From Blautia sp. Marseille-P3201T (GTDB lineage: Bacteria > Bacillota > Clostridia > Lachnospirales > Lachnospiraceae): DNA of 64,000 bases. How positions within the stretch are numbered: the stretch's first letter is position 1; every line of letters starts with the position of its first letter. Both the position numbers and the translations under genes were made by a program. The notes beneath the pieces were generated by a model, which had not been told where the DNA came from, ran no database searches, and saw nothing but the letters and a program-made list of their open reading frames with translations. This document shows positions 1 to 64,000 of this stretch, piece after piece. The DNA is taken from assembly GCF_900120295.1 (NCBI RefSeq), contig NZ_LT635470.1, positions 434,001-498,000 of the forward strand, given 5' to 3'.

Positions 1-1189
1 GAAAGCGGTACAGGAAAGAGCCATTGGACAGGATGTAATGTCCGGTTTAAATCCGGGACAGATGGTAATCAAAATCGTAAACGAAGAGCTTGTCAAGCTT
101 ATGGGAAGCGAGACAACGGAGATTGCCTTAAAGCCGGGAAATGAAGTGACTGTTCTTATGATGGTGGGACTTCAAGGTGCCGGTAAAACAACGACTACTG
201 CAAAGCTGGCAGGAAAGTTGAAATCCAAAGGCAAAAAGCCTCTTTTAGCAGCCTGTGACGTATATCGTCCTGCGGCGATTAAACAGCTTCAGGTAAATGG
301 TGAAAAACAGGGTGTGGACGTATTTTCCATGGGCGATAAAAACAGTCCTGTGGACATTGCGAAAGCTGCTTATGAACATGCCAAAAATGAGAAGTATAAT
401 GTTTTGATTTTAGATACGGCAGGTCGCCTTCATATTGATGAAGATATGATGGAAGAGCTGGAGAAAATCAAAGAAGCTATTACTGTGGATCAGACTTTGC
501 TGGTAGTAGATGCCATGACAGGTCAGGACGCTGTAAATGTTGCAGAAACCTTTGGCGAAAAAGTAGGCATTGATGGCGTAATACTGACGAAGATGGATGG
601 TGACACCCGAGGCGGTGCTGCTCTTTCTATAAAGGCAATCAGCGGAAAACCGATTTTATATGTTGGTATGGGTGAGAAACTTTCTGATTTGGAACAGTTT
701 TATCCGGAACGTATGGCATCCCGTATTTTAGGTATGGGAGATGTTATGAGTCTGATTGAAAAGGCACAGGCAAATCTGGATGAAGAAAAAGCAAAGGAAA
801 TGGAGCAGAAGTTCCGTAAAAATTCTTTTGGTTTTGATGATTATCTGGAAAGTATGAACCAGATGAAGAACATGGGCGGCTTATCCAGCGTACTGAGTAT
901 GCTGCCAGGTGTAGGTTCTCAGATGAAAGATTTGGAAGGTATGGTTGATGAAAAGGATATGGCTCGCAAAGAGGCAATTATCCTGTCTATGACACCGAGA
1001 GAACGCTCTCATCCGGAAATTTTAAATCCATCAAGAAAATACCGCATTGCAAAAGGTGCCGGTGTGGATGTGTCAGAAGTTAATCGTATGGTAAAGCAGT
1101 TTGAACAGGCTAAGAAAATGATGAAACAGATGCCCGGTTTAATGGGTGGCAAAGGTGGTAAAAGAGGAAAATTCAAACTTCCCTTTTAA
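1..1189 (+). CDS. ffh: Signal recognition particle protein Ffh, 5' end cut by window
   Basis: SRP54 GTPase that binds signal peptides of nascent membrane proteins with SRP RNA and docks to FtsY. The reading frame is open from base 2, and the residues before the first in-window Met (KAVQERAIGQDV) fit the end of the Ffh N domain, so the real start lies upstream. Visible are the P-loop GLQGAGKTTT, DTAGRLHID, the TKMDGD specificity motif and a Met-rich C-terminal M domain (MKNMGG, KKMMKQMPGLMGG) that binds signal peptides and RNA. About 396 residues are present out of a usual 440-450. It lies 42 bases upstream of rpsP, an arrangement common in Firmicutes. Confidence 0.97.
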   Translation, partial: KAVQERAIGQDVMSGLNPGQMVIKIVNEELVKLMGSETTEIALKPGNEVTVLMMVGLQGAGKTTTTAKLAGKLKSKGKKPLLAACDVYRPAAIKQLQVNGEKQGVDVFSMGDKNSPVDIAKAAYEHAKNEKYNVLILDTAGRLHIDEDMMEELEKIKEAITVDQTLLVVDAMTGQDAVNVAETFGEKVGIDGVILTKMDGDTRGGAALSIKAISGKPILYVGMGEKLSDLEQFYPERMASRILGMGDVMSLIEKAQANLDEEKAKEMEQKFRKNSFGFDDYLESMNQMKNMGGLSSVLSMLPGVGSQMKDLEGMVDEKDMARKEAIILSMTPRERSHPEILNPSRKYRIAKGAGVDVSEVNRMVKQFEQAKKMMKQMPGLMGGKGGKRGKFKLPF

Positions 1190-1231
1190 CATATATGAAA
1201 GATAATGAAATAAACCAGGAGGTGAAATGAA

Positions 1232-1477
1232 ATGGCAGTAAAAATCAGATTAAGAAGAATGGGACAGAAAAAGGCTCCTTTTTATAGAATCGTTGTAGCA
1301 GATTCCAAATCTCCAAGAGACGGAAGATTTATCGAAGAAATCGGAACATACGACCCAACTCAGGAACCAAGCGTATATAAAGTAGATGAAGAAGCAGCTA
1401 AAAAATGGCTTGCAAACGGTGCTCAGCCAACAGATGTTGTTGCTAAAATCTTTAAACTGGCTGGTATCGAAAAATAA
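1232..1477 (+). CDS. rpsP: 30S ribosomal protein S16
   Basis: Small-subunit protein S16, 81 residues, the usual length. The N-terminus [14 protein letters not shown] and the segment [18 protein letters not shown] are family signatures. A strong AGGAGGTGA site lies 6 bases before the ATG. It is the first gene of the conserved rpsP-khpA-rimM-trmD-rplS cluster; the next gene follows after 18 bases, so they are surely cotranscribed. Confidence 0.98.
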
Positions 1478-1495
1478 TCTGGGGGGTGTCTTGTA

Positions 1496-1726
1496 ATGAA
1501 AGAATTAGTTGAAGTAATTGCAAAATCTCTCGTAGATTGTCCTGATGAAGTCGTTGTGACGGAAACAGAAGATAATGATGCGATTTTCGTGGAGCTCAAA
1601 GTGGCGGCTTCCGATATGGGTAAAGTAATCGGCCGTCAGGGACGCATTGCAAAAGCAATTCGTACTGTCGTAAAAGCAGCTTCTTCCAAGAGTGACAAGA
1701 AAGTAGTCGTAGATATTTTACAGTAA
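1496..1726 (+). CDS. khpA: KH-domain RNA-binding protein KhpA
   Basis: Single KH-domain protein of 76 residues, the UPF0109 family that pairs with KhpB/Jag in Gram-positive bacteria and affects cell elongation and RNA metabolism. The RNA-binding GxxG loop is seen as KVIGRQGRIAKAIRTVVKAA near residues 43-62. The start follows a GGGGGGTG-type ribosome site. It always sits between rpsP and rimM in clostridia, as here. A terminator-like hairpin follows directly, so the distal genes may be expressed at a lower level. Confidence 0.95.
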   Translation: MKELVEVIAKSLVDCPDEVVVTETEDNDAIFVELKVAASDMGKVIGRQGRIAKAIRTVVKAASSKSDKKVVVDILQ

Positions 1727-1764
1727 GCAAGAGGTGAGCGCTATATGCGCCCCTTTTGCTTTTT
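1727..1764 (+). terminator. Intrinsic terminator or attenuator between khpA and rimM
   Basis: GCAAGAGG (1727-1734) pairs with CCTTTTGC (1752-1759, with one G-U pair) around an inner GCGC stem, and TTTTT follows. It starts directly after the khpA stop codon. It probably reduces readthrough from rpsP-khpA into rimM-trmD. Confidence 0.7.
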
Positions 1765-1786
1765 GTTTTCATAGGAGATATAACTG

Positions 1787-2293
1787 ATGGAAGATTTATT
1801 GCAAGTGGGCGTAATTACCACTACACATGGAATCAGAGGAGAAGTAAAGGTTTTTCCTACCACAGATGATGCACATAGATTTGATTATTTACAAAGTGTA
1901 CTTTTAGATACAGGGAAAGAGCTGTGTGAGCTTGATATAGAGAGAGTAAAATATTTTAAACAGTATGTTATTTTAAAATTTAAAGACGTAGATAACATCA
2001 ATGATATTGAGCCATATAAAGGAAAAAGTCTGTATGTGACAAGAGAGTTTGCAGTGCCTTTAAAAGAAAATGAATATTATATTGCAGATTTAATTGATAT
2101 GGAAGTATATCTGGAAAATGGTGAATATTTTGGAACATTAATGGATGTTATGGAAACAGGAGCCAATGATGTTTATGTGGTTCACATTGAAAGCGGCAAA
2201 GAAGTTTTAATACCGGCAATTAAGGACTGCATTAAAAAGGTTGATGTAGAAAACGGAAAAATGGTCATTCACCTTTTAAAAGGTCTGTGCTAG
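1787..2293 (+). CDS. rimM: Ribosome maturation factor RimM
   Basis: 30S assembly factor that binds S19 during 16S rRNA head maturation. 168 residues, normal length. The N-terminal RimM domain carries [22 protein letters not shown]. The C-terminal PRC-barrel half includes [12 protein letters not shown] and the end motif [14 protein letters not shown]. The start follows a GGAGATA site. Ten bases separate it from trmD, and the rimM-trmD pairing is nearly universal. Confidence 0.97.
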
Positions 2294-2303
2294 GAGGAGA
2301 AAA

Positions 2304-3740
2304 ATGGATTTTCATGTACTTACGCTGTTTCCTGAAATGGTGGAAAATACAGTTCAGACCAGTATTACAGGCAGAGCGGTGAAAAACGGAAAAATATCCC
2401 TTCATACGGTAAATATCAGAGATTTTTCAGATAACAAACATTCTCGTGTAGATGATTATCCGTATGGAGGCGGCGCAGGAATGGTTATACAGGCAGAACC
2501 GGTGTATCAGGCATATCAGTCTGTAAAAAAGCAGACTGTGAAACCTCGATGTATTTATCTTACACCACAGGGTAAAGTTTTTAATCAGACTATGGCAGAA
2601 GAGTTTGCATTGGAAGAGGAACTGGTTTTTCTCTGTGGACATTATGAAGGAATTGATGAAAGAGTTTTAGAGGAAATTGTGACAGATTATGTTTCTATTG
2701 GAGACTATGTACTCACCGGAGGGGAATTGGCCGCCTGCGTTATGATTGATGCAATTTCCAGATTTGTGCCGGGTGTTTTAAACAATGAAGAGTCTTCTCA
2801 GTTTGAGTCTATACAGGATAATTTGTTAGAATATCCTCATTACACCAGACCGGAGAGCTGGAGAGGAAAAGATGTACCAGCTGTATTGTTGACAGGTGAT
2901 CATACGAAAATCGAGGCATGGAGACTGCAGGAGTCTTATAAAAGAACGCAGGAAAGACGCCCTGATTTAAGAGCAAAAAATCGTCCGGTAACAGCAGCTT
3001 ATTTCAGTCCGACAGAGGGGACAAAAAAAGCAGCAGAACTATTGGCAGGTTGTTTGACACAAAATCCGCAATACATTGACCTGACAAGACGCAAGCTTCG
3101 CAGAGAAAAAAGAGAGTTTTCCAGTCAGGAATTGCTCATTGCAGCGGCGCCGGTATATGGAGGACAGCTTCCGTCTTTGGAGGATACGCTGTTTTCAAAT
3201 TTAAAAGGAAATCAAACACCTTGCGTTATCATGGCTGCTTATGGAAACAGACATTATGACGATACCCTCTCTCAGATGAAAAAAATCTTAGAGGAAAGAG
3301 GCTTTGTTTGCATTGGAGCCATTGCGCCGATTATTCCTCATATTTATGCAGATAAATTAGGTGCGGGAAGACCAGATGAAACAGATGAAATGATATTTAA
3401 AAAGTTTGCGGTTTTGGTTAAGAAACGTATAGAAGATGGAGAAAAAACTGGTTTTTCTTCCATTGATGTTCCGGGAAATCCTGTACCGGATAAAAAAGAA
3501 ATGAAACCTGTTCAAAAATATTTTGATAAAGAGAAGTGTACAGGCTGTCAGGTATGCGTGCAAAAATGCCCGGTATATGCAATTTCAAAGGATACGCTGG
3601 AAATTGACGAAAAGAAATGTATTTCCTGTATGCGCTGTGCTGTGCTTTGTAAAAGAGGTGCGAGAACTTACGATGCATCAAAAGTAAAAGCGCATTTAGA
3701 AGAAAAATTTTCAACACCAAGAGAGGTGGAATTTTTCTAA
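2304..3740 (+). CDS. trmD: tRNA (guanine-N1)-methyltransferase TrmD fused to a flavodoxin/2x[4Fe-4S] ferredoxin domain
   Basis: Residues 1-222 are a complete TrmD, the SAM-dependent knot methyltransferase that makes m1G37 in tRNA: YPYGGGAGM, LCGHYEGIDER (111-120) and YVSIGDYVLTGGELA are intact, and it ends in the usual RTQERRPDL. The frame then runs on without a stop. Residues 228-385 look like a flavodoxin-type FMN fold (AAYFSPTEGTKKAAELL, then APVYGGQLP and AAYGNRHYDD), followed by two [4Fe-4S] motifs, C412/C415/C418/C422 and C439/C442/C445/C449. This second half resembles the stand-alone EFR1-type flavodoxin-ferredoxin proteins of clostridia. TrmD alone is normally about 240 residues. The methyltransferase call is certain; the role of the redox half is unknown. 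Confidence 0.93.
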   Translation: MDFHVLTLFPEMVENTVQTSITGRAVKNGKISLHTVNIRDFSDNKHSRVDDYPYGGGAGMVIQAEPVYQAYQSVKKQTVKPRCIYLTPQGKVFNQTMAEEFALEEELVFLCGHYEGIDERVLEEIVTDYVSIGDYVLTGGELAACVMIDAISRFVPGVLNNEESSQFESIQDNLLEYPHYTRPESWRGKDVPAVLLTGDHTKIEAWRLQESYKRTQERRPDLRAKNRPVTAAYFSPTEGTKKAAELLAGCLTQNPQYIDLTRRKLRREKREFSSQELLIAAAPVYGGQLPSLEDTLFSNLKGNQTPCVIMAAYGNRHYDDTLSQMKKILEERGFVCIGAIAPIIPHIYADKLGAGRPDETDEMIFKKFAVLVKKRIEDGEKTGFSSIDVPGNPVPDKKEMKPVQKYFDKEKCTGCQVCVQKCPVYAISKDTLEIDEKKCISCMRCAVLCKRGARTYDASKVKAHLEEKFSTPREVEFF

Positions 3741-3766
3741 TCTCTTTAAAAATCAAGGGAAAATAC

Positions 3767-3795
3767 TTGACAAGGATATGTGTGCATAGTATAAT
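3767..3795 (+). promoter_or_regulatory. Sigma-A promoter of rplS
   Basis: TTGACA (3767-3772), a 17-base spacer and TATAAT (3790-3795) match the consensus exactly. It gives rplS its own transcript in addition to operon readthrough. Confidence 0.9.
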
Positions 3796-3802
3796 TACCC
3801 AT

Positions 3803-3870
3803 GTTGTAAAAAGAGATGGTCCTCTGTTGCTGATTGCATTAAGAACGTCCGAATTTAAAGGAGAAAAATC
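3803..3870 (+). promoter_or_regulatory. Untranslated leader of rplS, possible L19 leader
   Basis: About 68 transcribed bases separate the expected start site from the rplS ATG and include a GGAG-type ribosome site. An autoregulatory L19 leader is known in low-GC Gram-positive bacteria in this position. I cannot fold this one well enough to confirm it; the call rests on position. Confidence 0.35.
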
Positions 3871-4218
3871 ATGAACGAAATTATTAAAAACATTGAAGCT
3901 GCTCAGATGAAAGCAGAAGCACCAGAATTCAACGTAGGAGATACTGTAAGAGTTCACGGAAAAATCAAAGAAGGTAACCGTGAAAGAATTCAGATTTTCG
4001 AAGGTGTTGTATTAAAGAAACAGGGTGGAAGCAACCGTGAAACATTCACAGTTAGAAAAAATTCTAACGGAATTGGTGTTGAAAAAACATGGCCATTACA
4101 CTCCCCTAACGTAGAAAAAGTAGAAGTTATCAGACGTGGTAAAGTAAGACGTGCAAAACTGAACTACTTAAGACAGCGTGTAGGTAAAGCAGCGAAAGTA
4201 AAAGAGTTAGTAAAATAA
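3871..4218 (+). CDS. rplS: 50S ribosomal protein L19
   Basis: Large-subunit protein at the 30S/50S interface, 115 residues, normal length. [20 protein letters not shown] and the tail [25 protein letters not shown] are diagnostic. The start follows AAAGGAG. It has its own consensus promoter and ends before a strong terminator, so it closes the ribosomal operon. Confidence 0.98.
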
Positions 4219-4231
4219 TAACGTAAACATG

Positions 4232-4268
4232 ACAGGGACACATACTTTGGTATATGTCCCTGTTTCTT
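4232..4268 (+). terminator. Intrinsic terminator after rplS
   Basis: ACAGGGACA-CATA (from 4232) pairs with TATA-TGTCCCTGT (to 4263), followed by TTTCTT. Confidence 0.85.
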
Positions 4269-4295
4269 CAATACGAATAATTCAGGTGAAACAGA

Positions 4296-4895
4296 ATGAA
4301 AAAAAAGAGAAGCAAAAAGAAGAGAGAACAGCAAAGAGAAATGGCACTGGAATTCATTAAAAGCAAAAGAGGGAGAATTGTCTTTGGCTGGATATTTCAG
4401 GTAGCGGTAGTATTGGCTGTTGCTGCAGTGGTGTCTATTTTCTTTTTTCAGAGTATTCGCATGCAGGAAAGCAGCATGGAACCTACTTTGCAGACAGGCG
4501 AAACCTTTTTTATAAATAAGCTGGCATATAAACTGACAGGTCCGAAGAGGGGCGATATGATTGCCTTTACAAAAGACGGAAAAGATCATGCTGCTATTCA
4601 TATTAAGAGAGTTATCGGACTTCCGGGAGAAACCATTCAAATTCAGGATGGCGAAGTTTATATTGACGGTGAGAAATATAAGGAAAAAATAGAAGTCGAT
4701 AAGATGACGAACCCCGGCCTGGCAGATCAGGGGGTTACTTTGAAAAGTGATGAATATTTTGTATTAGGTGATAATCGGAATAACAGTGAAGACAGTCGTT
4801 TTGCAGAAGTGAAAAAGGTAAAAAAGAAATACATCGAAGGTAAACTGTGGTTTCGAATTGCACCGTTTGGTAAAATTGGATTTGTAAAACATTAG
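4296..4895 (+). CDS. lepB: Signal peptidase I
   Basis: Membrane serine protease that removes signal peptides on the outer face of the membrane; 199 residues. A highly basic N-terminus (residues 1-28) precedes one membrane helix (about 30-51). Box B has the catalytic serine in ESSMEPTL (Ser60), box D the catalytic lysine in IHIKRVIGLPGE (Lys104), and box E reads YFVLGDNRNNSEDSR. It starts after the rplS terminator and sits 17 bases before rbgA. An rplS-lepB-rbgA-rnhB order is common in clostridia. Confidence 0.96.
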   Translation: MKKKRSKKKREQQREMALEFIKSKRGRIVFGWIFQVAVVLAVAAVVSIFFFQSIRMQESSMEPTLQTGETFFINKLAYKLTGPKRGDMIAFTKDGKDHAAIHIKRVIGLPGETIQIQDGEVYIDGEKYKEKIEVDKMTNPGLADQGVTLKSDEYFVLGDNRNNSEDSRFAEVKKVKKKYIEGKLWFRIAPFGKIGFVKH

Positions 4896-4912
4896 ACAAA
4901 AGGAGAAGAAGC

Positions 4913-5758
4913 ATGAATTATCAATGGTACCCAGGACACATGACAAAAGCAAAACGTATGATGCAGGAGAATATTAAACTCATTGACCTGATTATTGAGG
5001 TGGTGGATGCGCGAATTCCTTTTTCCAGTCGAAATCCTGATATAGATGAGCTTGGGAAAAATAAAGCAAGGCTTATTTTGCTGAATAAATCAGATTTGGC
5101 AGATGAACGCGAAAATGAGAAATGGGCAGAATATTTCAAAAGAAAAGGTTATTATGCAGTAAAATTAAATGCAAAAAGCGGGGCAGGGATAAAAGGTGTT
5201 CTTCCTGTTGTTATGGAGTCCTGTAAGGAAAAACTTGAACGGGACAGAAAAAGAGGAATTATCAATAGACCAATCAGGGCTATGGTAGTGGGGATTCCCA
5301 ATGTGGGAAAATCTACTTTTATCAACGCTTTTGCGGGAAAAGCCTGTACAAAAACAGGAAATAAACCGGGTGTGACAAAAGGAAAACAGTGGATACGTAT
5401 TAATAAAAATGTAGAACTTCTTGATACACCGGGGATTTTGTGGCCTAAATTTGAAGACCAGAGTGTAGGAGCAAAACTTGCTATGGTGGGTTCTATTAAA
5501 GATGAAATTTTAAACTTAGAAGAGTTAGCTTTGGAACTGCTAAAATATCTTCATGAATGTTATGATGGGATTTTAGCAAAGCGCTATGATATTGAGGAAA
5601 GTGAAAACACTCTTTCTATGTTGGAACAGATTGCAGAAAACAGAAAATGTATCCAAAGAGGAAATGAACTGGATTATCTGAAAGCGGCAAATATTCTGCT
5701 GGAAGAATTCAGAAATGGGAAAATCGGAAAAATTACTTTGGAAAAGCCGGAGGCTTAA
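4913..5758 (+). CDS. rbgA: Ribosome biogenesis GTPase RbgA (YlqF)
   Basis: Circularly permuted GTPase needed for late 50S assembly; 281 residues, normal length. The permuted motif order is visible: LNKSD (G4) comes first, then the P-loop GIPNVGKSTFIN (G1), PGVTKG (G2) and LDTPGILWPK (G3). The N-terminal WYPGHMTKAKRMM is a family signature. The start follows AAAGGAG. One base separates its stop from rnhB, indicating tight coupling. Confidence 0.96.
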   Translation: MNYQWYPGHMTKAKRMMQENIKLIDLIIEVVDARIPFSSRNPDIDELGKNKARLILLNKSDLADERENEKWAEYFKRKGYYAVKLNAKSGAGIKGVLPVVMESCKEKLERDRKRGIINRPIRAMVVGIPNVGKSTFINAFAGKACTKTGNKPGVTKGKQWIRINKNVELLDTPGILWPKFEDQSVGAKLAMVGSIKDEILNLEELALELLKYLHECYDGILAKRYDIEESENTLSMLEQIAENRKCIQRGNELDYLKAANILLEEFRNGKIGKITLEKPEA

Positions 5759-5759
5759 A

Positions 5760-6530
5760 ATGGAGAGTATTCAGGAAATAAAAGAAAAATTTAAGAATAC
5801 ATCGCTACAGGAATTGCCTGCTCTGTGTGAAATTTATGGGGCAGATGAACGAAAAGGCGTACAGAAGCTTGTAGAACAGGGACAGAAGCGTGTATTAGCT
5901 TTAGAAAAGGAAAAAGAACGTTTAAAGCAGATGCGGGAATTTGAGCATAAATATGAACATTTAGGCTATATTTGCGGAATTGATGAAGTGGGACGAGGTC
6001 CTTTTGCCGGTCCGGTTGTGGCAGGAGCTGTAATTTTGCCGCCTGACTGTGAAATTCTGTATGTGAATGACTCAAAACAGCTTTCTGAAAAAATGAGAGA
6101 ACAGCTCTATGATGAAATTATGGAGAAGGCGGTTTCTGTGGCAGTTGGATATGCAAGCCCACAGAGAATTGATGAGATTAATATTTTACAGGCAACTTAT
6201 GAAGCAATGAGAGAAGCGGTTTCAAAGCTTGAGGTAACTCCTCAGATTTTATTAAATGATGCAGTGACAATCCCACAAATTACCATACCGCAGGTTCCGA
6301 TTATTAAGGGAGATGCCAAAAGCATTTCCATAGCAGCGGCAAGTATTGTGGCAAAGGTTACCAGAGATCGTCTGATGCGGGAGTATGATAGAATTATGCC
6401 GGAATATGGGTTTGCATCCAATAAAGGATATGGTTCGAAAGAACATATTGAAGCCATCAAGAAGTATGGTCCGACGCCCATACACAGAAGGAGTTTTATT
6501 CATAATGTGACAGGGAAAAGTTATGAATGA
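5760..6530 (+). CDS. rnhB: Ribonuclease HII
   Basis: Cleaves the RNA strand of RNA-DNA hybrids and nicks at single ribonucleotides in DNA. I place the start at ATG 5760 (MESIQEIKEK), 6 bases after GGAGG at 5749-5753; an in-frame ATG at 5715 lies inside rbgA and lacks a site. This gives 256 residues, the usual length in Firmicutes with an N-terminal extension. The catalytic motif GIDEVGRGPFAGPVVAGAV has D75 and E76; later NDSKQLSEKMRE and the YGFASNKGYGSKEH segment are typical. It overlaps yraN by 8 bases. Confidence 0.95.
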   Translation: MESIQEIKEKFKNTSLQELPALCEIYGADERKGVQKLVEQGQKRVLALEKEKERLKQMREFEHKYEHLGYICGIDEVGRGPFAGPVVAGAVILPPDCEILYVNDSKQLSEKMREQLYDEIMEKAVSVAVGYASPQRIDEINILQATYEAMREAVSKLEVTPQILLNDAVTIPQITIPQVPIIKGDAKSISIAAASIVAKVTRDRLMREYDRIMPEYGFASNKGYGSKEHIEAIKKYGPTPIHRRSFIHNVTGKSYE

Positions 6531-6870
6531 AATTGGCAGAAGATATGAAGCAAAGGCTGCTGAATTCCTGGAAAAACAAGGATATTCCATATTGGAACGA
6601 AATTTTCAGTGCAGACAAGGAGAAATTGATTTAATCGGAAAAGAGGGAGAATATCTGTGTTTTATTGAGGTGAAATACAGAGGCAGTTCAAGCTATGGAA
6701 CTCCATTGGAAGCAGTGACAAAAGCAAAGCAGAGAAAAATTTCCAGAACGGCATTGTATTATCTTATGAAGGAAGGTTATCCGGAGGACACGCCTTGCCG
6801 TTTTGATGTAGTGGGAATGGTTGCTGATAAGGCAGAACTTGTTCGAAATGCTTTTGAATATCAAAGATAA
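6523..6870 (+). CDS. yraN: YraN family (UPF0102) putative endonuclease
   Basis: 115-residue protein of the UPF0102 family with an archaeal Holliday-junction resolvase-like fold. The motif GEIDLI...FIEVKYR gives the restriction-nuclease-like E-D-ExK set. N-terminal GRRYEAKAAEFLEKQGYSIL is typical. It overlaps rnhB by 8 bases, and the rnhB-yraN pair is widespread. Its biological role remains unsettled, though a DNA repair or competence function is commonly inferred. Confidence 0.9.
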   Translation: MNEIGRRYEAKAAEFLEKQGYSILERNFQCRQGEIDLIGKEGEYLCFIEVKYRGSSSYGTPLEAVTKAKQRKISRTALYYLMKEGYPEDTPCRFDVVGMVADKAELVRNAFEYQR

Positions 6871-6902
6871 ATGAAAAAAATCAATAGAATAATTGCATAA
6901 AT

Positions 6903-6987
6903 TTGACAGAAAATCTTAGGTACTATTACATAAATGTTACGAAAAGATGAAAAAAGACTATTCTTCCTGTGAAGTTTGTGTTATAAT
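6903..6987 (+). promoter_or_regulatory. Promoter region of the 3D-domain protein gene
   Basis: The 147-base gap after yraN holds a consensus TTGACA at 6903 but only weak -10 partners near 6926, and a perfect TATAAT at 6982-6987 without a good -35. One or both probably drive the next gene. I see no terminator here. Confidence 0.45.
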
Positions 6988-7017
6988 CGGTTTTGGTTAT
7001 GAAAAGGAGCTTTGATT

Positions 7018-8241
7018 ATGAGGAAAAAAACAAGTACAGGCCTGATTTTGGGGTTTTTATCAGCAAGTCTGATTATCACTCCTTGTTACGCTGCAACAAC
7101 ACAGAGTAAGATTTCTGCAGAGCAGGGTAAACAAAAGGAAAATGAGAAACAGTTAAATGATGCTCAGGGAAGAATCAAAAGTCTGGAATCCAAGAAAAAC
7201 GATTTGGAAGGGTACTTGACAGAACTGAATAACCAGCTTAGCGAATTGGGAGAAAACCTTCAGGATATTCAGAGTCAGTCAGATGCAAAACAGGAAGAAC
7301 TGGCGGAGCTTGAAACCCAGCTGGGGGAAGCGCAAAAGAAAGAGGAAGAACAGTATTCCAAGATGAAACTTCGTATTCAATATATGTACGAAAATTCAAA
7401 TAGTTCTTATATGACGTTGTTTTTGGAAGCGAAAGATCTTTCGGAATTTTTGAGTCAGGCAGAAAATATGTCACAGATGACTAAGTATGACAGAAAGATG
7501 CTGGAAGAATATAAGAAGACAACAGAGGAAATTAAGGAAAAAGAAGAAAGTATAAAAAAAGAGCAGGAGAAGCTTAATAAACTTCATCAGGAAAGCTTGG
7601 ACAAGCAGGATGAAATTTCAACAGTAATGAAAAGTACACGTGCTCAGATGGAAGAATATGAAACACAGATTTCAAATGAGCAAAATACAACGAAAACATT
7701 ACTGAATAAAATCAATGCGCAGAGTGATAAAATTAACAGCTTAATTAAACAGGAAAAAGATGAAGAAGCGGCACAGTCCCAGAATTCATCTTCTCAAAGT
7801 CAAAAACCAAGCAATACAACACCGGAAAATACAACAAAACCAGATAACAAAACTGAGCCGGAAGAAAGTAAACCACAAGAACCAGAGTTAGAAGAGGATA
7901 GTGACAATAATTCTCAGAACTCTCAGGAAAATCAGGAAAATGACAATCAGAATTCTTCAGGTGAGAAATATTTAGGAAAGTTTAAGATTACAGCTTATTG
8001 TAATGGGTCTTGCTGTGGCGGGCATTCCAGTGGTTTAACTGCCAGTGGAACAACTCCGGTACAGGGAAGGACTGTTGCCATGGGTGGAGTACCATTTGGT
8101 ACAAAACTTAGAATTAATGGTACAGTCTATACTGTAGAGGACAGAGGCGTACCTTATGGACACGTGGATGTTTATTTTGAGAAGCATGAAGATGCACATG
8201 CGTTTGGAAAAATGTATGCGGACGTATATCAGGTGAATTAA
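7018..8241 (+). CDS. Secreted coiled-coil protein with C-terminal 3D (RlpA/MltA-like) domain
   Basis: Exported cell-wall protein of 407 residues. The start is ATG 7018, 8 bases after AAGGAG; a TTG at 7012 is too close to that site. A signal peptide (RKKTSTGLILGFLSASLIIT, cleavage near CYA-A) precedes a long coiled coil (about 35-250) rich in K, E and Q. Next come a low-complexity Ser/Asn/Pro/Glu linker (about 255-315) and a 3D barrel domain with TAYCNG, GLTASGTTP, VPFGTKLRI and VEDRG...HVDVYFEKHEDA. The architecture resembles PcsB/Rpf-type hydrolases. The first of the three canonical aspartates (usually AVDP) reads AMGG here, as in one subfamily. Likely involved in peptidoglycan remodelling; the enzymatic activity is not proven. 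Confidence 0.85.
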   Translation: MRKKTSTGLILGFLSASLIITPCYAATTQSKISAEQGKQKENEKQLNDAQGRIKSLESKKNDLEGYLTELNNQLSELGENLQDIQSQSDAKQEELAELETQLGEAQKKEEEQYSKMKLRIQYMYENSNSSYMTLFLEAKDLSEFLSQAENMSQMTKYDRKMLEEYKKTTEEIKEKEESIKKEQEKLNKLHQESLDKQDEISTVMKSTRAQMEEYETQISNEQNTTKTLLNKINAQSDKINSLIKQEKDEEAAQSQNSSSQSQKPSNTTPENTTKPDNKTEPEESKPQEPELEEDSDNNSQNSQENQENDNQNSSGEKYLGKFKITAYCNGSCCGGHSSGLTASGTTPVQGRTVAMGGVPFGTKLRINGTVYTVEDRGVPYGHVDVYFEKHEDAHAFGKMYADVYQVN

Positions 8242-8253
8242 AGATTACATATA

Positions 8254-8286
8254 AAAAACAGATGGTCACATGGCCATCTGTTTTTC
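8254..8286. terminator. Bidirectional terminator between the convergent 3D-domain gene and prs
   Basis: AAAAACAGATGG pairs with CCATCTGTTTTT around an 8-base loop. A run of A on one side and T on the other lets it serve both convergent genes. Confidence 0.85.
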
Positions 8287-8302
8287 AATCTCTGATAAGC
8301 TT

Positions 8303-9466
8303 TTAGCATCTTTTCAGAAGCTTGTTGATTTTTTCTGTTGTATTTCGAACTTTATTTACGGATAAGTCATGGTTTAAAATATCCATGATACTTGCCAGAT
8401 ATTTACTCATATCAGCTTCCAGATAATAAGGACGTGTAAGCAATTCAGGATTTCGGTAATTCAGATTTGTGGTAATCACGCGATAAATATAACCTTTTTC
8501 ATAATATTCATCGAATTTTTCAAGACCATCTGTGAAAAGACCGAAAGTAGTACATACGATAACACGTTTTGCTTTACGTTCTTTTAATTTTCTTGCAACA
8601 TCCAACATGCTTTCTCCGGAAGAGATCATATCATCAATGACGATAACGTCTTTTCCTTCTACGGAGTCGCCTAAAAATTCATGGGCTACAATTGGATTAC
8701 GCCCATTTACAACAGTAGAGTAATCACGACGTTTGTAGAACATACCCATGTCAACACCCAGAATATTAGAGAAGTAAACGGCTCTCTGCATAGCGCCTTC
8801 ATCAGGGCTGATGATCATTAAGTGTTCGTTGTCGATTTTAAAATCTTCAATGTTTGCACATAATGTTTTTAAGAACTGATAAGTTGGCATGAAATTATCA
8901 AATCCCGATAAAGGAATGGCGTTCTGCATACGTGGATCATGAGCGTCAAAAGTAATGATATTAGAAACGCCCATTTGAACTAATTCTTGAAGTGCCAATG
9001 CACAGTCAAGAGACTCTCTTTTGCTTCTTTTGTGCTGACGGCTTTCGTAAAGAAATGGCATGATTACGTTGATACGATGAGCTTTGCCGGCAGCAGTAGC
9101 AATAATACGTTTCAAATCCTGATAATGATCGTCTGGTGACATGTGATTTACATGTCCGCACATATTGTAAGTTAAGCTATGATTGCAGACATCCACCATA
9201 ACGAACATATCTGCGCCACGGATTGACTCGTTGATAACACCTTTGGCTTCCCCTGAACCAAAACGCGGGCAATTGCAATCAATGAGAAAGCTGTTTTCAG
9301 CATAACCCCGGAAATTTAAACCGGATTGATTGTGAGAATTTAATTCTTTTCGGAATTGTACCAGATGAGCATCTACCTGAGAAGCTAATTCAGAACAGCT
9401 TTTTAATGCTGCAATTTTAATAGGAGCCACCGGGATAGATTTTTCCAGTAAACTGATATTAACCAT
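8303..9466 (-). CDS. prs: Ribose-phosphate pyrophosphokinase
   Basis: Makes PRPP from ribose 5-phosphate and ATP for purine, pyrimidine, His, Trp and NAD synthesis. I chose ATG 9466 (MVNISLLEKS), preceded by GGAGGT; upstream in-frame Met codons reach back into the promoter. This gives 387 residues, longer than the classic 315, as in many Lachnospiraceae. The PRPP-binding loop is VIVIDDMISSGESM. MPFLYESRQHKRSKRE is the ATP flexible-loop region, and TFDAHDPRMQ carries the catalytic His/Asp area. It is a monocistronic minus-strand gene with its own promoter and shared terminator. Confidence 0.92.
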   Translation of the reverse strand: MVNISLLEKSIPVAPIKIAALKSCSELASQVDAHLVQFRKELNSHNQSGLNFRGYAENSFLIDCNCPRFGSGEAKGVINESIRGADMFVMVDVCNHSLTYNMCGHVNHMSPDDHYQDLKRIIATAAGKAHRINVIMPFLYESRQHKRSKRESLDCALALQELVQMGVSNIITFDAHDPRMQNAIPLSGFDNFMPTYQFLKTLCANIEDFKIDNEHLMIISPDEGAMQRAVYFSNILGVDMGMFYKRRDYSTVVNGRNPIVAHEFLGDSVEGKDVIVIDDMISSGESMLDVARKLKERKAKRVIVCTTFGLFTDGLEKFDEYYEKGYIYRVITTNLNYRNPELLTRPYYLEADMSKYLASIMDILNHDLSVNKVRNTTEKINKLLKRC

Positions 9467-9509
9467 AATGACCTCCATTTTAGAGTTTTTTGACATAATT
9501 ACACAATAA

Positions 9510-9539
9510 GTTATAACATTCGACACGTATGGGAGTCAA
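9510..9539 (-). promoter_or_regulatory. Promoter of prs
   Basis: On the minus strand, TTGACT (9534-9539), an 18-base spacer and TATAAC (9510-9515). Its start point near 9503 rules out the prs start codon at 9526. Confidence 0.7.
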
Positions 9540-9548
9540 GGAAAAATA

Positions 9549-9577
9549 TTGCTTTTTTCATATAATATTGGTATTAT
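9549..9577 (+). promoter_or_regulatory. Promoter of the PDZ/radical-SAM gene and der operon
   Basis: TTGCTT (9549-9554), a 17-base spacer and TATTAT (9572-9577), divergent from the prs promoter. Confidence 0.6.
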
Positions 9578-9609
9578 AGAAAATAACGGGCATTTGCAGG
9601 AGGAAAAAT

Positions 9610-10992
9610 ATGAAAAATAACCGACATAAAATAAGCCAGGTGAAAGAAGGAAGCATTGCCTGGGAGTTAGAATTAGAGCCGGGAGATGAATTAATCAGCA
9701 TCAACGGAGAAACTATAGAGGATGTTTTTGATTATCATTATCTGGTGAATGACGAATATATAGAATTGCTGGTAAGAAAACCAAGTGGGGAAGAATGGGA
9801 ACTGGAAATCGAAAAAGAATTTGAAGAAGATTTAGGTATTGAGTTTGAAAACAGCCTTATGGATGAATATCGTTCCTGCAGGAATAAATGTGTTTTCTGC
9901 TTTATTGATCAGATGCCACCGGGAATGAGAGATACCTTATATTTTAAAGATGATGACTCACGCTTATCTTTTTTACAGGGGAATTATGTAACGCTGACAA
10001 ATATGAGTGACCATGATATTGACAGAATTATTCATTATCATTTAGCGCCGATTAATATTTCTTTTCAGACGACAAATCCAACACTTCGGTGTAAAATGCT
10101 GAATAATCGCTTTGCAGGTGATATTTTCCCTAAGGTACAACGCCTGTTTGAAGCAGGAATTGAGATGAATGGACAAATTGTGCTTTGTAAAGGGTTAAAT
10201 GATAAAGAAGAGCTGGAGCGCAGTATTCGTGATTTGACACAGTATTTGCCTCACTTACGCAGTGTCTCTGTTGTTCCTGTGGGGCTCAGTAAATTCAGGG
10301 ACGGGCTGTATCCGTTAGAGCCTTTTACAAAAGACGAGGCAGCGCAGGTGATTGACACTATTGAAAACTGGCAAAAGAAAATTTTTCCTGAGTTTGGTGT
10401 ACACTTTATTCATGCCAGTGACGAATGGTATCTTCTGGCAGGAAGAGAGCTTCCGGAGGAAGATAGATATGATGGATATCTCCAATTAGAAAATGGAGTG
10501 GGAATGTTACGGCTTTTGGATGTAGAAGTGACAGAAGCGTTAGAGGAAAAAAAATCTGATGAAAGAAAGAGGAAAATTTCCTTTGCTACGGGAAGATTGG
10601 CATATCCGTATATAAAAAAATATGCAGATAAAATTACGAAAAAATTTCCTCATATAGAAATCCAAGGATATGAAATCCGAAATGATTTCTTCGGGGAACG
10701 GATTACAGTTTCCGGGCTTTTAACAGGACAAGATATTATGAAACAGCTTGCAGGGAAAGATTTGGGAGAATGCCTGTTACTTCCTTGTAATTTACTCCGA
10801 AGCGGAGAAGATGTGTTTTTAGATGATAAAACTGTAGGCGAAATGGAAACTGTTTTGAAAGTTCCTGTGCGTATTGTGGATGAGGCAGGAGCAGATTTTG
10901 TGGCGGCAGTTTTAGGAGAAGATACAGGAAAAACAAATAAAAGGAGAACAATGTATGAGCAAACCGATTGTAGCAATTGTTGGAAGGCCTAA
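9610..10992 (+). CDS. DUF512 protein: PDZ domain plus radical SAM
   Basis: 460-residue protein conserved in clostridia beside der. A PDZ-like domain (about 5-75, with [13 protein letters not shown]) is followed by a radical-SAM cluster motif C90-x3-C94-x2-C97 ([14 protein letters not shown]), then the DUF512 region and the [17 protein letters not shown] segment near the C-terminus. Function is unknown; an RNA-modification role has been suggested for relatives from domain likeness only. The start follows GGAGG. Its 3' end overlaps der by 38 bases, so translation of the two is coupled. Confidence 0.88.
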
Positions 10993-12280
10993 TGTAGGAA
11001 AATCAACACTTTTTAATGCCCTTGCAGGGGAAAAGATTTCAATTGTAAAGGATACACCGGGAGTTACAAGAGATAGAATTTATGCAGAAGTAACATGGCT
11101 GGATAAAAGTTTTACCATGATTGATACCGGAGGAATTGAACCGGAGAGTAAAGATATTATTCTCTCTCAGATGAGGGAGCAGGCACAGATTGCTATTGAT
11201 ACTGCAGATGTTATTATTTTTATGACGGATGTGCGTCAAGGTCTGGTAGATGCAGACGCAAAGGTAGCAGATATGCTTCGAAGAAGTAAAAAACCTGTGG
11301 TTTTAGTTGTAAATAAGGTGGACAGTTTCCAGAAATTTATGATGGATACTTATGAATTTTATAATTTGGGAATTGGCGAACCTGTACCTATTTCTGCTGC
11401 GTCTATGCTGGGGCTGGGGGATATGCTGGAAAAAGTTGTAGAGCATTTCGATGATAATGCGCAAAATGATGAGGAAGATGAAATTCCGAAAATTGCAGTG
11501 GTAGGAAAACCGAATGTAGGGAAATCTTCTCTGATTAATAAAATTTTAGGGGAAGACAGAGTGATTGTTTCTAATATTGCAGGAACAACCAGAGATGCCA
11601 TTGATACAAAAGTTACCTATCAGGGAAAGGAATATACTTTTATTGATACGGCAGGCCTTCGCAGAAAAAATAAGATTAAAGAAGAATTGGAACGTTATAG
11701 CATCATTCGTACTGTAACTGCTGTAGAAAGAGCAGATGTGGTGGTTATGATGATTGATGCAACAGAGGGTGTTACAGAGCAGGATGCCAAAATTGCAGGA
11801 ATTGCTCATGACAGAGGAAAAGGTGTCGTAATTGCCGTAAACAAATGGGATGCCATTGAAAAGAATGATAAAACCATTTATAAGTTTACAAATAAAGTAA
11901 GAGAAACACTTTCTTATATGCCTTATGCTGAGATTATGTTTATTTCTGCACATACAGGACAGAGAATTCCAAAATTATTTGAAACTATCGATATGGTTCT
12001 GGAAAATCAGACTCTTCGTATTCAGACCGGAGTCTTAAATGAAATTATTACAGAAGCTACTGCTCTTCAACAGCCACCTTCTGATAAAGGAAAACGTCTG
12101 AAAATTTTCTATACCACACAGGTTGCAGTAAAACCGCCTACCTTTGTTATTTTTGTAAATGATAAAGAATTAATGCATTTTTCTTATGTAAGATATCTGG
12201 AAAATAAAATCAGAGAAGCATTTGGATTTAAAGGAACTTCACTGAAATTTATTATTCGTGAGCGAAAAGAAGGAGAATAG
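10955..12280 (+). CDS. der: Ribosome biogenesis GTPase Der (EngA)
   Basis: Double-domain GTPase for 50S assembly; 441 residues, usual length. The first G domain has [25 protein letters not shown] and VNKVD. The second has [28 protein letters not shown] and VNKWD. A KH-like C-terminal domain ends in [14 protein letters not shown]. The start lies inside the 3' end of the DUF512 gene, and AAGGAGAA precedes it. plsY follows after 5 bases. Confidence 0.97.
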
Positions 12281-12285
12281 AGAAA

Positions 12286-12930
12286 ATGTTAGCGCGGATG
12301 ATTTGTCTGGTAATCGGCTATGTATGTGGGTTGTTTCAGACATCCTACATCTATGGAAAGAAAAACGGAATTGATATACGTGAACATGGAAGCGGAAATG
12401 CGGGAAGTACCAATGCGTTGAGAACACTTGGGAAAAAGGCAGGAGCTTTAACGCTGTTAGGCGATTGCTTGAAATGTGTAGTGGCAATTTTTATTGCCAA
12501 GTTACTTTTCGCTTCTCATCAGGGAGAGGATTTGCTTCTGTTAGAATTATACGCGGGAGCAGGATGTATTTTAGGACATAATTTCCCATTCTATCTAAAA
12601 TTTAAAGGCGGAAAGGGAATTGCAGCATCAGTGGGGCTTTTACTTGCCTTTGACTGGAGGCTGTTTCTGATTTGTGCTGTTTTATTTTTTGGGGCATTTT
12701 TCCTTACGCATTATGTATCCCTGGGATCTTTGCTGGCATACTTTGGATTTGTAGCAGCACTTATTATTTTTGGACAAATGGGAACTTATGACTGTACACA
12801 GCCTGCATTGTATGAGATGTATGGTGTGGCAGTAGCATTAATGCTTCTTGCATATTGGCGGCATAGACAGAATATTGTTCGTTTAATACACGGAAACGAA
12901 AATAAAATTTTTCTGGGGAAAAAGAGGTAG
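12286..12930 (+). CDS. plsY: Glycerol-3-phosphate acyltransferase PlsY
   Basis: Integral membrane enzyme that moves an acyl group from acyl-phosphate to glycerol 3-phosphate, the first step of phospholipid synthesis. 214 residues with about five membrane spans. Family motifs are GSGNAGSTNALRTLGKK, GHNFPFYLKFKGGKGIA and the loop before FLTHYVSLGS. It sits in a der-plsY-gpsA operon; GpsA supplies its substrate, and this triplet is conserved in Firmicutes. Confidence 0.95.
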   Translation: MLARMICLVIGYVCGLFQTSYIYGKKNGIDIREHGSGNAGSTNALRTLGKKAGALTLLGDCLKCVVAIFIAKLLFASHQGEDLLLLELYAGAGCILGHNFPFYLKFKGGKGIAASVGLLLAFDWRLFLICAVLFFGAFFLTHYVSLGSLLAYFGFVAALIIFGQMGTYDCTQPALYEMYGVAVALMLLAYWRHRQNIVRLIHGNENKIFLGKKR

Positions 12931-12936
12931 AAGCTT

Positions 12937-13953
12937 ATGAGTAAAGTAAGTGTAATTGGGGCAGGAAGCTGGGGTACGGCTCTGGCAATTCTTTTGGAGA
13001 AAAACGGACATCAGGTGACTCTGTGGTCGCACAGGGAAGAAGAGGCTGAAAAGCTGGCGAAAAGCAGAGAGCATAAATCAAAGCTGCCGGGGGTACATAT
13101 ACCGGAAGGAATTGCAATCACCGGGGATTTAGAAGAGGCTCTGAAAGAAAAAGAGGTTATTGTTTTTGCAGTACCTTCTGTAGCGGTACGCAGCACGGCG
13201 AAAAAAGTCAGCCCTTATGTGAACGAAGGGCAATTGATTGTAAATGTGGCAAAGGGAATAGAAGAGTCTACTTTGATGACGCTTACCGATATCATTGAAG
13301 AAGAAATTCCCGGGGCAAAGGGCTGTGTGTTATCCGGCCCCAGTCATGCAGAGGAAGTAAGCCGAGGGCTTCCTACAACTTGTGTGGTTGGCGCAAAGGA
13401 TAAAGAAACAGCGGAGTTTTTACAGAATATTTTTATGAGTCCTGTATTTCGTGTTTATATCAGTCCGGATATCCTGGGTATTGAGCTGGGCGGCGCACTG
13501 AAAAATGTAATTGCACTGGCAGCGGGAACAGCAGATGGACTGGGATATGGTGATAATACAAAGGCTGCATTAATTACAAGAGGAATTACAGAGATTGCCC
13601 GTCTGGGTATTGCCATGGGTGCAAGAGCAGATACTTTTTATGGCTTGTCGGGTATTGGTGATTTAATTGTGACTTGCGCCAGCAAGCATAGCAGGAATAG
13701 AAAAGCCGGCTATCTTATGGGACAGGGGAGAAATATGTATCAGGCTATGGATGAGGTTAATATGGTAGTGGAAGGTGTATATTCTGCCAAGGCAGGTCTT
13801 GCGCTGTCGAAAAAATATAACGTTGAAATGCCTATTATTGAACAGGTAAATAAAGTACTCTTTGAAGGAAAGGCACCGGCAGAAGCAGTGAAAGAACTAA
13901 TGGTGCGAGATAAGAAGATTGAGTCCTGGGACAGTACGTGGACAATGGAATAA
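12937..13953 (+). CDS. gpsA: NAD(P)-dependent glycerol-3-phosphate dehydrogenase
   Basis: Reduces dihydroxyacetone phosphate to sn-glycerol 3-phosphate for PlsY. 338 residues. The N-terminal Rossmann motif is VIGAGSWGTALAI. LSGPSHAEEVSRGLPT, ELGGALKNVIALAAG (with the catalytic Lys) and GLSGIGDLIVTC are canonical. It is the last gene of the operon, with a terminator 5 bases downstream of the stop. Confidence 0.97.
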   Translation: MSKVSVIGAGSWGTALAILLEKNGHQVTLWSHREEEAEKLAKSREHKSKLPGVHIPEGIAITGDLEEALKEKEVIVFAVPSVAVRSTAKKVSPYVNEGQLIVNVAKGIEESTLMTLTDIIEEEIPGAKGCVLSGPSHAEEVSRGLPTTCVVGAKDKETAEFLQNIFMSPVFRVYISPDILGIELGGALKNVIALAAGTADGLGYGDNTKAALITRGITEIARLGIAMGARADTFYGLSGIGDLIVTCASKHSRNRKAGYLMGQGRNMYQAMDEVNMVVEGVYSAKAGLALSKKYNVEMPIIEQVNKVLFEGKAPAEAVKELMVRDKKIESWDSTWTME

Positions 13954-13957
13954 AAAT

Positions 13958-14001
13958 AGAGAAGCTGCATATTTATGTGATATGTAGCTTCTCTGTTTTT
14001 T
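13958..14001 (+). terminator. Intrinsic terminator after gpsA
   Basis: AGAGAAGCT-CATAT pairs with ATATG-AGCTTCTCT, followed by G and six T. Confidence 0.88.
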
Positions 14002-14005
14002 GTTT

Positions 14006-14049
14006 CATAGGAAATGGCATCCTATGAAACGAAAAATGCTCCGCAAGGA
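14006..14049 (+). repeat. Small dispersed repeat, copy 1
   Basis: CATAG-N11-CTATG, then 5 bases, then AAAAATGCTCCGCAAGGA. The same module, with the same 11-base spacing and an identical 18-base tail, lies at 59918-59960 on the opposite strand. Here the palindrome is longer (GTTTCATAGGA with TCCTATGAAAC, 14002-14030). The flanking 14050-14106 is also palindrome-rich (AAAATGA with TCATTTT). Confidence 0.6.
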
Positions 14050-14106
14050 TGCGCAGCTCGCAAAAATGAAATTATCATTTTGTGAACCGCTCGCGCGCAA
14101 TCTTTC

Positions 14107-14940
14107 TTATAAATAAGGCACCATGTCTTCGGGAACGCCGGTAATACGCTGTCCGGTATTCATGGCAGAAATAGCGGACATTTCTTCTTCGGTTAAAGAA
14201 AAATCGAATATTTTGCTGTTTTCTTCGATATGATTTTTCTGCCCTGATTTAGGAATGACAGAAATATTTTGCTGGACAAGCCAGCGAAGTCCGATTTGTG
14301 CAGGTGTCTTTTGGTGTTGCTTTCCGATTTCGATCATTAAAGGACTATTTGCATAAGCGCCCCTGGCGAGAGGTGCATAAGCCTGAATGGCAATTCCATT
14401 CGTCTGACAATAAGAAATAAGTTCCGGGTTCTGGAAAAGAGGATGCATTTCTATTTGATTGACAGCAGGAGTAATATCAGATGCTTCTTTTAATAGTTCC
14501 AAATCATGTATGGAAAAGTTTGAAACACCAATAGATTTTATTACACCGGAAGACTGTAATTTCTCAAAAACCTGCCAGGTATTGCAGAAACAGCCGGGTA
14601 CAGGCCAGTGGATTAAATATAAGTCTAAATAATCCAATCCTAATCTTTCCAGACTGCGATAGAAACTATCTTCAATATTTCCGATACGCTGTGCGGTATT
14701 CCAGAGCTTTGTAGTAATAAATAATTCACTGCGTGGGATGGAAAGAGCCTTGATTGCTCTTCCGATACCTTCTTCGTTTTTATAAAAAGAAGCTGTGTCA
14801 ATCAGATGATAGCCACAGGAAAATGCTTCCAGAATTCCCTGTTTTAATTCCGTGTCATCTAATGTTTTATATGCGCCAAGTCCTAATAAGGGCATTTCTC
14901 TTGTGTCGTTTAATTGGATGATGTGATTGCCGAAAGACAT
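14107..14940 (-). CDS. Aldo/keto reductase
   Basis: NADPH-dependent reductase of the AKR5-like group, 277 residues. The catalytic tetrad is visible: Asp in LIDTASFY, Tyr in ASFYKNEEGIG, Lys in FITTKLWN, His in LYLIHWPVPG. The C-terminal SVIPKSGQKNHIEEN binds the cofactor phosphate. GGAGG lies 7 bases before the ATG. It is a single-gene unit with an extended -10 promoter. The substrate cannot be told from sequence; relatives reduce 2,5-diketogluconate or methylglyoxal. Confidence 0.9.
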   Translation of the reverse strand: MSFGNHIIQLNDTREMPLLGLGAYKTLDDTELKQGILEAFSCGYHLIDTASFYKNEEGIGRAIKALSIPRSELFITTKLWNTAQRIGNIEDSFYRSLERLGLDYLDLYLIHWPVPGCFCNTWQVFEKLQSSGVIKSIGVSNFSIHDLELLKEASDITPAVNQIEMHPLFQNPELISYCQTNGIAIQAYAPLARGAYANSPLMIEIGKQHQKTPAQIGLRWLVQQNISVIPKSGQKNHIEENSKIFDFSLTEEEMSAISAMNTGQRITGVPEDMVPYL

Positions 14941-14966
14941 ATAAAAACCTCCTTGTAGTTAAAAAC

Positions 14967-14997
14967 AGTATAACATGAAAATATGAAGAATGTACAA
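14967..14997 (-). promoter_or_regulatory. Promoter of the aldo/keto reductase gene
   Basis: On the minus strand, TTGTAC (14992-14997) and an extended -10, TG-T-TATACT (14967-14972), 19 bases apart. Confidence 0.55.
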
Positions 14998-15189
14998 CGT
15001 TTTTATTAAATTTTGGCATTGATAAAAGATTGTTCAAAAACCTACAAAATATGAAAAAAACAAAAGCAGTACAAAAAGAACAAAAGTAAGGCGTTGGAGC
15101 TATTGAACAAAAACAACAAAAAGTTAAGCAAATAAGGGAAGATATTGAAAATATTTACAGGTTGGACGGAGAAAAAAACATAAAATATC

Positions 15190-15218
15190 TTGATAAAAAT
15201 AATGAAACCATGTATAAT
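15190..15218 (+). promoter_or_regulatory. Promoter heading the acetogenesis island
   Basis: TTGATA (15190-15195), a 17-base spacer and TATAAT (15213-15218). The 14941-15189 stretch before it is A-rich and shows nothing else I can name beyond the divergent reductase promoter. The start site near 15225 excludes an earlier start codon for the His-rich gene. Confidence 0.8.
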
Positions 15219-15288
15219 GAAGTTAATTGATAAATTATTGTCATTCAGTGCGCAAAAATATAAAAAGGCGCATAGAAAGGATGGAAAA

Positions 15289-15609
15289 ATGCATTTAATT
15301 AAAGATGAAAATGGGAATGTGATTCCTCATGGCGGTGAACATCATCATCATGAGCATGAACATTGTGGCAGCTGTAATAGTGATTGCCAGGGAAGCTGTA
15401 CTGATGAAGTGGTAGCTTTATTAAATTATATGTTATCACACAATGAGCATCATGCAGAAGAATTGGATCAGATGGCAGAAAACCTGGAAAAATTAGGTAT
15501 GTCAGATGCTGCAAAATCCGTTAAAGAAGGTGTTGCGGATTTTAAAAAAGGTAATATGCGTTTGGGACTGGCCCTGACACTTGTTAAGGAACATTTAAAG
15601 GAGGCTTAA
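15289..15609 (+). CDS. Small His/Cys-rich protein, candidate metal (nickel) carrier
   Basis: 106 residues from ATG 15289, after GAAAGGAT; an in-frame ATG at 15232 has no ribosome site. After MHLIKDENGNVIPHGG comes a metal-binding stretch, residues 18-37, with six His and four Cys (C26, C29, C33, C37). Residues 40-106 look alpha-helical and predict a small helical bundle (LLNYMLSHNEHHAEELDQMA). I recognise no named family. It sits 2 bases upstream of cooT and heads the CO dehydrogenase/ACS genes. This suggests nickel storage or delivery, comparable in idea to the unrelated His-rich CooJ of Rhodospirillum. Cobalt or zinc cannot be excluded. Confidence 0.75.
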   Translation: MHLIKDENGNVIPHGGEHHHHEHEHCGSCNSDCQGSCTDEVVALLNYMLSHNEHHAEELDQMAENLEKLGMSDAAKSVKEGVADFKKGNMRLGLALTLVKEHLKEA

Positions 15610-15611
15610 AT

Positions 15612-15794
15612 ATGTGTCTTGCAACTGTTCAAAAAGAAAGTGATAATACTGTTATTTGCAAAATGGTAAGTCGTATTGATGTAGAAGGAGAAAATGTTAT
15701 TCTTCGTGATATCATGGGCGAAAAAACAGTAATAAAAGGGAAAATCCTTATGGTGGATTTGGCGAACAGCATTGTAAAGCTGGATTGCGAATAA
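15612..15794 (+). CDS. cooT: CooT family nickel-binding protein
   Basis: 60-residue protein that starts MCLATV, the CooT signature in which Cys2 at the N-terminus binds Ni(II). The rest (VSRIDVEGENVILRDIMGE, then GKILMVDLANSIVKLD) matches the small all-beta CooT fold. CooT assists maturation of the nickel CO dehydrogenase in Rhodospirillum rubrum. It starts 2 bases after the His-rich gene and precedes metF by 61 bases. The family is clear; the role here is inferred from the nearby cooS. Confidence 0.85.
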   Translation: MCLATVQKESDNTVICKMVSRIDVEGENVILRDIMGEKTVIKGKILMVDLANSIVKLDCE

Positions 15795-15855
15795 GATTTT
15801 AAAGGGTAACACCTTAAAATAATATAATATTTTTTTAATGCGGAGGTACAAACTT

Positions 15856-16773
15856 ATGAAATTATCAGATGCAATGAGAGAGAAAATGCTCCTTTCTTTT
15901 GAGCTTTTCCCACCAAAAACAGACAAAGGTATGGAAAATCTTCCTGGAACAATTGAACATTTATGTAAGTATAAACCAGAATATATTTCCTGTACATACG
16001 GAGCCGGCGGAACAAACGTTGGTAAAAACATGGATGTATGTAAAATGATTAAAGATGCAGGAACAACTCCTGTTACACATTTTACATGTATTGGAAACAC
16101 AGCAGAAGGTATTAAAGAACAGCTTCAGAATTACCTGGATAATGGCGTGGATCATATGCTGGCTCTTCGTGGAGACCTTCCATTTGGATGGACAGGAACA
16201 GGCGGTGATTTCGCTTACGCAACAGACTTAGTTGCTTATGTTCGTAAAGAATTTGGCGATAAAATTGAAATCGCAGTTGCAGGTTCACCAGAAGGACATA
16301 TTTCCTGCCGTAGTTTAGAAGCTGATATCGCAGTTCTGAAACAGAAACAGGACAATGGTGCTGATTACATTATGACTCAGTTATGCTGGGATATGGAACA
16401 GTTTAAATACTGGTTAGATGCAATTCGTTGTGCCGGTATTACAATGCCTGTTGATGTAGGTATTATGCCAATTTTAGATCAGGCTGCTACAATCAATATG
16501 GCTCTGTCACGTAACGCATGTGTAATGCCACGTGAACTTTGCGAAATTATCTCCAAAAACTGGATCTTCCCAAATCCATTTGTACAGGATCCATTTGATG
16601 CAGATGTTGAAGGCAAGAAAGCAAGATTTAAAGAAGCTGGTATTGAATATACAATCAGACAGATTGATGAATACCGTGCTTGCGGTATCGATGGTATCCA
16701 TCTGTACGCATTAAATAAATGGAAAGACGTATCTGAAATTATTGATCGTTCAGGACTTCGTACATTAGTATAA
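15856..16773 (+). CDS. metF: Methylenetetrahydrofolate reductase
   Basis: Reduces methylene-THF to methyl-THF, the last step of the methyl branch. ATG 15856 follows GGAGG by 9 bases (an upstream ATG at 15838 has no site), giving 305 residues. LLSFELFPPKTDKGMENL carries the conserved Glu (E16), CTYGAGG and LALRGDLP are typical of the FAD TIM barrel, and QLCWDMEQFKYW follows. No MetV or RnfC2 partner gene is present, unlike in Acetobacterium woodii. The small size fits the single-subunit flavoprotein I recall being purified from Blautia (Peptostreptococcus) productus. Confidence 0.93.
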   Translation: MKLSDAMREKMLLSFELFPPKTDKGMENLPGTIEHLCKYKPEYISCTYGAGGTNVGKNMDVCKMIKDAGTTPVTHFTCIGNTAEGIKEQLQNYLDNGVDHMLALRGDLPFGWTGTGGDFAYATDLVAYVRKEFGDKIEIAVAGSPEGHISCRSLEADIAVLKQKQDNGADYIMTQLCWDMEQFKYWLDAIRCAGITMPVDVGIMPILDQAATINMALSRNACVMPRELCEIISKNWIFPNPFVQDPFDADVEGKKARFKEAGIEYTIRQIDEYRACGIDGIHLYALNKWKDVSEIIDRSGLRTLV

Positions 16774-16806
16774 AAAAATGTAAAACAAACATAGGAGGTG
16801 CCCTTT

Positions 16807-17577
16807 ATGGCGCATGTAATTGCAGTTGCCGGAAAAGGCGGCGTAGGTAAGACAACATTGACTGGACTTATTATTCAGTATCTGGGCGAAAAGGGCAAAG
16901 GTCCTATTCTTGCAGTAGATGCAGATGCGAATTCAAACTTAAATGAGGTGCTTGGTGTAGAAGTGGAAGCTACTCTCGGCGATGTCCGTGAAGAAGTTGC
17001 CCGCTCTGAAATGGCGAAAGATAATCCTATTCCGGCAGGAATGACAAAAGCGGATTATATGGAGTTTAAGTTTGATGATGCTTTGGTTGAGGATAAGGAT
17101 TTTGACTTGCTGGTTATGGGACGCACACAGGGAAAAGGCTGTTACTGTTTTGTAAATGGTCTTTTGCAGGCGCAGCTTCAGCGATTAGAAAAAAATTATC
17201 CGTACATTATCGTAGATAATGAAGCTGGAATGGAGCACATCAGCAGAGGTGTACTTCCCGGTATGCAAACAGCAATTCTGGTGAGTGACTGTTCCCGCAG
17301 GGGCGTACAGGCAGTAGGAAGAATTGCAAAACTGATTGAGGAATGTGATATGCATCCTCGTCAGATTGGATTGATTATTAACCGTGCACCGGGTGGCGTG
17401 CTTAATGAGGGTACAAAGCAGGAAATTGAAAATCAGGGACTTCATCTTTTGGGCGTAGTGCCTCAGGATGAAACGGTTTTTGACTATGACTGTGAAGGAA
17501 CACCTACTATTAAATTGCCGGAAGACTCTCCGGTGAAAAAAGCTATACGGGAAATAGTCGATAAGTTAGATATTTAA
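16807..17577 (+). CDS. cooC: CooC-type nickel-insertion ATPase (first copy)
   Basis: MinD-like P-loop ATPase that helps load nickel into the CO dehydrogenase C-cluster or the ACS A-cluster. The start is ATG 16807, 9 bases after AGGAGG; the GTG at 16798 lies inside that site. 256 residues. The deviant Walker A is GKGGVGKTT (9-17), the Ni-binding C-x-C is C112-Y-C114 (GKGCYCFVNGLL), and VDNEAGMEHISRG is the family's Walker B region. It lies upstream of cooS across a structured leader. Confidence 0.92.
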   Translation: MAHVIAVAGKGGVGKTTLTGLIIQYLGEKGKGPILAVDADANSNLNEVLGVEVEATLGDVREEVARSEMAKDNPIPAGMTKADYMEFKFDDALVEDKDFDLLVMGRTQGKGCYCFVNGLLQAQLQRLEKNYPYIIVDNEAGMEHISRGVLPGMQTAILVSDCSRRGVQAVGRIAKLIEECDMHPRQIGLIINRAPGGVLNEGTKQEIENQGLHLLGVVPQDETVFDYDCEGTPTIKLPEDSPVKKAIREIVDKLDI

Positions 17578-17582
17578 AGCGT

Positions 17583-17742
17583 AAGCTTTCTCCTCTCTGT
17601 CCGGGCATAAGAAGAACCTGTTGTAGCACAAGCTATGAAATAGCTGGAAACAATTTTGATGCAGCTATTGAGACAGAGAGGATTTTTTATAAAGCTTGTA
17701 ACCCCCTGGGGTGGATATAGGGGTATACAGTCCACCCGAAAA
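17583..17742 (+). ncRNA. Structured leader/attenuator candidate upstream of cooS
   Basis: The 229-base gap between cooC and cooS holds a perfect 11-bp long-range stem, TCCTCTCTGTC (17591-17601) with GACAGAGAGGA (17672-17682), directly followed by six T. The outer flanks AAGCTTT (17583) and AAAGCTT (17691) also pair. The 70-base interior has AGCTAT-GAA-ATAGCT (17631-17645) and a second AGCTAT at 17663 able to compete for the same partner. A second hairpin, GGGTGGA (17709) with TCCACCC (17731), competes with ACCCC-CT-GGGGT (17701-17712). This could be a plain terminator with a big loop or a ligand-sensing attenuator; it matches no riboswitch class I know. Confidence 0.55.
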
Positions 17743-17806
17743 TTGAAGAATGCCAACTTCAGGAAAAAATATTTGAAAAAGAGGCGACAATAAAAGGAGG
17801 ATATTC

Positions 17807-19699
17807 ATGAGTGAATTCAGATTAACAACAGTAGAAGAATTTGAAGCTGCTACTGCGAGACTTCTGGAAACAGGCGCTAAAGTAGGCGCTGATTCCTGGC
17901 AGGCTCGTGTAAAAAATCAGACACCACATTGTAAATTTGGAGAAGAAGGTATTTGCTGCCGTATCTGTACAATGGGACCATGCCGCATTACAAAGAAAGC
18001 ACCAAGAGGTATTTGCGGTTGTGACGTACATGGTATCGTAGGACGTAACTACCTGAAATTTACAGCAGGCGGAGCTTCCGCACATTCCGACCATGGTCGT
18101 GAAATCTGCCATACTCTGTATGAAACAGCGGCAGACGGATGCTATAAAGTAAAAGACCCTGAAAAATTAATCCGCATTGCAAAAGAATGGGGAATGGAAA
18201 CAGAAGGCAAAGACATTTATGAATTAGCACATGAAGTTGCGTTAGAAGGTTTAATGGAATACGGTAAACCATTCGGAACTCAGAGATTTTTAAAGAGAGC
18301 TCCTGAGTCACAGCAGAAATTGTGGGAAGAAAACGAATTAGCACCATATGCTATTGACAGAGAGGTTTCCCGTTCTCTTCACATGACTCATATGGGATGT
18401 TCTTCCAAACCGGAAGCTTTAGTAAAACAGGCTATCCGCTGCGGTCTTGGCGATGGATGGGGCGGTTCCATGATGGGAACTGAATTCTCTGATATCTTAT
18501 TTGGTACTCCAAAGCCAATCGAAACAGAAGCAAACTTAGGCGTTATGGTAGAAGAAAACGTAAACATCGTTGTACACGGTCATGACCCAAGTCTTTCTGA
18601 AATGATTTGTGAAGTTGCTGACAGCCCGGAAATGATTGCTTATGCAAAAGAACAGGGCGCAAAAGGCATTACAATTTCAGGTGTATGCTGTACATCTAAC
18701 GAAGTTGCAATGCGCCGTGGTATTCCAATGGCAGGTAACTTCTTACAGCAGGAAAACGTTGTATTAACAGGTGCTTGTGAAGCAATCGTTGTAGATGTAC
18801 AGTGTATCTTCCCGGCATTAGGACCTTTAAGCAAATGTTTCCATACAAAATTTATCACAACATCTCCAATCGCTCAGATGCCTGACTCTGAATTTGTTCG
18901 TTTTGATGCTCATACAGCACAGGAAAAAGCAACACAGATTGTAAAGATGGCGATTGAAAACTTTAAAAACAGAAAACCTGAATTAGTTCATATTCCACAG
19001 ATGAAACAGAAAGCAACAGTAGGTTATTCTACTGAAGCAATCGTGAAAGTTCTGGATGGTGTTACAAACTCTCAGGTTGATGAAACAGGAACAACAAAAC
19101 CATTATTACAGTGTATTACATCCGGTGTAATCCGCGGTGCTGTTGCTATGGTTGGATGTAACAATCCAAAAGTTCGTCCTGACGTTGCTCATATCGAATT
19201 AATGAAAAAATTAGTTGCAAACGATATCATTATCATTGCTTCCGGATGTTCTGCTCAGGCTGCTGCAAAAGCAGGTCTTATGGACAAGAGAGCAAAAGAT
19301 ATCTGTGGTGACGGTCTGAAGAGAGTTTGTGAATTGGCAGACATTCCTCCGGTACTTCACATGGGATCTTGTGTTGATATTTCCCGTATGCTGGTTCTGG
19401 CTGCAACACTTGCAAAAGACTCCGGACTTCGCATTTCACAGCTTCCGGTTGTTGGATGTGCTCCTGAATGGATGTCAGAAAAAGCTGTATCTATCGGTAA
19501 CTATGTAATCGGTTCCGGACTTGATACATATCTGGGTGTTGACCCTTATGCTTCAGGTTCCAGCGAAATGGTTGAAATCCTTACAAACGGTACAAGAGAA
19601 TGGTGTGAAGCAGCATTTACTGTTGAAAAAGACATCGACAAATTAGGTGATTTAATGATTGAAAGAATTGAAGAAAAGAGAGCTGCTCTTGGTATCTAA
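17807..19699 (+). CDS. cooS: Nickel carbon monoxide dehydrogenase catalytic subunit
   Basis: Interconverts CO2 and CO at a Ni-Fe-S C-cluster and feeds CO to AcsB. 630 residues, normal for CooS/AcsA. Cys motifs of the D and B clusters are C42, C50, C51, C54, C59 and C70 (HCKFGEEGICCRICTMGPCR). C-cluster segments include HGHDPSLSEM, GVCCTSNEVAMRRG, DVQCIFPAL, VGCNNPKV, ASGCSAQAAAKAGL and HMGSCVDISR. The start follows AAAGGAGG. A CooC gene on each side and acsB just downstream mark it as the CODH of the acetyl-CoA pathway (acsA role) and not an isolated CooS. Confidence 0.97.
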   Translation: MSEFRLTTVEEFEAATARLLETGAKVGADSWQARVKNQTPHCKFGEEGICCRICTMGPCRITKKAPRGICGCDVHGIVGRNYLKFTAGGASAHSDHGREICHTLYETAADGCYKVKDPEKLIRIAKEWGMETEGKDIYELAHEVALEGLMEYGKPFGTQRFLKRAPESQQKLWEENELAPYAIDREVSRSLHMTHMGCSSKPEALVKQAIRCGLGDGWGGSMMGTEFSDILFGTPKPIETEANLGVMVEENVNIVVHGHDPSLSEMICEVADSPEMIAYAKEQGAKGITISGVCCTSNEVAMRRGIPMAGNFLQQENVVLTGACEAIVVDVQCIFPALGPLSKCFHTKFITTSPIAQMPDSEFVRFDAHTAQEKATQIVKMAIENFKNRKPELVHIPQMKQKATVGYSTEAIVKVLDGVTNSQVDETGTTKPLLQCITSGVIRGAVAMVGCNNPKVRPDVAHIELMKKLVANDIIIIASGCSAQAAAKAGLMDKRAKDICGDGLKRVCELADIPPVLHMGSCVDISRMLVLAATLAKDSGLRISQLPVVGCAPEWMSEKAVSIGNYVIGSGLDTYLGVDPYASGSSEMVEILTNGTREWCEAAFTVEKDIDKLGDLMIERIEEKRAALGI

Positions 19700-19724
19700 T
19701 CTTTAAACAGGAAAGGTGAATGAC

Positions 19725-20492
19725 ATGAAAATTGCAGTTACAGGAAAAGGCGGCGTAGGAAAGACTACGTTTGCAGCGACCCTTGCACGTTTATATGCAG
19801 AAGAAGGAAAACATGTGCTGGCGGCAGATGTGGACCCTGATGCAAACTTGGGATTGGCCCTTGGTTTTGATGAGGAAACTCTGGACTCTATTATTCCCAT
19901 TACGAAAATGCGGAAGTTGATAGAAGAGAGAACAGGTTCAGGAGAGGATAATCAGTTTTATAAATTAAATCCTCAGGTAAGCGATATACCTGATACTTAT
20001 TCCAAAATGGTAAACGGCGTGAGACTGTTGGTTTTGGGTACTGTGGAAACCGGCGGAGGGGGCTGTGTCTGTCCTGAACATGTAATGCTCAGAAGGATTA
20101 TCAATAATCTGGTGCTTCATCGTGACGATGTGGTTATTCTGGATATGGAAGCTGGTTTAGAACATCTTGGCAGAGGAACAACAGAGTCTATGGATCAGTT
20201 TATTGTGGTAATCGAACCGGGTGCAAGAAGCGTTCAGACATATAAGAATGTAAAACGTCTTGCAGAAGACCTTGGTGTAAAACAGGTTCGTGTTGTTGCC
20301 AATAAGGTTCGAAATGCAGAAGACGAGGAATTTGTGCGAAGCAAAATTCCGGCAGAAGACCTTCTGGGCTTCATTCACTATAACACAGAAGTTATCGATG
20401 CTGACCGTCAGGGAAAATCACCCTTTGACTTCAGCAATACAGTAAAAGAAGAAATCGCAAAAATCAAGACCATAATCGACAAGGGATTATGA
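19725..20492 (+). CDS. acsF: CooC/AcsF-type nickel-insertion ATPase (second copy)
   Basis: Second MinD-like maturation ATPase, 255 residues from ATG 19725; a GTG at 19716 lies within the GGAAAGG site. Walker A is GKGGVGKTTFAA (7-18), the Ni-binding pair is C114-V-C116 (GGGCVCPEHVMLR), and LDMEAGLEHLGRG is the Walker B region. It lies 21 bases before acsB, the place of AcsF in other acetogens, so ACS activation is the likeliest job. The AcsF/CooC split by sequence alone is uncertain. Confidence 0.88.
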   Translation: MKIAVTGKGGVGKTTFAATLARLYAEEGKHVLAADVDPDANLGLALGFDEETLDSIIPITKMRKLIEERTGSGEDNQFYKLNPQVSDIPDTYSKMVNGVRLLVLGTVETGGGGCVCPEHVMLRRIINNLVLHRDDVVILDMEAGLEHLGRGTTESMDQFIVVIEPGARSVQTYKNVKRLAEDLGVKQVRVVANKVRNAEDEEFVRSKIPAEDLLGFIHYNTEVIDADRQGKSPFDFSNTVKEEIAKIKTIIDKGL

Positions 20493-20513
20493 GAATGTTA
20501 GGAGGAAAAGACA

Positions 20514-22640
20514 TTGACATTATTTGAAACAGTATTTAGTGGAAATGACGCTGTCTATGGTTTAACAGAAGGTGCAATTAACGCTGCCATTGAACAGCAC
20601 GGCGCTGACAAAGCAATCAGCTTCCCAAATACAGCATACAGCTTACCATGCTATTATGCTGTAACAGGTGTAAAGGTAAACACATTAGGGGAATTAAAAG
20701 AAGCATTAGGAGTTGTAAAAACTCTTATGACAAGAGAAATGAGAACACATGACATCTTTATGTCAGGTGTAGCCACAGCTCTTTGTGCAGAATTTATTGA
20801 AGTATTAAAATATATCGACGGTGCAACACCATACGAAGAACCATGCTACGGACATTTAGCAGATGCTGTTATCCGTGAACTGGGTGTTCCTCTTGTTACA
20901 GGAGATATCCCGGGTGTTGCTGTTATCTTAGGAAAAGCTCCTACAACAGAAGATGCAGTTGCATTAGTTAAGAGCTATCAGGCACAGGGTATTCTTGTTA
21001 CTTTAGTTGGTGATGTGATTGACCAGTTGACAGAAGCTGGCATGAAGACAGGTGCAAATGTACGTGTTATTCCATTAGGTAAAGACGTTACATCTGTAAT
21101 CCATGTTGTATCTGTTGCTTTAAGAGCTGCTTTAATCTTCGGTAACATTACACCGGGTGATGCAGGAAACTTAATGAAATATACAATGGAACGTGTTCCT
21201 GCATTTGTTAACGCATTTGCACCGTTAAATGATGTAATCGTTGCATGCGGAGCAGGCGCTATTGCTCTTGGTTTCCCTGTTATCACAAATCAGGAAGGTG
21301 TATCTGAAGTTCCTAAGAGCTTAATCGTACAGAAAGATGTAAGCAAATTCAATGCAACATCTCTGGAAGCTCGTGATATTAAGATTAAAATCACAAACAT
21401 TGATATTCCGGTTGCATTTGCATCTGCATTTGAAGGTGAAATCATCCGTCGTGGTGATATGCAGGTTGAATTCGATGGTTCTCGTGTAGACTGTGCAGAG
21501 CTTGTACAGACCGTAGATGCTTCTGAAATCGAAGATCATAAGATTACAGTAGTAGGTCCTGAAGCAGACGAAATGGAATTAGGAAGCAAAAACAACATTG
21601 CGTACGTTGTTAAAGTTGCAGGTAAAAACATGCAGCCCGATTTCGAGCCTGTTATCGAGCGTAAATTCCATAATTACATTAACTGTATCGAAGGTGTATA
21701 CCATACAGGACAGCGTGATATGCAGCGTATCCGTATCAGCAAGGACGCATTTAACGCAGGCTTCCGTATCAAACATATCGGTGAAGTATTATATGCTTCC
21801 GTTAAAAATGAATTTGACGCAGTTGTTGATAAGTGTGAAGTTGTTATTTACACAGATCCTGCTGAATGTACAAGAATTCGTCATGAAGTTGCTATCCCAA
21901 CATTTGACAAACGTGATGACCGTCTGAAATCTCTGACAGATGAGTCTGTTGATGTTTATTACAGCTGTATTCTTTGTCAGGCGTTCTCTCCATCTCACGT
22001 ATGTGTTGTTACACCGGAACGTCTGGGACTTTGCGGTGCGGTTTCATGGTTAGATGCAAAAGCTACACATGAACTTGATCCAAACGGACCTTGTCAGGTT
22101 ATTACAAAAGAAAGACCAATCGATGAAAGAATTGGTGAATACGAAGACGTAAATGAAGCTGTACAGAAATTCTCTCAGGGTGCTCTGCAGGATGTATCTC
22201 TGTACTCTATCATGGAAAAACCAATGACATCCTGTGGATGTTTCGAATGTATCTGCGGTATTGAACCATTCTCTAACGGTGTTGTTATTACAAACCGTGA
22301 ATACGCAGGTATGACACCACTTGGAATGACATTCCCAGAACTGGCTTCCATGACAGGTGGCGGTGTTCAGACACCTGGATTTATGGGACATGGTAAACAT
22401 TTCATTGGTTCTAAGAAATTCATGAAAGCAGAAGGCGGTATCGAACGTATCGTATGGATGCCAAAAGAATTAAAAGAAACTGTTGCTGAAAGAGTAAATC
22501 AGACAGCAAAAGAACTGTACGGAATTGACAACTTCATCGATATGGTTGGTGATGAAACAATCGCAACAGATCCTGAAGAATTAGTTGCATTCTTAACAGA
22601 GAAGAACCATCCGGCTCTTTCTATGGATCCGATGATGTAA
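20514..22640 (+). CDS. acsB: CO-methylating acetyl-CoA synthase
   Basis: Joins CO, the methyl group from the corrinoid protein and CoA. The start is TTG 20514, 8 bases after GGAGG; no ATG fits. 708 residues, as in the family. The A-cluster cysteines are C485, C488, C497, C507 (SCILCQAF, HVC, GLCG) and C574/C576 (SCGCFE). Their spacing of 3, 9, 10, 67 and 2 is the same as in the Moorella enzyme (506-597). The C-terminus GHPALTMDPIM-like reads HPALSMDPMM. It lacks an extra N-terminal CODH-docking extension beyond the usual form. Confidence 0.97.
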   Translation: MTLFETVFSGNDAVYGLTEGAINAAIEQHGADKAISFPNTAYSLPCYYAVTGVKVNTLGELKEALGVVKTLMTREMRTHDIFMSGVATALCAEFIEVLKYIDGATPYEEPCYGHLADAVIRELGVPLVTGDIPGVAVILGKAPTTEDAVALVKSYQAQGILVTLVGDVIDQLTEAGMKTGANVRVIPLGKDVTSVIHVVSVALRAALIFGNITPGDAGNLMKYTMERVPAFVNAFAPLNDVIVACGAGAIALGFPVITNQEGVSEVPKSLIVQKDVSKFNATSLEARDIKIKITNIDIPVAFASAFEGEIIRRGDMQVEFDGSRVDCAELVQTVDASEIEDHKITVVGPEADEMELGSKNNIAYVVKVAGKNMQPDFEPVIERKFHNYINCIEGVYHTGQRDMQRIRISKDAFNAGFRIKHIGEVLYASVKNEFDAVVDKCEVVIYTDPAECTRIRHEVAIPTFDKRDDRLKSLTDESVDVYYSCILCQAFSPSHVCVVTPERLGLCGAVSWLDAKATHELDPNGPCQVITKERPIDERIGEYEDVNEAVQKFSQGALQDVSLYSIMEKPMTSCGCFECICGIEPFSNGVVITNREYAGMTPLGMTFPELASMTGGGVQTPGFMGHGKHFIGSKKFMKAEGGIERIVWMPKELKETVAERVNQTAKELYGIDNFIDMVGDETIATDPEELVAFLTEKNHPALSMDPMM

Positions 22641-22645
22641 AAAGA

Positions 22646-22712
22646 AGGTGGAGTTTTCTCCACTTATGCGAAATGGGAGACACTTTCCGAAAATGCGGGA
22701 AGTCTCCCGTTT
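22646..22712 (+). terminator. Two hairpins after acsB, probable terminator
   Basis: GTGGAG-TTTT-CTCCAC (22648-22663) is followed by AAATGGGAGAC (22671-22681) paired with GTCTCCCGTTT (22702-22712, one G-U pair). The T tract is weak. It separates acsB from the acsD promoter. Confidence 0.6.
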
Positions 22713-22796
22713 CATACTTTTGCGGAAAGTTGACGGAAAAAGTCGAGTATTAAAGCTTTTTTCTGGAAAGTTTTTCATGAAACTGCATGGGGAAAC

Positions 22797-22826
22797 TTGT
22801 CAATATAGTCCGTAATGTAGTATAAT
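22797..22826 (+). promoter_or_regulatory. Promoter of acsD-acsC
   Basis: TTGTCA (22797-22802), an 18-base spacer and TATAAT (22821-22826), about 70 bases before the acsD start. It makes acsDC a separate transcript from acsB. Confidence 0.75.
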
Positions 22827-22896
22827 ACAGAGTGGTAAATGCTGATTGCCATAAAGTGTTTGCCGGTTATAAAAAATATGAAGGAGGCTAACTGAA

Positions 22897-23835
22897 ATGC
22901 CGTTTAATCAGAAACCACAGAAATTCAATGCAAACATTAACACAGTTGAAATTGGCTGCGGGGACAAAGCAATCAAATTAGGAGGAGAAAATACTTTTCC
23001 TTTCTATACTTTTGACGCACCCATGGAAAATGCACCAAAAGTAGGTGTGGAAATTTCAGATATGGGTATTGCAAATATTCCGGGTATCCAGAATTATTAT
23101 GCAGGTGCAACAACTATGGCTGAAATCGCTAAAAAAGCTGAAGCTGTAGAAGGTGCTGATTTCGTTTGCTTACGTTTGGAAGGCGGAGATCCAAATGGAG
23201 CTGACAAATCCGTAGACGAATTAATCGCTATTGTAAAAGAAGTTGGAGATGCTGTTACTTGCCCATTAGTTGTAGAAGGATGTAAAAACGTTGAAAAAGA
23301 CGCTGAATTACTTCCTAAAGTAGCTGAAGTTTTACAGGGTAAAAACGCATTAGTTCTTTCAGCAAGAGAAGAAAACTACAAAGCTGTCGGTGCAGCAGCA
23401 GGTCTTGCTTACAACCAGAAAGTTGGAGCTGAGTCTGCAGTAGATATCAACCTTGCAAAACAGTTAAACGTTGTAATGACACAGTTAGGTGTGAAAGCAC
23501 AGGATATTGTTATGAATGTTGGTTCAGCAGCAGTAGGATACGGTTTTGAATATGTAGTTTCTACTATGGACCGTATTAAAGGTGCTGCATTATCTCAGAA
23601 CGATAATATGTTACAGATGCCAATCATCACAACAGTTGCTGATGAATCCTGGAGCGTAAAAGAAGCTATGGCTTCTGAAGAAGATATGCCAGAATGGGGT
23701 TCTCTTGAAGAAAGAGGTATCAGCATGGAAGTGCAGACAGCAGCTGCTGTTTTAGCATCTGGTTCTGACGCTGTTATTCTGAAACATCCTCAGTCCGTTG
23801 CAACTATTTCAAAAATGATTAAAGAATTAATGTAA
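22897..23835 (+). CDS. acsD: Corrinoid iron-sulfur protein, small subunit
   Basis: TIM-barrel small subunit of the methyl carrier CoFeSP that moves the methyl group from AcsE to AcsB. 312 residues, normal length. FNANINTVEIGCG, FTFDAPMENAPKVGVE-like FYTFDAPMENAPK, DFVCLRLEGGDPNG and LVVEGCKNVEKDAELL are family features. GGAGG precedes the ATG. acsC follows after 25 bases, giving the 1:1 heterodimer from one message. In Moorella nomenclature AcsD is the small and AcsC the large subunit. Confidence 0.95.
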   Translation: MPFNQKPQKFNANINTVEIGCGDKAIKLGGENTFPFYTFDAPMENAPKVGVEISDMGIANIPGIQNYYAGATTMAEIAKKAEAVEGADFVCLRLEGGDPNGADKSVDELIAIVKEVGDAVTCPLVVEGCKNVEKDAELLPKVAEVLQGKNALVLSAREENYKAVGAAAGLAYNQKVGAESAVDINLAKQLNVVMTQLGVKAQDIVMNVGSAAVGYGFEYVVSTMDRIKGAALSQNDNMLQMPIITTVADESWSVKEAMASEEDMPEWGSLEERGISMEVQTAAAVLASGSDAVILKHPQSVATISKMIKELM

Positions 23836-23860
23836 TCGTAAAACAGGAGGATTAAAACAA

Positions 23861-25207
23861 ATGGGATTAACAGGTATTCAAATCTTTAAAATGACACCAA
23901 AGAAAAACTGTAAAGAGTGCGGTTGCCCTACATGTATGGCTTTCGCTATGAAAGTTGCACAGGGTGCTTTGGAAATTTCCAAATGTCCGCATATGTCTGA
24001 TGAAGCTTTAGCTGAATTATCTGAAGCTACAGCTCCACCAATGAAAACAATCAAAGTCGGTGCGGGCGACAATGAATATACATTAGGTGGCGAAACTGTT
24101 TTATTCAGACATGAAAAAACATTCGTAAGCAAAACAAGATATGCAGTATCTCTTTGCACATGCATGGATGACGCAGCAGTAGACGCAAAACTTGCTGAAC
24201 TTCAGAAAGTTGATTACGAACGTATCGGTGAAAGAATGTACGTTGAAGTGATTTATGTAAACTATGAAGAAGGTTCAGATAAAGACCGTTATGTAGAAAT
24301 GGTTAAGAAAGCAGCTGCAACAGGAAGAACTCTGGTTCTTGGATGTACAGATGTTGAAGTTGCAAAAGCAGCATTAGAAGTTTGCAAAGATGGTAAACCA
24401 GTATTAAATGGTGCAACAGCAGCAAACTACGAAGCAATGAACGAAGTTGCAAAAGCAGCAGGCGTTGTTTTAGGTGTTGCAGGTGCTGATTTAAATGAAA
24501 TTTACGATACAGTTGCTGCATTAGAAAAAGCAGGAAACAAAAACCTGGTTATCGATGCAACAGGTGCATCTGTAAAAGAAGCTTATGGAAATGCTGTTCA
24601 AATTCGTCGTGCAGCATTAAAAGATCAGGATAGAACATTTGGATATCCTACAATCGTAAACCTGGCAAAAATCGCTCATGGCGATAGAAACTTACAGCAG
24701 GCTCTGGCTTCCTTATTCACAGTTAAATACGGTTCTATCGTAGTTATGGAAACTCTGGATTATGCAGAAGCATTACCACTGTTCGGTTTAAGACAGAACG
24801 TATTTACAGATCCACAGAAGCCAATGAAAGTAGAACCGGGCGTATATCCGTTAAATGGCGCTGATGAAAACTCTATCTGCCTGACAACCGTAGACTTTGC
24901 TCTTACATACTTTGTTGTATCCGGTGAATTAGAGCGTTCCGGTGTTCCATGTAACCTGATTATCTCCGATGCAGGCGGACTTTCCGTATTAACTGCATGG
25001 GCTGCCGGTAAATTATCTTCTACATCTGTTGCTAAATACATTCAGGAAAATGTAGAAGGTAAAGTAAAATCCAGAAAACTGGTTATTCCGGGAAAAGTAG
25101 CTGTATTAAAAGGTGATATCGAAGCAAAACTTCCAGGATGGGAAATCATTGTTGGACCAACGGAAGCAGTACAGTTAGTAAAATTCCTGAAGGATTTAAC
25201 TGCTTAA
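23861..25207 (+). CDS. acsC: Corrinoid iron-sulfur protein, large subunit
   Basis: Carries the [4Fe-4S] cluster and binds the corrinoid cofactor. 448 residues. The N-terminal cluster motif is C17-x2-C20-x4-C25-x16-C42 (NCKECGCPTCMAFA...KCP). A TIM barrel fills the middle. The C-terminal corrinoid-binding domain (about 320-448) includes ISDAGGLSVLTAWAAGKLS. It is directly linked to acsD and ends at a strong UUCG-loop terminator. Its corrinoid is what the cobalamin genes further downstream can supply. Confidence 0.95.
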   Translation: MGLTGIQIFKMTPKKNCKECGCPTCMAFAMKVAQGALEISKCPHMSDEALAELSEATAPPMKTIKVGAGDNEYTLGGETVLFRHEKTFVSKTRYAVSLCTCMDDAAVDAKLAELQKVDYERIGERMYVEVIYVNYEEGSDKDRYVEMVKKAAATGRTLVLGCTDVEVAKAALEVCKDGKPVLNGATAANYEAMNEVAKAAGVVLGVAGADLNEIYDTVAALEKAGNKNLVIDATGASVKEAYGNAVQIRRAALKDQDRTFGYPTIVNLAKIAHGDRNLQQALASLFTVKYGSIVVMETLDYAEALPLFGLRQNVFTDPQKPMKVEPGVYPLNGADENSICLTTVDFALTYFVVSGELERSGVPCNLIISDAGGLSVLTAWAAGKLSSTSVAKYIQENVEGKVKSRKLVIPGKVAVLKGDIEAKLPGWEIIVGPTEAVQLVKFLKDLTA

Positions 25208-25242
25208 TGTTTGTAAAACAGTAATGGCAGGCTGTTTTTAGG

Positions 25243-25286
25243 GAAGCGGTCCGCTTCGGCGGACCAAAGCTTCTCAAATCTTTTTT
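25243..25286 (+). terminator. Strong terminator after acsC with UUCG tetraloop
   Basis: GGTCCGC-TTCG-GCGGACC (25248-25265) inside an outer GAAGC/GCTTC stem, then AAATC and six T. The C(UUCG)G loop is unusually stable. Confidence 0.92.
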
Positions 25287-25396
25287 CATTTCTGTAAATT
25301 TCCCCATTCTTACATTGAAGCGAATGGAGAATTATAGAATAAATAGATTGAAAATAATAATTTTAAAATTATATATAAAGTAAAAGGAGAAGTATT

Positions 25397-26182
25397 ATGG
25401 CTAAATTTGTTACAATTGGTGAAAGAATTCACTGTATTTCCCCAGTAATCCGTAAAGCTATGGCTGAACGTGATCCAGAACCAATTTTAAAACGTGCGAA
25501 AGAACAGTTAGACGCAGGTGCAACATACCTGGACGTTAACATCGGACCTGCTGAAAATGACGGTGAAGATTTAATGAAATGGGCTGTTCAGTTATTACAG
25601 TCTAATTTCGACAATGTACCTTTAGCATTAGATACAGCAAATAAAAAAGCAATCGAAGCTGGTATTTCTGTATACAACAGAAGCAAAGGTAAACCAATCG
25701 TTAACTCTGCAGATGCAGGCGGAAGAATTGAAAACATCGACTTAGCAGCAGCAAACGATGCAATCGTTATCGCTCTTTGTTCAGCAGAAGGTATTGCAGC
25801 AGACAATGATGAACGTATGATGCACTGCCAGAACATGCTGGAAAGAGGTATGATGCTTGGTATGGAACCAACAGATTTATGGTTCGACCCATTATTCCTT
25901 GTTGTTAAAGGTATGCAGGACAAACAGATGGAAGTATTAGAAGCAATCAAAATGTTCAGCGAAATGGGATTAAACTCAACAGGTGGTCTGTCTAATAACT
26001 CCAACGGTATGCCAAAACATATCCGTCCAATTATGGACTCCGCTTTAGTTGCTATGTGTATGATGCAGGGATTGACATCTGCAATCGTAAACCCATGTGA
26101 CTTAAGACTTATGGAAACAATTAAATCTTGTGATGTATTCAAAAACAATACATTATATGCAGATTCTTATCTGGAACTGTAA
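25397..26182 (+). CDS. acsE: Methyl-THF:corrinoid iron-sulfur protein methyltransferase
   Basis: Moves the methyl group from methyl-THF to Co(I) of AcsCD. 261 residues, a pterin-binding TIM barrel as in dihydropteroate synthase. FVTIGERIHCISPVIRKA, ATYLDVNIGPAENDGEDLM, VPLALDTANKKAIEAG and STGGLSNNSNGMP (pterin-binding Asn) are intact. AAAGGAG precedes the ATG. It is separated from acsC by a terminator and 110 bases of AT-rich DNA in which I find only a weak promoter candidate. Confidence 0.95.
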   Translation: MAKFVTIGERIHCISPVIRKAMAERDPEPILKRAKEQLDAGATYLDVNIGPAENDGEDLMKWAVQLLQSNFDNVPLALDTANKKAIEAGISVYNRSKGKPIVNSADAGGRIENIDLAAANDAIVIALCSAEGIAADNDERMMHCQNMLERGMMLGMEPTDLWFDPLFLVVKGMQDKQMEVLEAIKMFSEMGLNSTGGLSNNSNGMPKHIRPIMDSALVAMCMMQGLTSAIVNPCDLRLMETIKSCDVFKNNTLYADSYLEL

Positions 26183-26210
26183 GAAAAATACTTATTGAAT
26201 AAGATAAAAA

Positions 26211-26245
26211 TACAGGCTGTTGCAAGTTACTTGCAACAGCCTGTA
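26211..26245. repeat. Perfect 16-bp inverted repeat between acsE and acsV
   Basis: TACAGGCTGTTGCAAG (26211-26226), loop TTA, then its exact complement (26230-26245). There is no T tract on the plus strand; five A before it would form one on the minus strand. It may be an RNA-stabilising or processing hairpin, or a partial terminator. Confidence 0.75.
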
Positions 26246-26272
26246 TAAAAAGCAGAGAAAGGCAGAATTCGT

Positions 26273-28207
26273 ATGTTTAAAGTGACTTTTAAATTCGGTA
26301 GCGGCGAGGATGTCACGACCTTTGCCCAGGAAGGTGAAAACCTGTTAGAAGTAGCACGTGTAACCAATGTAGCAATTGATGCTCCATGTGGCGGGAATGC
26401 GTCTTGCGGAAAATGTAAGGTAAAATTAATAGAAGGAGAATTAAACTCTCCAAAAACACGCCATATTTCTGATGAAGAATATGACGGGGGCTGGCGACTG
26501 GCATGTGTAAGTAAAATTATGGGTGATGTTGCGGTGGAAGTACCCGATATTGCATCTGCTTATCGCAGTCGAATGAAAGTTGCAGATTTAAGTTCAAAGA
26601 AAGAAATCGCCATTTTTGAAAATGCAAAGAATGATTTAGAGGAAGCCGGACTTACTTTGAAAAACAGTATGGACATTTTGGAGGTTTCTATGGAAACTCC
26701 TTCTTTAGATGATACCATGCCGGATAATGAACGTTTGGTAAGAGCAATTAAAAAAGTAACAGGAGCTTCAAAAGTCAGATTGCCATTTCAGGTTCTTACA
26801 AAGATAGCAAGAGTATTCAGAGAAAGTGATTTTGAAGTTCGTTGTGTAATTCGTACTTCTGATGATGGTGATATTTTTGTATATGACGTATATCCAAAAT
26901 CAGAAGATGTAGTAATCGGTGGGCTTGCTATTGATATTGGAACTACTACTGTATCAGCGTTATTGATTAATATGCTGACAGGTGAAATTATTGGAAAGGC
27001 TTCTGCCGGAAATGGACAAATTCGATATGGTGCAGATGTTATTAATCGTATTATTGAGTCTATGAAACCAGGTGGAAGTGAAAAACTGCAAAAAGCGGTA
27101 ATTGATGAAACAATTAATCCGTTAATTCAACAGATGTGCAGAGCAAATGGATTTAAACCAGAGCATATTTACAGAATGTCAATCGCTGCAAATACAACTA
27201 TGAACCACCTTATGGCAGGAATGGAAGGAGATCCAATTCGTATGGAACCATATATTCCTACCTTTTATAAGACAAATTCTCTGTTTGCATCAGACATTGG
27301 AATTGATATTAACAGAGATGCACATATTATTATCGCTCCCAATATTGGAAGTTATGTAGGAGGAGATATTACTGCCGGAGCTCTTGTCAGTATGCTTTGG
27401 AACCGTCCGGAGTTTTCTCTTTTTATTGATTTAGGTACAAATGGAGAGTTAGTATTTGGTAATTCCGATTTTATGATGAGCTGCGCATGTTCTGCAGGTC
27501 CGGCTTTTGAAGGCGGGGATATCAGCTGTGGTATGCGTGCAACAGATGGGGCTATTGAGTCCTGTACCATAGATAAAGAGACTATGGAGCCTTCCTATCA
27601 TGTAATTGGCGAGGAAGGAGAAAAACCAATTGGTTTATGTGGTTCAGGAATTATTGACGTAATTGCTGAATTATTCCGTACTGGGATTATTAACCCAAAA
27701 GGAAAATTTGTACGCGAAGGAAAACGTGTACGTCATGATGAATATGGAATGGGAAGCTATATCCTTGCTTTTGAGGAAGAAGCAGGTTCCGTAAAAGATG
27801 TAGAAATTAATGAAGTTGATATTGATAACTTTATCCGAGCAAAAGGAGCAATTTTCTCTGCAATTCGTACTATGCTGGCTTCTCTTGACTTTGATGTTGA
27901 AATGATTGACGATGTGTACGTTGCAGGTGGTATTGGAAGTGGTATCAATATGCAAAATGCAGTAAGAATAGGAATGTTTCCGGATATTCCTATGGAGAAA
28001 TTCCATTATATTGGAAATTCTTCTTTGTCTGGTGCTTATACAATGCTTCTTTCAAAAGATGCGGAGAGAAAGTGTTATGAATTGGCATCAAATATGACTT
28101 ATTTAGAGTTATCGACAGTTCCTACTTATATGGATGAATTTGTGGCATGTTGTTTTATTCCACATACAGACACATCATTGTTTCCGTCCAGTATGCAGGA
28201 CAAATAA
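26273..28207 (+). CDS. acsV: Reductive activator of the corrinoid protein (RACo), DUF4445
   Basis: ATP-dependent reactivator that returns oxidised Co(II) CoFeSP to Co(I). 644 residues. An N-terminal plant-type [2Fe-2S] domain has C39, C45, C48 and C78 (APCGGNASCGKCK...LAC). A linker region is followed by an ASKHA-fold ATPase half, with GGLAIDIGTTTVSALLINM (phosphate 1), FIDLGTNGELVFG and VAGGIGSGI. It is placed between acsE and a DUF3786 gene, as in other acetogens. The downstream DUF3786 start is 26 bases away. Confidence 0.95.
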   Translation: MFKVTFKFGSGEDVTTFAQEGENLLEVARVTNVAIDAPCGGNASCGKCKVKLIEGELNSPKTRHISDEEYDGGWRLACVSKIMGDVAVEVPDIASAYRSRMKVADLSSKKEIAIFENAKNDLEEAGLTLKNSMDILEVSMETPSLDDTMPDNERLVRAIKKVTGASKVRLPFQVLTKIARVFRESDFEVRCVIRTSDDGDIFVYDVYPKSEDVVIGGLAIDIGTTTVSALLINMLTGEIIGKASAGNGQIRYGADVINRIIESMKPGGSEKLQKAVIDETINPLIQQMCRANGFKPEHIYRMSIAANTTMNHLMAGMEGDPIRMEPYIPTFYKTNSLFASDIGIDINRDAHIIIAPNIGSYVGGDITAGALVSMLWNRPEFSLFIDLGTNGELVFGNSDFMMSCACSAGPAFEGGDISCGMRATDGAIESCTIDKETMEPSYHVIGEEGEKPIGLCGSGIIDVIAELFRTGIINPKGKFVREGKRVRHDEYGMGSYILAFEEEAGSVKDVEINEVDIDNFIRAKGAIFSAIRTMLASLDFDVEMIDDVYVAGGIGSGINMQNAVRIGMFPDIPMEKFHYIGNSSLSGAYTMLLSKDAERKCYELASNMTYLELSTVPTYMDEFVACCFIPHTDTSLFPSSMQDK

Positions 28208-28233
28208 AAACAAATACTATCCGAGGTGAAGAT

Positions 28234-28884
28234 ATGAATTTTGACTATGCAAAAGACAGTAAAGAACAGCGTCCCTATGAACATTATTTAGCATCATATA
28301 AAGATATGGATCCAAAAGAAATCAGTGAAAGAACAGGAATCCCTTATGACGAGGAACAGCACAGATTTACCGTAAGTTTTATGGGAAGCACTTATCTTGT
28401 TTCATTCCCGGATTATGAAATTTCCCATGTGGAGGATGAAATTGGAGTTTATCCGTTAGAAGAAGCTATGAATGCAAAAATTTTTATTATTCGTTATTTG
28501 TCAGAACGTTTTGCATCTCCTTTTTCCGGTAAATTTCTTACTTATCATGATGTTCCATGGGGAGAAGTTTATTTTCGTCAATTTCAGGGCAGATGTTTGA
28601 TGCGTTTTGCTTTTTCTTATGGAAATAAATTGGATGTGTTCCGAAAAGTTATGGAACATTTAGGAGCAGAAAAATCTACGGAAGGTGATTGCTCTTATAA
28701 ATTGGAATTCATGGATAATTTATTTATAAAATTTATTCTATGGGAAGGTGATGATGAATTTCCGCCTTCTTCACAGATTTTGTTTTCCGATAATTTTGCT
28801 GTCAGTTTTGCAGCAGAAGATTTGGCTGTGGCAGGTGATATTGCAATCAATATGATGAAAGCAGTAGAGAAACACTTGTCTTAG
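28234..28884 (+). CDS. DUF3786 protein, paralog 1
   Basis: 216 residues from ATG 28234 after GAGGTGA; in-frame upstream codons lie in acsV. The family is named only by domain and has no proven function. Visible are a YFRQFQGRCLMRFAF segment in the middle and IKFILWEGDDEFPPSSQILFSD near residues 167-188. That last block recurs in the second paralog at 36870-37484. Family members are often found beside CO dehydrogenase or corrinoid genes, as both are here, so a role in corrinoid or CoFeSP handling is a fair guess. Confidence 0.8.
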   Translation: MNFDYAKDSKEQRPYEHYLASYKDMDPKEISERTGIPYDEEQHRFTVSFMGSTYLVSFPDYEISHVEDEIGVYPLEEAMNAKIFIIRYLSERFASPFSGKFLTYHDVPWGEVYFRQFQGRCLMRFAFSYGNKLDVFRKVMEHLGAEKSTEGDCSYKLEFMDNLFIKFILWEGDDEFPPSSQILFSDNFAVSFAAEDLAVAGDIAINMMKAVEKHLS

Positions 28885-28885
28885 A

Positions 28886-28993
28886 ATGGAAGAGGAAGCA
28901 GAAGATAAATTGCTAAAGAATGAAATTGAACATATAAATGATAATGAAAATAATGTGGCATTGCCATTTTATTCTTTAAATTCTATTAATTAA
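28886..28993 (+). CDS. Possible 35-residue acidic peptide between DUF3786 and fhs
   Basis: An open frame [20 protein letters not shown]... begins 1 base after the DUF3786 stop and ends inside the fhs ribosome site, filling nearly the whole 122-base gap. Translation could only be by reinitiation, since no ribosome site precedes it. Composition is acidic and helical. It may be chance; conservation would decide. Confidence 0.25.
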
Positions 28994-29006
28994 GGAGGTT
29001 TTAGGA

Positions 29007-30692
29007 ATGGGATTCAAATCAGATATTGAAATTGCACAGGAGTGCACAATGGAACCGATTACTAAAATTGCGGAAAAAGCAGGGATTGATGATAAATACC
29101 TGGAACAGTACGGAAAGTACAAAGCAAAAATTGACTATAACTTATTGAAAGAGTCCGATGCACCAAACGGAAAATTAATTCTTGTTACAGCAATTAATCC
29201 AACACCGGCAGGAGAAGGAAAAACAACTACAACCGTTGGTCTTGCAGATGGTATGCAGAAATTAGGAAAAAAAGTTATGGTTGCTCTTCGTGAGCCATCA
29301 CTGGGACCTGTTTTCGGAGTAAAAGGCGGCGCAGCAGGCGGTGGATACGCACAGGTTGTTCCAATGGAAGATATTAATCTTCACTTTACAGGTGATTTCC
29401 ATGCAATCGGAGCAGCAAATAACCTTCTGGCAGCTATGCTGGATAACCACATTTATCAGGGAAATGAATTAAACATCGATCCAAGAAAGATTACATGGAG
29501 AAGATGTGTGGATATGAACGACCGTCAGCTTCGTTTTGTTGTTGATGGTATGGGTGGAAAAACAAATGGTATGCCAAGAGAAGATGGCTATGATATTACA
29601 GTAGCTTCTGAAATTATGGCAGTCCTTTGTCTTGCAAAAGATATCACAGACCTGAAAGAAAGACTTGGACGTATTATCGTCGGATATACTTACGGAAAAG
29701 TTTCTGAACAGAAACCGGTAACTGCTCATGATTTACATGCAGAAGGCGCTATGTGTGCATTGTTAAAAGATGCTCTGAAACCAAACCTGGTACAGACATT
29801 AGAGCATGTACCAGCAATCGTACATGGCGGTCCATTCGCAAACATTGCTCACGGATGTAACTCTGTAATCGCAACAAAGATGGCAATGAAATTAGGTGAT
29901 TATGCAATCACAGAGGCAGGTTTCGGCGCTGACTTAGGTGCAGAGAAATTCTTAGATATTAAATGCCGTATGGCAGGACTTAATCCAAGTGCAGTTGTAA
30001 TCGTAGCAACTGTTCGTGCATTAAAATACAACGGCGGTGTTGCAAAAGCAGACTTAAATAACGAAAATCTGGAAGCACTGGAAAAAGGACTTCCAAACCT
30101 GTTAAAACATGTAAGCAACATCAAGAATGTATACAAACTTCCATGTGTAGTAGCAATTAATGCATTCCCAACCGATACAAAGGCAGAACTTGATTTAGTA
30201 GAAAGCAAATGTAGAGAACTGGGTGTAAACGTTGCATTGTCTGAAGTATGGGCAAAAGGTGGCGAAGGCGGAATTGCACTGGCTAAAGAAGTTATCCGTC
30301 TGGTTGAAGAACCAAATGACTTTACATTCTCTTATGAATTAGAAGGAAGTATTGAAGATAAATTAAATCAGATTGTACAGAAGATTTATGGTGGTAAGAG
30401 AGTGGTTCTGACAGCAAATGCTCAGAAACAGGCTGCACAGTTAGAAGCACTTGGATATGGAAACTGTCCAATCTGTGTTGCTAAGACACAGTACAGTCTG
30501 ACAGATGATCAGACAAAACTGGGAGCACCTACAGACTTTGAAGTAACTGTAAGAAATCTGAAGATTTCCGCAGGTGCAGGATTTATCGTAGCATTGACAG
30601 GAGAAATCATGACAATGCCAGGACTTCCAAAAGTACCGGCTGCTGAGAAGATTGACGTAGACGAAAGAGGTAAGATTACCGGACTGTTCTAA
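29007..30692 (+). CDS. fhs: Formate-tetrahydrofolate ligase
   Basis: First THF step of the methyl branch, using ATP to make 10-formyl-THF. 561 residues, usual length. The ATP loop is [41 protein letters not shown] and [15 protein letters not shown] are highly conserved signatures. The start follows a strong AAGGAGG. fchA and folD follow at 31 and 35 bases, so the three consecutive THF enzymes are one transcript. Confidence 0.98.
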
Positions 30693-30723
30693 ATAGATAC
30701 AGAGTTTTAAGGAGGATACAACA

Positions 30724-31353
30724 ATGGGATTTTCAACAGTACCATGTAATGAATTTGTAGAAGTTTTAGCATCAAAGGCTCCAGTACCGGGCGGCGGCGG
30801 CGCATCTGCTTTAGTAGGTGCAATTGGAACTGCTTTAGGAAACATGGTTGGAAGTCTGACTGTAGGAAAGAAAAAATATGCAGAAGTCGAAGATGAAATG
30901 TGGGAGTTAAAGAAGAAATGTGATGAACTCCAGAAAGATTTTCTTCGTCTGATTGAAAGAGATGCGGAAGTATTTGAACCTCTTTCAAAAGCGTATGGTA
31001 TGCCAAGAACTACAGAAGAAGAAAAAGCGGAAAAAGCAAGAGTTATGGAAATCGTATTAAAAGATGCATGTTCTGTTCCAATGGAAATCATGGAAAAATG
31101 CTGCGAAGCGATTGAAGTAATTGTTGAATTTGCTGCAAAAGGTTCTACACTGGCTATCAGCGATGCAGGTGTAGGCGCTGCATTCTGTAAAGCTGCATTA
31201 AAAGGTGCAAGCCTTAATGTTTATATTAATACAAAATCCATGGCGGACAGAGCGTATGCAGAAGAATTAAATCAGAAAGCAGATGCTATGCTGGAAAAAT
31301 ATACAAAAATTGCAGATGAAACATTTGAAAGCGTATTATCCAGATTAAAATAA
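30724..31353 (+). CDS. fchA: Methenyltetrahydrofolate cyclohydrolase
   Basis: Converts formyl-THF to methenyl-THF. 209 residues of the FTCD-C/cyclodeaminase four-helix family. APVPGGGGASALVGAIGTALGNMVGSLT is the diagnostic Gly-rich segment near residues 18-46. AAGGAGG precedes the ATG. It is needed as a separate enzyme because the neighbouring FolD lacks cyclohydrolase residues. Confidence 0.93.
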   Translation: MGFSTVPCNEFVEVLASKAPVPGGGGASALVGAIGTALGNMVGSLTVGKKKYAEVEDEMWELKKKCDELQKDFLRLIERDAEVFEPLSKAYGMPRTTEEEKAEKARVMEIVLKDACSVPMEIMEKCCEAIEVIVEFAAKGSTLAISDAGVGAAFCKAALKGASLNVYINTKSMADRAYAEELNQKADAMLEKYTKIADETFESVLSRLK

Positions 31354-31388
31354 GAAAATCAGAAAAAGAAATTGGAGGAAGCTAGAAA

Positions 31389-32240
31389 ATGGCTAAGAGA
31401 TTACTTGGTAAAGAAGTAACAGCAGCATTAAATGAAAGAATTAAAGCAGATGTTGCAGAATTGGAAGCAAAAGGAATAAAACCTACATTAGGTATTATTC
31501 GTGTAGGCGAAAATGAAAGTGATATTTCCTATGAAAGAGGAGCTACAAAACGTTGTGAAACTTTAGGAGTTGCCTGCGAGAAAATTTTACTCCCTGCTGA
31601 TGTAACACAGGAAGAATTATTAGCAACTATTGATAAAGTAAACAAAGACGACAATATTCACGGAGTATTATTATTCCGTCCACTTCCAAAACACTTAGAT
31701 CAGTCCGTAATTGAAAATGCTCTGGATCCTGCAAAAGACGTTGACTGTATGACAGATGGTTCTATGTCAGGCGTATTTACTGGAAAGAATGTAGGTTTCC
31801 CACCATGTACACCACAGGCATGTATGGAAATCCTGGATCACTACGGAATTGACTGCACAGGTAAAAAAGCTGTTGTAGTTGGAAGAAGTTTAGTAGTAGG
31901 AAAACCTGCTGCTATGATGCTTATTAAGAAAAATGCAACAGTTACAGTATGTCATACAAGAACTGTTGATATGCCTTCTGTTGTAAGAGAAGCAGATATT
32001 GTTATCGTAGCTGCCGGCCGTGCAGGTGTGGTAGATGATACATACTTAAGAGAAGGTCAGGTTGTTATTGATGTAGGTATCAATGTAAACGAGGAAGGTA
32101 AGCTTTGCGGTGACGTTGATTTCGAAAAAGCAGAACCAATTGTAGAAGCAATTACACCTGTTCCGGGTGGAGTAGGAAGTGTAACAACTTCTGTTTTAGT
32201 AGGTCATGTAGTAGAAGCTGCAAAGAGAAAATTCGCTTAG
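31389..32240 (+). CDS. folD: Methylenetetrahydrofolate dehydrogenase (FolD), apparently without cyclohydrolase residues
   Basis: 283 residues, FolD fold with C-terminal nucleotide site GRSLVVGKPAAMML and the end signature ITPVPGGVGSVTT. In bifunctional FolD the motif Y-x3-K supplies the catalytic Lys (K56 in E. coli). Here Tyr48 is kept, but the Lys position is Ala52 (SYERGATKRC). The helper Gln (GILVQLPLP in E. coli) is Phe96 (GVLLFRPLP), and DVDG reads DVDC. It is therefore probably a dehydrogenase only, working after FchA. Two tandem terminators end the island. Confidence 0.95.
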   Translation: MAKRLLGKEVTAALNERIKADVAELEAKGIKPTLGIIRVGENESDISYERGATKRCETLGVACEKILLPADVTQEELLATIDKVNKDDNIHGVLLFRPLPKHLDQSVIENALDPAKDVDCMTDGSMSGVFTGKNVGFPPCTPQACMEILDHYGIDCTGKKAVVVGRSLVVGKPAAMMLIKKNATVTVCHTRTVDMPSVVREADIVIVAAGRAGVVDDTYLREGQVVIDVGINVNEEGKLCGDVDFEKAEPIVEAITPVPGGVGSVTTSVLVGHVVEAAKRKFA

Positions 32241-32251
32241 TGAAATTTTTT

Positions 32252-32297
32252 AAGGGAGTTATCACCTGATGTATATTTCAGGTGATAACTCCTTTTT
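32252..32297 (+). terminator. Terminator 1 after folD
   Basis: AAGGGAGTTATCACCTGA pairs with TCAGGTGATAACTCCTTTTT around a short loop, followed by T. Confidence 0.9.
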
Positions 32298-32307
32298 AAT
32301 ACAACAA

Positions 32308-32346
32308 ACAAAAGGTGTTTCCGTAATGGAAACACCTTTTGTTTTA
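32308..32346. terminator. Terminator 2 after folD
   Basis: ACAAAAGGTGTTTCC (32308-32322), loop GTAAT, exact 15-base complement to 32342, then TTTT. It directly follows terminator 1 and could also act on minus-strand transcripts from the gene at 32462. Confidence 0.85.
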
Positions 32347-32347
32347 G

Positions 32348-32427
32348 AAATTACAAGCTGGGCGGCGTATCCAGCATCTCAGGTACTCTTACGAGTGTGT
32401 CGGGAGCCTTTCCGACCTTTGTAATTT
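32348..32427. other. Unidentified structured element (three-hairpin cloverleaf-like)
   Basis: AAATTACAA (32348-32356) pairs with TTGTAATTT (32419-32427). Inside are GCTGG/CCAGC (32357-32375), ACTC-TTAC-GAGT (32385-32396) and GTCGG/CCGAC (32399-32416). A closed four-way junction of this kind suggests a structured RNA or a structured DNA site. The strand is undetermined. It matches no tRNA or riboswitch that I recognise. Together with the two terminators it fills the gap between folD and the gene at 32462. Confidence 0.5.
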
Positions 32428-32461
32428 AATTTATTGTATCCATATTATAGAGGAAATTATA

Positions 32462-32836
32462 CTATTTGTCAAATTTTTTTAAGCGGCCATTTGCGATACC
32501 ATGTTTTAATTTTCCATTAGTAATAGTATGTAGAGTGGCGATATATAAATAATTTTCTTTCATATCAAGTTTTATTCCGATTTGAATATTTTCATGAAAC
32601 GTTTTGACAAGTTCAAAACTGTCTCCAATCTCATTAGGATTTACTCCGATATAATCCGGAGAAGAAATGATAGATGAGATAAATTTGAGATAGGGAAGAC
32701 ATTCCGGATGTCTTTTTTTTATATGCTTTTCTAATCCGGAGGATTGATATATAAAGTCCTGATTAAAATGTACAGGTAGATAGTTGTTAAATTTTTTATT
32801 ATAAGATGCAACAGGAAATATTTTGCTGTTTGTGAT
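32462..32836 (-). CDS. PBECR-type (barnase/EndoU/colicin E5-D/RelE-like) nuclease-fold protein, start codon missing or AUC
   Basis: 124 codons read ITNSKIFPVASYNKKF, then YLPVHFNQDFIYQSSGLEKH, KRHPECLPYLKFI, SSPDYIGVNPNEIGDSFELV, IQIGIKLD, LYIATLHTI and IANGRLKKFDK before TAG. This fits the PBECR3-like RNase-fold family known from phage and mobile-element proteins. No ATG, GTG or TTG opens the frame. A good site (AGAGGTGAG on the minus strand, within 32842-32850) stands 5 bases before the ATC at 32836, exactly where a start should be. The only upstream in-frame GTG is followed by Arg and a stop. So either an ATG-to-ATC change silenced it, or a rare AUC start is used. Function unknown. Confidence 0.65.
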   Translation of the reverse strand: MTNSKIFPVASYNKKFNNYLPVHFNQDFIYQSSGLEKHIKKRHPECLPYLKFISSIISSPDYIGVNPNEIGDSFELVKTFHENIQIGIKLDMKENYLYIATLHTITNGKLKHGIANGRLKKFDK

Positions 32837-32875
32837 TTATCTCACCTCTTGTCTATATGTGTTAATAAGAGAATT

Positions 32876-33631
32876 TTACTGAAATTCTGTCATATTCTTC
32901 CGAAACCAAAGAGGCATAAGGTTTCTTTGGCATTTTGCGTTTTTTCTTTCTTTAATGGCAACAGAATGAAAAAATGTTTTCCACAGCTCAGAATACAAGT
33001 CTGTGTTCTGTCTTGAATTTTCCAGAAAAGAGAGTTCTTCTTTGGTAAGAGGACATAAAAAGGATTTTTGGTCCCAAGGATGGATTAAAGCAATCATGCG
33101 ATTTTTATCAATAATCATCCAGTTTTCCGAAGGCATGCGGTTTTCAAAATGAGGAGCAAGCAGCGTAAGTACGTTGCATTTTGGTTCAATAACAGAAAGA
33201 AGTATATTTTCATTAAGTCTGGAAAATCGTACAAATTCACGAAATTGATGGGCTTCATTTGTTACCTTTCTTTTTAACTCAAACAGGGTGGCAACAGCCG
33301 GATTTCCAAGCATTTGGGTGACTTGTTTTTGATAGAGAAATCCGACAATTAAGAAACGATAAATAATATCCAGTTTATTACTTTCATAAGAAAGAGATGC
33401 GGTATAGACATCATAAAAAGCCTGCGGACATATTTTATTTTGAATAGAGCGAATAACTTTTTTCACTTTTTCTTTATCTGCATCAATATGGAGGTATTCA
33501 CAGAATAATTCGAAATTTCCAATAGGCTCTGTCTGAAGACGAATATTAGAATGACCTAAACGGGCAGCCCAGGCATCGTAGATGCAGGTCATCATATCAT
33601 CAAAGGTATCACAGCATGTAAAAACAATCAT
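32876..33631 (-). CDS. DUF4130 protein, partner of a radical-SAM DNA repair protein
   Basis: 251 residues from ATG 33631 (MIVFTCCDTFDDMM), after AAAGGA; the longer frame from 33679 runs over the upstream gene's stop. It matches the family annotated as probable DNA metabolism protein (TIGR03915/DUF4130), nearly always adjacent to the radical-SAM partner found here at 33652. Its C-terminal half (VRFSRLNENILLSVIEPKCN, then PHFENRMPSENWMIIDKNR) resembles the part fused to uracil-DNA glycosylases in other bacteria. The two genes are 20 bases apart in one transcript. Likely part of a DNA repair pathway; chemistry unknown. Confidence 0.85.
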   Translation of the reverse strand: MIVFTCCDTFDDMMTCIYDAWAARLGHSNIRLQTEPIGNFELFCEYLHIDADKEKVKKVIRSIQNKICPQAFYDVYTASLSYESNKLDIIYRFLIVGFLYQKQVTQMLGNPAVATLFELKRKVTNEAHQFREFVRFSRLNENILLSVIEPKCNVLTLLAPHFENRMPSENWMIIDKNRMIALIHPWDQKSFLCPLTKEELSFLENSRQNTDLYSELWKTFFHSVAIKERKNAKCQRNLMPLWFRKNMTEFQ

Positions 33632-33651
33632 ATCAATTTTCCTTTCATTTT

Positions 33652-35130
33652 TTAAAATTGTCCCAGAATACTTTTGCATTTATCCTCCACGGTGGGCGGA
33701 ACATCGAGAAAATGGTCATCAAACAGAGATATCTGTTGGTAGGTCTGAGGATGCTCCAGCTTCCATGAGGTTTCTTTTTGCTCTGCGGTAAGCTGTCGGG
33801 TAATAAAATTTTCTTCAATGGGCATGGAATAGAGCATTTTCCCGTGACAGGTAATAAAATATTGCGCCCGCTTCAGAACAAGCCCAAGACGCTTTAAAAT
33901 AGAAAAATCCAAGGTTGAATTTTTTCTTGCCTGAATAATGCGAAGGGCCGATTTGTTTCCAATGCCGGGAACCTTTAGTAATTGACTGTAACTTGCAGTG
34001 GTAACTTCTATGGGAAACTGCCCTAAATGTCTTAGCGCCCATTCACATTTAGGGTCAAGGAGCAGGTTGAAATTGGGTTTTTCAGGGCTTAATAATTCTT
34101 CTGCATGAAAGCCGTAATAACGCAGCAGCCAGTCTGCCTGATACAGACGGTGTTCCCGTAAAAGAGGCGGCGGAGTATCGGGTGAGGGCAACAGGCTGTC
34201 TTCGTTTAACGGAATATAGGCAGAAAAGAATACACGCTTTAAGTCGAACTTCTGATACAGTGTCTGAGTGACTTTTAAAAGCTCATAATCATTTTCCGAA
34301 GCTGCTCCGATAATCATCTGTGTGCTTTGACCGGCAGGAACAAAAGAAGGAGCAGAAGAGCTATATGCAGACAGGGGAGAGGCAGTTTGCACAGCCAAGG
34401 AGGAAGCAGAGGCATTCAGCTGCTTTTGCCTGTCATTTGAAAAAATAGAGTTTGGCAGATAGCGGTTTCCGTGATGGCGTTCAAAGGAAGAGGATTTTCC
34501 CAGCGCTAAACGGGAAGCTGCGATATTTTGCTGTATTTGTGACATAGGCTGTAAGATTTTATCATGCGTTTTACCCGGAGCAAGGGCTGCCAGTCCTTCT
34601 TTTGTGGGGAGTTCTATATTTACGCTCATTCTGTCTGCCAGATAGCCGGTTTTCTGGATTAAGTCGGGGTGGGCGCCGGGCACAGCTTTCGCATGGATAT
34701 AGCCACGAAAATGATATTTATTTCGCAGAAGATATAAGGTTTGGTAAATAAGCTCCATGGTGAAGTCAGGGCTTTTTATAACACCGGAGCTTAAAAATAA
34801 GCCCTCAATATAATTGCGTTTATAAAATTCCACAGTAATGCTGCAAAGCTCTTCCGGCGTAAAAGTAGTGCGGACTCTGTCATTGGAGCGGCGATTTAAA
34901 CAGTATTTACAGTCGTAAATACATTCGTTAGAGAAAAGCACTTTTAACAGGGAAATACATCTTCCGTCAGCGGCAAAGCTATGGCAGATACCGGAGGCAC
35001 AGGAGTTGCCTAAATGCCCTTTTACCCCTCGGCGGTCTGCACCGCTGGAAGTGCAGGCAACATCGTATTTGGCAGCATCGGATAAGATTTCAAGCTTTTG
35101 ATTTATCGTGAATGAGGTTTGAATGTTCAT
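33652..35130 (-). CDS. Putative DNA modification/repair radical SAM protein with C-terminal helix-hairpin-helix
   Basis: 492 residues from ATG 35130, 6 bases after GGAG; the longer open frame runs upstream through the promoter. Cluster motif C70-x3-C74-x2-C77 (NECIYDCKYCLNRR) marks radical SAM. Additional N-terminal cysteines occur (C26, C44, C49, C58). A low-complexity Ser/Ala insert lies near 275-315. The C-terminus has an HhH DNA-binding motif, LLKVPGIGNKSALRIIQARK. This fits TIGR03916, whose members pair with DUF4130 and are linked with uracil-DNA glycosylases. A consensus promoter and LexA-type boxes upstream suggest SOS control. Confidence 0.88.
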   Translation of the reverse strand: MNIQTSFTINQKLEILSDAAKYDVACTSSGADRRGVKGHLGNSCASGICHSFAADGRCISLLKVLFSNECIYDCKYCLNRRSNDRVRTTFTPEELCSITVEFYKRNYIEGLFLSSGVIKSPDFTMELIYQTLYLLRNKYHFRGYIHAKAVPGAHPDLIQKTGYLADRMSVNIELPTKEGLAALAPGKTHDKILQPMSQIQQNIAASRLALGKSSSFERHHGNRYLPNSIFSNDRQKQLNASASSLAVQTASPLSAYSSSAPSFVPAGQSTQMIIGAASENDYELLKVTQTLYQKFDLKRVFFSAYIPLNEDSLLPSPDTPPPLLREHRLYQADWLLRYYGFHAEELLSPEKPNFNLLLDPKCEWALRHLGQFPIEVTTASYSQLLKVPGIGNKSALRIIQARKNSTLDFSILKRLGLVLKRAQYFITCHGKMLYSMPIEENFITRQLTAEQKETSWKLEHPQTYQQISLFDDHFLDVPPTVEDKCKSILGQF

Positions 35131-35153
35131 AAGGTACTCCTTTAAATGAAATC

Positions 35154-35165
35154 GAATATATGTTC
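35154..35165. promoter_or_regulatory. Imperfect LexA-type box near the radical-SAM transcription start
   Basis: GAAT-ATAT-GTTC, one mismatch to the Firmicutes LexA consensus GAAC-N4-GTTC, just downstream of the -10 of the minus-strand promoter. Confidence 0.45.
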
Positions 35166-35172
35166 TGGCTTT

Positions 35173-35201
35173 ATTATAAGAGCGGGAAATGAAAAAGTCA
35201 A
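35173..35201 (-). promoter_or_regulatory. Promoter of the radical-SAM/DUF4130 operon
   Basis: On the minus strand, TTGACT (35196-35201), a 17-base spacer and perfect TATAAT (35173-35178). Confidence 0.85.
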
Positions 35202-35213
35202 GAACAAATGTTC
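35202..35213. promoter_or_regulatory. LexA-type operator abutting the radical-SAM promoter
   Basis: GAAC-AAAT-GTTC, a full match to GAAC-N4-GTTC. It touches the -35 element (35196-35201), and a second near-box lies at 35154. Confidence 0.65.
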
Positions 35214-35225
35214 TGGTAATGACTG

Positions 35226-35255
35226 GTAATTTTTTATTTTTCTCAGGCATATAAT
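35226..35255 (+). promoter_or_regulatory. Possible sigma-E promoter of spoIVA
   Basis: CATATAAT at 35248-35255 resembles the sigma-E -10 (CATACAnT), with GTAATTTT near 35226 as a poor -35. spoIVA is in the sigma-E regulon in Bacillus and clostridia. This is suggestive only. Confidence 0.3.
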
Positions 35256-35282
35256 TTAGTAATAGAATGAAGGGGGTATAGT

Positions 35283-36752
35283 ATGGATACATATAATATT
35301 TATAAAGATATACAGGCACGTACAGGCGGCGAAATTTATATCGGTGTGGTAGGTCCTGTGCGTACAGGAAAGTCAACCTTTGTCAGAAGATTTATGGAAA
35401 TTGCAGCATTGCCCAATATGGAAGAACCGTTGAAAAAGGAAGTAAGAGACCAGCTTCCTTTAAGTGGTTCGGGAAAGATGATTACAACGGCAGAGCCTAA
35501 ATTTATTCCGAAAGAAGCTGCAAAAATTCAAATAGGAGAAGACCTTTCGGCAAAGATACGTTTGATTGACTGCGTGGGATTTATGGTGCCCGAGGCTTCC
35601 GGAAATATGGAGGATGGTAAGGAGCGTATGGTAAAAACTCCATGGTTTGGATATGAAATTCCCTTCCATCAGGCAGCAGAAACCGGTACGCAAAAAGTAA
35701 TTACAGAACATTCAAACATTGGGCTTGTTTTAACCTGTGACGGCTCTTTCGGTGAAATTCCAAGAGAAAATTACATTTCCAGTGAAGAAAAAACCGTGGC
35801 AGAGCTAAAGAAAACAGGAAAGCCTTTTTTGATTTTGGTAAATTCTCAAAAGCCCTATAAAGAAGAAACCTTAAAGCTGGTAGAGGAATTAAAACAAAAA
35901 TATCAAACAGGTGTTTTGAGCTTGAACTGTGAACAGCTCAGAAAAGAAGATATTTGTCGGATTATGGAAAAAATTTTATATGAATTTCCCATTGTGCAGA
36001 TGGAATTTTACGTTCCCAAATGGGTGGAAATGCTTCCTTCAGAGCATTATTTGAAAAAAGATTTAATTGACAGCATTAAAAAGCTTATGGAAAAAATGCG
36101 TTATGTCAAAGATGCGACAAAAGAAAATATGCGGGTTTCTTCTGAATATATCCAAAATCTTCTTTTGGAAAAGACTGATTTATCCACGGGAAAATTGAAA
36201 ATACGAGTGGATATGGACGATGTGTGGTATTATGAAATTCTAAGTGAAATGACAGGGGTAGACATCTCCGATGAATACGAGCTCATTCATACCATGCAGG
36301 AGTTGGCAAAAATGAAGGCAGAATACGTAAAAGTGCAGGATGCCATTTCTTCTGTCAAGGGAAAGGGATATGGTGTGGTTACACCGCAAAAAGACGAGAT
36401 TAAGCTGGAAGAACCTGTGGTAATCAAGCAGGGAAATAAATATGGGGTAAAAATAAAATCAGTCAGTCCTTCCATTCACATGATACGGGCAAATATCGAG
36501 ACAGAAATTGCGCCGATTGTGGGAAGCGAAGAACAGGCAAAGGATTTAATTTCTTATATTAAAACAAGTGACGAGAGAAAGGAAAGTATCTGGCAGACCA
36601 ATATTTTCGGGAAATCCATCGGAGAGCTGGTGGAGGATGGAATTCACACAAAGCTGGTTCAAATCGGAGATGAAAGCCAGATAAAGCTTCAGGATACTAT
36701 GCAGAAAATTGTCAATGACAGCAAAGGCGGAATGGTTTGCATTATTATATAA
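35283..36752 (+). CDS. spoIVA: Stage IV sporulation protein A
   Basis: Cytoskeletal ATPase that polymerises on the forespore surface to form the base of the spore coat. 489 residues, normal length. The ATPase motif is VVGPVRTGKST (Walker A about 24-31), with LIDCVGFMVP following and a C-terminus VNDSKGGMVCIII, the conserved forespore-anchoring tail. GGGGG precedes the ATG. It shows that the organism belongs to a spore-forming lineage. It is a single-gene unit closed by a terminator. Confidence 0.97.
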   Translation: MDTYNIYKDIQARTGGEIYIGVVGPVRTGKSTFVRRFMEIAALPNMEEPLKKEVRDQLPLSGSGKMITTAEPKFIPKEAAKIQIGEDLSAKIRLIDCVGFMVPEASGNMEDGKERMVKTPWFGYEIPFHQAAETGTQKVITEHSNIGLVLTCDGSFGEIPRENYISSEEKTVAELKKTGKPFLILVNSQKPYKEETLKLVEELKQKYQTGVLSLNCEQLRKEDICRIMEKILYEFPIVQMEFYVPKWVEMLPSEHYLKKDLIDSIKKLMEKMRYVKDATKENMRVSSEYIQNLLLEKTDLSTGKLKIRVDMDDVWYYEILSEMTGVDISDEYELIHTMQELAKMKAEYVKVQDAISSVKGKGYGVVTPQKDEIKLEEPVVIKQGNKYGVKIKSVSPSIHMIRANIETEIAPIVGSEEQAKDLISYIKTSDERKESIWQTNIFGKSIGELVEDGIHTKLVQIGDESQIKLQDTMQKIVNDSKGGMVCIII

Positions 36753-36757
36753 AATCG

Positions 36758-36804
36758 AAAGAGGGAGAGTGCTGTATGCGAATGCGGCAGTCTCTCTTTT
36801 GTTG
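36758..36804 (+). terminator. Terminator after spoIVA
   Basis: AAAGAGGGAGAG pairs with CTCTCTTTT around a loop containing GCTG...GCGGC; the tail TTTTGTT follows. Confidence 0.7.
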
Positions 36805-36830
36805 TGAAAAAGAAAGTTTTATGATAAAAT
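36802..36830 (+). promoter_or_regulatory. Promoter of the second DUF3786 gene
   Basis: TTGTGA (36802-36807), a 17-base spacer and TAAAAT (36825-36830). Confidence 0.5.
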
Positions 36831-36869
36831 GACAAAAAGAAAAGCAAAAGAAAAGAGATGATATTTTTC

Positions 36870-37484
36870 ATGGAAGACTCCAATTATGAAAAAGTATTTC
36901 AAGAATTTCAAAAACGTTTTTTAAAAAAGAATATAGATGAAACGGCGAAGAGATTACAACTGAAAACAGATATTCATTATTTATATGTTCCATTTTTTAA
37001 TGAAAACTGCCGTGTGGAAAAAGCCACCGGAGAGATTACAGGAGAAACAGGACAGAAGCTTTGCGTAAGCGACCGTTTGACCATTATGCACCACTTATGC
37101 TGCCATCAGGAATTTGCGCAGAAAAGTGACAGGAAGGTTCCGTTTCGGGAAATCAGAGAAGCGGCTGTTTTTGAGGCGGCTTATAACCGAATGGCTTTAG
37201 AACCTTTAAAAAAAGCTTTTCGGGGGCGTGGAGCGGAGCTTCTAAAAGCCGGATTAAAAATAGGCGGCACGCAGGAAAAATTTGGTGATGCCAGTATTAC
37301 TTTACAGGCATTTCCTACCATTTCCCTTACTTATATTTTCTGGGACAGTGACGAGGAGTTTCCGGCGGCAGCCAACATTCTTTTTGATAATCGAATTACA
37401 CAATGGACACATCCGGAGAGCGTTCCGGTTTTGGCAGAAACAGGAACAAAAAGATTGATAGCGGCGATGGAGATTTCTGAGTAA
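36870..37484 (+). CDS. DUF3786 protein, paralog 2
   Basis: 204 residues from ATG 36870 (MEDSNYEKVFQEF); an ATG at 36858 is an alternative, and neither has a strong ribosome site. It shares with the paralog at 28234 the C-terminal block W-D/E-x-D-E/D-EFP...ILF (here YIFWDSDEEFPAAANILFDN), but is otherwise diverged. CCHQEF near residue 74 might bind metal. It lies just before the cobalamin riboswitch, whose promoter begins 15 bases after its stop. So both DUF3786 genes in this window border corrinoid systems. Function unknown. Confidence 0.78.
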   Translation: MEDSNYEKVFQEFQKRFLKKNIDETAKRLQLKTDIHYLYVPFFNENCRVEKATGEITGETGQKLCVSDRLTIMHHLCCHQEFAQKSDRKVPFREIREAAVFEAAYNRMALEPLKKAFRGRGAELLKAGLKIGGTQEKFGDASITLQAFPTISLTYIFWDSDEEFPAAANILFDNRITQWTHPESVPVLAETGTKRLIAAMEISE

Positions 37485-37498
37485 AGCTTGGTTTTACG

Positions 37499-37527
37499 TT
37501 GACTTTTCACAGGGAAAATTATATAAT
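37499..37527 (+). promoter_or_regulatory. Promoter of the cobalamin biosynthesis operon
   Basis: TTGACT (37499-37504), a 17-base spacer and TATAAT (37522-37527), directly before the riboswitch. Confidence 0.88.
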
Positions 37528-37539
37528 GAGTACGGTTAT

Positions 37540-37675
37540 TAAGGAATGAAACAGAACTAAGCATTTTTATGGAAGCAGGCGAAATTCCTGTGCAAGTCCG
37601 TTACTGTAAAGCCAGATACATAGATTGCTTAGAGGAATGAAGGACGTCTGCGGCAACCGGATGACTTCAAATAAA
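37540..37675 (+). promoter_or_regulatory. Cobalamin riboswitch controlling the cbi/cob operon
   Basis: The core reads GGAAGCAGGCGAAATTCCTG, then GTGCAAGTCCGTTACTGTAA and AGCCAGATAC, the B12-box pattern. An outer stem CTAAGCA (37557-37563) with TGCTTAG (37626-37632) closes the receptor. The downstream part holds GCGGCAACCGG. A terminator at 37699 supplies the expression platform, so B12 should stop transcription of cbiD and the following genes. Confidence 0.92.
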
Positions 37676-37698
37676 AAAGGGTATATCTTATCCAATGG

Positions 37699-37736
37699 GA
37701 ATTCGTTGTCTTGAAAGGACAGCGAATTTTTGCTTT
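37699..37736 (+). terminator. Riboswitch-controlled terminator before cbiD
   Basis: GAATTCGTTGTC pairs with GGACAGCGAATTT (one G-U pair), followed by TTTGCTTTT; 15 bases before the cbiD start. Confidence 0.8.
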
Positions 37737-37750
37737 TAAAGGAATAGACA

Positions 37751-38923
37751 ATGAAAGAAAAAACAGGCTTAGAAGGTTATTACAGTATTGTAAACAATAA
37801 AAAAATGCGTTTTGGCTATACCACCGGCTCTTGCGCCACAGGAGCGGCAAAGGCAGCGGCGATGATGCTTTTTACAGGGCAGGAACAGAAATATGTAGAT
37901 TTTATGACACCAAAGGGGATTTTGCTTCATCTTGAAGCGCTGCATATTACAAAAGGAGAGGATTGGGTTTCCTGCGCCATTCAAAAAGATGGGGGCGACG
38001 ATCCTGATGCCACAAGTGGTATTGAAATTTTTGCAAAAGTTGAAAAAAGAAAAGAAAAAGGCATTCGTATTGAAGGCGGCATTGGCGTAGGTCGAATAAC
38101 GAAGAAAGGGCTGGAACAGCCTTTAGGGAATGCGGCAATTAACAAGGTTCCCCGTGCTATGATACAAAGAGAGCTGGAAAACGTTTGTAGTGATGCAGAT
38201 TATGAAGGCGGACTTCTGGTAACCGTCAGTGTGCCAAAAGGAGCGGAAATTGCCAAAAGAACGTTTAATCCCAGACTTGGGATTGAAGGGGGGATTTCCA
38301 TACTTGGCACATCGGGAATTGTAGAGCCTATGAGTGAGGCTGCTCTGATAAAAAGTATTGAGGTAGAAATGCGTCAGAAGGTAGAAAACGGTGCAAAATA
38401 CCTGCTAATTACCCCCGGAAATTATGGTGCAGCTTACATGAAAGAACATCTTTCATTGCCATTTGAGGAAAATATAAAGTGCAGCAATTATGTGGGAGAA
38501 ACTCTGGATATGGCAGCATCCATGGGCGTAGAAGGGATTTTGTTCATTTCTCATATCGGAAAATTTGTAAAGGTGGCAGCAGGTATTATGAATACCCATT
38601 CCAGATGTGCAGATGCCAGAGCAGAAATTTTAAGCGCCAATGCCCTTCGAGCGGGAATTTCCTTGGAAAGTGCGAAGGAAATTTTGAATACCGTTACGAC
38701 AGATGAAGCATTGGAAATTATTCAAAGAGAAGGATTATTAAATCCGGTTATGAAAGAACTGACAGATAGAATTCTGTTTTACTTAAATCACAGAGCTTAT
38801 AACAGAATGCTTTTAGGCGCTGTGCTGTATTCCAATGAATTTGGTTATCTTGGAGAGACAGAGAATGTAAAGGAACTGACGGATTTATTAAATCATCAGT
38901 ACCGGAAAGGACAAGAAGAATGA
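37751..38923 (+). CDS. cbiD: Cobalt-precorrin-5B C1-methyltransferase CbiD
   Basis: SAM-dependent methylation at C1 of the corrin ring in the anaerobic pathway. 390 residues. FGYTTGSCATGAAKAA is the family N-terminus, and PGNYGAAY plus FISHIGKFVKVAAGIMNTHS are conserved. AAAGGAATAG precedes the ATG. It is the first gene after the riboswitch and overlaps cbiL by 4 bases (ATGA), so translation is coupled. Confidence 0.96.
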   Translation: MKEKTGLEGYYSIVNNKKMRFGYTTGSCATGAAKAAAMMLFTGQEQKYVDFMTPKGILLHLEALHITKGEDWVSCAIQKDGGDDPDATSGIEIFAKVEKRKEKGIRIEGGIGVGRITKKGLEQPLGNAAINKVPRAMIQRELENVCSDADYEGGLLVTVSVPKGAEIAKRTFNPRLGIEGGISILGTSGIVEPMSEAALIKSIEVEMRQKVENGAKYLLITPGNYGAAYMKEHLSLPFEENIKCSNYVGETLDMAASMGVEGILFISHIGKFVKVAAGIMNTHSRCADARAEILSANALRAGISLESAKEILNTVTTDEALEIIQREGLLNPVMKELTDRILFYLNHRAYNRMLLGAVLYSNEFGYLGETENVKELTDLLNHQYRKGQEE

Positions 38924-39615
38924 AGGGAAAATTATTTGGACTTGGAGTAGGACCGGGAGATCCGGAATTATTAACAGTAAAGGCGCTTCGTCTGATTAAA
39001 GAGAGCGACGTCATTGCAGTTCCGGGGAATGATATTAAAAAAAGCGTTGCGTACCAGATTGTAAAAGGCGTATATGAGGAGCTGGATGAGAAAAATTTAA
39101 TTCCCATTGCAATGCCTATGACAAAGGATAAAGCTGTTTTGGAAGCAAATCATGAAAAAGCAGCCAATGATATTGAAGCTTATTTAAAAGAAGGAAAGCA
39201 GGTAGCTTTTTTGACATTAGGAGATCCTACGGTTTATTCCACTTATTTATATGTACATAAAAGAATTTTATCCAGAGGTTATGAGGTTGAAATCGTCAGC
39301 GGAATTACTTCTTTTTGTGCAGTGGCGGCAAGACTGAACATGGGACTGGTAGAAATGGCAGAACCCCTTCATGTAATTCCGGCTACTTACCGTGCCGAGG
39401 AGATGGATGAAATTTTAAAAATGCCGGGAACAAAAGTATTGATGAAAACAGGAAGTAAAATGCAGCAGGTAAAAGAAAGCATTGTAAACAGCGGGCAGCA
39501 GGCAGTTATGATTGAAAGCTGCGGTATGCCGGATGAGAAAATTTACCTGTCAGCAGAAGAAATTCCGGAAAAAGCAGGATATTATTCTTTAATTATTGTG
39601 AAAGAAAACAAATGA
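38920..39615 (+). CDS. cbiL: Cobalt-precorrin-2 C20-methyltransferase CbiL
   Basis: Tetrapyrrole methylase adding the C20 methyl; 231 residues. The N-terminus GLGVGPGDPELLTVKALRLI, the loop LGDPTVYSTYLYVHKRI and VSGITSFCAVAARL are diagnostic of CobI/CbiL. It lies between cbiD and cbiF in the order of use being mixed. No B12-independent function is suggested here. Confidence 0.95.
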   Translation: MKGKLFGLGVGPGDPELLTVKALRLIKESDVIAVPGNDIKKSVAYQIVKGVYEELDEKNLIPIAMPMTKDKAVLEANHEKAANDIEAYLKEGKQVAFLTLGDPTVYSTYLYVHKRILSRGYEVEIVSGITSFCAVAARLNMGLVEMAEPLHVIPATYRAEEMDEILKMPGTKVLMKTGSKMQQVKESIVNSGQQAVMIESCGMPDEKIYLSAEEIPEKAGYYSLIIVKENK

Positions 39616-39626
39616 GGTGAAAGAAG

Positions 39627-40385
39627 ATGATACATTTTGTAGGTGCAGGAAGCGGAGCGGCTGATTTAATCACAGTGCGTGGAAAGGCATTTTTAGAAGA
39701 AGCAGACGTATTGATTTACGCAGGCTCTCTGGTAAATCCCCAGTTATTGGATTATGCAAAAAAGGACTGTGTAATTTATAACAGTGCAAAGATGACATTA
39801 GAAGAAGTTTTAGAAGTCATGTTTCAGGCAGAAAAAGAAGGAAAGATGACCGTACGTTTACACACAGGTGATCCCTGCCTTTATGGGGCAATTCGAGAGC
39901 AGATGGACGTTCTGGATGAAAAGGGGATTGCTTACGACTATTGCCCGGGTGTCAGCTCTTTTTGCGGGGCGGCGTCTGCTTTAAATCTGGAATATACATT
40001 GCCAAATGTGTCTCAGAGCGTTGTGATTACACGTATGGCAGGAAGAACGCCTGTTCCGGAAAAAGAAAGCATTGAGTCTTTTGCTGCCCATCATGCTACT
40101 ATGGTAATCTTTTTAAGCACAGGCATGCTGGAGGAGCTGTCAAAGCGTTTAATTGAAGGCGGTTATGAGCCGGATACACCGGCAGCCATTGTATATCGTG
40201 CTACATGGGAAGATGAAAAAAGCTTTGTCTGCACGGTGGATACGCTGGCACAGACAGCAAGAGAAAATAACATTACCAAAACCGCACTGATGATTATCGG
40301 CGATGTGGTGGCACACCGCCAGTATGACCGTTCGAAGTTATATGATCCGGGATTTACCACGGAGTTTCGTCAGGGAACAGATTGA
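39627..40385 (+). CDS. cbiF: Cobalt-precorrin-4 C11-methyltransferase CbiF
   Basis: Tetrapyrrole methylase, 252 residues. VGAGSGAADLITVRGKAFL, IYAGSLVNPQLL, LHTGDPCLYGAIREQMD and CPGVSSFCGAASAL are CobM/CbiF signatures. AGGTGAAAGAAG precedes the ATG. It lies 48 bases before cbiG, whose lactone-opening step follows methylation of the same region of the macrocycle. Confidence 0.96.
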   Translation: MIHFVGAGSGAADLITVRGKAFLEEADVLIYAGSLVNPQLLDYAKKDCVIYNSAKMTLEEVLEVMFQAEKEGKMTVRLHTGDPCLYGAIREQMDVLDEKGIAYDYCPGVSSFCGAASALNLEYTLPNVSQSVVITRMAGRTPVPEKESIESFAAHHATMVIFLSTGMLEELSKRLIEGGYEPDTPAAIVYRATWEDEKSFVCTVDTLAQTARENNITKTALMIIGDVVAHRQYDRSKLYDPGFTTEFRQGTD

Positions 40386-40432
40386 TAAGCAAGTAATCAG
40401 GAAGGTTTTTACATAAGAAAGGATTGTGGGAA

Positions 40433-41551
40433 ATGAAGATAGCAATAATCAGTTTCAGCCAGTCAGGATACCGATTAAGCGAGATGCTTTATTGGGTATT
40501 AAAAGAGCGTTCTTATGAGGTGGCGTCTTATACAAAAAGTAAATATACCAAAAAAGTTTTAGATGAGTCTCAGCTAGATGAGGACTCTCAGGATTTTAGA
40601 AGTGTAAAACAGTTTGCAAAACCTGTGGATGAGTCCATTAAAGAATGGACAGGAAGAAGATTTGAAGATTGTGATGCCATTGTGTTCGTAGGTGCTTGCG
40701 GCATTGCAGTACGAAGCATTGCTCCTTTTGTTAAAAGTAAAAAGATAGACCCGGCAATCGTAGTTGTAGACGAGCAGGGACAGTTTGCAATCTCACTGCT
40801 TTCCGGTCATATCGGCGGCGCTAATGAGCTTACAGAGGAAATTGCAGAAATTCTTCGTGCTCAGCCGGTAATTACCACGGCAACCGATTTAAACGACAAG
40901 TTTGCCGTAGATGTTTTTGCTAAGAAAAACGGTTGCTTTATTTCCGATATGGAATTGGCAAAGGAAATCTCAGCGGCTCTCTTAGCAGGAAAAGAAGTTG
41001 GATTTGTCAGTGATTTTCCATGGCTTGGAGAAATTCCCGATGAATTAAAGCTCTGTCAGAAGGAAGATGAAGAAAAGCCGGAAATCGGTATTTATGTTAC
41101 CACCGGATATTTGGAGCATCCTTTTGTACATACCTTATATTTAATTCCGAGAGTGATTACCACAGGCTTAGGATGTAAAAAGGGGACGGATAAGGAAACC
41201 GTGGAAAGTGTTGTACGCAGAGCCTGTGACGAGCTTTTAGTTCCTTCTGTTGCCATGGAACAAGTGGCGAGCATTGATTTAAAGAAAGAGGAAGCCGGTA
41301 TTCTGGAATATTGCAAGGAGCGAAAAATTCCGTTTATTACCTATACGGCGGAAGAATTGCAGGAGGTAGAAGGCACTTACGCCAGCTCCCAGTTCGTGGA
41401 GGACGTAACAGGTGTGGATAATGTCTGCGAAAGAGCGGCGCTTTTAGGCAGCAGCAAAGAAGGAAAAGGCAGACTGATACAGAGAAAATATGCAAAAGAC
41501 GGCGTAACAGTAGCGCTGGCTATGAAGAAATGGAGTGTGAACTTTGAATAA
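40433..41551 (+). CDS. cbiG: Cobalt-precorrin-5A hydrolase CbiG
   Basis: Opens the delta-lactone ring with loss of acetaldehyde in the anaerobic pathway. 372 residues from ATG 40433, 9 bases after AAGGA; a TTG at 40424 is less likely. An N-terminal domain is followed by VFVGACGIAVRSIAPFVKSK and LLSGHIGGANELTEEIA. The C-terminal domain begins GLGCKKGTDKETVESVV. Its presence with CbiD confirms the oxygen-independent route. The 3' end overlaps cbiH by 8 bases. Confidence 0.95.
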   Translation: MKIAIISFSQSGYRLSEMLYWVLKERSYEVASYTKSKYTKKVLDESQLDEDSQDFRSVKQFAKPVDESIKEWTGRRFEDCDAIVFVGACGIAVRSIAPFVKSKKIDPAIVVVDEQGQFAISLLSGHIGGANELTEEIAEILRAQPVITTATDLNDKFAVDVFAKKNGCFISDMELAKEISAALLAGKEVGFVSDFPWLGEIPDELKLCQKEDEEKPEIGIYVTTGYLEHPFVHTLYLIPRVITTGLGCKKGTDKETVESVVRRACDELLVPSVAMEQVASIDLKKEEAGILEYCKERKIPFITYTAEELQEVEGTYASSQFVEDVTGVDNVCERAALLGSSKEGKGRLIQRKYAKDGVTVALAMKKWSVNFE

Positions 41552-42275
41552 ATTATATGTTGTGGGAATTGGTCCCGGCGCTTATGAAAAAATGACAATC
41601 GAGGCAGCAAATGCTTTAAAGAACAGTGATGTAATTATTGGTTATACCGTATATGTGGATTTGGTAAAAGAACATTTCAGCGGAAAAGAGTTTTTGACAA
41701 CACCCATGAAAAAAGAGGTAGACCGCTGTGTTATGGCATTTGAGGAAGCCATGAAGGGCAAAACCGTATCTATGATTTGCAGCGGAGATGCAGGTGTTTA
41801 CGGGATGTCAGGACTGATGTATGAAATCGGTGTGAAATATCCGGAAGTAGAATTGGAAATTATTCCCGGTGTTACCGCAGCAACCGGCGGAGCGGCTGTT
41901 TTGGGAGCGCCTCTTATTCATGATTTCTGTCTTATCAGTTTAAGTGATTTATTAACACCTTGGGAAAAGATTGAAGCAAGACTTTTAAATGCAGCAAAGG
42001 CGGACTTTGTGATTTGTCTATATAATCCGTCCAGTAAAAAGAGACATGATTATTTGGAAAAAGCCTGCGATTTGATGATGCAGCATCAGTCACCGGAAAC
42101 CATATGCGGAATTGTGGGAAATATCGGAAGAGACGGGGAACACATGCAGGTGATGACCTTAAAAGAGCTTCGTGATACAAAGGTAGATATGTTTACCACT
42201 GTATTTATCGGAAATTCACAGACTATGAATATTCAGGGGAAAATGGTAACCCCAAGAGGCTATAAAAATGTGTAA
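41544..42275 (+). CDS. cbiH: Cobalt-precorrin-3 C17-methyltransferase CbiH
   Basis: Ring-contracting methylase, 243 residues. The start is TTG 41544 (MNKLYVVGIGPGAYEKMT), 8 bases after GGAG and overlapping the cbiG stop; no ATG fits. ICSGDAGVYGMSGLMYEI, PGVTAATGGAAVLGAPL and CLYNPSSKKRHDYL are CobJ/CbiH signatures. It overlaps the next gene by 8 bases. Confidence 0.95.
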   Translation: MNKLYVVGIGPGAYEKMTIEAANALKNSDVIIGYTVYVDLVKEHFSGKEFLTTPMKKEVDRCVMAFEEAMKGKTVSMICSGDAGVYGMSGLMYEIGVKYPEVELEIIPGVTAATGGAAVLGAPLIHDFCLISLSDLLTPWEKIEARLLNAAKADFVICLYNPSSKKRHDYLEKACDLMMQHQSPETICGIVGNIGRDGEHMQVMTLKELRDTKVDMFTTVFIGNSQTMNIQGKMVTPRGYKNV

Positions 42276-44241
42276 AGTAATTGTTTTTGCAGGAACTACG
42301 GAAGGCAGACAGCTTGCACAGTTTCTGGAAAAAAGACAGGTTTCTGCTCATATCTGTGTGGCTACGGAATATGGGGAACAGCTTTTAGGGGAGAATGAAA
42401 ATCTGGAAATTTCTCATGAGCGGCTGGACAAGACGCAGATGGAAGAACTGATTTTAAAAAATCAAAAACCTCTCGTCATTGATGCCACGCACCCTTATGC
42501 AGCAGAAGTGACGAAAAATATCCAAGCAGCCTGTGAAAGTACAGGTGCGGAATATTTAAGAGTTCTTCGGGAAAATCAGGGCAATTCTGATTTGGGAGAC
42601 TGCGTCTATGTAGAAACTGTGGAAGCTGCGGTTGCGTATCTTCAGAAGACAACAGGAAATATTCTGGCAACCACAGGGAGCAAGGAAGCTGCCAAATATA
42701 CAGCGCTTTCTGATTTTGAAAATCGTGTTTTCCTGCGGGTGCTCTCTTTGCCAAATGTAGTGGCAGAATGTGCTCGTTTGGGATTTCAGGGAAAAAATTT
42801 GCTCTGTATGCAGGGGCCTTTTTCAAAGGAGTTTAATATTGCCATGCTCCGGCAGTTGGACTGTAAATATATGGTAACAAAAATGTCCGGTAAAAGCGGG
42901 GGATTTTTGGAAAAACTGGAAGCTGCGAGAGCTTGTGGTTGTACTCTTATCGTAGTGGGGCGTCCTTTGGAAGAAAACGGAATTTCTCTGCAAGAATGTA
43001 AAAGAATTTTATGCAGAAGATTTTCCTTGTTATCACAGGCAGAGATTTCCCTTGTGGGAATTGGAATGGGAAACACGGACAGCCTTACAAAAGAGGCGGA
43101 AAAGACCATACAGGAAGCAGATTTACTCATTGGCGCATCCAGAATGGTTGCAGCCTGTGAGAAAAATGGGCAGGATGTTTACATAGAATATAACAGCGAA
43201 AAAATTGCAGCTTATATACAGGAGCATCCGGAATATGAAAAAATTGCCGTGGTTTTATCAGGAGATGTGGGATTTCACAGCGGCGCAAAAAAGCTTTTGA
43301 ATGTCTTGGGAAATCAGGTAAAAATAGTCTGTGGGATTTCTTCTGTGGCATATTTTATGAGTCGTATTCAGAAATCGTGGGATGATGTTGTCTTAACCAG
43401 CAATCACGGAGAAGAAGCGAATTTGATTTCTCTTATCAGACAAAATGAAAAAGTCTTTTCCATTCTGGGAAAGAAGGACAGCGTCTCTGAGCTTGCAAAA
43501 AAATTGCTGGCATATGGGATGAACGAAGTAGTTCTCTATGTGGGAGAACGATTGTCTTATGCAGATGAAAAAATCCAAAAGGGATTTCCGGAAAATTTTG
43601 TGGACTATGAAGGCGACAGCTTAAGCGTTTTATATGCAGAAAATAAGAATTACAGACAGCAATCCGCAACCCACGGCATAAGAGACGAAGAATTTTTAAG
43701 AGATAAAGTTCCTATGACAAAGGAAGAAGTGCGAACCGTATCTCTTTCTAAACTGCGACTTTCCGAAAATTCTGTCTGCTATGATGTAGGAGCAGGTACA
43801 GGCTCTGTGGCAGTTGAAATGGCGCTTAGGGCTTATAAGGGAAAAGTATATGCCATTGAAAAAAAAGAACTGGCAGTAGAGCTTTTAAAGAAAAACAAAG
43901 AGCAGTTTCAGGCTGACAATTTGGAGATTATCGAAGGTTTCGCTCCGGAGGCAATGGAAGACTTGGAAGCGCCTACTCACGCCTTTATCGGAGGTTCATC
44001 CGGAAACATGAAGGAAATTATGGAGCTCCTTTTAAAGAAAAATCCAAAGGTTCGCATGGTTATCAACTGTATTGCATTGGAAAGCGTATCGGAAGCTTTG
44101 GAATGTCTGAAAATCCTGCCTGTGTCAGATACCGAAATTGTGCAGATGACCGTAGGAAAATCAAAAACAGTAGGCAGATATCACATGATGATGGGAGAAA
44201 ATCCCATTTACATTATTTCCTGTACGGGAAATTGTCAGTAG
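42268..44241 (+). CDS. cbiJET: Fused CbiJ-CbiE-CbiT: precorrin-6A reductase plus C5,15-methyltransferase/C12-decarboxylase
   Basis: 657 residues carrying three steps. Residues 1-252 are CbiJ (VIVFAGTTEGRQLAQFLEK, IDATHPYAAEVTKN), which reduces cobalt-precorrin-6A. About 258-455 is CbiE, a tetrapyrrole methylase (EISLVGIGMGNTDSLTKEA, VLSGDVGFHSGAKKLL). About 470-657 is CbiT, a Rossmann methyltransferase/decarboxylase (CYDVGAGTGSVAVEMAL, FIGGSSGNMKEIME). CbiET fusions (CobL) are common; adding CbiJ in front is less so. The frame is continuous with no internal start that looks used. It overlaps cbiH by 8 bases. Confidence 0.95.
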   Translation: MCKVIVFAGTTEGRQLAQFLEKRQVSAHICVATEYGEQLLGENENLEISHERLDKTQMEELILKNQKPLVIDATHPYAAEVTKNIQAACESTGAEYLRVLRENQGNSDLGDCVYVETVEAAVAYLQKTTGNILATTGSKEAAKYTALSDFENRVFLRVLSLPNVVAECARLGFQGKNLLCMQGPFSKEFNIAMLRQLDCKYMVTKMSGKSGGFLEKLEAARACGCTLIVVGRPLEENGISLQECKRILCRRFSLLSQAEISLVGIGMGNTDSLTKEAEKTIQEADLLIGASRMVAACEKNGQDVYIEYNSEKIAAYIQEHPEYEKIAVVLSGDVGFHSGAKKLLNVLGNQVKIVCGISSVAYFMSRIQKSWDDVVLTSNHGEEANLISLIRQNEKVFSILGKKDSVSELAKKLLAYGMNEVVLYVGERLSYADEKIQKGFPENFVDYEGDSLSVLYAENKNYRQQSATHGIRDEEFLRDKVPMTKEEVRTVSLSKLRLSENSVCYDVGAGTGSVAVEMALRAYKGKVYAIEKKELAVELLKKNKEQFQADNLEIIEGFAPEAMEDLEAPTHAFIGGSSGNMKEIMELLLKKNPKVRMVINCIALESVSEALECLKILPVSDTEIVQMTVGKSKTVGRYHMMMGENPIYIISCTGNCQ

Positions 44242-44254
44242 AGAGGATAGAATT

Positions 44255-45652
44255 ATGAGTACAGCTCGTTTTCTTTTAACAGCCGGTGCAAGCGGCAGCG
44301 GAAAAACTTTGATTACCTGTGGGATTTTACAGGCGTTAAAAAACAGAGGATTAAAAACCGCTTCCTTTAAATGCGGACCGGATTATATTGATCCCATGTT
44401 TCATACAAAGGTAATCGGAACAAAAGCCCGAAATTTAGATACTTTTTTTACTACGCCGGACAGAACCAGATATTTGTTAAAGCGAAATCTGGAGGACTGT
44501 GATATTGCCGTAATGGAAGGCGTTATGGGATATTATGATGGTGTGGGCGGAACAACGACAAAAGCCAGCGCCTATGATTTGGCAAAGGTGACACAGACAC
44601 CGGCGGTACTTATTGTAAATTGTAAGGGAATGAGCGTTTCCATTCTTCCTTTTATTCAGGGATTTGTGAATTTTATGCCGGACAGCAATATAAAAGGGGT
44701 GCTGTTAAATCAGATTTCCCCAATGCTGTATCCCAGAGTAAAAGAAATGATTGAAGCAAAGCTGGGGATAACGGTATACGGTTATGTTCCTGTGGTAACA
44801 GACTGTGTTATTGAAAGCCGCCATTTAGGGCTTGTGATGCCGGGGGAGATACAGGATTTTAAAGAAAAGCTTGTAAAGCTTGCCAAACGTATGGAAGAAA
44901 CCATAGATTTTGACGGTCTTATCGCTCTGGGAAAGAGTGCGCCTGCTTTGTCTGTGGAAAAAGAAACAGAGGAATATTTTCAAAGCTTGAAAAATCAGGG
45001 AGAGAAAATAAAAATCGGATTAGCAATGGACGAGGCTTTTTGCTTTTTCTATGAAGATAATTTAAAGCTCTTAGAAGAAATGGGAGCAGAACTGGTGCCC
45101 TTTTCTCCTATTCATGATAAAAAATTGCCGGAAGATATTCAGGGACTTTTATTGTATGGAGGTTATCCTGAATTATACGGAAAAGCGCTGGAAGAAAATG
45201 CTTCTATGCGGAAAGAAATAAAAGAAGCTCTTTCAAAAGGAATGCCGGTTCTTGCAGAGTGCGGCGGCTTTATGTATCTTCATGATACCTTTGAGGATGA
45301 AAAAGGGATTTTTCGTCAGGGAGTGGGACAAATTAAGGGAAAAGTTTTTAATACTGGAAAGCTGTCCCGCTTTGGGTATATTGAAGCATCCTGTAAAAAG
45401 CCGGTATTCGGAACACTCATAGGAACATGTCCGGCTCATGAGTTTCATTATTTTGACTCTACAAACTGCGGTACTGATTTTCATGCCAAAAAGCCTGTGG
45501 GCAAAAGAGGCTGGGATTGTATTCACAGTACGCCGACTATGATAGCGGGATTTCCCCACTTTTACTATTATGGAAATCCGGATTTGCCTAAGGCGTTTCT
45601 GGATTGTTGCAGAAATTTCAAAAGAAGACAGTCAGGAGGACTTGAAGAATGA
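44255..45652 (+). CDS. cbiA: Cobyrinate a,c-diamide synthase CbiA
   Basis: Glutamine-dependent amidation of the a and c side chains; 465 residues. The N-terminal synthetase domain has the P-loop LTAGASGSGKTLITCGIL and FKCGPDYIDPMFH. The C-terminal class I glutaminase has the nucleophile in VLAECGGFMYLHD and its catalytic His in CPAHEFHYF. It overlaps cobT by 4 bases. It works on the ring after CbiC. Confidence 0.96.
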   Translation: MSTARFLLTAGASGSGKTLITCGILQALKNRGLKTASFKCGPDYIDPMFHTKVIGTKARNLDTFFTTPDRTRYLLKRNLEDCDIAVMEGVMGYYDGVGGTTTKASAYDLAKVTQTPAVLIVNCKGMSVSILPFIQGFVNFMPDSNIKGVLLNQISPMLYPRVKEMIEAKLGITVYGYVPVVTDCVIESRHLGLVMPGEIQDFKEKLVKLAKRMEETIDFDGLIALGKSAPALSVEKETEEYFQSLKNQGEKIKIGLAMDEAFCFFYEDNLKLLEEMGAELVPFSPIHDKKLPEDIQGLLLYGGYPELYGKALEENASMRKEIKEALSKGMPVLAECGGFMYLHDTFEDEKGIFRQGVGQIKGKVFNTGKLSRFGYIEASCKKPVFGTLIGTCPAHEFHYFDSTNCGTDFHAKKPVGKRGWDCIHSTPTMIAGFPHFYYYGNPDLPKAFLDCCRNFKRRQSGGLEE

Positions 45653-46698
45653 AGTTGCAGGAAGCTTTAGAAAAGATACAGCCGTTAAATGAGGAAGCAA
45701 TGAAAAGCAGTCAGGCGCATTGGGACAGTATTGCCCATCCTTTGCATAGTCTTGGAAAATTGGAAGATATGGTTGTGCAGATTGCGGGAATTACAGGCAC
45801 GCCAAAGGTATGTGTGGAAAAAAGAGTTTTAATCCCCATGTGTGCAGATAACGGTGTGGTAGAAGAAGGCGTCACACAGACAGGACAGGAAATTACGGCT
45901 TTGGTGGCAGAAAATTTCTTGCAGGAAAAAGCAGCCTCCAGTATTATGTGCAAAAGTGTGGGCTGTGATATTTTTCCCATTGATGTAGGTGTGGCAAGAG
46001 ATGTAAGCATTTTTAACCGCAAAATTGCCTATGGAACAAAAAACATGACAAAAGAGCCTGCTATGACAAGAGAACAGGCAATCAAAGCTATTGAAATCGG
46101 AATAGAAGCAGCCCAGATGATGAAAGAAAAGGGCTATCACGTAATTGCAACGGGAGAGATGGGAATTGGAAATACCACGACCAGCAGCGCTGTGGCTTCC
46201 GTACTTTTAGATATTCCGGTGGAAAAAATGACCGGAAGGGGAGCAGGACTTTCCACAGAAGGATTAAACCGTAAGATTACGGCAATTAAAAAAGCCATTG
46301 ACCTTCACCAGCCGGATAAAACAGATGCTATTGATGTTCTTTCTAAGGTAGGGGGCTTTGACATTGCTGCCATTGCCGGATTGTTTTTAGGAGGAGCGGC
46401 TTTTCATATTCCTGTTCTCATTGACGGGGTGATTTCAGCCACAGGAGCGTTGGCGGCAGCAGCTATCTGTCCTCTGGCAAAAGATTATATGCTTGCCACC
46501 CATGTTTCCAAAGAACCGGCAGGCGCTTTACTTTTAGAAGCGCTGGAAAAAGAAGCGCCTTTGCACTGTGATATGTGTCTGGGAGAGGGAACAGGAGCGC
46601 TTAATTTATTCCCTCTGTTAGATACAGGATTGGCGGTTTATAACCAGATGGGTGATTTTGGCAACTGGGGAATGGAAGCTTACCAGCCTTTGGATTAG
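45649..46698 (+). CDS. cobT: Nicotinate-nucleotide-dimethylbenzimidazole phosphoribosyltransferase CobT
   Basis: Activates the lower-ligand base to its alpha-ribotide. 349 residues. SLGKLEDMVVQIAGI near the N-terminus, ATGEMGIGNTTTSSAV in the middle and the catalytic Glu in LGEGTGALNLFPLL are intact. No DMB or other base synthesis gene (bzaABCDE, bluB) is in the window, so the base may come from other bacteria or be an alternative benzimidazole or purine. It is coupled to cbiA by a 4-base overlap. Confidence 0.95.
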   Translation: MKLQEALEKIQPLNEEAMKSSQAHWDSIAHPLHSLGKLEDMVVQIAGITGTPKVCVEKRVLIPMCADNGVVEEGVTQTGQEITALVAENFLQEKAASSIMCKSVGCDIFPIDVGVARDVSIFNRKIAYGTKNMTKEPAMTREQAIKAIEIGIEAAQMMKEKGYHVIATGEMGIGNTTTSSAVASVLLDIPVEKMTGRGAGLSTEGLNRKITAIKKAIDLHQPDKTDAIDVLSKVGGFDIAAIAGLFLGGAAFHIPVLIDGVISATGALAAAAICPLAKDYMLATHVSKEPAGALLLEALEKEAPLHCDMCLGEGTGALNLFPLLDTGLAVYNQMGDFGNWGMEAYQPLD

Positions 46699-46713
46699 AG
46701 AGGACAGGGAAAA

Positions 46714-47277
46714 ATGATTACTTTAATTACAGGGGGAAGCGGCAGCGGGAAATCCGCTTACGCAGAGCAAAAGGTAGTAGAATTCGGAGATTTCAACCGC
46801 ATTTATATAGCCACCATGTACCCTTTTGATGAAGAAAGCCATAAAAGAATTGCCCGCCACCGTACCATGCGGGCAGAGAAAAATTTTTCTACGGTAGAAT
46901 GTTATGTAGGCTTGAAAAATGTGAAAATACCAAAACATTCCTGTGTACTTTTGGAGTGTCTTTCCAATCTTACTGCTAATGAAATGTTTCAGGAAAACGG
47001 CGCAAAAGAAAGAGTAGTGGAAGAAATTTTAGAAGGTGTGAAAAATTTAGACAAACAGGCAGAGCAAGTGGTCATTGTGACAAACGAAATTTTTTCCGAT
47101 GGGATAGAGTATGATGAAGAAACAAAGCAATATCAGAAATATCTGGGAGAAATTAACACAAAGCTTGCCGTATGGGCACAAGAAGTTACCGAAGTGGTAT
47201 ATGGTATCCCGTTACAGCATAAAAAGACAGAGAAAAAAGAAGGACAGAAAAATGGAAAAATTGTGGAACAGTTTTAA
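46714..47277 (+). CDS. cobU: Adenosylcobinamide kinase/guanylyltransferase CobU
   Basis: Phosphorylates and guanylylates adenosylcobinamide. 187 residues, normal length. The P-loop is ITGGSGSGKSAYAEQ. IATMYPFDEESHKRIARHR contains the His that accepts GMP. The later motif, canonically NExGxGIVPEN, is diverged to TNEIFSDGIEYDEETKQYQK. A short CobU-like gene at 48041 has the opposite pattern. cobS begins inside its 3' end, overlapping by 26 bases. Confidence 0.92.
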   Translation: MITLITGGSGSGKSAYAEQKVVEFGDFNRIYIATMYPFDEESHKRIARHRTMRAEKNFSTVECYVGLKNVKIPKHSCVLLECLSNLTANEMFQENGAKERVVEEILEGVKNLDKQAEQVVIVTNEIFSDGIEYDEETKQYQKYLGEINTKLAVWAQEVTEVVYGIPLQHKKTEKKEGQKNGKIVEQF

Positions 47278-48025
47278 AATTGCCTTTTCTATGTATTCCA
47301 AAATTCCAATGCCTGCCAGTGATTGGAAAAAGGAAAATATGCGCTATATTATGTGCTTTTTCCCACTTATCGGTGCAATTATCGGCGGTGTGGTATGGTT
47401 TTGGGGCTTTTACGGAAGATATTTTATAGAAAGTAAAGGCTTTTATGCAATGATTTTTGTGATGATACCGGTGTTTCTCACAGGAGGCATTCATCTGGAC
47501 GGTTTGCTGGACACCTCCGATGCCATCCATTCCTATCAGCCAAGGGAGCGCAAATTAGAAATTTTAAAGGACTCTCACGCAGGGGCTTTTGCCATTATCA
47601 CAGCCGTGGTATATTTTTTCCTGTATTATGGAATATATCATGAAATTACTTTAAAAAGCCTGCCTGTTGTATGTATTGGCTTTGTACTTTCCAGAGCGCT
47701 GGGAAGCTTTTCCATTGCCAGCTTTCCTATGGCAAAAAACACAGGGCTTGCAGCCACTTTTTCTGACGGAGCACAGAAAAATTGCGTGCGAATTGTTTCC
47801 TGTGTTTATATGGTTCTTTGCGTATGTGCAATGCTGGCATATAATCCGATAATCGGCGCATGTACCATAGTGGGAGTTGCTTTGGAATATTTGTATTATT
47901 ATAAAATGTCCATGAAGGAATTTGGAGGAATTACCGGAGATTTAGCCGGTTTTCACATTCAGATTTGCGAGCTGGTAATTGCATTTTCCTGTGTAATCGG
48001 TGAAATTATCAGCAGAATGATGTAA
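47252..48025 (+). CDS. cobS: Adenosylcobinamide-GDP ribazoletransferase CobS (cobalamin synthase)
   Basis: Membrane enzyme joining adenosylcobinamide-GDP to alpha-ribazole. The start is ATG 47252 (MEKLWNSFKIAFSMYS), 8 bases after AAGGA and inside cobU; longer in-frame starts lie deeper in cobU. 257 residues with about six membrane spans. FLTGGIHLDGLLDTSDA and KDSHAGAFAII are the signature catalytic segments (Asp-rich, Mg-binding). The context, cobT-cobU-cobS, is the nucleotide loop assembly set. Confidence 0.95.
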   Translation: MEKLWNSFKIAFSMYSKIPMPASDWKKENMRYIMCFFPLIGAIIGGVVWFWGFYGRYFIESKGFYAMIFVMIPVFLTGGIHLDGLLDTSDAIHSYQPRERKLEILKDSHAGAFAIITAVVYFFLYYGIYHEITLKSLPVVCIGFVLSRALGSFSIASFPMAKNTGLAATFSDGAQKNCVRIVSCVYMVLCVCAMLAYNPIIGACTIVGVALEYLYYYKMSMKEFGGITGDLAGFHIQICELVIAFSCVIGEIISRMM

Positions 48026-48040
48026 AAGAAGGGAAAGACC

Positions 48041-48427
48041 ATGAAGTTAATTATAGGCGGAGCTTTTCAGGGAAAGAAAGAATATGTAAAAGAAAAGTTC
48101 TCTCTTTTGGAGGAACAGATGACAGACGGAAAAGATGCAGACTATGAGGATATTTTTCATTGTACCTGTCTGTATCATTTTCATGAATGGGTAAAAAAGG
48201 GCTTGGAACAAGGATGGGATTTTGAAAATCTGACGGAGAAAATTCAGGAAAGAAATCCGGATATCATTGTGATTTCCAATGAATTGGGATATGGAGTAGT
48301 CCCCATAAACGCCTTTGACAGAAAATACAGGGAAGGTACAGGACGGCTTTGTACACAACTGGCTGCAAAAAGCAGTCAGGTCATTCGTGTGGTATGCGGT
48401 CTTGGTACGGTAATAAAAAATGCTTAA
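48041..48427 (+). CDS. Short CobU-like protein
   Basis: 128 residues related to CobU but shorter and without its middle. The P-loop position reads IIGGAFQGKKEYV (Lys where Ser/Thr is usual), and no guanylylated His segment is seen. Yet the late motif is the canonical one, ISNELGYGVVPINAFDRKYREGTGRL. It may be a degenerate kinase, a regulatory subunit, or a partner that completes the divergent CobU at 46714. It starts 15 bases after cobS and overlaps the next gene by 8, so it is a maintained operon member. Confidence 0.75.
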   Translation: MKLIIGGAFQGKKEYVKEKFSLLEEQMTDGKDADYEDIFHCTCLYHFHEWVKKGLEQGWDFENLTEKIQERNPDIIVISNELGYGVVPINAFDRKYREGTGRLCTQLAAKSSQVIRVVCGLGTVIKNA

Positions 48428-49010
48428 AGTGATTTTAATCCGACACGGAAAAACCTTAGGAAATACAAAGGGCAGATACATCGGTTGCAGAACAGATGAA
48501 AACCTATGCTCTCTTGGCATAGAAGAAATAAGAAAAAACTGCTATCCAAAAGCAGAGTTTGTATATGCAAGTCCCATGAAGCGATGTCTGGAAACAGCAG
48601 AGCTTATTTATCCAAATCTTTCAGTGGAGACAAATATACTTTTAAGAGAATGTGATTTTGGAAAATTTGAAAATAAAAATTATCAGGAGCTGTCAGATGT
48701 AAAAGAATATCAGGAATGGATTGACAGCAACGGAACGTTGCCTTTTCCGGAAGGCGAAGGCATGGAAGCATTTCAAAAACGGTGTAGCAAAGGCTTTGAG
48801 GAATGTATTTCAAAAGCCTTTTCAAAAGAGCAGAAGCAGGTTGCCATGGTGGTACACGGAGGTACGATTATGAGTATTCTTTCCCGTTTTGCACAGCCAA
48901 AGGGAGAATATTTTAAATGGCAGCTTGAAAATGGAGGGTTTTACATGCTCCATATAGACAAAGAAGTATGGGAGCAAAAAAGAGAAATCACTCTGGTACA
49001 GAAAGGATAA
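48420..49010 (+). CDS. cobC: Histidine phosphatase family protein, probable alpha-ribazole-5'-phosphatase CobC
   Basis: Phosphoglycerate-mutase superfamily, 196 residues. The catalytic motif is VILIRHGKTLGN (phospho-His), with YASPMKRCLETAELI and the second His in MVVHGGTIMSIL. In this operon the substrate is most likely alpha-ribazole phosphate or adenosylcobalamin phosphate. The start overlaps the short CobU-like gene by 8 bases. The family is broad, so the specific assignment rests on context. Confidence 0.88.
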   Translation: MLKVILIRHGKTLGNTKGRYIGCRTDENLCSLGIEEIRKNCYPKAEFVYASPMKRCLETAELIYPNLSVETNILLRECDFGKFENKNYQELSDVKEYQEWIDSNGTLPFPEGEGMEAFQKRCSKGFEECISKAFSKEQKQVAMVVHGGTIMSILSRFAQPKGEYFKWQLENGGFYMLHIDKEVWEQKREITLVQKG

Positions 49011-49014
49011 AATC

Positions 49015-49995
49015 ATGATAAAATGGACAGGAACTGCCCTGCTTTTGGGCTTTTTTATAGATTTGCTTTTGGGAGATCCCAGATGGCTTTACCATCCCGT
49101 TCGAATAATCGGAAACGGTATTTCTTTTTTTGAAAAACATTTGCGTAATTTATTCCCAAAGGCAGAAAAAGGCGAGCGCAAGGCAGGACTGGCGCTGGTT
49201 ATTCTAATTTGCTTGTTATCCGGTTTGATACCTTTTGTTATTCTGTATATCGGATATCAAATACATACCATACTGGGAATTGTAATCGAGAGCTTTTTCT
49301 GTTATCAGATGCTTGCGGTAAAATCCTTAAAACAGGAGAGCATGAAGGTATACAAAGAACTGAAAAAGGGCGATTTAGAAGGCGCAAGACATGCGGTTTC
49401 CATGATTGTGGGACGTGATACAAAAGCGTTGGATGAAAAAGGAATTACAAAGGCAGCCGTAGAAACCGTTGCGGAAAATACTTCTGACGGAATTATCGCA
49501 CCGCTTTTTTATATGGCAATCGGTGGTCCGGTGCTGATGTTTGTCTATAAAGGGATTAATACTATGGACTCTATGGTGGGATATAAGAATGAGAAATATA
49601 TCAACTTCGGAAGATATGCTGCCAAGCTGGATGATATAGTCAATTATATTCCTGCCAGAATTTCTGCATGGCTGATGATTGCGGCGGCTTATTTGGAAGG
49701 TCTTGACGGTAAAAACGCAAAAAAAGTCTTTTTGAGAGACCGATACAATCATGCCAGTCCAAATTCCGCACAGACAGAAGCAGTGATGGCAGGGGCTTTA
49801 AACGTGCAGCTTGCGGGAAATGCCTATTATTTTGGAAAATTATATGAAAAACCGACCATCGGAGACGCAAACCGAGAGATTGAATATGAGGATATTAAAC
49901 GTGCCAATACATTATTGTATGTAAGCGCCTTTTTAGGCGCAGTGCTTTTTGTGGCAGGAAGAACTGCAATATTGGCAGGTATTTTATTTCTTTAA
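49015..49995 (+). CDS. cbiB: Adenosylcobinamide-phosphate synthase CbiB
   Basis: Membrane protein attaching (R)-1-aminopropan-2-ol phosphate to adenosylcobyrate. 326 residues, four to five hydrophobic spans. FFIDLLLGDPRWLYHPVRIIG, VETVAENTSDGIIAPLFY, GYKNEKYINFGRYAAKLDD and SPNSAQTEAVMAGALNV are family motifs. cobD, which makes its amine substrate, follows after 14 bases. Confidence 0.96.
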   Translation: MIKWTGTALLLGFFIDLLLGDPRWLYHPVRIIGNGISFFEKHLRNLFPKAEKGERKAGLALVILICLLSGLIPFVILYIGYQIHTILGIVIESFFCYQMLAVKSLKQESMKVYKELKKGDLEGARHAVSMIVGRDTKALDEKGITKAAVETVAENTSDGIIAPLFYMAIGGPVLMFVYKGINTMDSMVGYKNEKYINFGRYAAKLDDIVNYIPARISAWLMIAAAYLEGLDGKNAKKVFLRDRYNHASPNSAQTEAVMAGALNVQLAGNAYYFGKLYEKPTIGDANREIEYEDIKRANTLLYVSAFLGAVLFVAGRTAILAGILFL

Positions 49996-50009
49996 AGGAG
50001 ATTAAAACA

Positions 50010-51068
50010 ATGACAAAGATACACGTACACGGCGGAGACGTATACCGTAATCCCGGTATTTTAGATTTTTCCGCAAATTGTAATCCCTATGGAATACCGA
50101 AAGGTGTGAAGGAGGCAGTGATACAGGCGCTTGAGAAAGCGGAATGTTATCCTGACGTAAGCTGTGATAAGCTTCGCAAAGCCTTGGCAAAGGAGGAAGG
50201 GGTAGCAGAAGAAAAAATCATCTGCGGAAATGGCGCTGCGGATTTGATTTTCGGTCTGGTATTGGCAAGGAAGCCAAAAAAGGCATTGCTTCTTGCCCCT
50301 ACTTTTGCAGAATATGAGCAGGCTTTGTCTTCTGTGGGATGTGAAATCGTGTATGTGCCGCTTTCAGAGGAAAAAGGCTTTGTGCCGCAGGAGAATTTTA
50401 TAGATAGAATTACGAAGGATATTGACATGGTATTCTTCTGCAATCCCAACAACCCAACGGGAATACTGGCAGACAGAAGTTATGTAGAGCGAATTTTACA
50501 ACGCTGCAAAATTTCAGATGCTTTTCTTGTGTTGGATGAATGTTTTATTGATTTTGTAGAAAATCCGGAAGCTTATACCATGAAAGCATATTTAGAGACT
50601 TATACCAATTTCTTTTTGCTGAAGGCATTTACGAAAAAATATGCAATGGCGGGTATTCGTCTGGGATATGGACTTTGCAGTGATAAGGACACTTTAGAAA
50701 ATATGAAGGCAGTCATGCAGCCGTGGAATGTATCGGTGCTGGCACAGGAAGCAGGAATAGCGGCATTAAAAGAAAAAGAATATGTAAAAGAAACCTTTGA
50801 TAAAATCAAAGAAGAAAAAGAATATCTGTTAGAAAAATTAAGAAAATTGGAGCTTTTCTGTTATCCTTCAAAAGCCAATTATATCTTTTTTAAAGGTCCT
50901 CTGCATTTAAAGGAGGACTGTCTGAAACAGGGGATCGCCATAAGAGATTGCAGTAATTATCCAAATTTGGAAGAAGGCTTTTACCGTATTGCAGTCCGAA
51001 AAAGAGAGGAAAATGAGCGATTAACAGAAGCTTTGGAATATATTTTAAACGGGGAAAAGAGGAAATAA
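50010..51068 (+). CDS. cobD: L-threonine-O-3-phosphate decarboxylase CobD
   Basis: PLP enzyme of the aminotransferase class I/II fold that makes aminopropanol phosphate. 352 residues. [19 protein letters not shown] is the N-terminal substrate region. [23 protein letters not shown] and the PLP lysine in [19 protein letters not shown] are intact. A histidinol-phosphate aminotransferase is excluded by context between cbiB and cbiP. No PduX-like threonine kinase is in the window. Confidence 0.93.
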
Positions 51069-51070
51069 CA

Positions 51071-53251
51071 ATGGCAAAGGCAATTATGATACAGGGAACT
51101 ATGTCCAATGCAGGAAAAAGTCTTTTGGCAGCAGGACTTTGCAGAATTTTTAAACAGGATGGTTATCGGGTAGCGCCTTTTAAGTCTCAGAACATGGCGT
51201 TAAATTCTTTTATTACCGAAGACGGATTAGAGATGGGAAGAGCGCAGGTGATGCAGGCAGAGGCAGCGGGAATTAAACCTTCCGTGTTAATGAACCCTAT
51301 TCTTTTAAAGCCTACCAACGATGTGGGAAGTCAGGTGATTGTCAACGGAGAAGTGCTGGGAACGATGAGCGCCAGAGACTATTTTGCTTACAAGAAGCAG
51401 CTTATTCCCAAGGTCATGGAAGCCTACCATAAATTAGAAAAAGATTATGATATTATTGTCATTGAAGGAGCGGGAAGTCCTGCGGAAATCAATTTAAAAA
51501 AAGAAGATATTGTGAACATGGGAATGGCAAAACAGGCAAAAGCTCCTGTGCTTCTGGTGGGAGATATTGACAGAGGCGGTGTTTTTGCACAGCTAATCGG
51601 AACAGTCATGCTGCTGGAAGAAGATGAGCAGAAAATGGTAAAGGGCATGATTATCAATAAATTCCGAGGAGATAAAACCATTTTAGATCCGGGAGTGGTA
51701 AGTCTGGAAGAAAAAACAGGTATTCCCGTGGTGGGAGTAGCTCCTTACATGGAGCTGGAGGTAGAAGATGAAGACAGCCTCACCGAGCGCTTTTCCGGCA
51801 ATCAGGAAATCGGCGCTATTGATATCGCAGTTATCCGTGTGCCCAGAATTTCCAATTTTACAGATTTTAATGCCTTGGAAATGATTTCCGGTGTTTCTCT
51901 GCGCTATGTAAAATCAGTCAGTGAACTGAAAAATCCCGATATGATTATTCTACCGGGAACGAAAAATACCATGGAAGATTTACTCTGGTTAAGACAGAGT
52001 GGGCTGGAAGCAGCAATTTTGAAAAAAGCTGCCGAAGGAAAGATTATTTTCGGTGTCTGCGGCGGATACCAGATGTTAGGAGAAAAACTTTCCGATCCGG
52101 ATGGCGTTGAAGCAGGCGGGGAGGTAAAAGGCATGGGACTTTTACCAATGGAAACCGTGTTCCAAAATTCTAAAACCCGTACAAGAGTTTCCGGTACTTT
52201 CCCAAAAGTAGACGGTGCATTAAGTGCTCTTACCGGTATCAAGCTGGAAGGATACGAAATCCACATGGGTGAAAGTGTGCTTTTGGAAGGAGCGCAGCCC
52301 TTTACTGAGATTACCGACCATGTACAAAATACAACTAAAAAAGACGGAGCTTATTCCGGCAATGTATATGGTTCTTATGTGCATGGAATTTTTGATAAAG
52401 AAGAAGTGGCAAAAAGTGTGGTAAAAGCCATTGGAGAAAGAAAAGGTCTGGACGTTTCCCAAATGACGGGAATGGATTTTGCCGCATTTAAGGAAACCCA
52501 GTATGATAAGCTGGCAGACGGTCTTCGGGAACATTTAGATATGAAGAAAATTTATGAGATTTTAGAAGCCGGATTGAATAAAAAGAGAGGCAGAGGACAA
52601 ATGAAAGTAGAATTGGAAAATGTAAAACCAAAAGAAATCGAAACAAGAAGTTTTGAAATTATTACAGAGGAGCTAGGAGACAAAAAATTAGTTCCCGGTA
52701 CAGAGTGTATTGTAAAAAGATGTATTCATACAAGCGCTGATTTTGACTATGCAGATAATCTCTGCTTTTCTCCAAATGCAGTGGAAAAAGCCATTGAAGC
52801 AATTAAAAACGGCGCTTGCATTGTCACAGACACACAGATGGCAAAAGCAGGAATTAACAAAAAAGCGTTGGCAAAGTACGGCGGTGAGGTCTATTGCTTT
52901 ATGTCTGATGAAGACGTGGCAAAGAAGGCAAAGGAACTGGGAACTACCAGAGCCACTGCAAGTATGGACAAAGCAGCAGAGCTTGGAAAACCGTTGATTT
53001 TTGCCATTGGCAATGCACCGACTGCTCTTGTAAGACTATATGAACTGATAAATGAGAAAAAAATTTCTCCATATTTGATTATAGGGGTTCCCGTTGGCTT
53101 TGTAAATGTGGTACAATCTAAGGAAATGATTATGGATACAGAGGTTCCTTATATTGTTGCCAGAGGAAGAAAGGGTGGAAGCAATATTGCCGCATGTATC
53201 TGTAATGCTTTATTATACATGATTGATAATGAAAGAGATTACTGGAAATAG
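51071..53251 (+). CDS. cbiPC: Fused cobyric acid synthase (CbiP) and cobalt-precorrin-8 methylmutase (CbiC)
   Basis: 726 residues in one frame. Residues 1-505 are CbiP/Cob[33 protein letters not shown], the glutaminase nucleophile in [14 protein letters not shown] and the His in [10 protein letters not shown]; it amidates four side chains. Residues 511-726 are CbiC, which shifts the C11 methyl to C12: [15 protein letters not shown] carries the catalytic His, and [13 protein letters not shown] and [14 protein letters not shown] are conserved. The CbiC part keeps its own Met (ATG 52601) 4 bases after AGAGG, so separate translation is also possible. The two steps are not adjacent in the pathway. 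Confidence 0.95.
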
Positions 53252-53272
53252 GAATTTCAGGAAGGAAAAAAC

Positions 53273-54496
53273 ATGAAATGTGACAGATGCGGAAAAGAAA
53301 TACCGGATACCGACCTCTATTGCGGACGGTGCGGAAAAGCTGTTTTTCCGGAATATATGGATGAAGATGACAGATGGGCTTATTATAAGACGGATGAGGA
53401 GCTGGAAGAAATTTTAAAGGCAGAGCAGGAAGGAAAGGAAGCAGAACCTGCAAAGCCTGTGAAAATAACAAGGTTTCCGAAGGAAAAAGAAAATGTAGAA
53501 GAACCGGTTCAAGAAGAAGTCTTACAAACAGAAGAAGAACCGGAAGAAGTAAAAACAGAAGTAGCAGAAGAAACCGAAGAAGCAAAAATTGAAGCAGAAG
53601 AAGAAGCTGAAGCAGCACCGGAATTGAACGCAGAACCGCAAACAGAATACCAAGAAGAAGGCGAACAGGCTGTTTTAGAAGAGATTTCGGAAGATGCTTC
53701 ACAAGAAGAGGAAAACGTTTGGGAGGAAGACCTTTTCGAGGATGAGGAGGAGGAAGACGAGAAACCTCCTTTAAGTCCCGAAGGAAAAAAGAAAAGATGG
53801 AAAATTACTGCGTTAATTACCTTGTTCTTGCTTTTGTGTCTGGGAATTGGAATTGCTTTGGGAATGAAGCGAATGAAGGATTTAGACAGACAGGAAAAGG
53901 AGTATTATGAAAAATTACATAAAGAAGTGGTTCATCAGGATACTCCGTCTTCGGAGACTGAAAAGGAAATGGACGAAGAAGAAAAAGAAGATACTTCAAA
54001 CGAAGAAACGCCGGAACAAAAATCTTTTCAATTAGTAAATCCGGAGGAAATTGATTTTTCTCAGTATCAGAAAATTACGCCTGTCAGCGCCGAACAGAAT
54101 TCTATCAAAGAGTCCGCTACCTATGATTACAGCGCCAAAAGCGCCATTGACGGAGACAGCAGTACCTCTTGGCAGGAGAATGAAGAGGGGACAGGAGAGA
54201 CGACAGGTATTCAAATCAATTTGGACGGAAATCACAAGGTTCGCTATCTTGTGCTGTATTTAGGAAACTGGAGAAGCGATCAGCTCTGGGAATACAGCGC
54301 ACGCCCGAAGACCTTGACCATTCAGATTGGCGACAGTCAGACAAAGGATGTGGAATTTTCCGATGAGAAGAAAAAATTCTGTCTTTCCTTTGACGAACCA
54401 ATCGATGCGTCTTACATTTCCATGTATATTGCAGACTCTTATGAGGGAAGCAGATGGAATGACAATGGTATCTCAGAAGTAGAAATATATGAATAA
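53273..54496 (+). CDS. Zinc-ribbon, single-pass membrane protein with C-terminal NADase-type/discoidin-like domain
   Basis: 407 residues. An N-terminal zinc ribbon has C3, C6, C17 and C20 (CDRCGKEI...LYCGRCGK). A long Glu-rich low-complexity stretch (about 40-165) leads to one membrane helix (ITALITLFLLLCLGIGIALG, about 180-199). The C-terminal 140 residues form a galactose-binding-like beta sandwich (SATYDYSAKSAIDGDSSTSW, then KTLTIQIGD and ISMYIADSY), as in the NADase-type glycan-binding domain. Orientation should put the ribbon inside and the sandwich outside. Function unknown; it follows the cobalamin operon by 21 bases, but I see no functional tie. Confidence 0.8.
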   Translation: MKCDRCGKEIPDTDLYCGRCGKAVFPEYMDEDDRWAYYKTDEELEEILKAEQEGKEAEPAKPVKITRFPKEKENVEEPVQEEVLQTEEEPEEVKTEVAEETEEAKIEAEEEAEAAPELNAEPQTEYQEEGEQAVLEEISEDASQEEENVWEEDLFEDEEEEDEKPPLSPEGKKKRWKITALITLFLLLCLGIGIALGMKRMKDLDRQEKEYYEKLHKEVVHQDTPSSETEKEMDEEEKEDTSNEETPEQKSFQLVNPEEIDFSQYQKITPVSAEQNSIKESATYDYSAKSAIDGDSSTSWQENEEGTGETTGIQINLDGNHKVRYLVLYLGNWRSDQLWEYSARPKTLTIQIGDSQTKDVEFSDEKKKFCLSFDEPIDASYISMYIADSYEGSRWNDNGISEVEIYE

Positions 54497-54505
54497 ACAA
54501 GCTTA

Positions 54506-54549
54506 TTATTCCATGACAAAGCATTTATTTTCAGTTTGTCATGGAATAA
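54506..54549. terminator. Perfect 15-bp inverted repeat, probable terminator
   Basis: TTATTCCATGACAAA (54506-54520) and its exact complement (54535-54549), 14-base loop, only a weak T stretch after. It probably ends the long cobalamin transcript before the carboxypeptidase gene. Confidence 0.6.
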
Positions 54550-54573
54550 CTGCGTTTAGAATATGGAGAAATT

Positions 54574-55596
54574 ATGAAGAAAAAACAACGAATGAGAGAA
54601 GCTAGAAGAAAAAGAAGAATTTTATTTACTGTTTTAGCTGTGTGTATTCTTTGTCTGTGTGCTGTTTTAGGCGGAATAAAGCTAAAACAGGCTTATGACC
54701 AAAAGCAGGAAGAAAAAGCAAGAATAGCAGCCGAAGAAGAACGCAAAAGACAACAGGAAGCAGAAGAAAGACGAAAGCTGGAAGAACGGTTAAATGTGCA
54801 GATTGATATGGATATTTACAGTGAAGCCGCTATTGTAAAAGACGTACAAAATAATAAAGTTCTGGCTTCTAAAAATGCCGAGGAACGGATTTATCCTGCG
54901 TCTATGACAAAAATTCTTACCTTATTGATTGCCGTAGAAGAGCTTCCTGATTTGGATGAGAAAATTCAAATTCCCGTGGATGAGGTTTTGGCAGAATATG
55001 AAAGAGGCGCTTCCATGGCTGGTTTTCAGCCAGGAGAGAAGGTTTCTGTAAAAGATTTGCTGTACGGTCTGATGCTTCCGTCAGGAGCAGAATGTTGTAC
55101 GGCATTGGCATGCAGAATATCCGGAAGTGAAGAAGCTTTTGCTGAAAAAATGAATGAGAGGGCAAAAGAGCTGGGTATGTTAAATTCTCATTTTGTAAAC
55201 GCCTCCGGACTGCATGAAGATGAGCATTATACAACGGTTACAGACATCATGATCTTATTGGAGCAGGCAATTAAAAATGAAACCTTCTACGAAGTGTTTA
55301 CGACTCGTTCTTATACCACTGCTCCCACAGCAGCAGAGCCAGACGGAATTACCTTTGAAAGCACTATGTATGATAAGAAATCAACCTTAGAGGTGACAGA
55401 CGGAGAAATTCTGGGTGGAAAAACAGGATTTACCAACGCAGCAGGTTTATGTCTGGCGAGCTTGGCAAATGTAGAAGGGCAGAATTATATCTTAGTAACA
55501 GCAGGCGCAGACGGAAATCATAATACCGAGCCTTTCCACGTGCTGGATGCAGAAAATATTTACAGTCAGATAGGAGCTGCAATTCAAAGTGAATAA
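54574..55596 (+). CDS. D-alanyl-D-alanine carboxypeptidase (DacF-type)
   Basis: Penicillin-binding protein that trims the pentapeptide of peptidoglycan; 340 residues. A basic start and signal anchor (about 15-36, LFTVLAVCILCLCAVLGGI) precede a charged coiled-coil stretch. The catalytic motifs are S110-x-x-K113 (YPASMTKIL), SGAEC for the SxN position and GGKTGFTNAAG for KTG. The C-terminal beta domain of longer PBPs seems absent or short. It overlaps the next gene by 8 bases. Confidence 0.92.
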   Translation: MKKKQRMREARRKRRILFTVLAVCILCLCAVLGGIKLKQAYDQKQEEKARIAAEEERKRQQEAEERRKLEERLNVQIDMDIYSEAAIVKDVQNNKVLASKNAEERIYPASMTKILTLLIAVEELPDLDEKIQIPVDEVLAEYERGASMAGFQPGEKVSVKDLLYGLMLPSGAECCTALACRISGSEEAFAEKMNERAKELGMLNSHFVNASGLHEDEHYTTVTDIMILLEQAIKNETFYEVFTTRSYTTAPTAAEPDGITFESTMYDKKSTLEVTDGEILGGKTGFTNAAGLCLASLANVEGQNYILVTAGADGNHNTEPFHVLDAENIYSQIGAAIQSE

Positions 55597-56290
55597 ATCA
55601 TCAGAATTTTGGATAACAGAAGATAAATTTTTCCCAAAAGCAGTTGTCTTTGATATGGATGGCTTAATGCTTGATACCGAACGAGTTATTAAATACAGTT
55701 GGGATGTGACAGGAGAGAAGCTGGGCTACGGAAAACTGGGAGAGAATATAAAAAATACGCTGGGCATGAATAGAGCCCAAAGAAATGCTTATTTTCTAAA
55801 CAAATATGGAGAGGATTTTCCCTTAGATGCTTTTTTAGACGGGTATCATCAGGTCTATTATGAATACGAAAAAGAAAAGGGAATTCCTAAAAAAGAAGGC
55901 TTGCTTTCTCTTTTAGATTATTTGAAGGAGAAAAATATTCCTATGGCTGTGGCAACCTCCACTCATCAAATGTATGCCAAGGAAGCGCTGAAGGAACAGG
56001 AAATTCTTCCTTATTTTCAGGAAGTCATCACAGGTGACTGTGTGGAACAGGGAAAACCCGATCCTGCTATTTACGCATTGGCGTGCAAACGATTAAAAAT
56101 CAATCCTTCCTCTGCTTTGGCGCTGGAAGACTCCTACAATGGGATTATTTCAGCCGGAAGAGCAGGAATGAAAGTCATTATGATACCCGACCTTTTAGAA
56201 GACGAGACACCTGTAAAGAAGTATTTATACGGAAAATTGAAGACATTGGAAGAAGTAAAACGCTGGATAGAAAAGAACTATTTGATATAA
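55589..56290 (+). CDS. HAD-superfamily phosphatase, beta-phosphoglucomutase-like
   Basis: 233 residues. Motif I is VVFDMDGLMLDTERV with the nucleophile Asp. Motif II is VATSTHQ, motif III GKPDPAIYALACKRL, and motif IV LALEDSYNGIISAGRAGMKV. A helical cap lies between residues 30 and 90. Its substrate cannot be told; relatives act on sugar phosphates or phosphoglycolate. It is translationally coupled to the carboxypeptidase by an 8-base overlap, which may be only transcriptional convenience. Confidence 0.88.
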   Translation: MNKSSEFWITEDKFFPKAVVFDMDGLMLDTERVIKYSWDVTGEKLGYGKLGENIKNTLGMNRAQRNAYFLNKYGEDFPLDAFLDGYHQVYYEYEKEKGIPKKEGLLSLLDYLKEKNIPMAVATSTHQMYAKEALKEQEILPYFQEVITGDCVEQGKPDPAIYALACKRLKINPSSALALEDSYNGIISAGRAGMKVIMIPDLLEDETPVKKYLYGKLKTLEEVKRWIEKNYLI

Positions 56291-56310
56291 TAATCTGAAT
56301 AATAAAAAAC

Positions 56311-56369
56311 GAGAGGCTGTCGCTTTAAATATTGGGGATAATATTTAAAGCAAGAGCCTCTTTGCTTTT
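56311..56369. terminator. Terminator between convergent HAD and cbiOK genes
   Basis: GAGGCT...GCTTTAAATATT pairs with AATATTTAAAGC...GAGCCTC, loop GGGGAT, followed by TTTGCTTTTT. The T tract favours the plus-strand transcript. Confidence 0.85.
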
Positions 56370-58030
56370 TAACAATCTATGGATTTTAAATGTTCAATAA
56401 AGAGTTTTCGAATACCCGAATATTCGCCCAAGCCTTTTAATACAGGTTCTACCTCATAGCCTTCCGCTTTAAACTGGCTGTACCAAGAGTCCGGCTCATC
56501 GCTTGCCATATCATTTTTGGCATGGTCTCCGGCTACAATCATAAAGGGAGCTAAAATCACCTTTTTCGGCTTGTAAGCGTGAACCATTTTTAACAGACTT
56601 TCCATAGTCGGGTAGGCCTCCACTGTTCCAAGAAAAATATTGGAATATCCTTTATCTTTAAAAGTATAATCCAAAGCAGCATAAATCGCATTGGCATAGT
56701 GGGTAGTTCCGTGTCCCATCAGAACTAAAACATCATCTTTTTCCAAGTCTTTAAATTCAGATGTGATTGCTTCAATAACAGCCAAATTATCCTGCTCGCT
56801 GGTAAGAAGCGGATCGCCGAAAGAAATAGAGTGAAACTGTTCCTGATAAGCAAGAGCATCTTCCTTCATAAGGTCATTTTCAATACCGTTGATTACATGG
56901 GTAGGCTGAACCAGAACATCGGTAATGCCGTCTTGAAGCATCTGCTCCATGGCTTCTTTTACCGTAAAAATATGTACGCTGTCTCTGGCATTTACTTTTT
57001 TGATAATCATTTTGCTGGTCCATGCACGATAGAGGGCATAATCAGGGAAGGCAGCCTGCATATCCTGTTCAATGGCATCAATGGTAATTTTTCTGGTATC
57101 ATTGTGACTTGTTCCAAAACTTACAGCTAAGATGGCTTTTTTTGTTTCTTTTAACACTGTTTTTGTTCCTCCATAGTGTGTATTTATTTTCACATCTGAG
57201 ATGTATTTTTCTAAAGTATTTAAATTTTTAGGAAGGGGAAGAGAAGGTTTTAAAATCCCTTTTCTGCATAGGCTTTCAAACAGCTCCAATACAGCAGGAG
57301 GTTCCAAATTTGTCTGTTTTAAAGCAACACGATTTCCAAATACCTGCGCCGGTGTGCCGTGCATCAGAACCTTACCCTCATGGAATAGCAAAACCTCATC
57401 CGCCCATTCATAGGCATAATTCACATCATGAGTTGCCATTAAAACGGTAATACCGTTTTGTGTCATTTGTTCTACAATGTGATTTACCATAGTAGTATGC
57501 TTGGGGTCCAGAGCAGCAGCGGGTTCGTCTAAAATAATAATTTCCGGTTTCATGACCAGAATATCAGCAATGGATACCTGCTTTTTCTGCCCACCACTTA
57601 GAGCATGGGTTGGCTTATGACGGAAAGGTGTAATTTCCAGATAGTCAATGACCTGCTCTACTTCTTTTTTTGTCTGTTCCTCAGAATGCCCTAAATTTAA
57701 AGGTCCAAAAGAAATTTCCTGATAGACACTGGCTGAAAAAAGCTGATTGTCCGGATCCTGAAAAACAATCCCAATTTTACTTCTTAAATCTAAAAGTTCT
57801 TTCTTTTTATAAGTGACTTCTTTATTATGGAAGAAAAGTTTTCCTTTTTGTGGTTTTAAAATACCGGTACAACAGAGAAAAAAGGTAGATTTACCACTGC
57901 CGTTAGCACCCATAAATGCAATTTTCTGGCCTTTTTTGATTTCCAGAGAAAGACCATTTAAAGAATGACTTTGTTCGTCATCATAAGAAAAATATAAATT
58001 TTCTGCTTTTAGAATAATATCTGAATTCAT
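56369..58030 (-). CDS. cbiOK: Fused cobalt transporter ATPase CbiO and anaerobic cobaltochelatase CbiK
   Basis: 553 residues from ATG 58030, 9 bases after GGAGGAG; an ATG at 58048 lies upstream of that site. Residues 1-275 are the ECF-type ATPase: Walker A MGANGSGKSTFFL, Q-loop FQDPDNQLF, signature LSGGQKKQVSIA, Walker B IIILDEPAAAL and H-loop ATHD. About 298-553 is CbiK: KKAILAVSFGTSHNDTRK, QPTHVINGIEND and LMGHGTTHYANAIYAAL include the metal-binding His residues. The fusion would place chelatase at the transporter's cytoplasmic mouth. The start overlaps cbiQ by 4 bases. Confidence 0.94.
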   Translation of the reverse strand: MNSDIILKAENLYFSYDDEQSHSLNGLSLEIKKGQKIAFMGANGSGKSTFFLCCTGILKPQKGKLFFHNKEVTYKKKELLDLRSKIGIVFQDPDNQLFSASVYQEISFGPLNLGHSEEQTKKEVEQVIDYLEITPFRHKPTHALSGGQKKQVSIADILVMKPEIIILDEPAAALDPKHTTMVNHIVEQMTQNGITVLMATHDVNYAYEWADEVLLFHEGKVLMHGTPAQVFGNRVALKQTNLEPPAVLELFESLCRKGILKPSLPLPKNLNTLEKYISDVKINTHYGGTKTVLKETKKAILAVSFGTSHNDTRKITIDAIEQDMQAAFPDYALYRAWTSKMIIKKVNARDSVHIFTVKEAMEQMLQDGITDVLVQPTHVINGIENDLMKEDALAYQEQFHSISFGDPLLTSEQDNLAVIEAITSEFKDLEKDDVLVLMGHGTTHYANAIYAALDYTFKDKGYSNIFLGTVEAYPTMESLLKMVHAYKPKKVILAPFMIVAGDHAKNDMASDEPDSWYSQFKAEGYEVEPVLKGLGEYSGIRKLFIEHLKSIDC

Positions 58031-58803
58031 GAAAAAAATCTCCTCCATATAGCGAACAGAAATAAGGCTGAGTCAAAAAGTACAATAGCTGCAATGACCT
58101 TTTTTTTAGGAGGCTGGTTTTCTGACAGTACATGAATGGTATCATCGTAGCATCTGGCCTCCATTGATGCATATAATCGGTTGGAACGTTCCACAGCTCT
58201 GATCATTAAAACAGAGCCCAACATTCCAAAAGATTTTAAAGACGTTTTATAATTCCGATTTCCAAGACGACAGTTTTGGGCAGTGGATAAAGCAGAGGCA
58301 GTATCCAAAAGTACGAAAATAAAACGATAAATTAAAAGCATTAATTCCATCAGCAGTTTAGGACAGTGAAGCTTTTTAAGAACCTGCAAGATGTCCGGCA
58401 TAGGTGTAGTAAAAGATAAAAAATATAAGCAGGAAACTGCTCCTAATGCTGTAAAAATAAGCTGTACCGCATAAAAGAAAGAGGAATAACTGGTTGTAAT
58501 GTACCAGCTTCCCACAGGAATAGAGAATAAATCCATAGGTGTACGGCTTATATGAAACATAATGGCAATTGTGCTAAGTAATAAAAAAATAATGGGAGCA
58601 GTGAGAAAACGTAAATAACGAGAAACAGGGACTCCTCCCTTACATACGGTAAGAATCCCTGTAACTGCTAATACGATACCTGCCACTGCAATAGAACGAC
58701 TCATTACACAAATACAAAGTGTAATTATTGCAAAGGCAAATTTCTCACCGGCGTTTTCATATCTGAGTCTGGAATGATAGCAAAGCTTATCAATGACAAT
58801 CAT
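58027..58803 (-). CDS. cbiQ: Cobalt ECF transporter T component CbiQ
   Basis: Membrane coupling subunit, 258 residues with about five to six spans. RYENAGEKFAFAIITL starts the protein, and the conserved cytoplasmic region near MEARCYDD (arginine motif that contacts the ATPase) is visible. It overlaps cbiOK by 4 bases and follows cbiN by 27. With CbiM and CbiN it forms the CbiMNQO cobalt importer. Confidence 0.93.
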   Translation of the reverse strand: MIVIDKLCYHSRLRYENAGEKFAFAIITLCICVMSRSIAVAGIVLAVTGILTVCKGGVPVSRYLRFLTAPIIFLLLSTIAIMFHISRTPMDLFSIPVGSWYITTSYSSFFYAVQLIFTALGAVSCLYFLSFTTPMPDILQVLKKLHCPKLLMELMLLIYRFIFVLLDTASALSTAQNCRLGNRNYKTSLKSFGMLGSVLMIRAVERSNRLYASMEARCYDDTIHVLSENQPPKKKVIAAIVLFDSALFLFAIWRRFFS

Positions 58804-58830
58804 AGGAAAACTCCTTTCAAAAGAGAAATT

Positions 58831-59133
58831 TTAATTATCGTCTTTCATCCATTTTTTACGTTCTACAAAACGTCCCATGATGAAAGCAATGACGCCGACA
58901 CCAATTCCTGTTTGCAGACAGAAGAGAAGACTCTCTACTTCTCCCGGAAGTTCACCGCCAATAAGCTGCTCAAAAATAGGAGTTGCCCATGGCTCATAAG
59001 AAGCATCTACTTCTTCTACGACCTGGCTTCCGGCATCGTCAGAACCGCCAAATTCTGCATCTTTTAATACGAATAATGGAACAAAAGCAATTAAGAAAAT
59101 CAAAAGAATGGCAAGAAGTACTTTCTTTTTCAT
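58831..59133 (-). CDS. cbiN: Cobalt transport protein CbiN
   Basis: Small membrane component, 100 residues with two spans, one at each end (LLAILLIFLIAFVPLF and FCLQTGIGVGVIAFIMG). The extracytoplasmic loop has GGSDDAGSQVVEEVDASYEP, as in CbiN. It starts 1 base after cbiM. CbiN is needed for CbiM activity in relatives. Confidence 0.92.
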   Translation of the reverse strand: MKKKVLLAILLIFLIAFVPLFVLKDAEFGGSDDAGSQVVEEVDASYEPWATPIFEQLIGGELPGEVESLLFCLQTGIGVGVIAFIMGRFVERKKWMKDDN

Positions 59134-59134
59134 A

Positions 59135-59881
59135 TTATTTTCCCTCCTTTAAGTAACCAATTGCACGAAGTTCAGGTTTTGCGTAAGTTTCTAATCCCTG
59201 GATAATCAGAACTGTAATCACACCTTCAATGATAGCTAAAGGTACCTGTGTAGGAGCGAATACTGCAAGGAATTTGCCCATAGCAGCCATAAAAGTAGTA
59301 TCTGCATTGTGAGCAAGTGCCATTTGCGCGGCAGTAACGCAGTAAGTAAATAAATCTCCTAAAGTTGCTGCAAGAAAAACAGAAATAACTTTATTTACTT
59401 TTGCTTTTTTACATAAAACAAAAATTCCATAAGAAACAAACGGACCGGCAATTGCCATAGAAAAAGTGTTTGCTCCGATAGTAGTCAGTCCGCCGTGAGC
59501 TAATAAAATAGCCTGGAATAAAAGAACAATCAGTCCTAAGATAGAAACAGCGGAAGGTCCAAATAAAATTGCTCCCAGTCCTGTACCTGTCATGTGAGAA
59601 CAGCTTCCTGTTACAGATGGAATTTTCAGTGATGAAATTACGAATACAAAAGCTCCTGACATAGCAAGGAGTGTAATCAGATTTTTATGTTCAGCTAATG
59701 TCTTTTTAATAGACAAAAATCCGGCAACTAAAAACGGAATACATAAAGCACCCCATGCAATACAAAAGCTGCCCGGCAGATAGCCTTCCATAATGTGCAT
59801 CGCACTGACATTAGACATTACTCCAAAAGTAAGTGCAAAAATACCTGTCAGTACAAAAAGTCGTTTGTGTTGTTTACTCAT
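59135..59881 (-). CDS. cbiM: Cobalt transport substrate-binding component CbiM
   Basis: S component of the cobalt importer, 248 residues from ATG 59881 (MSKQHKRLFV) after GGGAG; the longer frame runs back into the riboswitch terminator. The signal-like N-terminus is cleaved before AMHIMEGYLPG; the new N-terminal Met-His-Ile-Met chelates Co2+ as in CbiM structures. GSCSHMTGTGLGAILFGP is the second metal loop. About seven spans. First gene of the riboswitch-controlled cobalt operon. Confidence 0.95.
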   Translation of the reverse strand: MSKQHKRLFVLTGIFALTFGVMSNVSAMHIMEGYLPGSFCIAWGALCIPFLVAGFLSIKKTLAEHKNLITLLAMSGAFVFVISSLKIPSVTGSCSHMTGTGLGAILFGPSAVSILGLIVLLFQAILLAHGGLTTIGANTFSMAIAGPFVSYGIFVLCKKAKVNKVISVFLAATLGDLFTYCVTAAQMALAHNADTTFMAAMGKFLAVFAPTQVPLAIIEGVITVLIIQGLETYAKPELRAIGYLKEGK

Positions 59882-59917
59882 TTTTCTTCTCCCTTCTGAT
59901 TTTAAAACGCAATGTGC

Positions 59918-59960
59918 TCCTTGCGGAGCATTTTTATTACATAGTATGTATTTTTCTATG
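59918..59960 (-). repeat. Small dispersed repeat, copy 2, in the cbiM leader
   Basis: Read on the minus strand: CATAG-N11-CTATG, 4 bases, AAAAATGCTCCGCAAGGA. The 18-base tail is identical to that at 14032-14049. Here the tail forms its own hairpin, TGCTCCGCAAGGAGCA, in the 5' untranslated region of cbiM. Confidence 0.6.
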
Positions 59961-59964
59961 CAAT

Positions 59965-59996
59965 AAAAAAGAACCTGTTCGGTACATACCGACAGG
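59965..59996 (-). terminator. Riboswitch-controlled terminator upstream of cbiM
   Basis: On the minus strand CCTGTCGGTA pairs with TACCGAACAGG (one bulged A), followed by TTCTTTTTT. Confidence 0.85.
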
Positions 59997-60094
59997 CTAT
60001 CAGAAGAACAAGAGGTTCCAGCCAAATTGATAAGCTATGAGCCACCCTGTTCTTACACATGGCCATCGTTCGTAACCTGTGTAAATCGTATGTA

Positions 60095-60250
60095 CAAGGC
60101 AGGTCTTCTGACTCAGGTATCGTCATTTTATTTCGTCTTCCCAGTAAACTCCAGTGACATAATGAAATAAAACTTCTCCATTACAGCGGCGTGACCGTGT
60201 GAGATTTTCACTCAACTTTCCTATTCTCCTGCAAACAGGCACCTCGAACA
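60095..60250 (-). promoter_or_regulatory. Cobalamin riboswitch controlling cbiMNQOK
   Basis: On the minus strand the order is GAGGTGCCTGTTTGCAGG, GAATAGGAAAGTTGAGTGAA, CACGCCGCTGTAATGGAGAA (B12-box region), then GAGTCAGAAGACCTGCC. All are classic cobalamin riboswitch blocks. About 100 bases of expression platform (59997-60094) lie between the receptor and the terminator. High B12 should switch off cobalt import and the chelatase. Confidence 0.95.
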
Positions 60251-60265
60251 TTCAATTCTGAATTT

Positions 60266-60293
60266 ATTGTAACATACTATCTGATTTTGTCAA
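60266..60293 (-). promoter_or_regulatory. Promoter of the cobalt operon
   Basis: On the minus strand, TTGACA (60288-60293), a 16-base spacer and TACAAT (60266-60271), just upstream of the riboswitch. Confidence 0.8.
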
Positions 60294-60379
60294 TAATCAA
60301 TAAGTTGCACCGAAAACAATTCTGTGCTAATATGAAAAAAATTATGTAAAAACAAAAGATTTAGGAGATGGAAGAAGAA

Positions 60380-61612
60380 ATGAGTATTTCCATGGTGGGA
60401 ATTGATTACAATAAAGCGTCGGTAGACGTGCGTGCACAATTTTCCTTTACAAAGAAAAATGCAGCGGCGGCGATGGAGAAATTAAAAGAAACTCCGGGAA
60501 TTTTAGGCTGTGTTATTTTATCTACCTGCAACAGAATGGAGATTTGGGCAAGTACACAGGAAGAATGGGAGGGCTCTCTTTTTGAGTTCTTGTGTGAAGA
60601 AAAAGGAAAAAATCCGGAAGAATTTCGCAGATATTTTGTGGAGAGGGAGGAAGGAGAGGCGATTGAACATCTTTTTTACCTGACAAGCGGCTTAAAATCT
60701 CAGATTTTGGCAGAAGACCAGATTATTACTCAGGTAAAGGATGCCCTGTCTATGGCAAGAGACGTTTATTGTACAGACAATGTCTTGGAAGTGCTTTTTC
60801 GCATGGCAGTGACCGCAGCAAAACGAGTAAAAACAGAGGTGGTGTTTTCCAGAGGGAACAGCTCTGTCATTCATCAGGCTATTCAAAAGCTGAGAGAAGC
60901 AGGTTATTCTTTAGACGGCATTACCTGTATGGTAATCGGAAACGGAGAGATGGGGAAAGTGGCTGCATTGGCTTTGGCAGAAGCAGGCGCACATGTAACG
61001 GTTACAGTTCGTCAGTATCGCAGCGGAATTGTCAGTATTCCTAAAGGCTGTGACAGAATAAACTACGGAGAACGCATGGAATTTTTTCCTTCCTGTGACT
61101 TGGTGGTCAGTGCAACGGCAAGTCCCAATTTTACCCTTACAAAGGAGCTGATACAGCAGGCTAAAAAAGGGGAAAAACAACAGATTTTAATTGATTTGGC
61201 TGTTCCAAGAGACATAGAACCGTCTGTAAAGGAAATAGAGGGCATGACTCTTTATGATATTGACAGCTTTAAGATTGATACCAATTCTCTGGAGCTTCAG
61301 GAAAGTATGCAAAAAGCAGCGTTAATATTAAAAGAGCAGATGGAAGATTTTTATTGCTGGTATGACGGGAGAAGCTTAATTCCCCGTATTCAGGACATTC
61401 AGGCAGAAGCGGTTCAGGATTTGAATTTGCGTATTTTAAAAATTTTGCGAAAAACTCCTATGGAAGATGAAGACAGGGAAAACCTGTTAAACGCCATTGA
61501 TACAGCGGCCGGAAAGGTTGTCAGCAAAATGATGTTCGGGCTTCGTGACACCTTGGAAAAAGAAGAATTTTTAAATTGTGTAGAAGGGTTGGAAAAGCTT
61601 TATGGAGCGTAA
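60380..61612 (+). CDS. hemA: Glutamyl-tRNA reductase
   Basis: First committed step of C5-route tetrapyrrole synthesis, giving glutamate 1-semialdehyde. I favour ATG 60380 (MSISMVGIDYNKASV); an ATG at 60368 directly abuts the TTAGGAG site and is too close. 410 residues. The catalytic Cys50 lies in ILSTCNRMEIW. LAEDQIITQVKDAL, VIGNGEMGKVAALALAEAG (NADPH) and the C-terminal dimerisation helices are present. It heads a hemA-sirC-hemC-cobA/hemD operon with overlapping genes that supplies the corrin ring. Confidence 0.95.
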   Translation: MSISMVGIDYNKASVDVRAQFSFTKKNAAAAMEKLKETPGILGCVILSTCNRMEIWASTQEEWEGSLFEFLCEEKGKNPEEFRRYFVEREEGEAIEHLFYLTSGLKSQILAEDQIITQVKDALSMARDVYCTDNVLEVLFRMAVTAAKRVKTEVVFSRGNSSVIHQAIQKLREAGYSLDGITCMVIGNGEMGKVAALALAEAGAHVTVTVRQYRSGIVSIPKGCDRINYGERMEFFPSCDLVVSATASPNFTLTKELIQQAKKGEKQQILIDLAVPRDIEPSVKEIEGMTLYDIDSFKIDTNSLELQESMQKAALILKEQMEDFYCWYDGRSLIPRIQDIQAEAVQDLNLRILKILRKTPMEDEDRENLLNAIDTAAGKVVSKMMFGLRDTLEKEEFLNCVEGLEKLYGA

Positions 61613-62075
61613 AGAAAAGAAGTTTTTTCCTCTGTTTATAGATTTCACACAGAAAAAGGCAGTGGTAATCGGAGGCGGGAAAATTGCCACCAGAAGAATT
61701 CAAACTCTGCTGGATTTTGTGGGAGAAATCACTGTTATTGCGCCTGCGTGTACGAAAGAAATCGAAATACTTTATGAGAAAAATGAAATTTTATATCAGC
61801 AAAAGAAGTATGAAAAGTCTGATATCAAAGATGCGGACATGGTTCTGGCGGTAACAGATGACAGCGCTTTAAACGAAGAAATATACAAGATTTGCAAAGA
61901 GAAGAATATACTGGTAAATGTAGCCAGCAATCAAGAAAAGTGTGACTTTCATTTTCCGGGAATTTTAGAATATGAAGATGTTGTAATCGGCTTTAACGGA
62001 TGTGGAAAAGACCACAAAAAAGTCCGTAAAATAAGAGAAATGATACAGGAAATGCTCAGTCATAAAGGGGAGTAA
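61602..62075 (+). CDS. sirC: Precorrin-2 dehydrogenase (SirC/CysG N-terminal type)
   Basis: NAD-dependent oxidation of precorrin-2 to sirohydrochlorin, the substrate of CbiK. 157 residues, shorter than the usual 200 or so. The NAD motif is VVIGGGKIATRRIQTLL, followed by VTDDSALNEEIYKICKEK and FHFPGILEYEDVVIGFNGCG. The C-terminal domain is trimmed. Ferrochelatase function may be weak or absent. It overlaps hemA by 11 bases. Confidence 0.92.
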   Translation: MERKEKKFFPLFIDFTQKKAVVIGGGKIATRRIQTLLDFVGEITVIAPACTKEIEILYEKNEILYQQKKYEKSDIKDADMVLAVTDDSALNEEIYKICKEKNILVNVASNQEKCDFHFPGILEYEDVVIGFNGCGKDHKKVRKIREMIQEMLSHKGE

Positions 62076-62077
62076 AT

Positions 62078-62968
62078 ATGAGAAAAGTAGTAATCGGAAG
62101 CAGAAAAAGTAAGCTTGCAGTGGTGCAAAGCGAGATGGTGCGGGATTATATTCAAAAAAATAACGAGGATATTCAAGTGGAAATCCTTACCATGAAAACC
62201 ACAGGAGATAAAATTTTAGACAGAACCTTGGACAAAATCGGCGGAAAGGGCTTGTTTGTAAAGGAGCTGGATAAGGCTCTTGCAGAAAGAAAAACAGAAC
62301 TGTCCGTACACAGCTTAAAGGATATGCCTATGGAAGTTCCAAAAGAGCTTCCTCTTATCGCATTTTCCAAAAGAGAAGATCCAAGAGACGTACTGGTGCT
62401 TCCAAAAGGCGTTACCCAATTAGAACCTTCAAAGCCTATTGGGTGCTCCAGTTTAAGAAGAATTTTACAGCTAAAAGAAATCTTTCCGGATATGGAATGT
62501 AAAAGTGTCAGAGGAAACGTTCAGACACGTTTGAAAAAATTAGATGACGGAGAATACAGCGGTCTTTTACTGGCGGCGGCAGGCTTGAAACGATTAGGAC
62601 TGGAAGACAGAATTGCCCGTTATTTTGAGCCGGAGGAAATGATACCGGCAGCCGGTCAGGGGATTTTGGCAATTCAGGGAAGAAACGACGTGGATTACAG
62701 TTACTTAAAAGGCTATGGGGACGAAAATGCCACTTATGCAGCATTGGCAGAACGGGCTTTTGTAAGATATTTAGACGGAGGCTGTTCCTCTCCGGTAGCA
62801 GCTCATGCCAAGGTAGAGGACGGACAAATTATTTTACGTGGACTTTACTATGATGAAAATACAGGAAATTATGAAAAAGGATTGAAAAAAGGCAGCGTAA
62901 AAGAAGCAGAGGAACTTGGAATTTCTCTTGCAAAAGAGCTGAGAGAAAGGGGTAAAGCGCATGTGTAA
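62078..62968 (+). CDS. hemC: Porphobilinogen deaminase (hydroxymethylbilane synthase)
   Basis: Polymerises four porphobilinogens. 296 residues. VVIGSRKSKLAVVQSEMV starts the protein, GGKGLFVKELDKAL follows, and the dipyrromethane cofactor is bound by Cys236 (LDGGCSSPVAAHA). PIGCSSLRRILQLKE is the substrate-binding segment. It starts 2 bases after sirC and overlaps cobA-hemD by 8 bases. Confidence 0.97.
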   Translation: MRKVVIGSRKSKLAVVQSEMVRDYIQKNNEDIQVEILTMKTTGDKILDRTLDKIGGKGLFVKELDKALAERKTELSVHSLKDMPMEVPKELPLIAFSKREDPRDVLVLPKGVTQLEPSKPIGCSSLRRILQLKEIFPDMECKSVRGNVQTRLKKLDDGEYSGLLLAAAGLKRLGLEDRIARYFEPEEMIPAAGQGILAIQGRNDVDYSYLKGYGDENATYAALAERAFVRYLDGGCSSPVAAHAKVEDGQIILRGLYYDENTGNYEKGLKKGSVKEAEELGISLAKELRERGKAHV

Positions 62969-64000
62969 AGGCAAGGTATGGCTGGTAGGAGCCGGTCCGG
63001 GAGATATTGGATTATTTACTTTAAAGGGAATGGAAATTTTACAGCAGGCAGAGGTGGTGGTGTATGACAGTCTGGTAGGTCAGGGAGTTTTATCACAAGT
63101 TCCAAAAACGGCTCGTTGTATTAACGTAGGAAAACGAGCATCTCATCACACCATGCCACAGGAACAGATTAATGAGGTTTTATTGGAGGAAGCAAAAAAA
63201 GGATATCGTGTAGTCCGCTTAAAAGGGGGAGATCCCTTCCTCTTTGGCAGAGGCGGAGAAGAGCTGGAGCTGTTAATTCAGGAGGGAATTCCTTACGAAA
63301 TCGTACCGGGAGTGACTTCTCCTATTGCCGTTCCTGCTTATAACGGAATACCGGTTACCCACCGTGATTTTACATCTTCTCTTCACATTATTACGGGACA
63401 TAAGAAAAAGGGTGCAGCCTATGACATTGATTTTGAAGCTCTTGTTCGCACAAAGGGAACTTTAGTATTTTTAATGGGTGTCAGCGCTTTATCGGATATT
63501 TGTCAGGCGCTTTTAGATGCAGGCATGGAAAAAGATATGCCCGCTGCGATTTTGCAGAAAGGAACAACGGCCGCACAGAAAAGAATTGTGGCAACAGTTT
63601 CTACTTTGCCGGAAGAAGTACAACGTCAGGGAATTGAAACGCCTGCCATTATTGTAGTTGGAAAAGTCTGTGCTCTGGCAGAGGAATTTGCATGGTATGA
63701 AAAGCTTCCCCTTTTCGGCTATAAGGTATTAGTGACAAGACCAAAAGAAGCTGCATCCTCCATGGCGGCAAAGCTTAGAAAGTTGGGGGCAGAAGTGTTG
63801 GAATTACCTGCTATTCAAACCACAGCAAAAAAAGAAAATACAGCTCTTTTTACAGCTTTTTCTCATTTACAGACTTATGACTGGATTGCTTTTACCAGCC
63901 CAAAAGGCGTAAAGGTTTTCTTTGAGGAAATGCAAAAGGCAAAGGTAGACGCAAGAAAGCTGGGAAATGTAAAATTTGCAGTAGTAGGAACAGGAACACA
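62961..64000 (+). CDS. cobA-hemD: Fused uroporphyrinogen-III C-methyltransferase and uroporphyrinogen-III synthase, 3' end cut by window
   Basis: The frame opens at ATG 62961 (MCKGKVWLVGAGPGDIGLF), 8 bases before the hemC stop and after AAAGGGG, and stays open to the window end (about 346 residues). Residues 1-248 are CobA/SUMT: VVYDSLVGQGVL, VVRLKGGDPFLFGRGGEE and PGVTSPIAVPAYNGIPVTHR are canonical. From about 252 HemD begins (GYKVLVTRPKEAASSMAAKL, then WIAFTSPKGVKVFFEEM). The fusion is common in clostridia. It makes precorrin-2, the branch point to siroheme and B12. hemB and hemL would be expected just beyond the window. Confidence 0.93.
   Translation, partial: MCKGKVWLVGAGPGDIGLFTLKGMEILQQAEVVVYDSLVGQGVLSQVPKTARCINVGKRASHHTMPQEQINEVLLEEAKKGYRVVRLKGGDPFLFGRGGEELELLIQEGIPYEIVPGVTSPIAVPAYNGIPVTHRDFTSSLHIITGHKKKGAAYDIDFEALVRTKGTLVFLMGVSALSDICQALLDAGMEKDMPAAILQKGTTAAQKRIVATVSTLPEEVQRQGIETPAIIVVGKVCALAEEFAWYEKLPLFGYKVLVTRPKEAASSMAAKLRKLGAEVLELPAIQTTAKKENTALFTAFSHLQTYDWIAFTSPKGVKVFFEEMQKAKVDARKLGNVKFAVVGTGT

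Follow-up and report, generated by a model that had tools for sequence, protein, structure and literature searches.

A trmD gene extended in frame by an EFR1-like module

The window, by which we mean the whole 64,000-nucleotide stretch of DNA that was analysed, contains a row of genes that we take, from their order and sequence, to be ffh, rpsP, a KH-domain gene, rimM, a trmD fusion gene, rplS, lepB, ylqF and rnhB. The fusion gene, here called trmD-EFR1, lies on the forward strand at 2304..3740 as a single open frame of 478 codons plus stop, and its ATG is found 5 bases 3' of a ribosome-binding site, AGGAGGA (2292..2298, +). The upstream neighbour at 1787..2293 (+) is presumably rimM and the downstream neighbour at 3871..4218 (+) presumably rplS, names assigned from the ORF list, the sequences and the homologous gene order in relatives. 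An earlier, sequence-only reading had reported that TrmD (residues 1-222) runs without interruption into a second module while keeping its place between rimM and rplS, and both the frame and the two neighbours are as it described.

The TrmD domain (residues 1-222; 2304..2969, +) is complete and ends in RRPDL. More specifically, residues 1-222 score 317 bits against the TrmD equivalog model NF000648 of NCBIfam (cut-off 220), the fused protein scores 211.2 bits against Pfam tRNA_m1G_MT, and TrmD entries of the PDB match over residues 3-222. The window's own genome holds one TrmD match at E <= 1e-60. Where E. coli TrmD reads ATEDSF, the window's TrmD reads SQFESI, with Glu in place of the Asp that we take to be Asp169; the TrmD of PDB entry 8byh likewise has Glu at this position.

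The junction is tight, as had been proposed: the module begins about five residues past the end of the TrmD match, and residues 223-227, RAKNR (2970..2984, +), stand where TrmD usually has a short tail. ATG, GTG and TTG codons are all missing from the frame at residues 205-246, which leaves the junction in the window's genome without an ordinary start codon for the module. The next in-frame TTG is residue 247, already inside the domain, and an internal start that would yield the module as a separate product is unsupported in this genome. A Met follows RRPDL in 5 of the 21 full fusions described below, so an internal start could be used there.

The appended module combines a flavodoxin-like domain (residues ~228-398, 2985..3497, +; approximate limits) with two cysteine motifs of the form CxxCxxCxxxC. 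Three segments of the domain are putative FMN loops, a role that we assume from flavodoxins: the putative FMN-phosphate loop FSPTEGT (residues 234-240, 3003..3023, +), PVYGGQLP (residues 283-290, 3150..3173, +) and AYGNRHYDD (residues 312-320, 3237..3263, +). The [4Fe-4S] motifs span C412-C422 (3537..3569, +) and C439-C449 (3618..3650, +), at the positions claimed for them earlier, and Pfam Fer4 matches the fused protein with 47.5 bits. All five of these cofactor motifs are present in 21/21 full fusions, the loops as FSPTxGT, PVY[GA]GQLP and AYGNR, and the two cysteine motifs follow the flavodoxin-like part in every case.

Against the EFR1 family ferrodoxin model NF038196, the module scores 70.9-71.9 bits over residues 233-460, below the cut-off of 75, which is passed by 6 of the 20 fused modules listed (76.8-84.5 bits). 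Because of this score, we class the window's module, on sequence grounds, as a diverged EFR1 relative and not as a curated NF038196 member. Comparison of the full modules with EFR1 proteins that are encoded free of TrmD gives an hhalign E of 2.4e-71, and the window's module is 33-37% identical to five such free forms. Direct matches to Pfam flavodoxin families fall below cut-off, both for the fused domain (Flavodoxin_5, E 0.064, 14 bits against a cut-off of 27) and for the free EFR1 paralogue of the same genome (Flavodoxin_1, E 0.0011), and in a PDB sequence search of the module the best 60 of 291 hits matched the ferredoxin end and its approach alone. Given these weak direct matches, the flavodoxin-like label offered by the sequence-only reading leans on EFR1 homology and on the conserved loop motifs.

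Distribution and descent of the fusion

A search of relatives revealed a fusion that is clade-wide and in a single frame, in agreement with the earlier claim. It is stop-free in 20/20 genomes of the window's genus (in G015 the match spans residues 2-468 only), and one genome of another genus, G135, carries a full-length stop-free fusion that is 68% identical over residues 1-478. A stop codon between the two halves is absent from all of these, and the identical frame in 21 genomes of two genera rules out a sequencing or frame error. In a scan of 299 genomes from 298 genera of the family, the full-length form was found, among the matches listed, only in the window's genus (two genomes) and in G135; the matches listed reach down to about E 4e-95, ten genomes had no match, and weaker fusions may escape such a scan.

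In 131 genomes from other families of the order (121 matched at 1e-60), no stop-free match extends beyond residue 252. The match that reaches residue 252, in G448, continues into an ACT-like extension that is not this module, and a match to residue 255 in G053 crosses two stops and is no stop-free fusion. Outside the order (123 genomes, 116 matched at 1e-40), all matches past residue 250 contain stops. Module profiles compared with 12 extensions from fourteen long or odd frames outside the order gave a best E of 0.0015, and the best of these extensions, L131 with L133, reached an hhalign probability of 15.8 only. Phage records yielded 21 matches, none at 80% query coverage, and the ten listed end by residue 230.

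A second group of TrmDs, eight in number, extends into 131-190 residues that have neither the FMN-loop motifs nor a ferredoxin part, and we refer to them as degenerate fusions. Seven come from the family scan (G100, G313, G160, G123, G300, G029 and G271) and the eighth, L032, from [Eubacterium] cellulosolvens, whose genus may coincide with one of the seven scan genera. Since the matches listed in the scan stop at about E 4e-95, degenerate fusions number at least eight. The first FMN loop and CxxCxxC are found in 0/8 of them and the other two loops are not retained. Aligned by hhalign, the degenerate extensions match the full modules with E 9.7e-19 (reversed-alignment control, E 0.33) and the free EFR1 proteins with E 1.9e-11 (reversed-alignment control, 0.06), and a control with unrelated GNAT extensions gave E 0.5. 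On these profile comparisons we regard the degenerate extensions as homologous to the flavodoxin-like part. Loss of the cofactor motifs would by parsimony be the derived state, the simpler history because free EFR1 proteins possess both parts.

The surroundings of the fused genes were compared in the same two groups. Among five other full-fusion loci inspected, four (L031, L095, L103 and L105) have rimM upstream and rplS downstream, and at L104 (G005) rplS and the genes beyond it were not found within about 5 kb downstream. All eight degenerate-fusion loci have rplS downstream, and 7/8 have ffh-rpsP-KH-rimM upstream, this row not being found within 5 kb at L102. The genomic place between rimM and rplS is therefore usual rather than universal. 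At L101 (G029) rplS starts about 2.7 kb past the TrmD domain, and the link between trmD and rplS is loosened in some fused lineages (L101, L104).

A free EFR1 gene directly downstream of trmD, as a precursor of the fusion, was not found by tblastn of the module against L001-L074 with their short flanks. Besides the full fusions, this search recovered only three loci, L032, L050 and L051, each of them a degenerate fusion. The remaining degenerate fusions escaped it, as a diverged downstream neighbour could too.

In a tree of the TrmD domain (76 rows, after 11 duplicates, L031, L095-L101 and L103-L105, were dropped; L102 is a long branch), the 21 full and 8 degenerate fusions form one clade with support of 99/94.8, recovered in 399 of the first 400 bootstrap trees (of 1000). 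The degenerate fusions form a clade of their own (100/98.4). Monophyly of the full fusions appears in 1 of 400 bootstrap trees, and enforcing this grouping is not rejected (AU p 0.576). No plain TrmD falls inside the fused clade in this tree, which was limited to the initial loci and the loci of better-scoring genomes. In a tree of the module, a single branch (99/99) splits the 21 full fusions from 22 free forms, and long branches leave the nearest free relative unsure.

The window's module is not the only domain that follows TrmD in the class. Three loci from two other families outside the order (L122, L123, L124) have one TrmD frame running into about 400 residues, which match Pfam aminotransferase class V (PF00266) with 266.6 bits in L122 and 239.3 bits in L124, and by eye in L123; by eye this extension is cysteine-desulfurase-like, a second case in which TrmD may be fused to a protein of sulfur or Fe-S chemistry. 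Seven loci (L022, L027, L055, L106, L107, L115, L116) have a C-terminal extension of 237-267 residues whose end is a GNAT-like domain (by Pfam in L027, by eye in the others), and the first five of these are scattered across the TrmD tree. GNAT-like extensions were further found in L132 (by Pfam) and in L112 and L130 (by eye). A single TrmD frame runs into a nitroreductase in L111 and into an HD domain in L118, and L127 and L128 have a low-complexity insert followed by a C-terminal tyrosine-phosphatase-like domain (Y_phosphatase3, 186.2 bits in L127; by eye in L128). Four loci of family f43 (L125, L126, L131, L133) have 137-290 extra residues of no clear family: Pfam gave one sub-cut-off match for L133 and none for L125, and by hhalign these extensions are unrelated to the EFR1-like module. 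In L113 and L114, from one family, the TrmD frame leads into a small domain that by eye is ACT-type-like, either as a fusion or as a translational overlap. TrmD tolerates C-terminal additions.

The basic segment and the role of the appended domain

The flavodoxin-like domain of the fusions contains a fusion-specific basic segment, DLTRRKLRREKREF (residues 259-272, 3078..3119, +), which is predicted to sit after the second strand of the domain. The mean net charge of the aligned segment is +4.9 in full fusions (n = 21, 3 to 7) and likewise +4.9 in degenerate fusions (n = 8, 4 to 6), compared with -0.85 in free EFR1 forms (n = 20, -2 to 2). This distinctiveness is confined to the segment, since the module as a whole is no more basic than the free forms (mean charge +8.0 in full fusions, +0.6 in degenerate fusions and +9.9 in free forms). 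In a conservation scan over 14 alignment columns at a time, the segment ranks 1 of 125 between full and degenerate fusions, a rank that is descriptive because the segment had been spotted by eye beforehand and that comes from eight mutually related degenerate sequences. Between full fusions and free forms it ranks 124 of 157, and the AYGNRHYDD region ranks first.

The ten pairs for which rates were calculated also show purifying selection on the module. In these pairs, chosen from 210 possible, dN/dS is 0.013-0.049 for the TrmD domain, 0.065-0.211 for the flavodoxin-like part, 0.030-0.229 for the ferredoxin part and, where defined, 0.094-0.550 for the last 22 residues, all of these values being rough, with several dS values above 1.

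Fusion by itself says little about a functional link. Our argument is built on the basic segment and on the sister lineage, by which we mean the clade of degenerate fusions. That the sister lineage kept the domain and lost its cofactor parts suggests that the added domain also serves TrmD itself. The same observation argues against a redox role, as had been proposed from the sequence, that is obligatory for TrmD, since eight fused relatives retain the domain and the basic segment although their cofactor motifs are gone.

A role that depends on redox or iron state can nevertheless be formulated for the full fusions. The state of the FMN or of the Fe-S clusters would alter how the domain meets tRNA or the TrmD dimer and would thereby tune m1G37 and frame maintenance; the module would act as the sensor, the basic segment would set tRNA binding and m1G37, and the sister lineage would have lost the sensor but not the docking surface. 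In favor of such gating, the cofactor motifs are retained in 21/21 full fusions, and the basic segment comes after the second strand, at what we take to be the FMN-holding edge of a flavodoxin. However, eight fused relatives manage without the cofactor motifs, and the chemistry of TrmD requires no redox step. We consider gating of this kind unlikely.

The conserved motifs could also mean that the module is an independent carrier that became attached to TrmD when a stop codon was lost and is kept because it still works as one, with no meaning in the link. The TrmD C-terminus in the class takes domains as diverse as GNAT, HD, nitroreductase, aminotransferase class V and tyrosine phosphatase, and with such unrelated partners, tRNA binding need not be what a fused domain is for. 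Chance fixation, which the sequence-only reading had offered beside redox-responsive translation fidelity, gains from these partners and loses from the five motifs kept in 21/21 full fusions and the purifying selection in ten pairs. If the module were a mere passenger, it would moreover be unexplained that the sister lineage, its cofactor motifs gone, still has the domain attached to TrmD and conserves the basic segment best of all, and that 20 free forms are without this segment. Nor is replacement of a lost free carrier obvious, as free EFR1 scores over the cut-off in at least 15 of the 20 genomes of the genus. We regard an accidental link as rather unlikely. From the earlier interpretation, then, the clade-wide single-frame fusion stands, and neither redox-responsive fidelity nor chance fixation is established.

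The free EFR1 gene of the window's own genome is 36% identical to the module and lies near rnfC and rnfD, with one opposite-strand gene between. This setting fits a low-potential electron-transfer role and is no proof of it. The corresponding region, L075 448-5696, holds the paralogue near rnfC, rnfD and a gene with a sub-cut-off match to PplA (FMN lipoprotein). In G005 the free EFR1 gene has a different setting, and by eye no constant partner was found among the neighbours of five free EFR1 genes.

If the fused module still carries electrons, its client might be another tRNA-modifying enzyme that acts near position 37. We assume that flavodoxins and ferredoxins feed radical-SAM enzymes, and MiaB is present in the window's own genome. 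MiaB and TrmD act, to our understanding, on different tRNAs, and MiaB was detected in 38/39 tested genomes regardless of fusion type, a pattern that does not discriminate and that led us to drop it as a client. A precedent comes from yeast, where Tyw1, which has a flavodoxin-like FMN domain, acts in the pathway from m1G to wyosine according to the portion of PMC7761594 consulted here. A wyosine link was likewise rejected, a family search with Wyosine_form giving no match in the own genome and positive results in three archaeal controls. Delivery of electrons to a second enzyme at the tRNA appears very unlikely.

In the reading that we prefer, the appended domain probably does something for TrmD that requires no cofactor, the simplest option being an added surface that contacts tRNA or TrmD, and in the window's genus it is probably a conserved carrier as well. 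The C-terminal domain of TrmD helps to bind the anticodon branch of tRNA, according to the part of PMC9508554 available. As the module starts about five residues past the end of the TrmD match, it would likely lie near the bound tRNA. The fusion would then be one protein in which TrmD presumably methylates G37 of tRNA and carries a captured EFR1-type C-terminus, flavodoxin-like domain and 2[4Fe-4S] ferredoxin together. A single capture would have taken place in the ancestor of the window's genus and several others. The flavodoxin-like domain with its basic segment would have taken on a job independent of cofactors, as an extra tRNA-contacting or TrmD-stabilising surface placed beside the C-terminal domain that holds the anticodon branch. 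In the genus and in G135 the domain would have stayed a redox carrier, presumably loaded with FMN and two [4Fe-4S] clusters, and in the sister lineage, if the direction of loss is as parsimony has it, the carrier part would have decayed and the surface remained. The recruited surface would account for the sister lineage, and the carrier for the cofactor motifs kept in the genus. Taken as a whole (single EFR1 capture, basic surface for TrmD, carrier kept in the genus and G135 and decayed in the sister lineage), this account is offered tentatively, with slightly less than an even chance of being right in every part.

Significance and relation to known systems

The system is valuable mainly because it offers two lineages, one with and one without the cofactor motifs, so that what the appended domain does can be put to a direct test. 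Nature supplies the control here: in the sister lineage the domain fused to TrmD has persisted longer than its cofactor motifs. Together the two lineages allow a clear test of whether evolution can turn a fold for electron transfer into a domain that binds RNA, and of whether a cell can couple tRNA methylation to its redox or iron state. If TrmD were gated by redox or iron, maintenance of the reading frame would follow redox state. The m1G37 made by TrmD prevents +1 frameshifts, and TrmD is studied as a drug target, as stated in the part of PMC12751012 consulted.

The sequence-only reading knew of no description of this fusion, and a search of the open-licence literature, screened mostly by listing, likewise found no published account of a TrmD-flavodoxin/ferredoxin fusion, which does not prove that none exists. 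The fusion is real and conserved, the sequences found form one clade, and it is apparently undescribed in the literature searched; domain fusions of SPOUT enzymes as such are already known. By the portion of PMC1829167 at hand, SPOUT enzymes often bear fused domains, and tandem SPOUT fusions of TrmD with COG4752 occur in Desulfovibrio and relatives.

Compared with ordinary TrmD (tRNA (guanosine(37)-N1)-methyltransferase, SPOUT), the fusion has the complete domain, a score above the equivalog cut-off and the usual rimM-rplS place, and it differs in that a module of about 250 residues replaces the short tail after RRPDL. As in the EFR1 family NF038196, a flavodoxin-like part comes first and two [4Fe-4S] motifs follow; unlike free EFR1, it is fused to TrmD and has the basic segment that is missing from the 20 free forms compared. 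The EFR1 layout has been described for C. difficile CD3121, a protein left out of the experiments of that paper as far as the accessible part of PMC10913485 goes. The TrmD-COG4752 proteins resemble the fusion in joining a TrmD-type domain to another large domain, and differ, as far as they are covered in that source, in that the partner is a second SPOUT domain and there is no redox module. Yeast Tyw1 is similar in that an enzyme concerned with tRNA position 37 bears a fused flavodoxin-like domain; as presented in the portion of PMC7761594 cited above, Tyw1 joins a flavodoxin-like FMN domain to a radical-SAM domain on the way from m1G37 to wyosine, and is thus a different enzyme with a different chemistry from the TrmD fusion.
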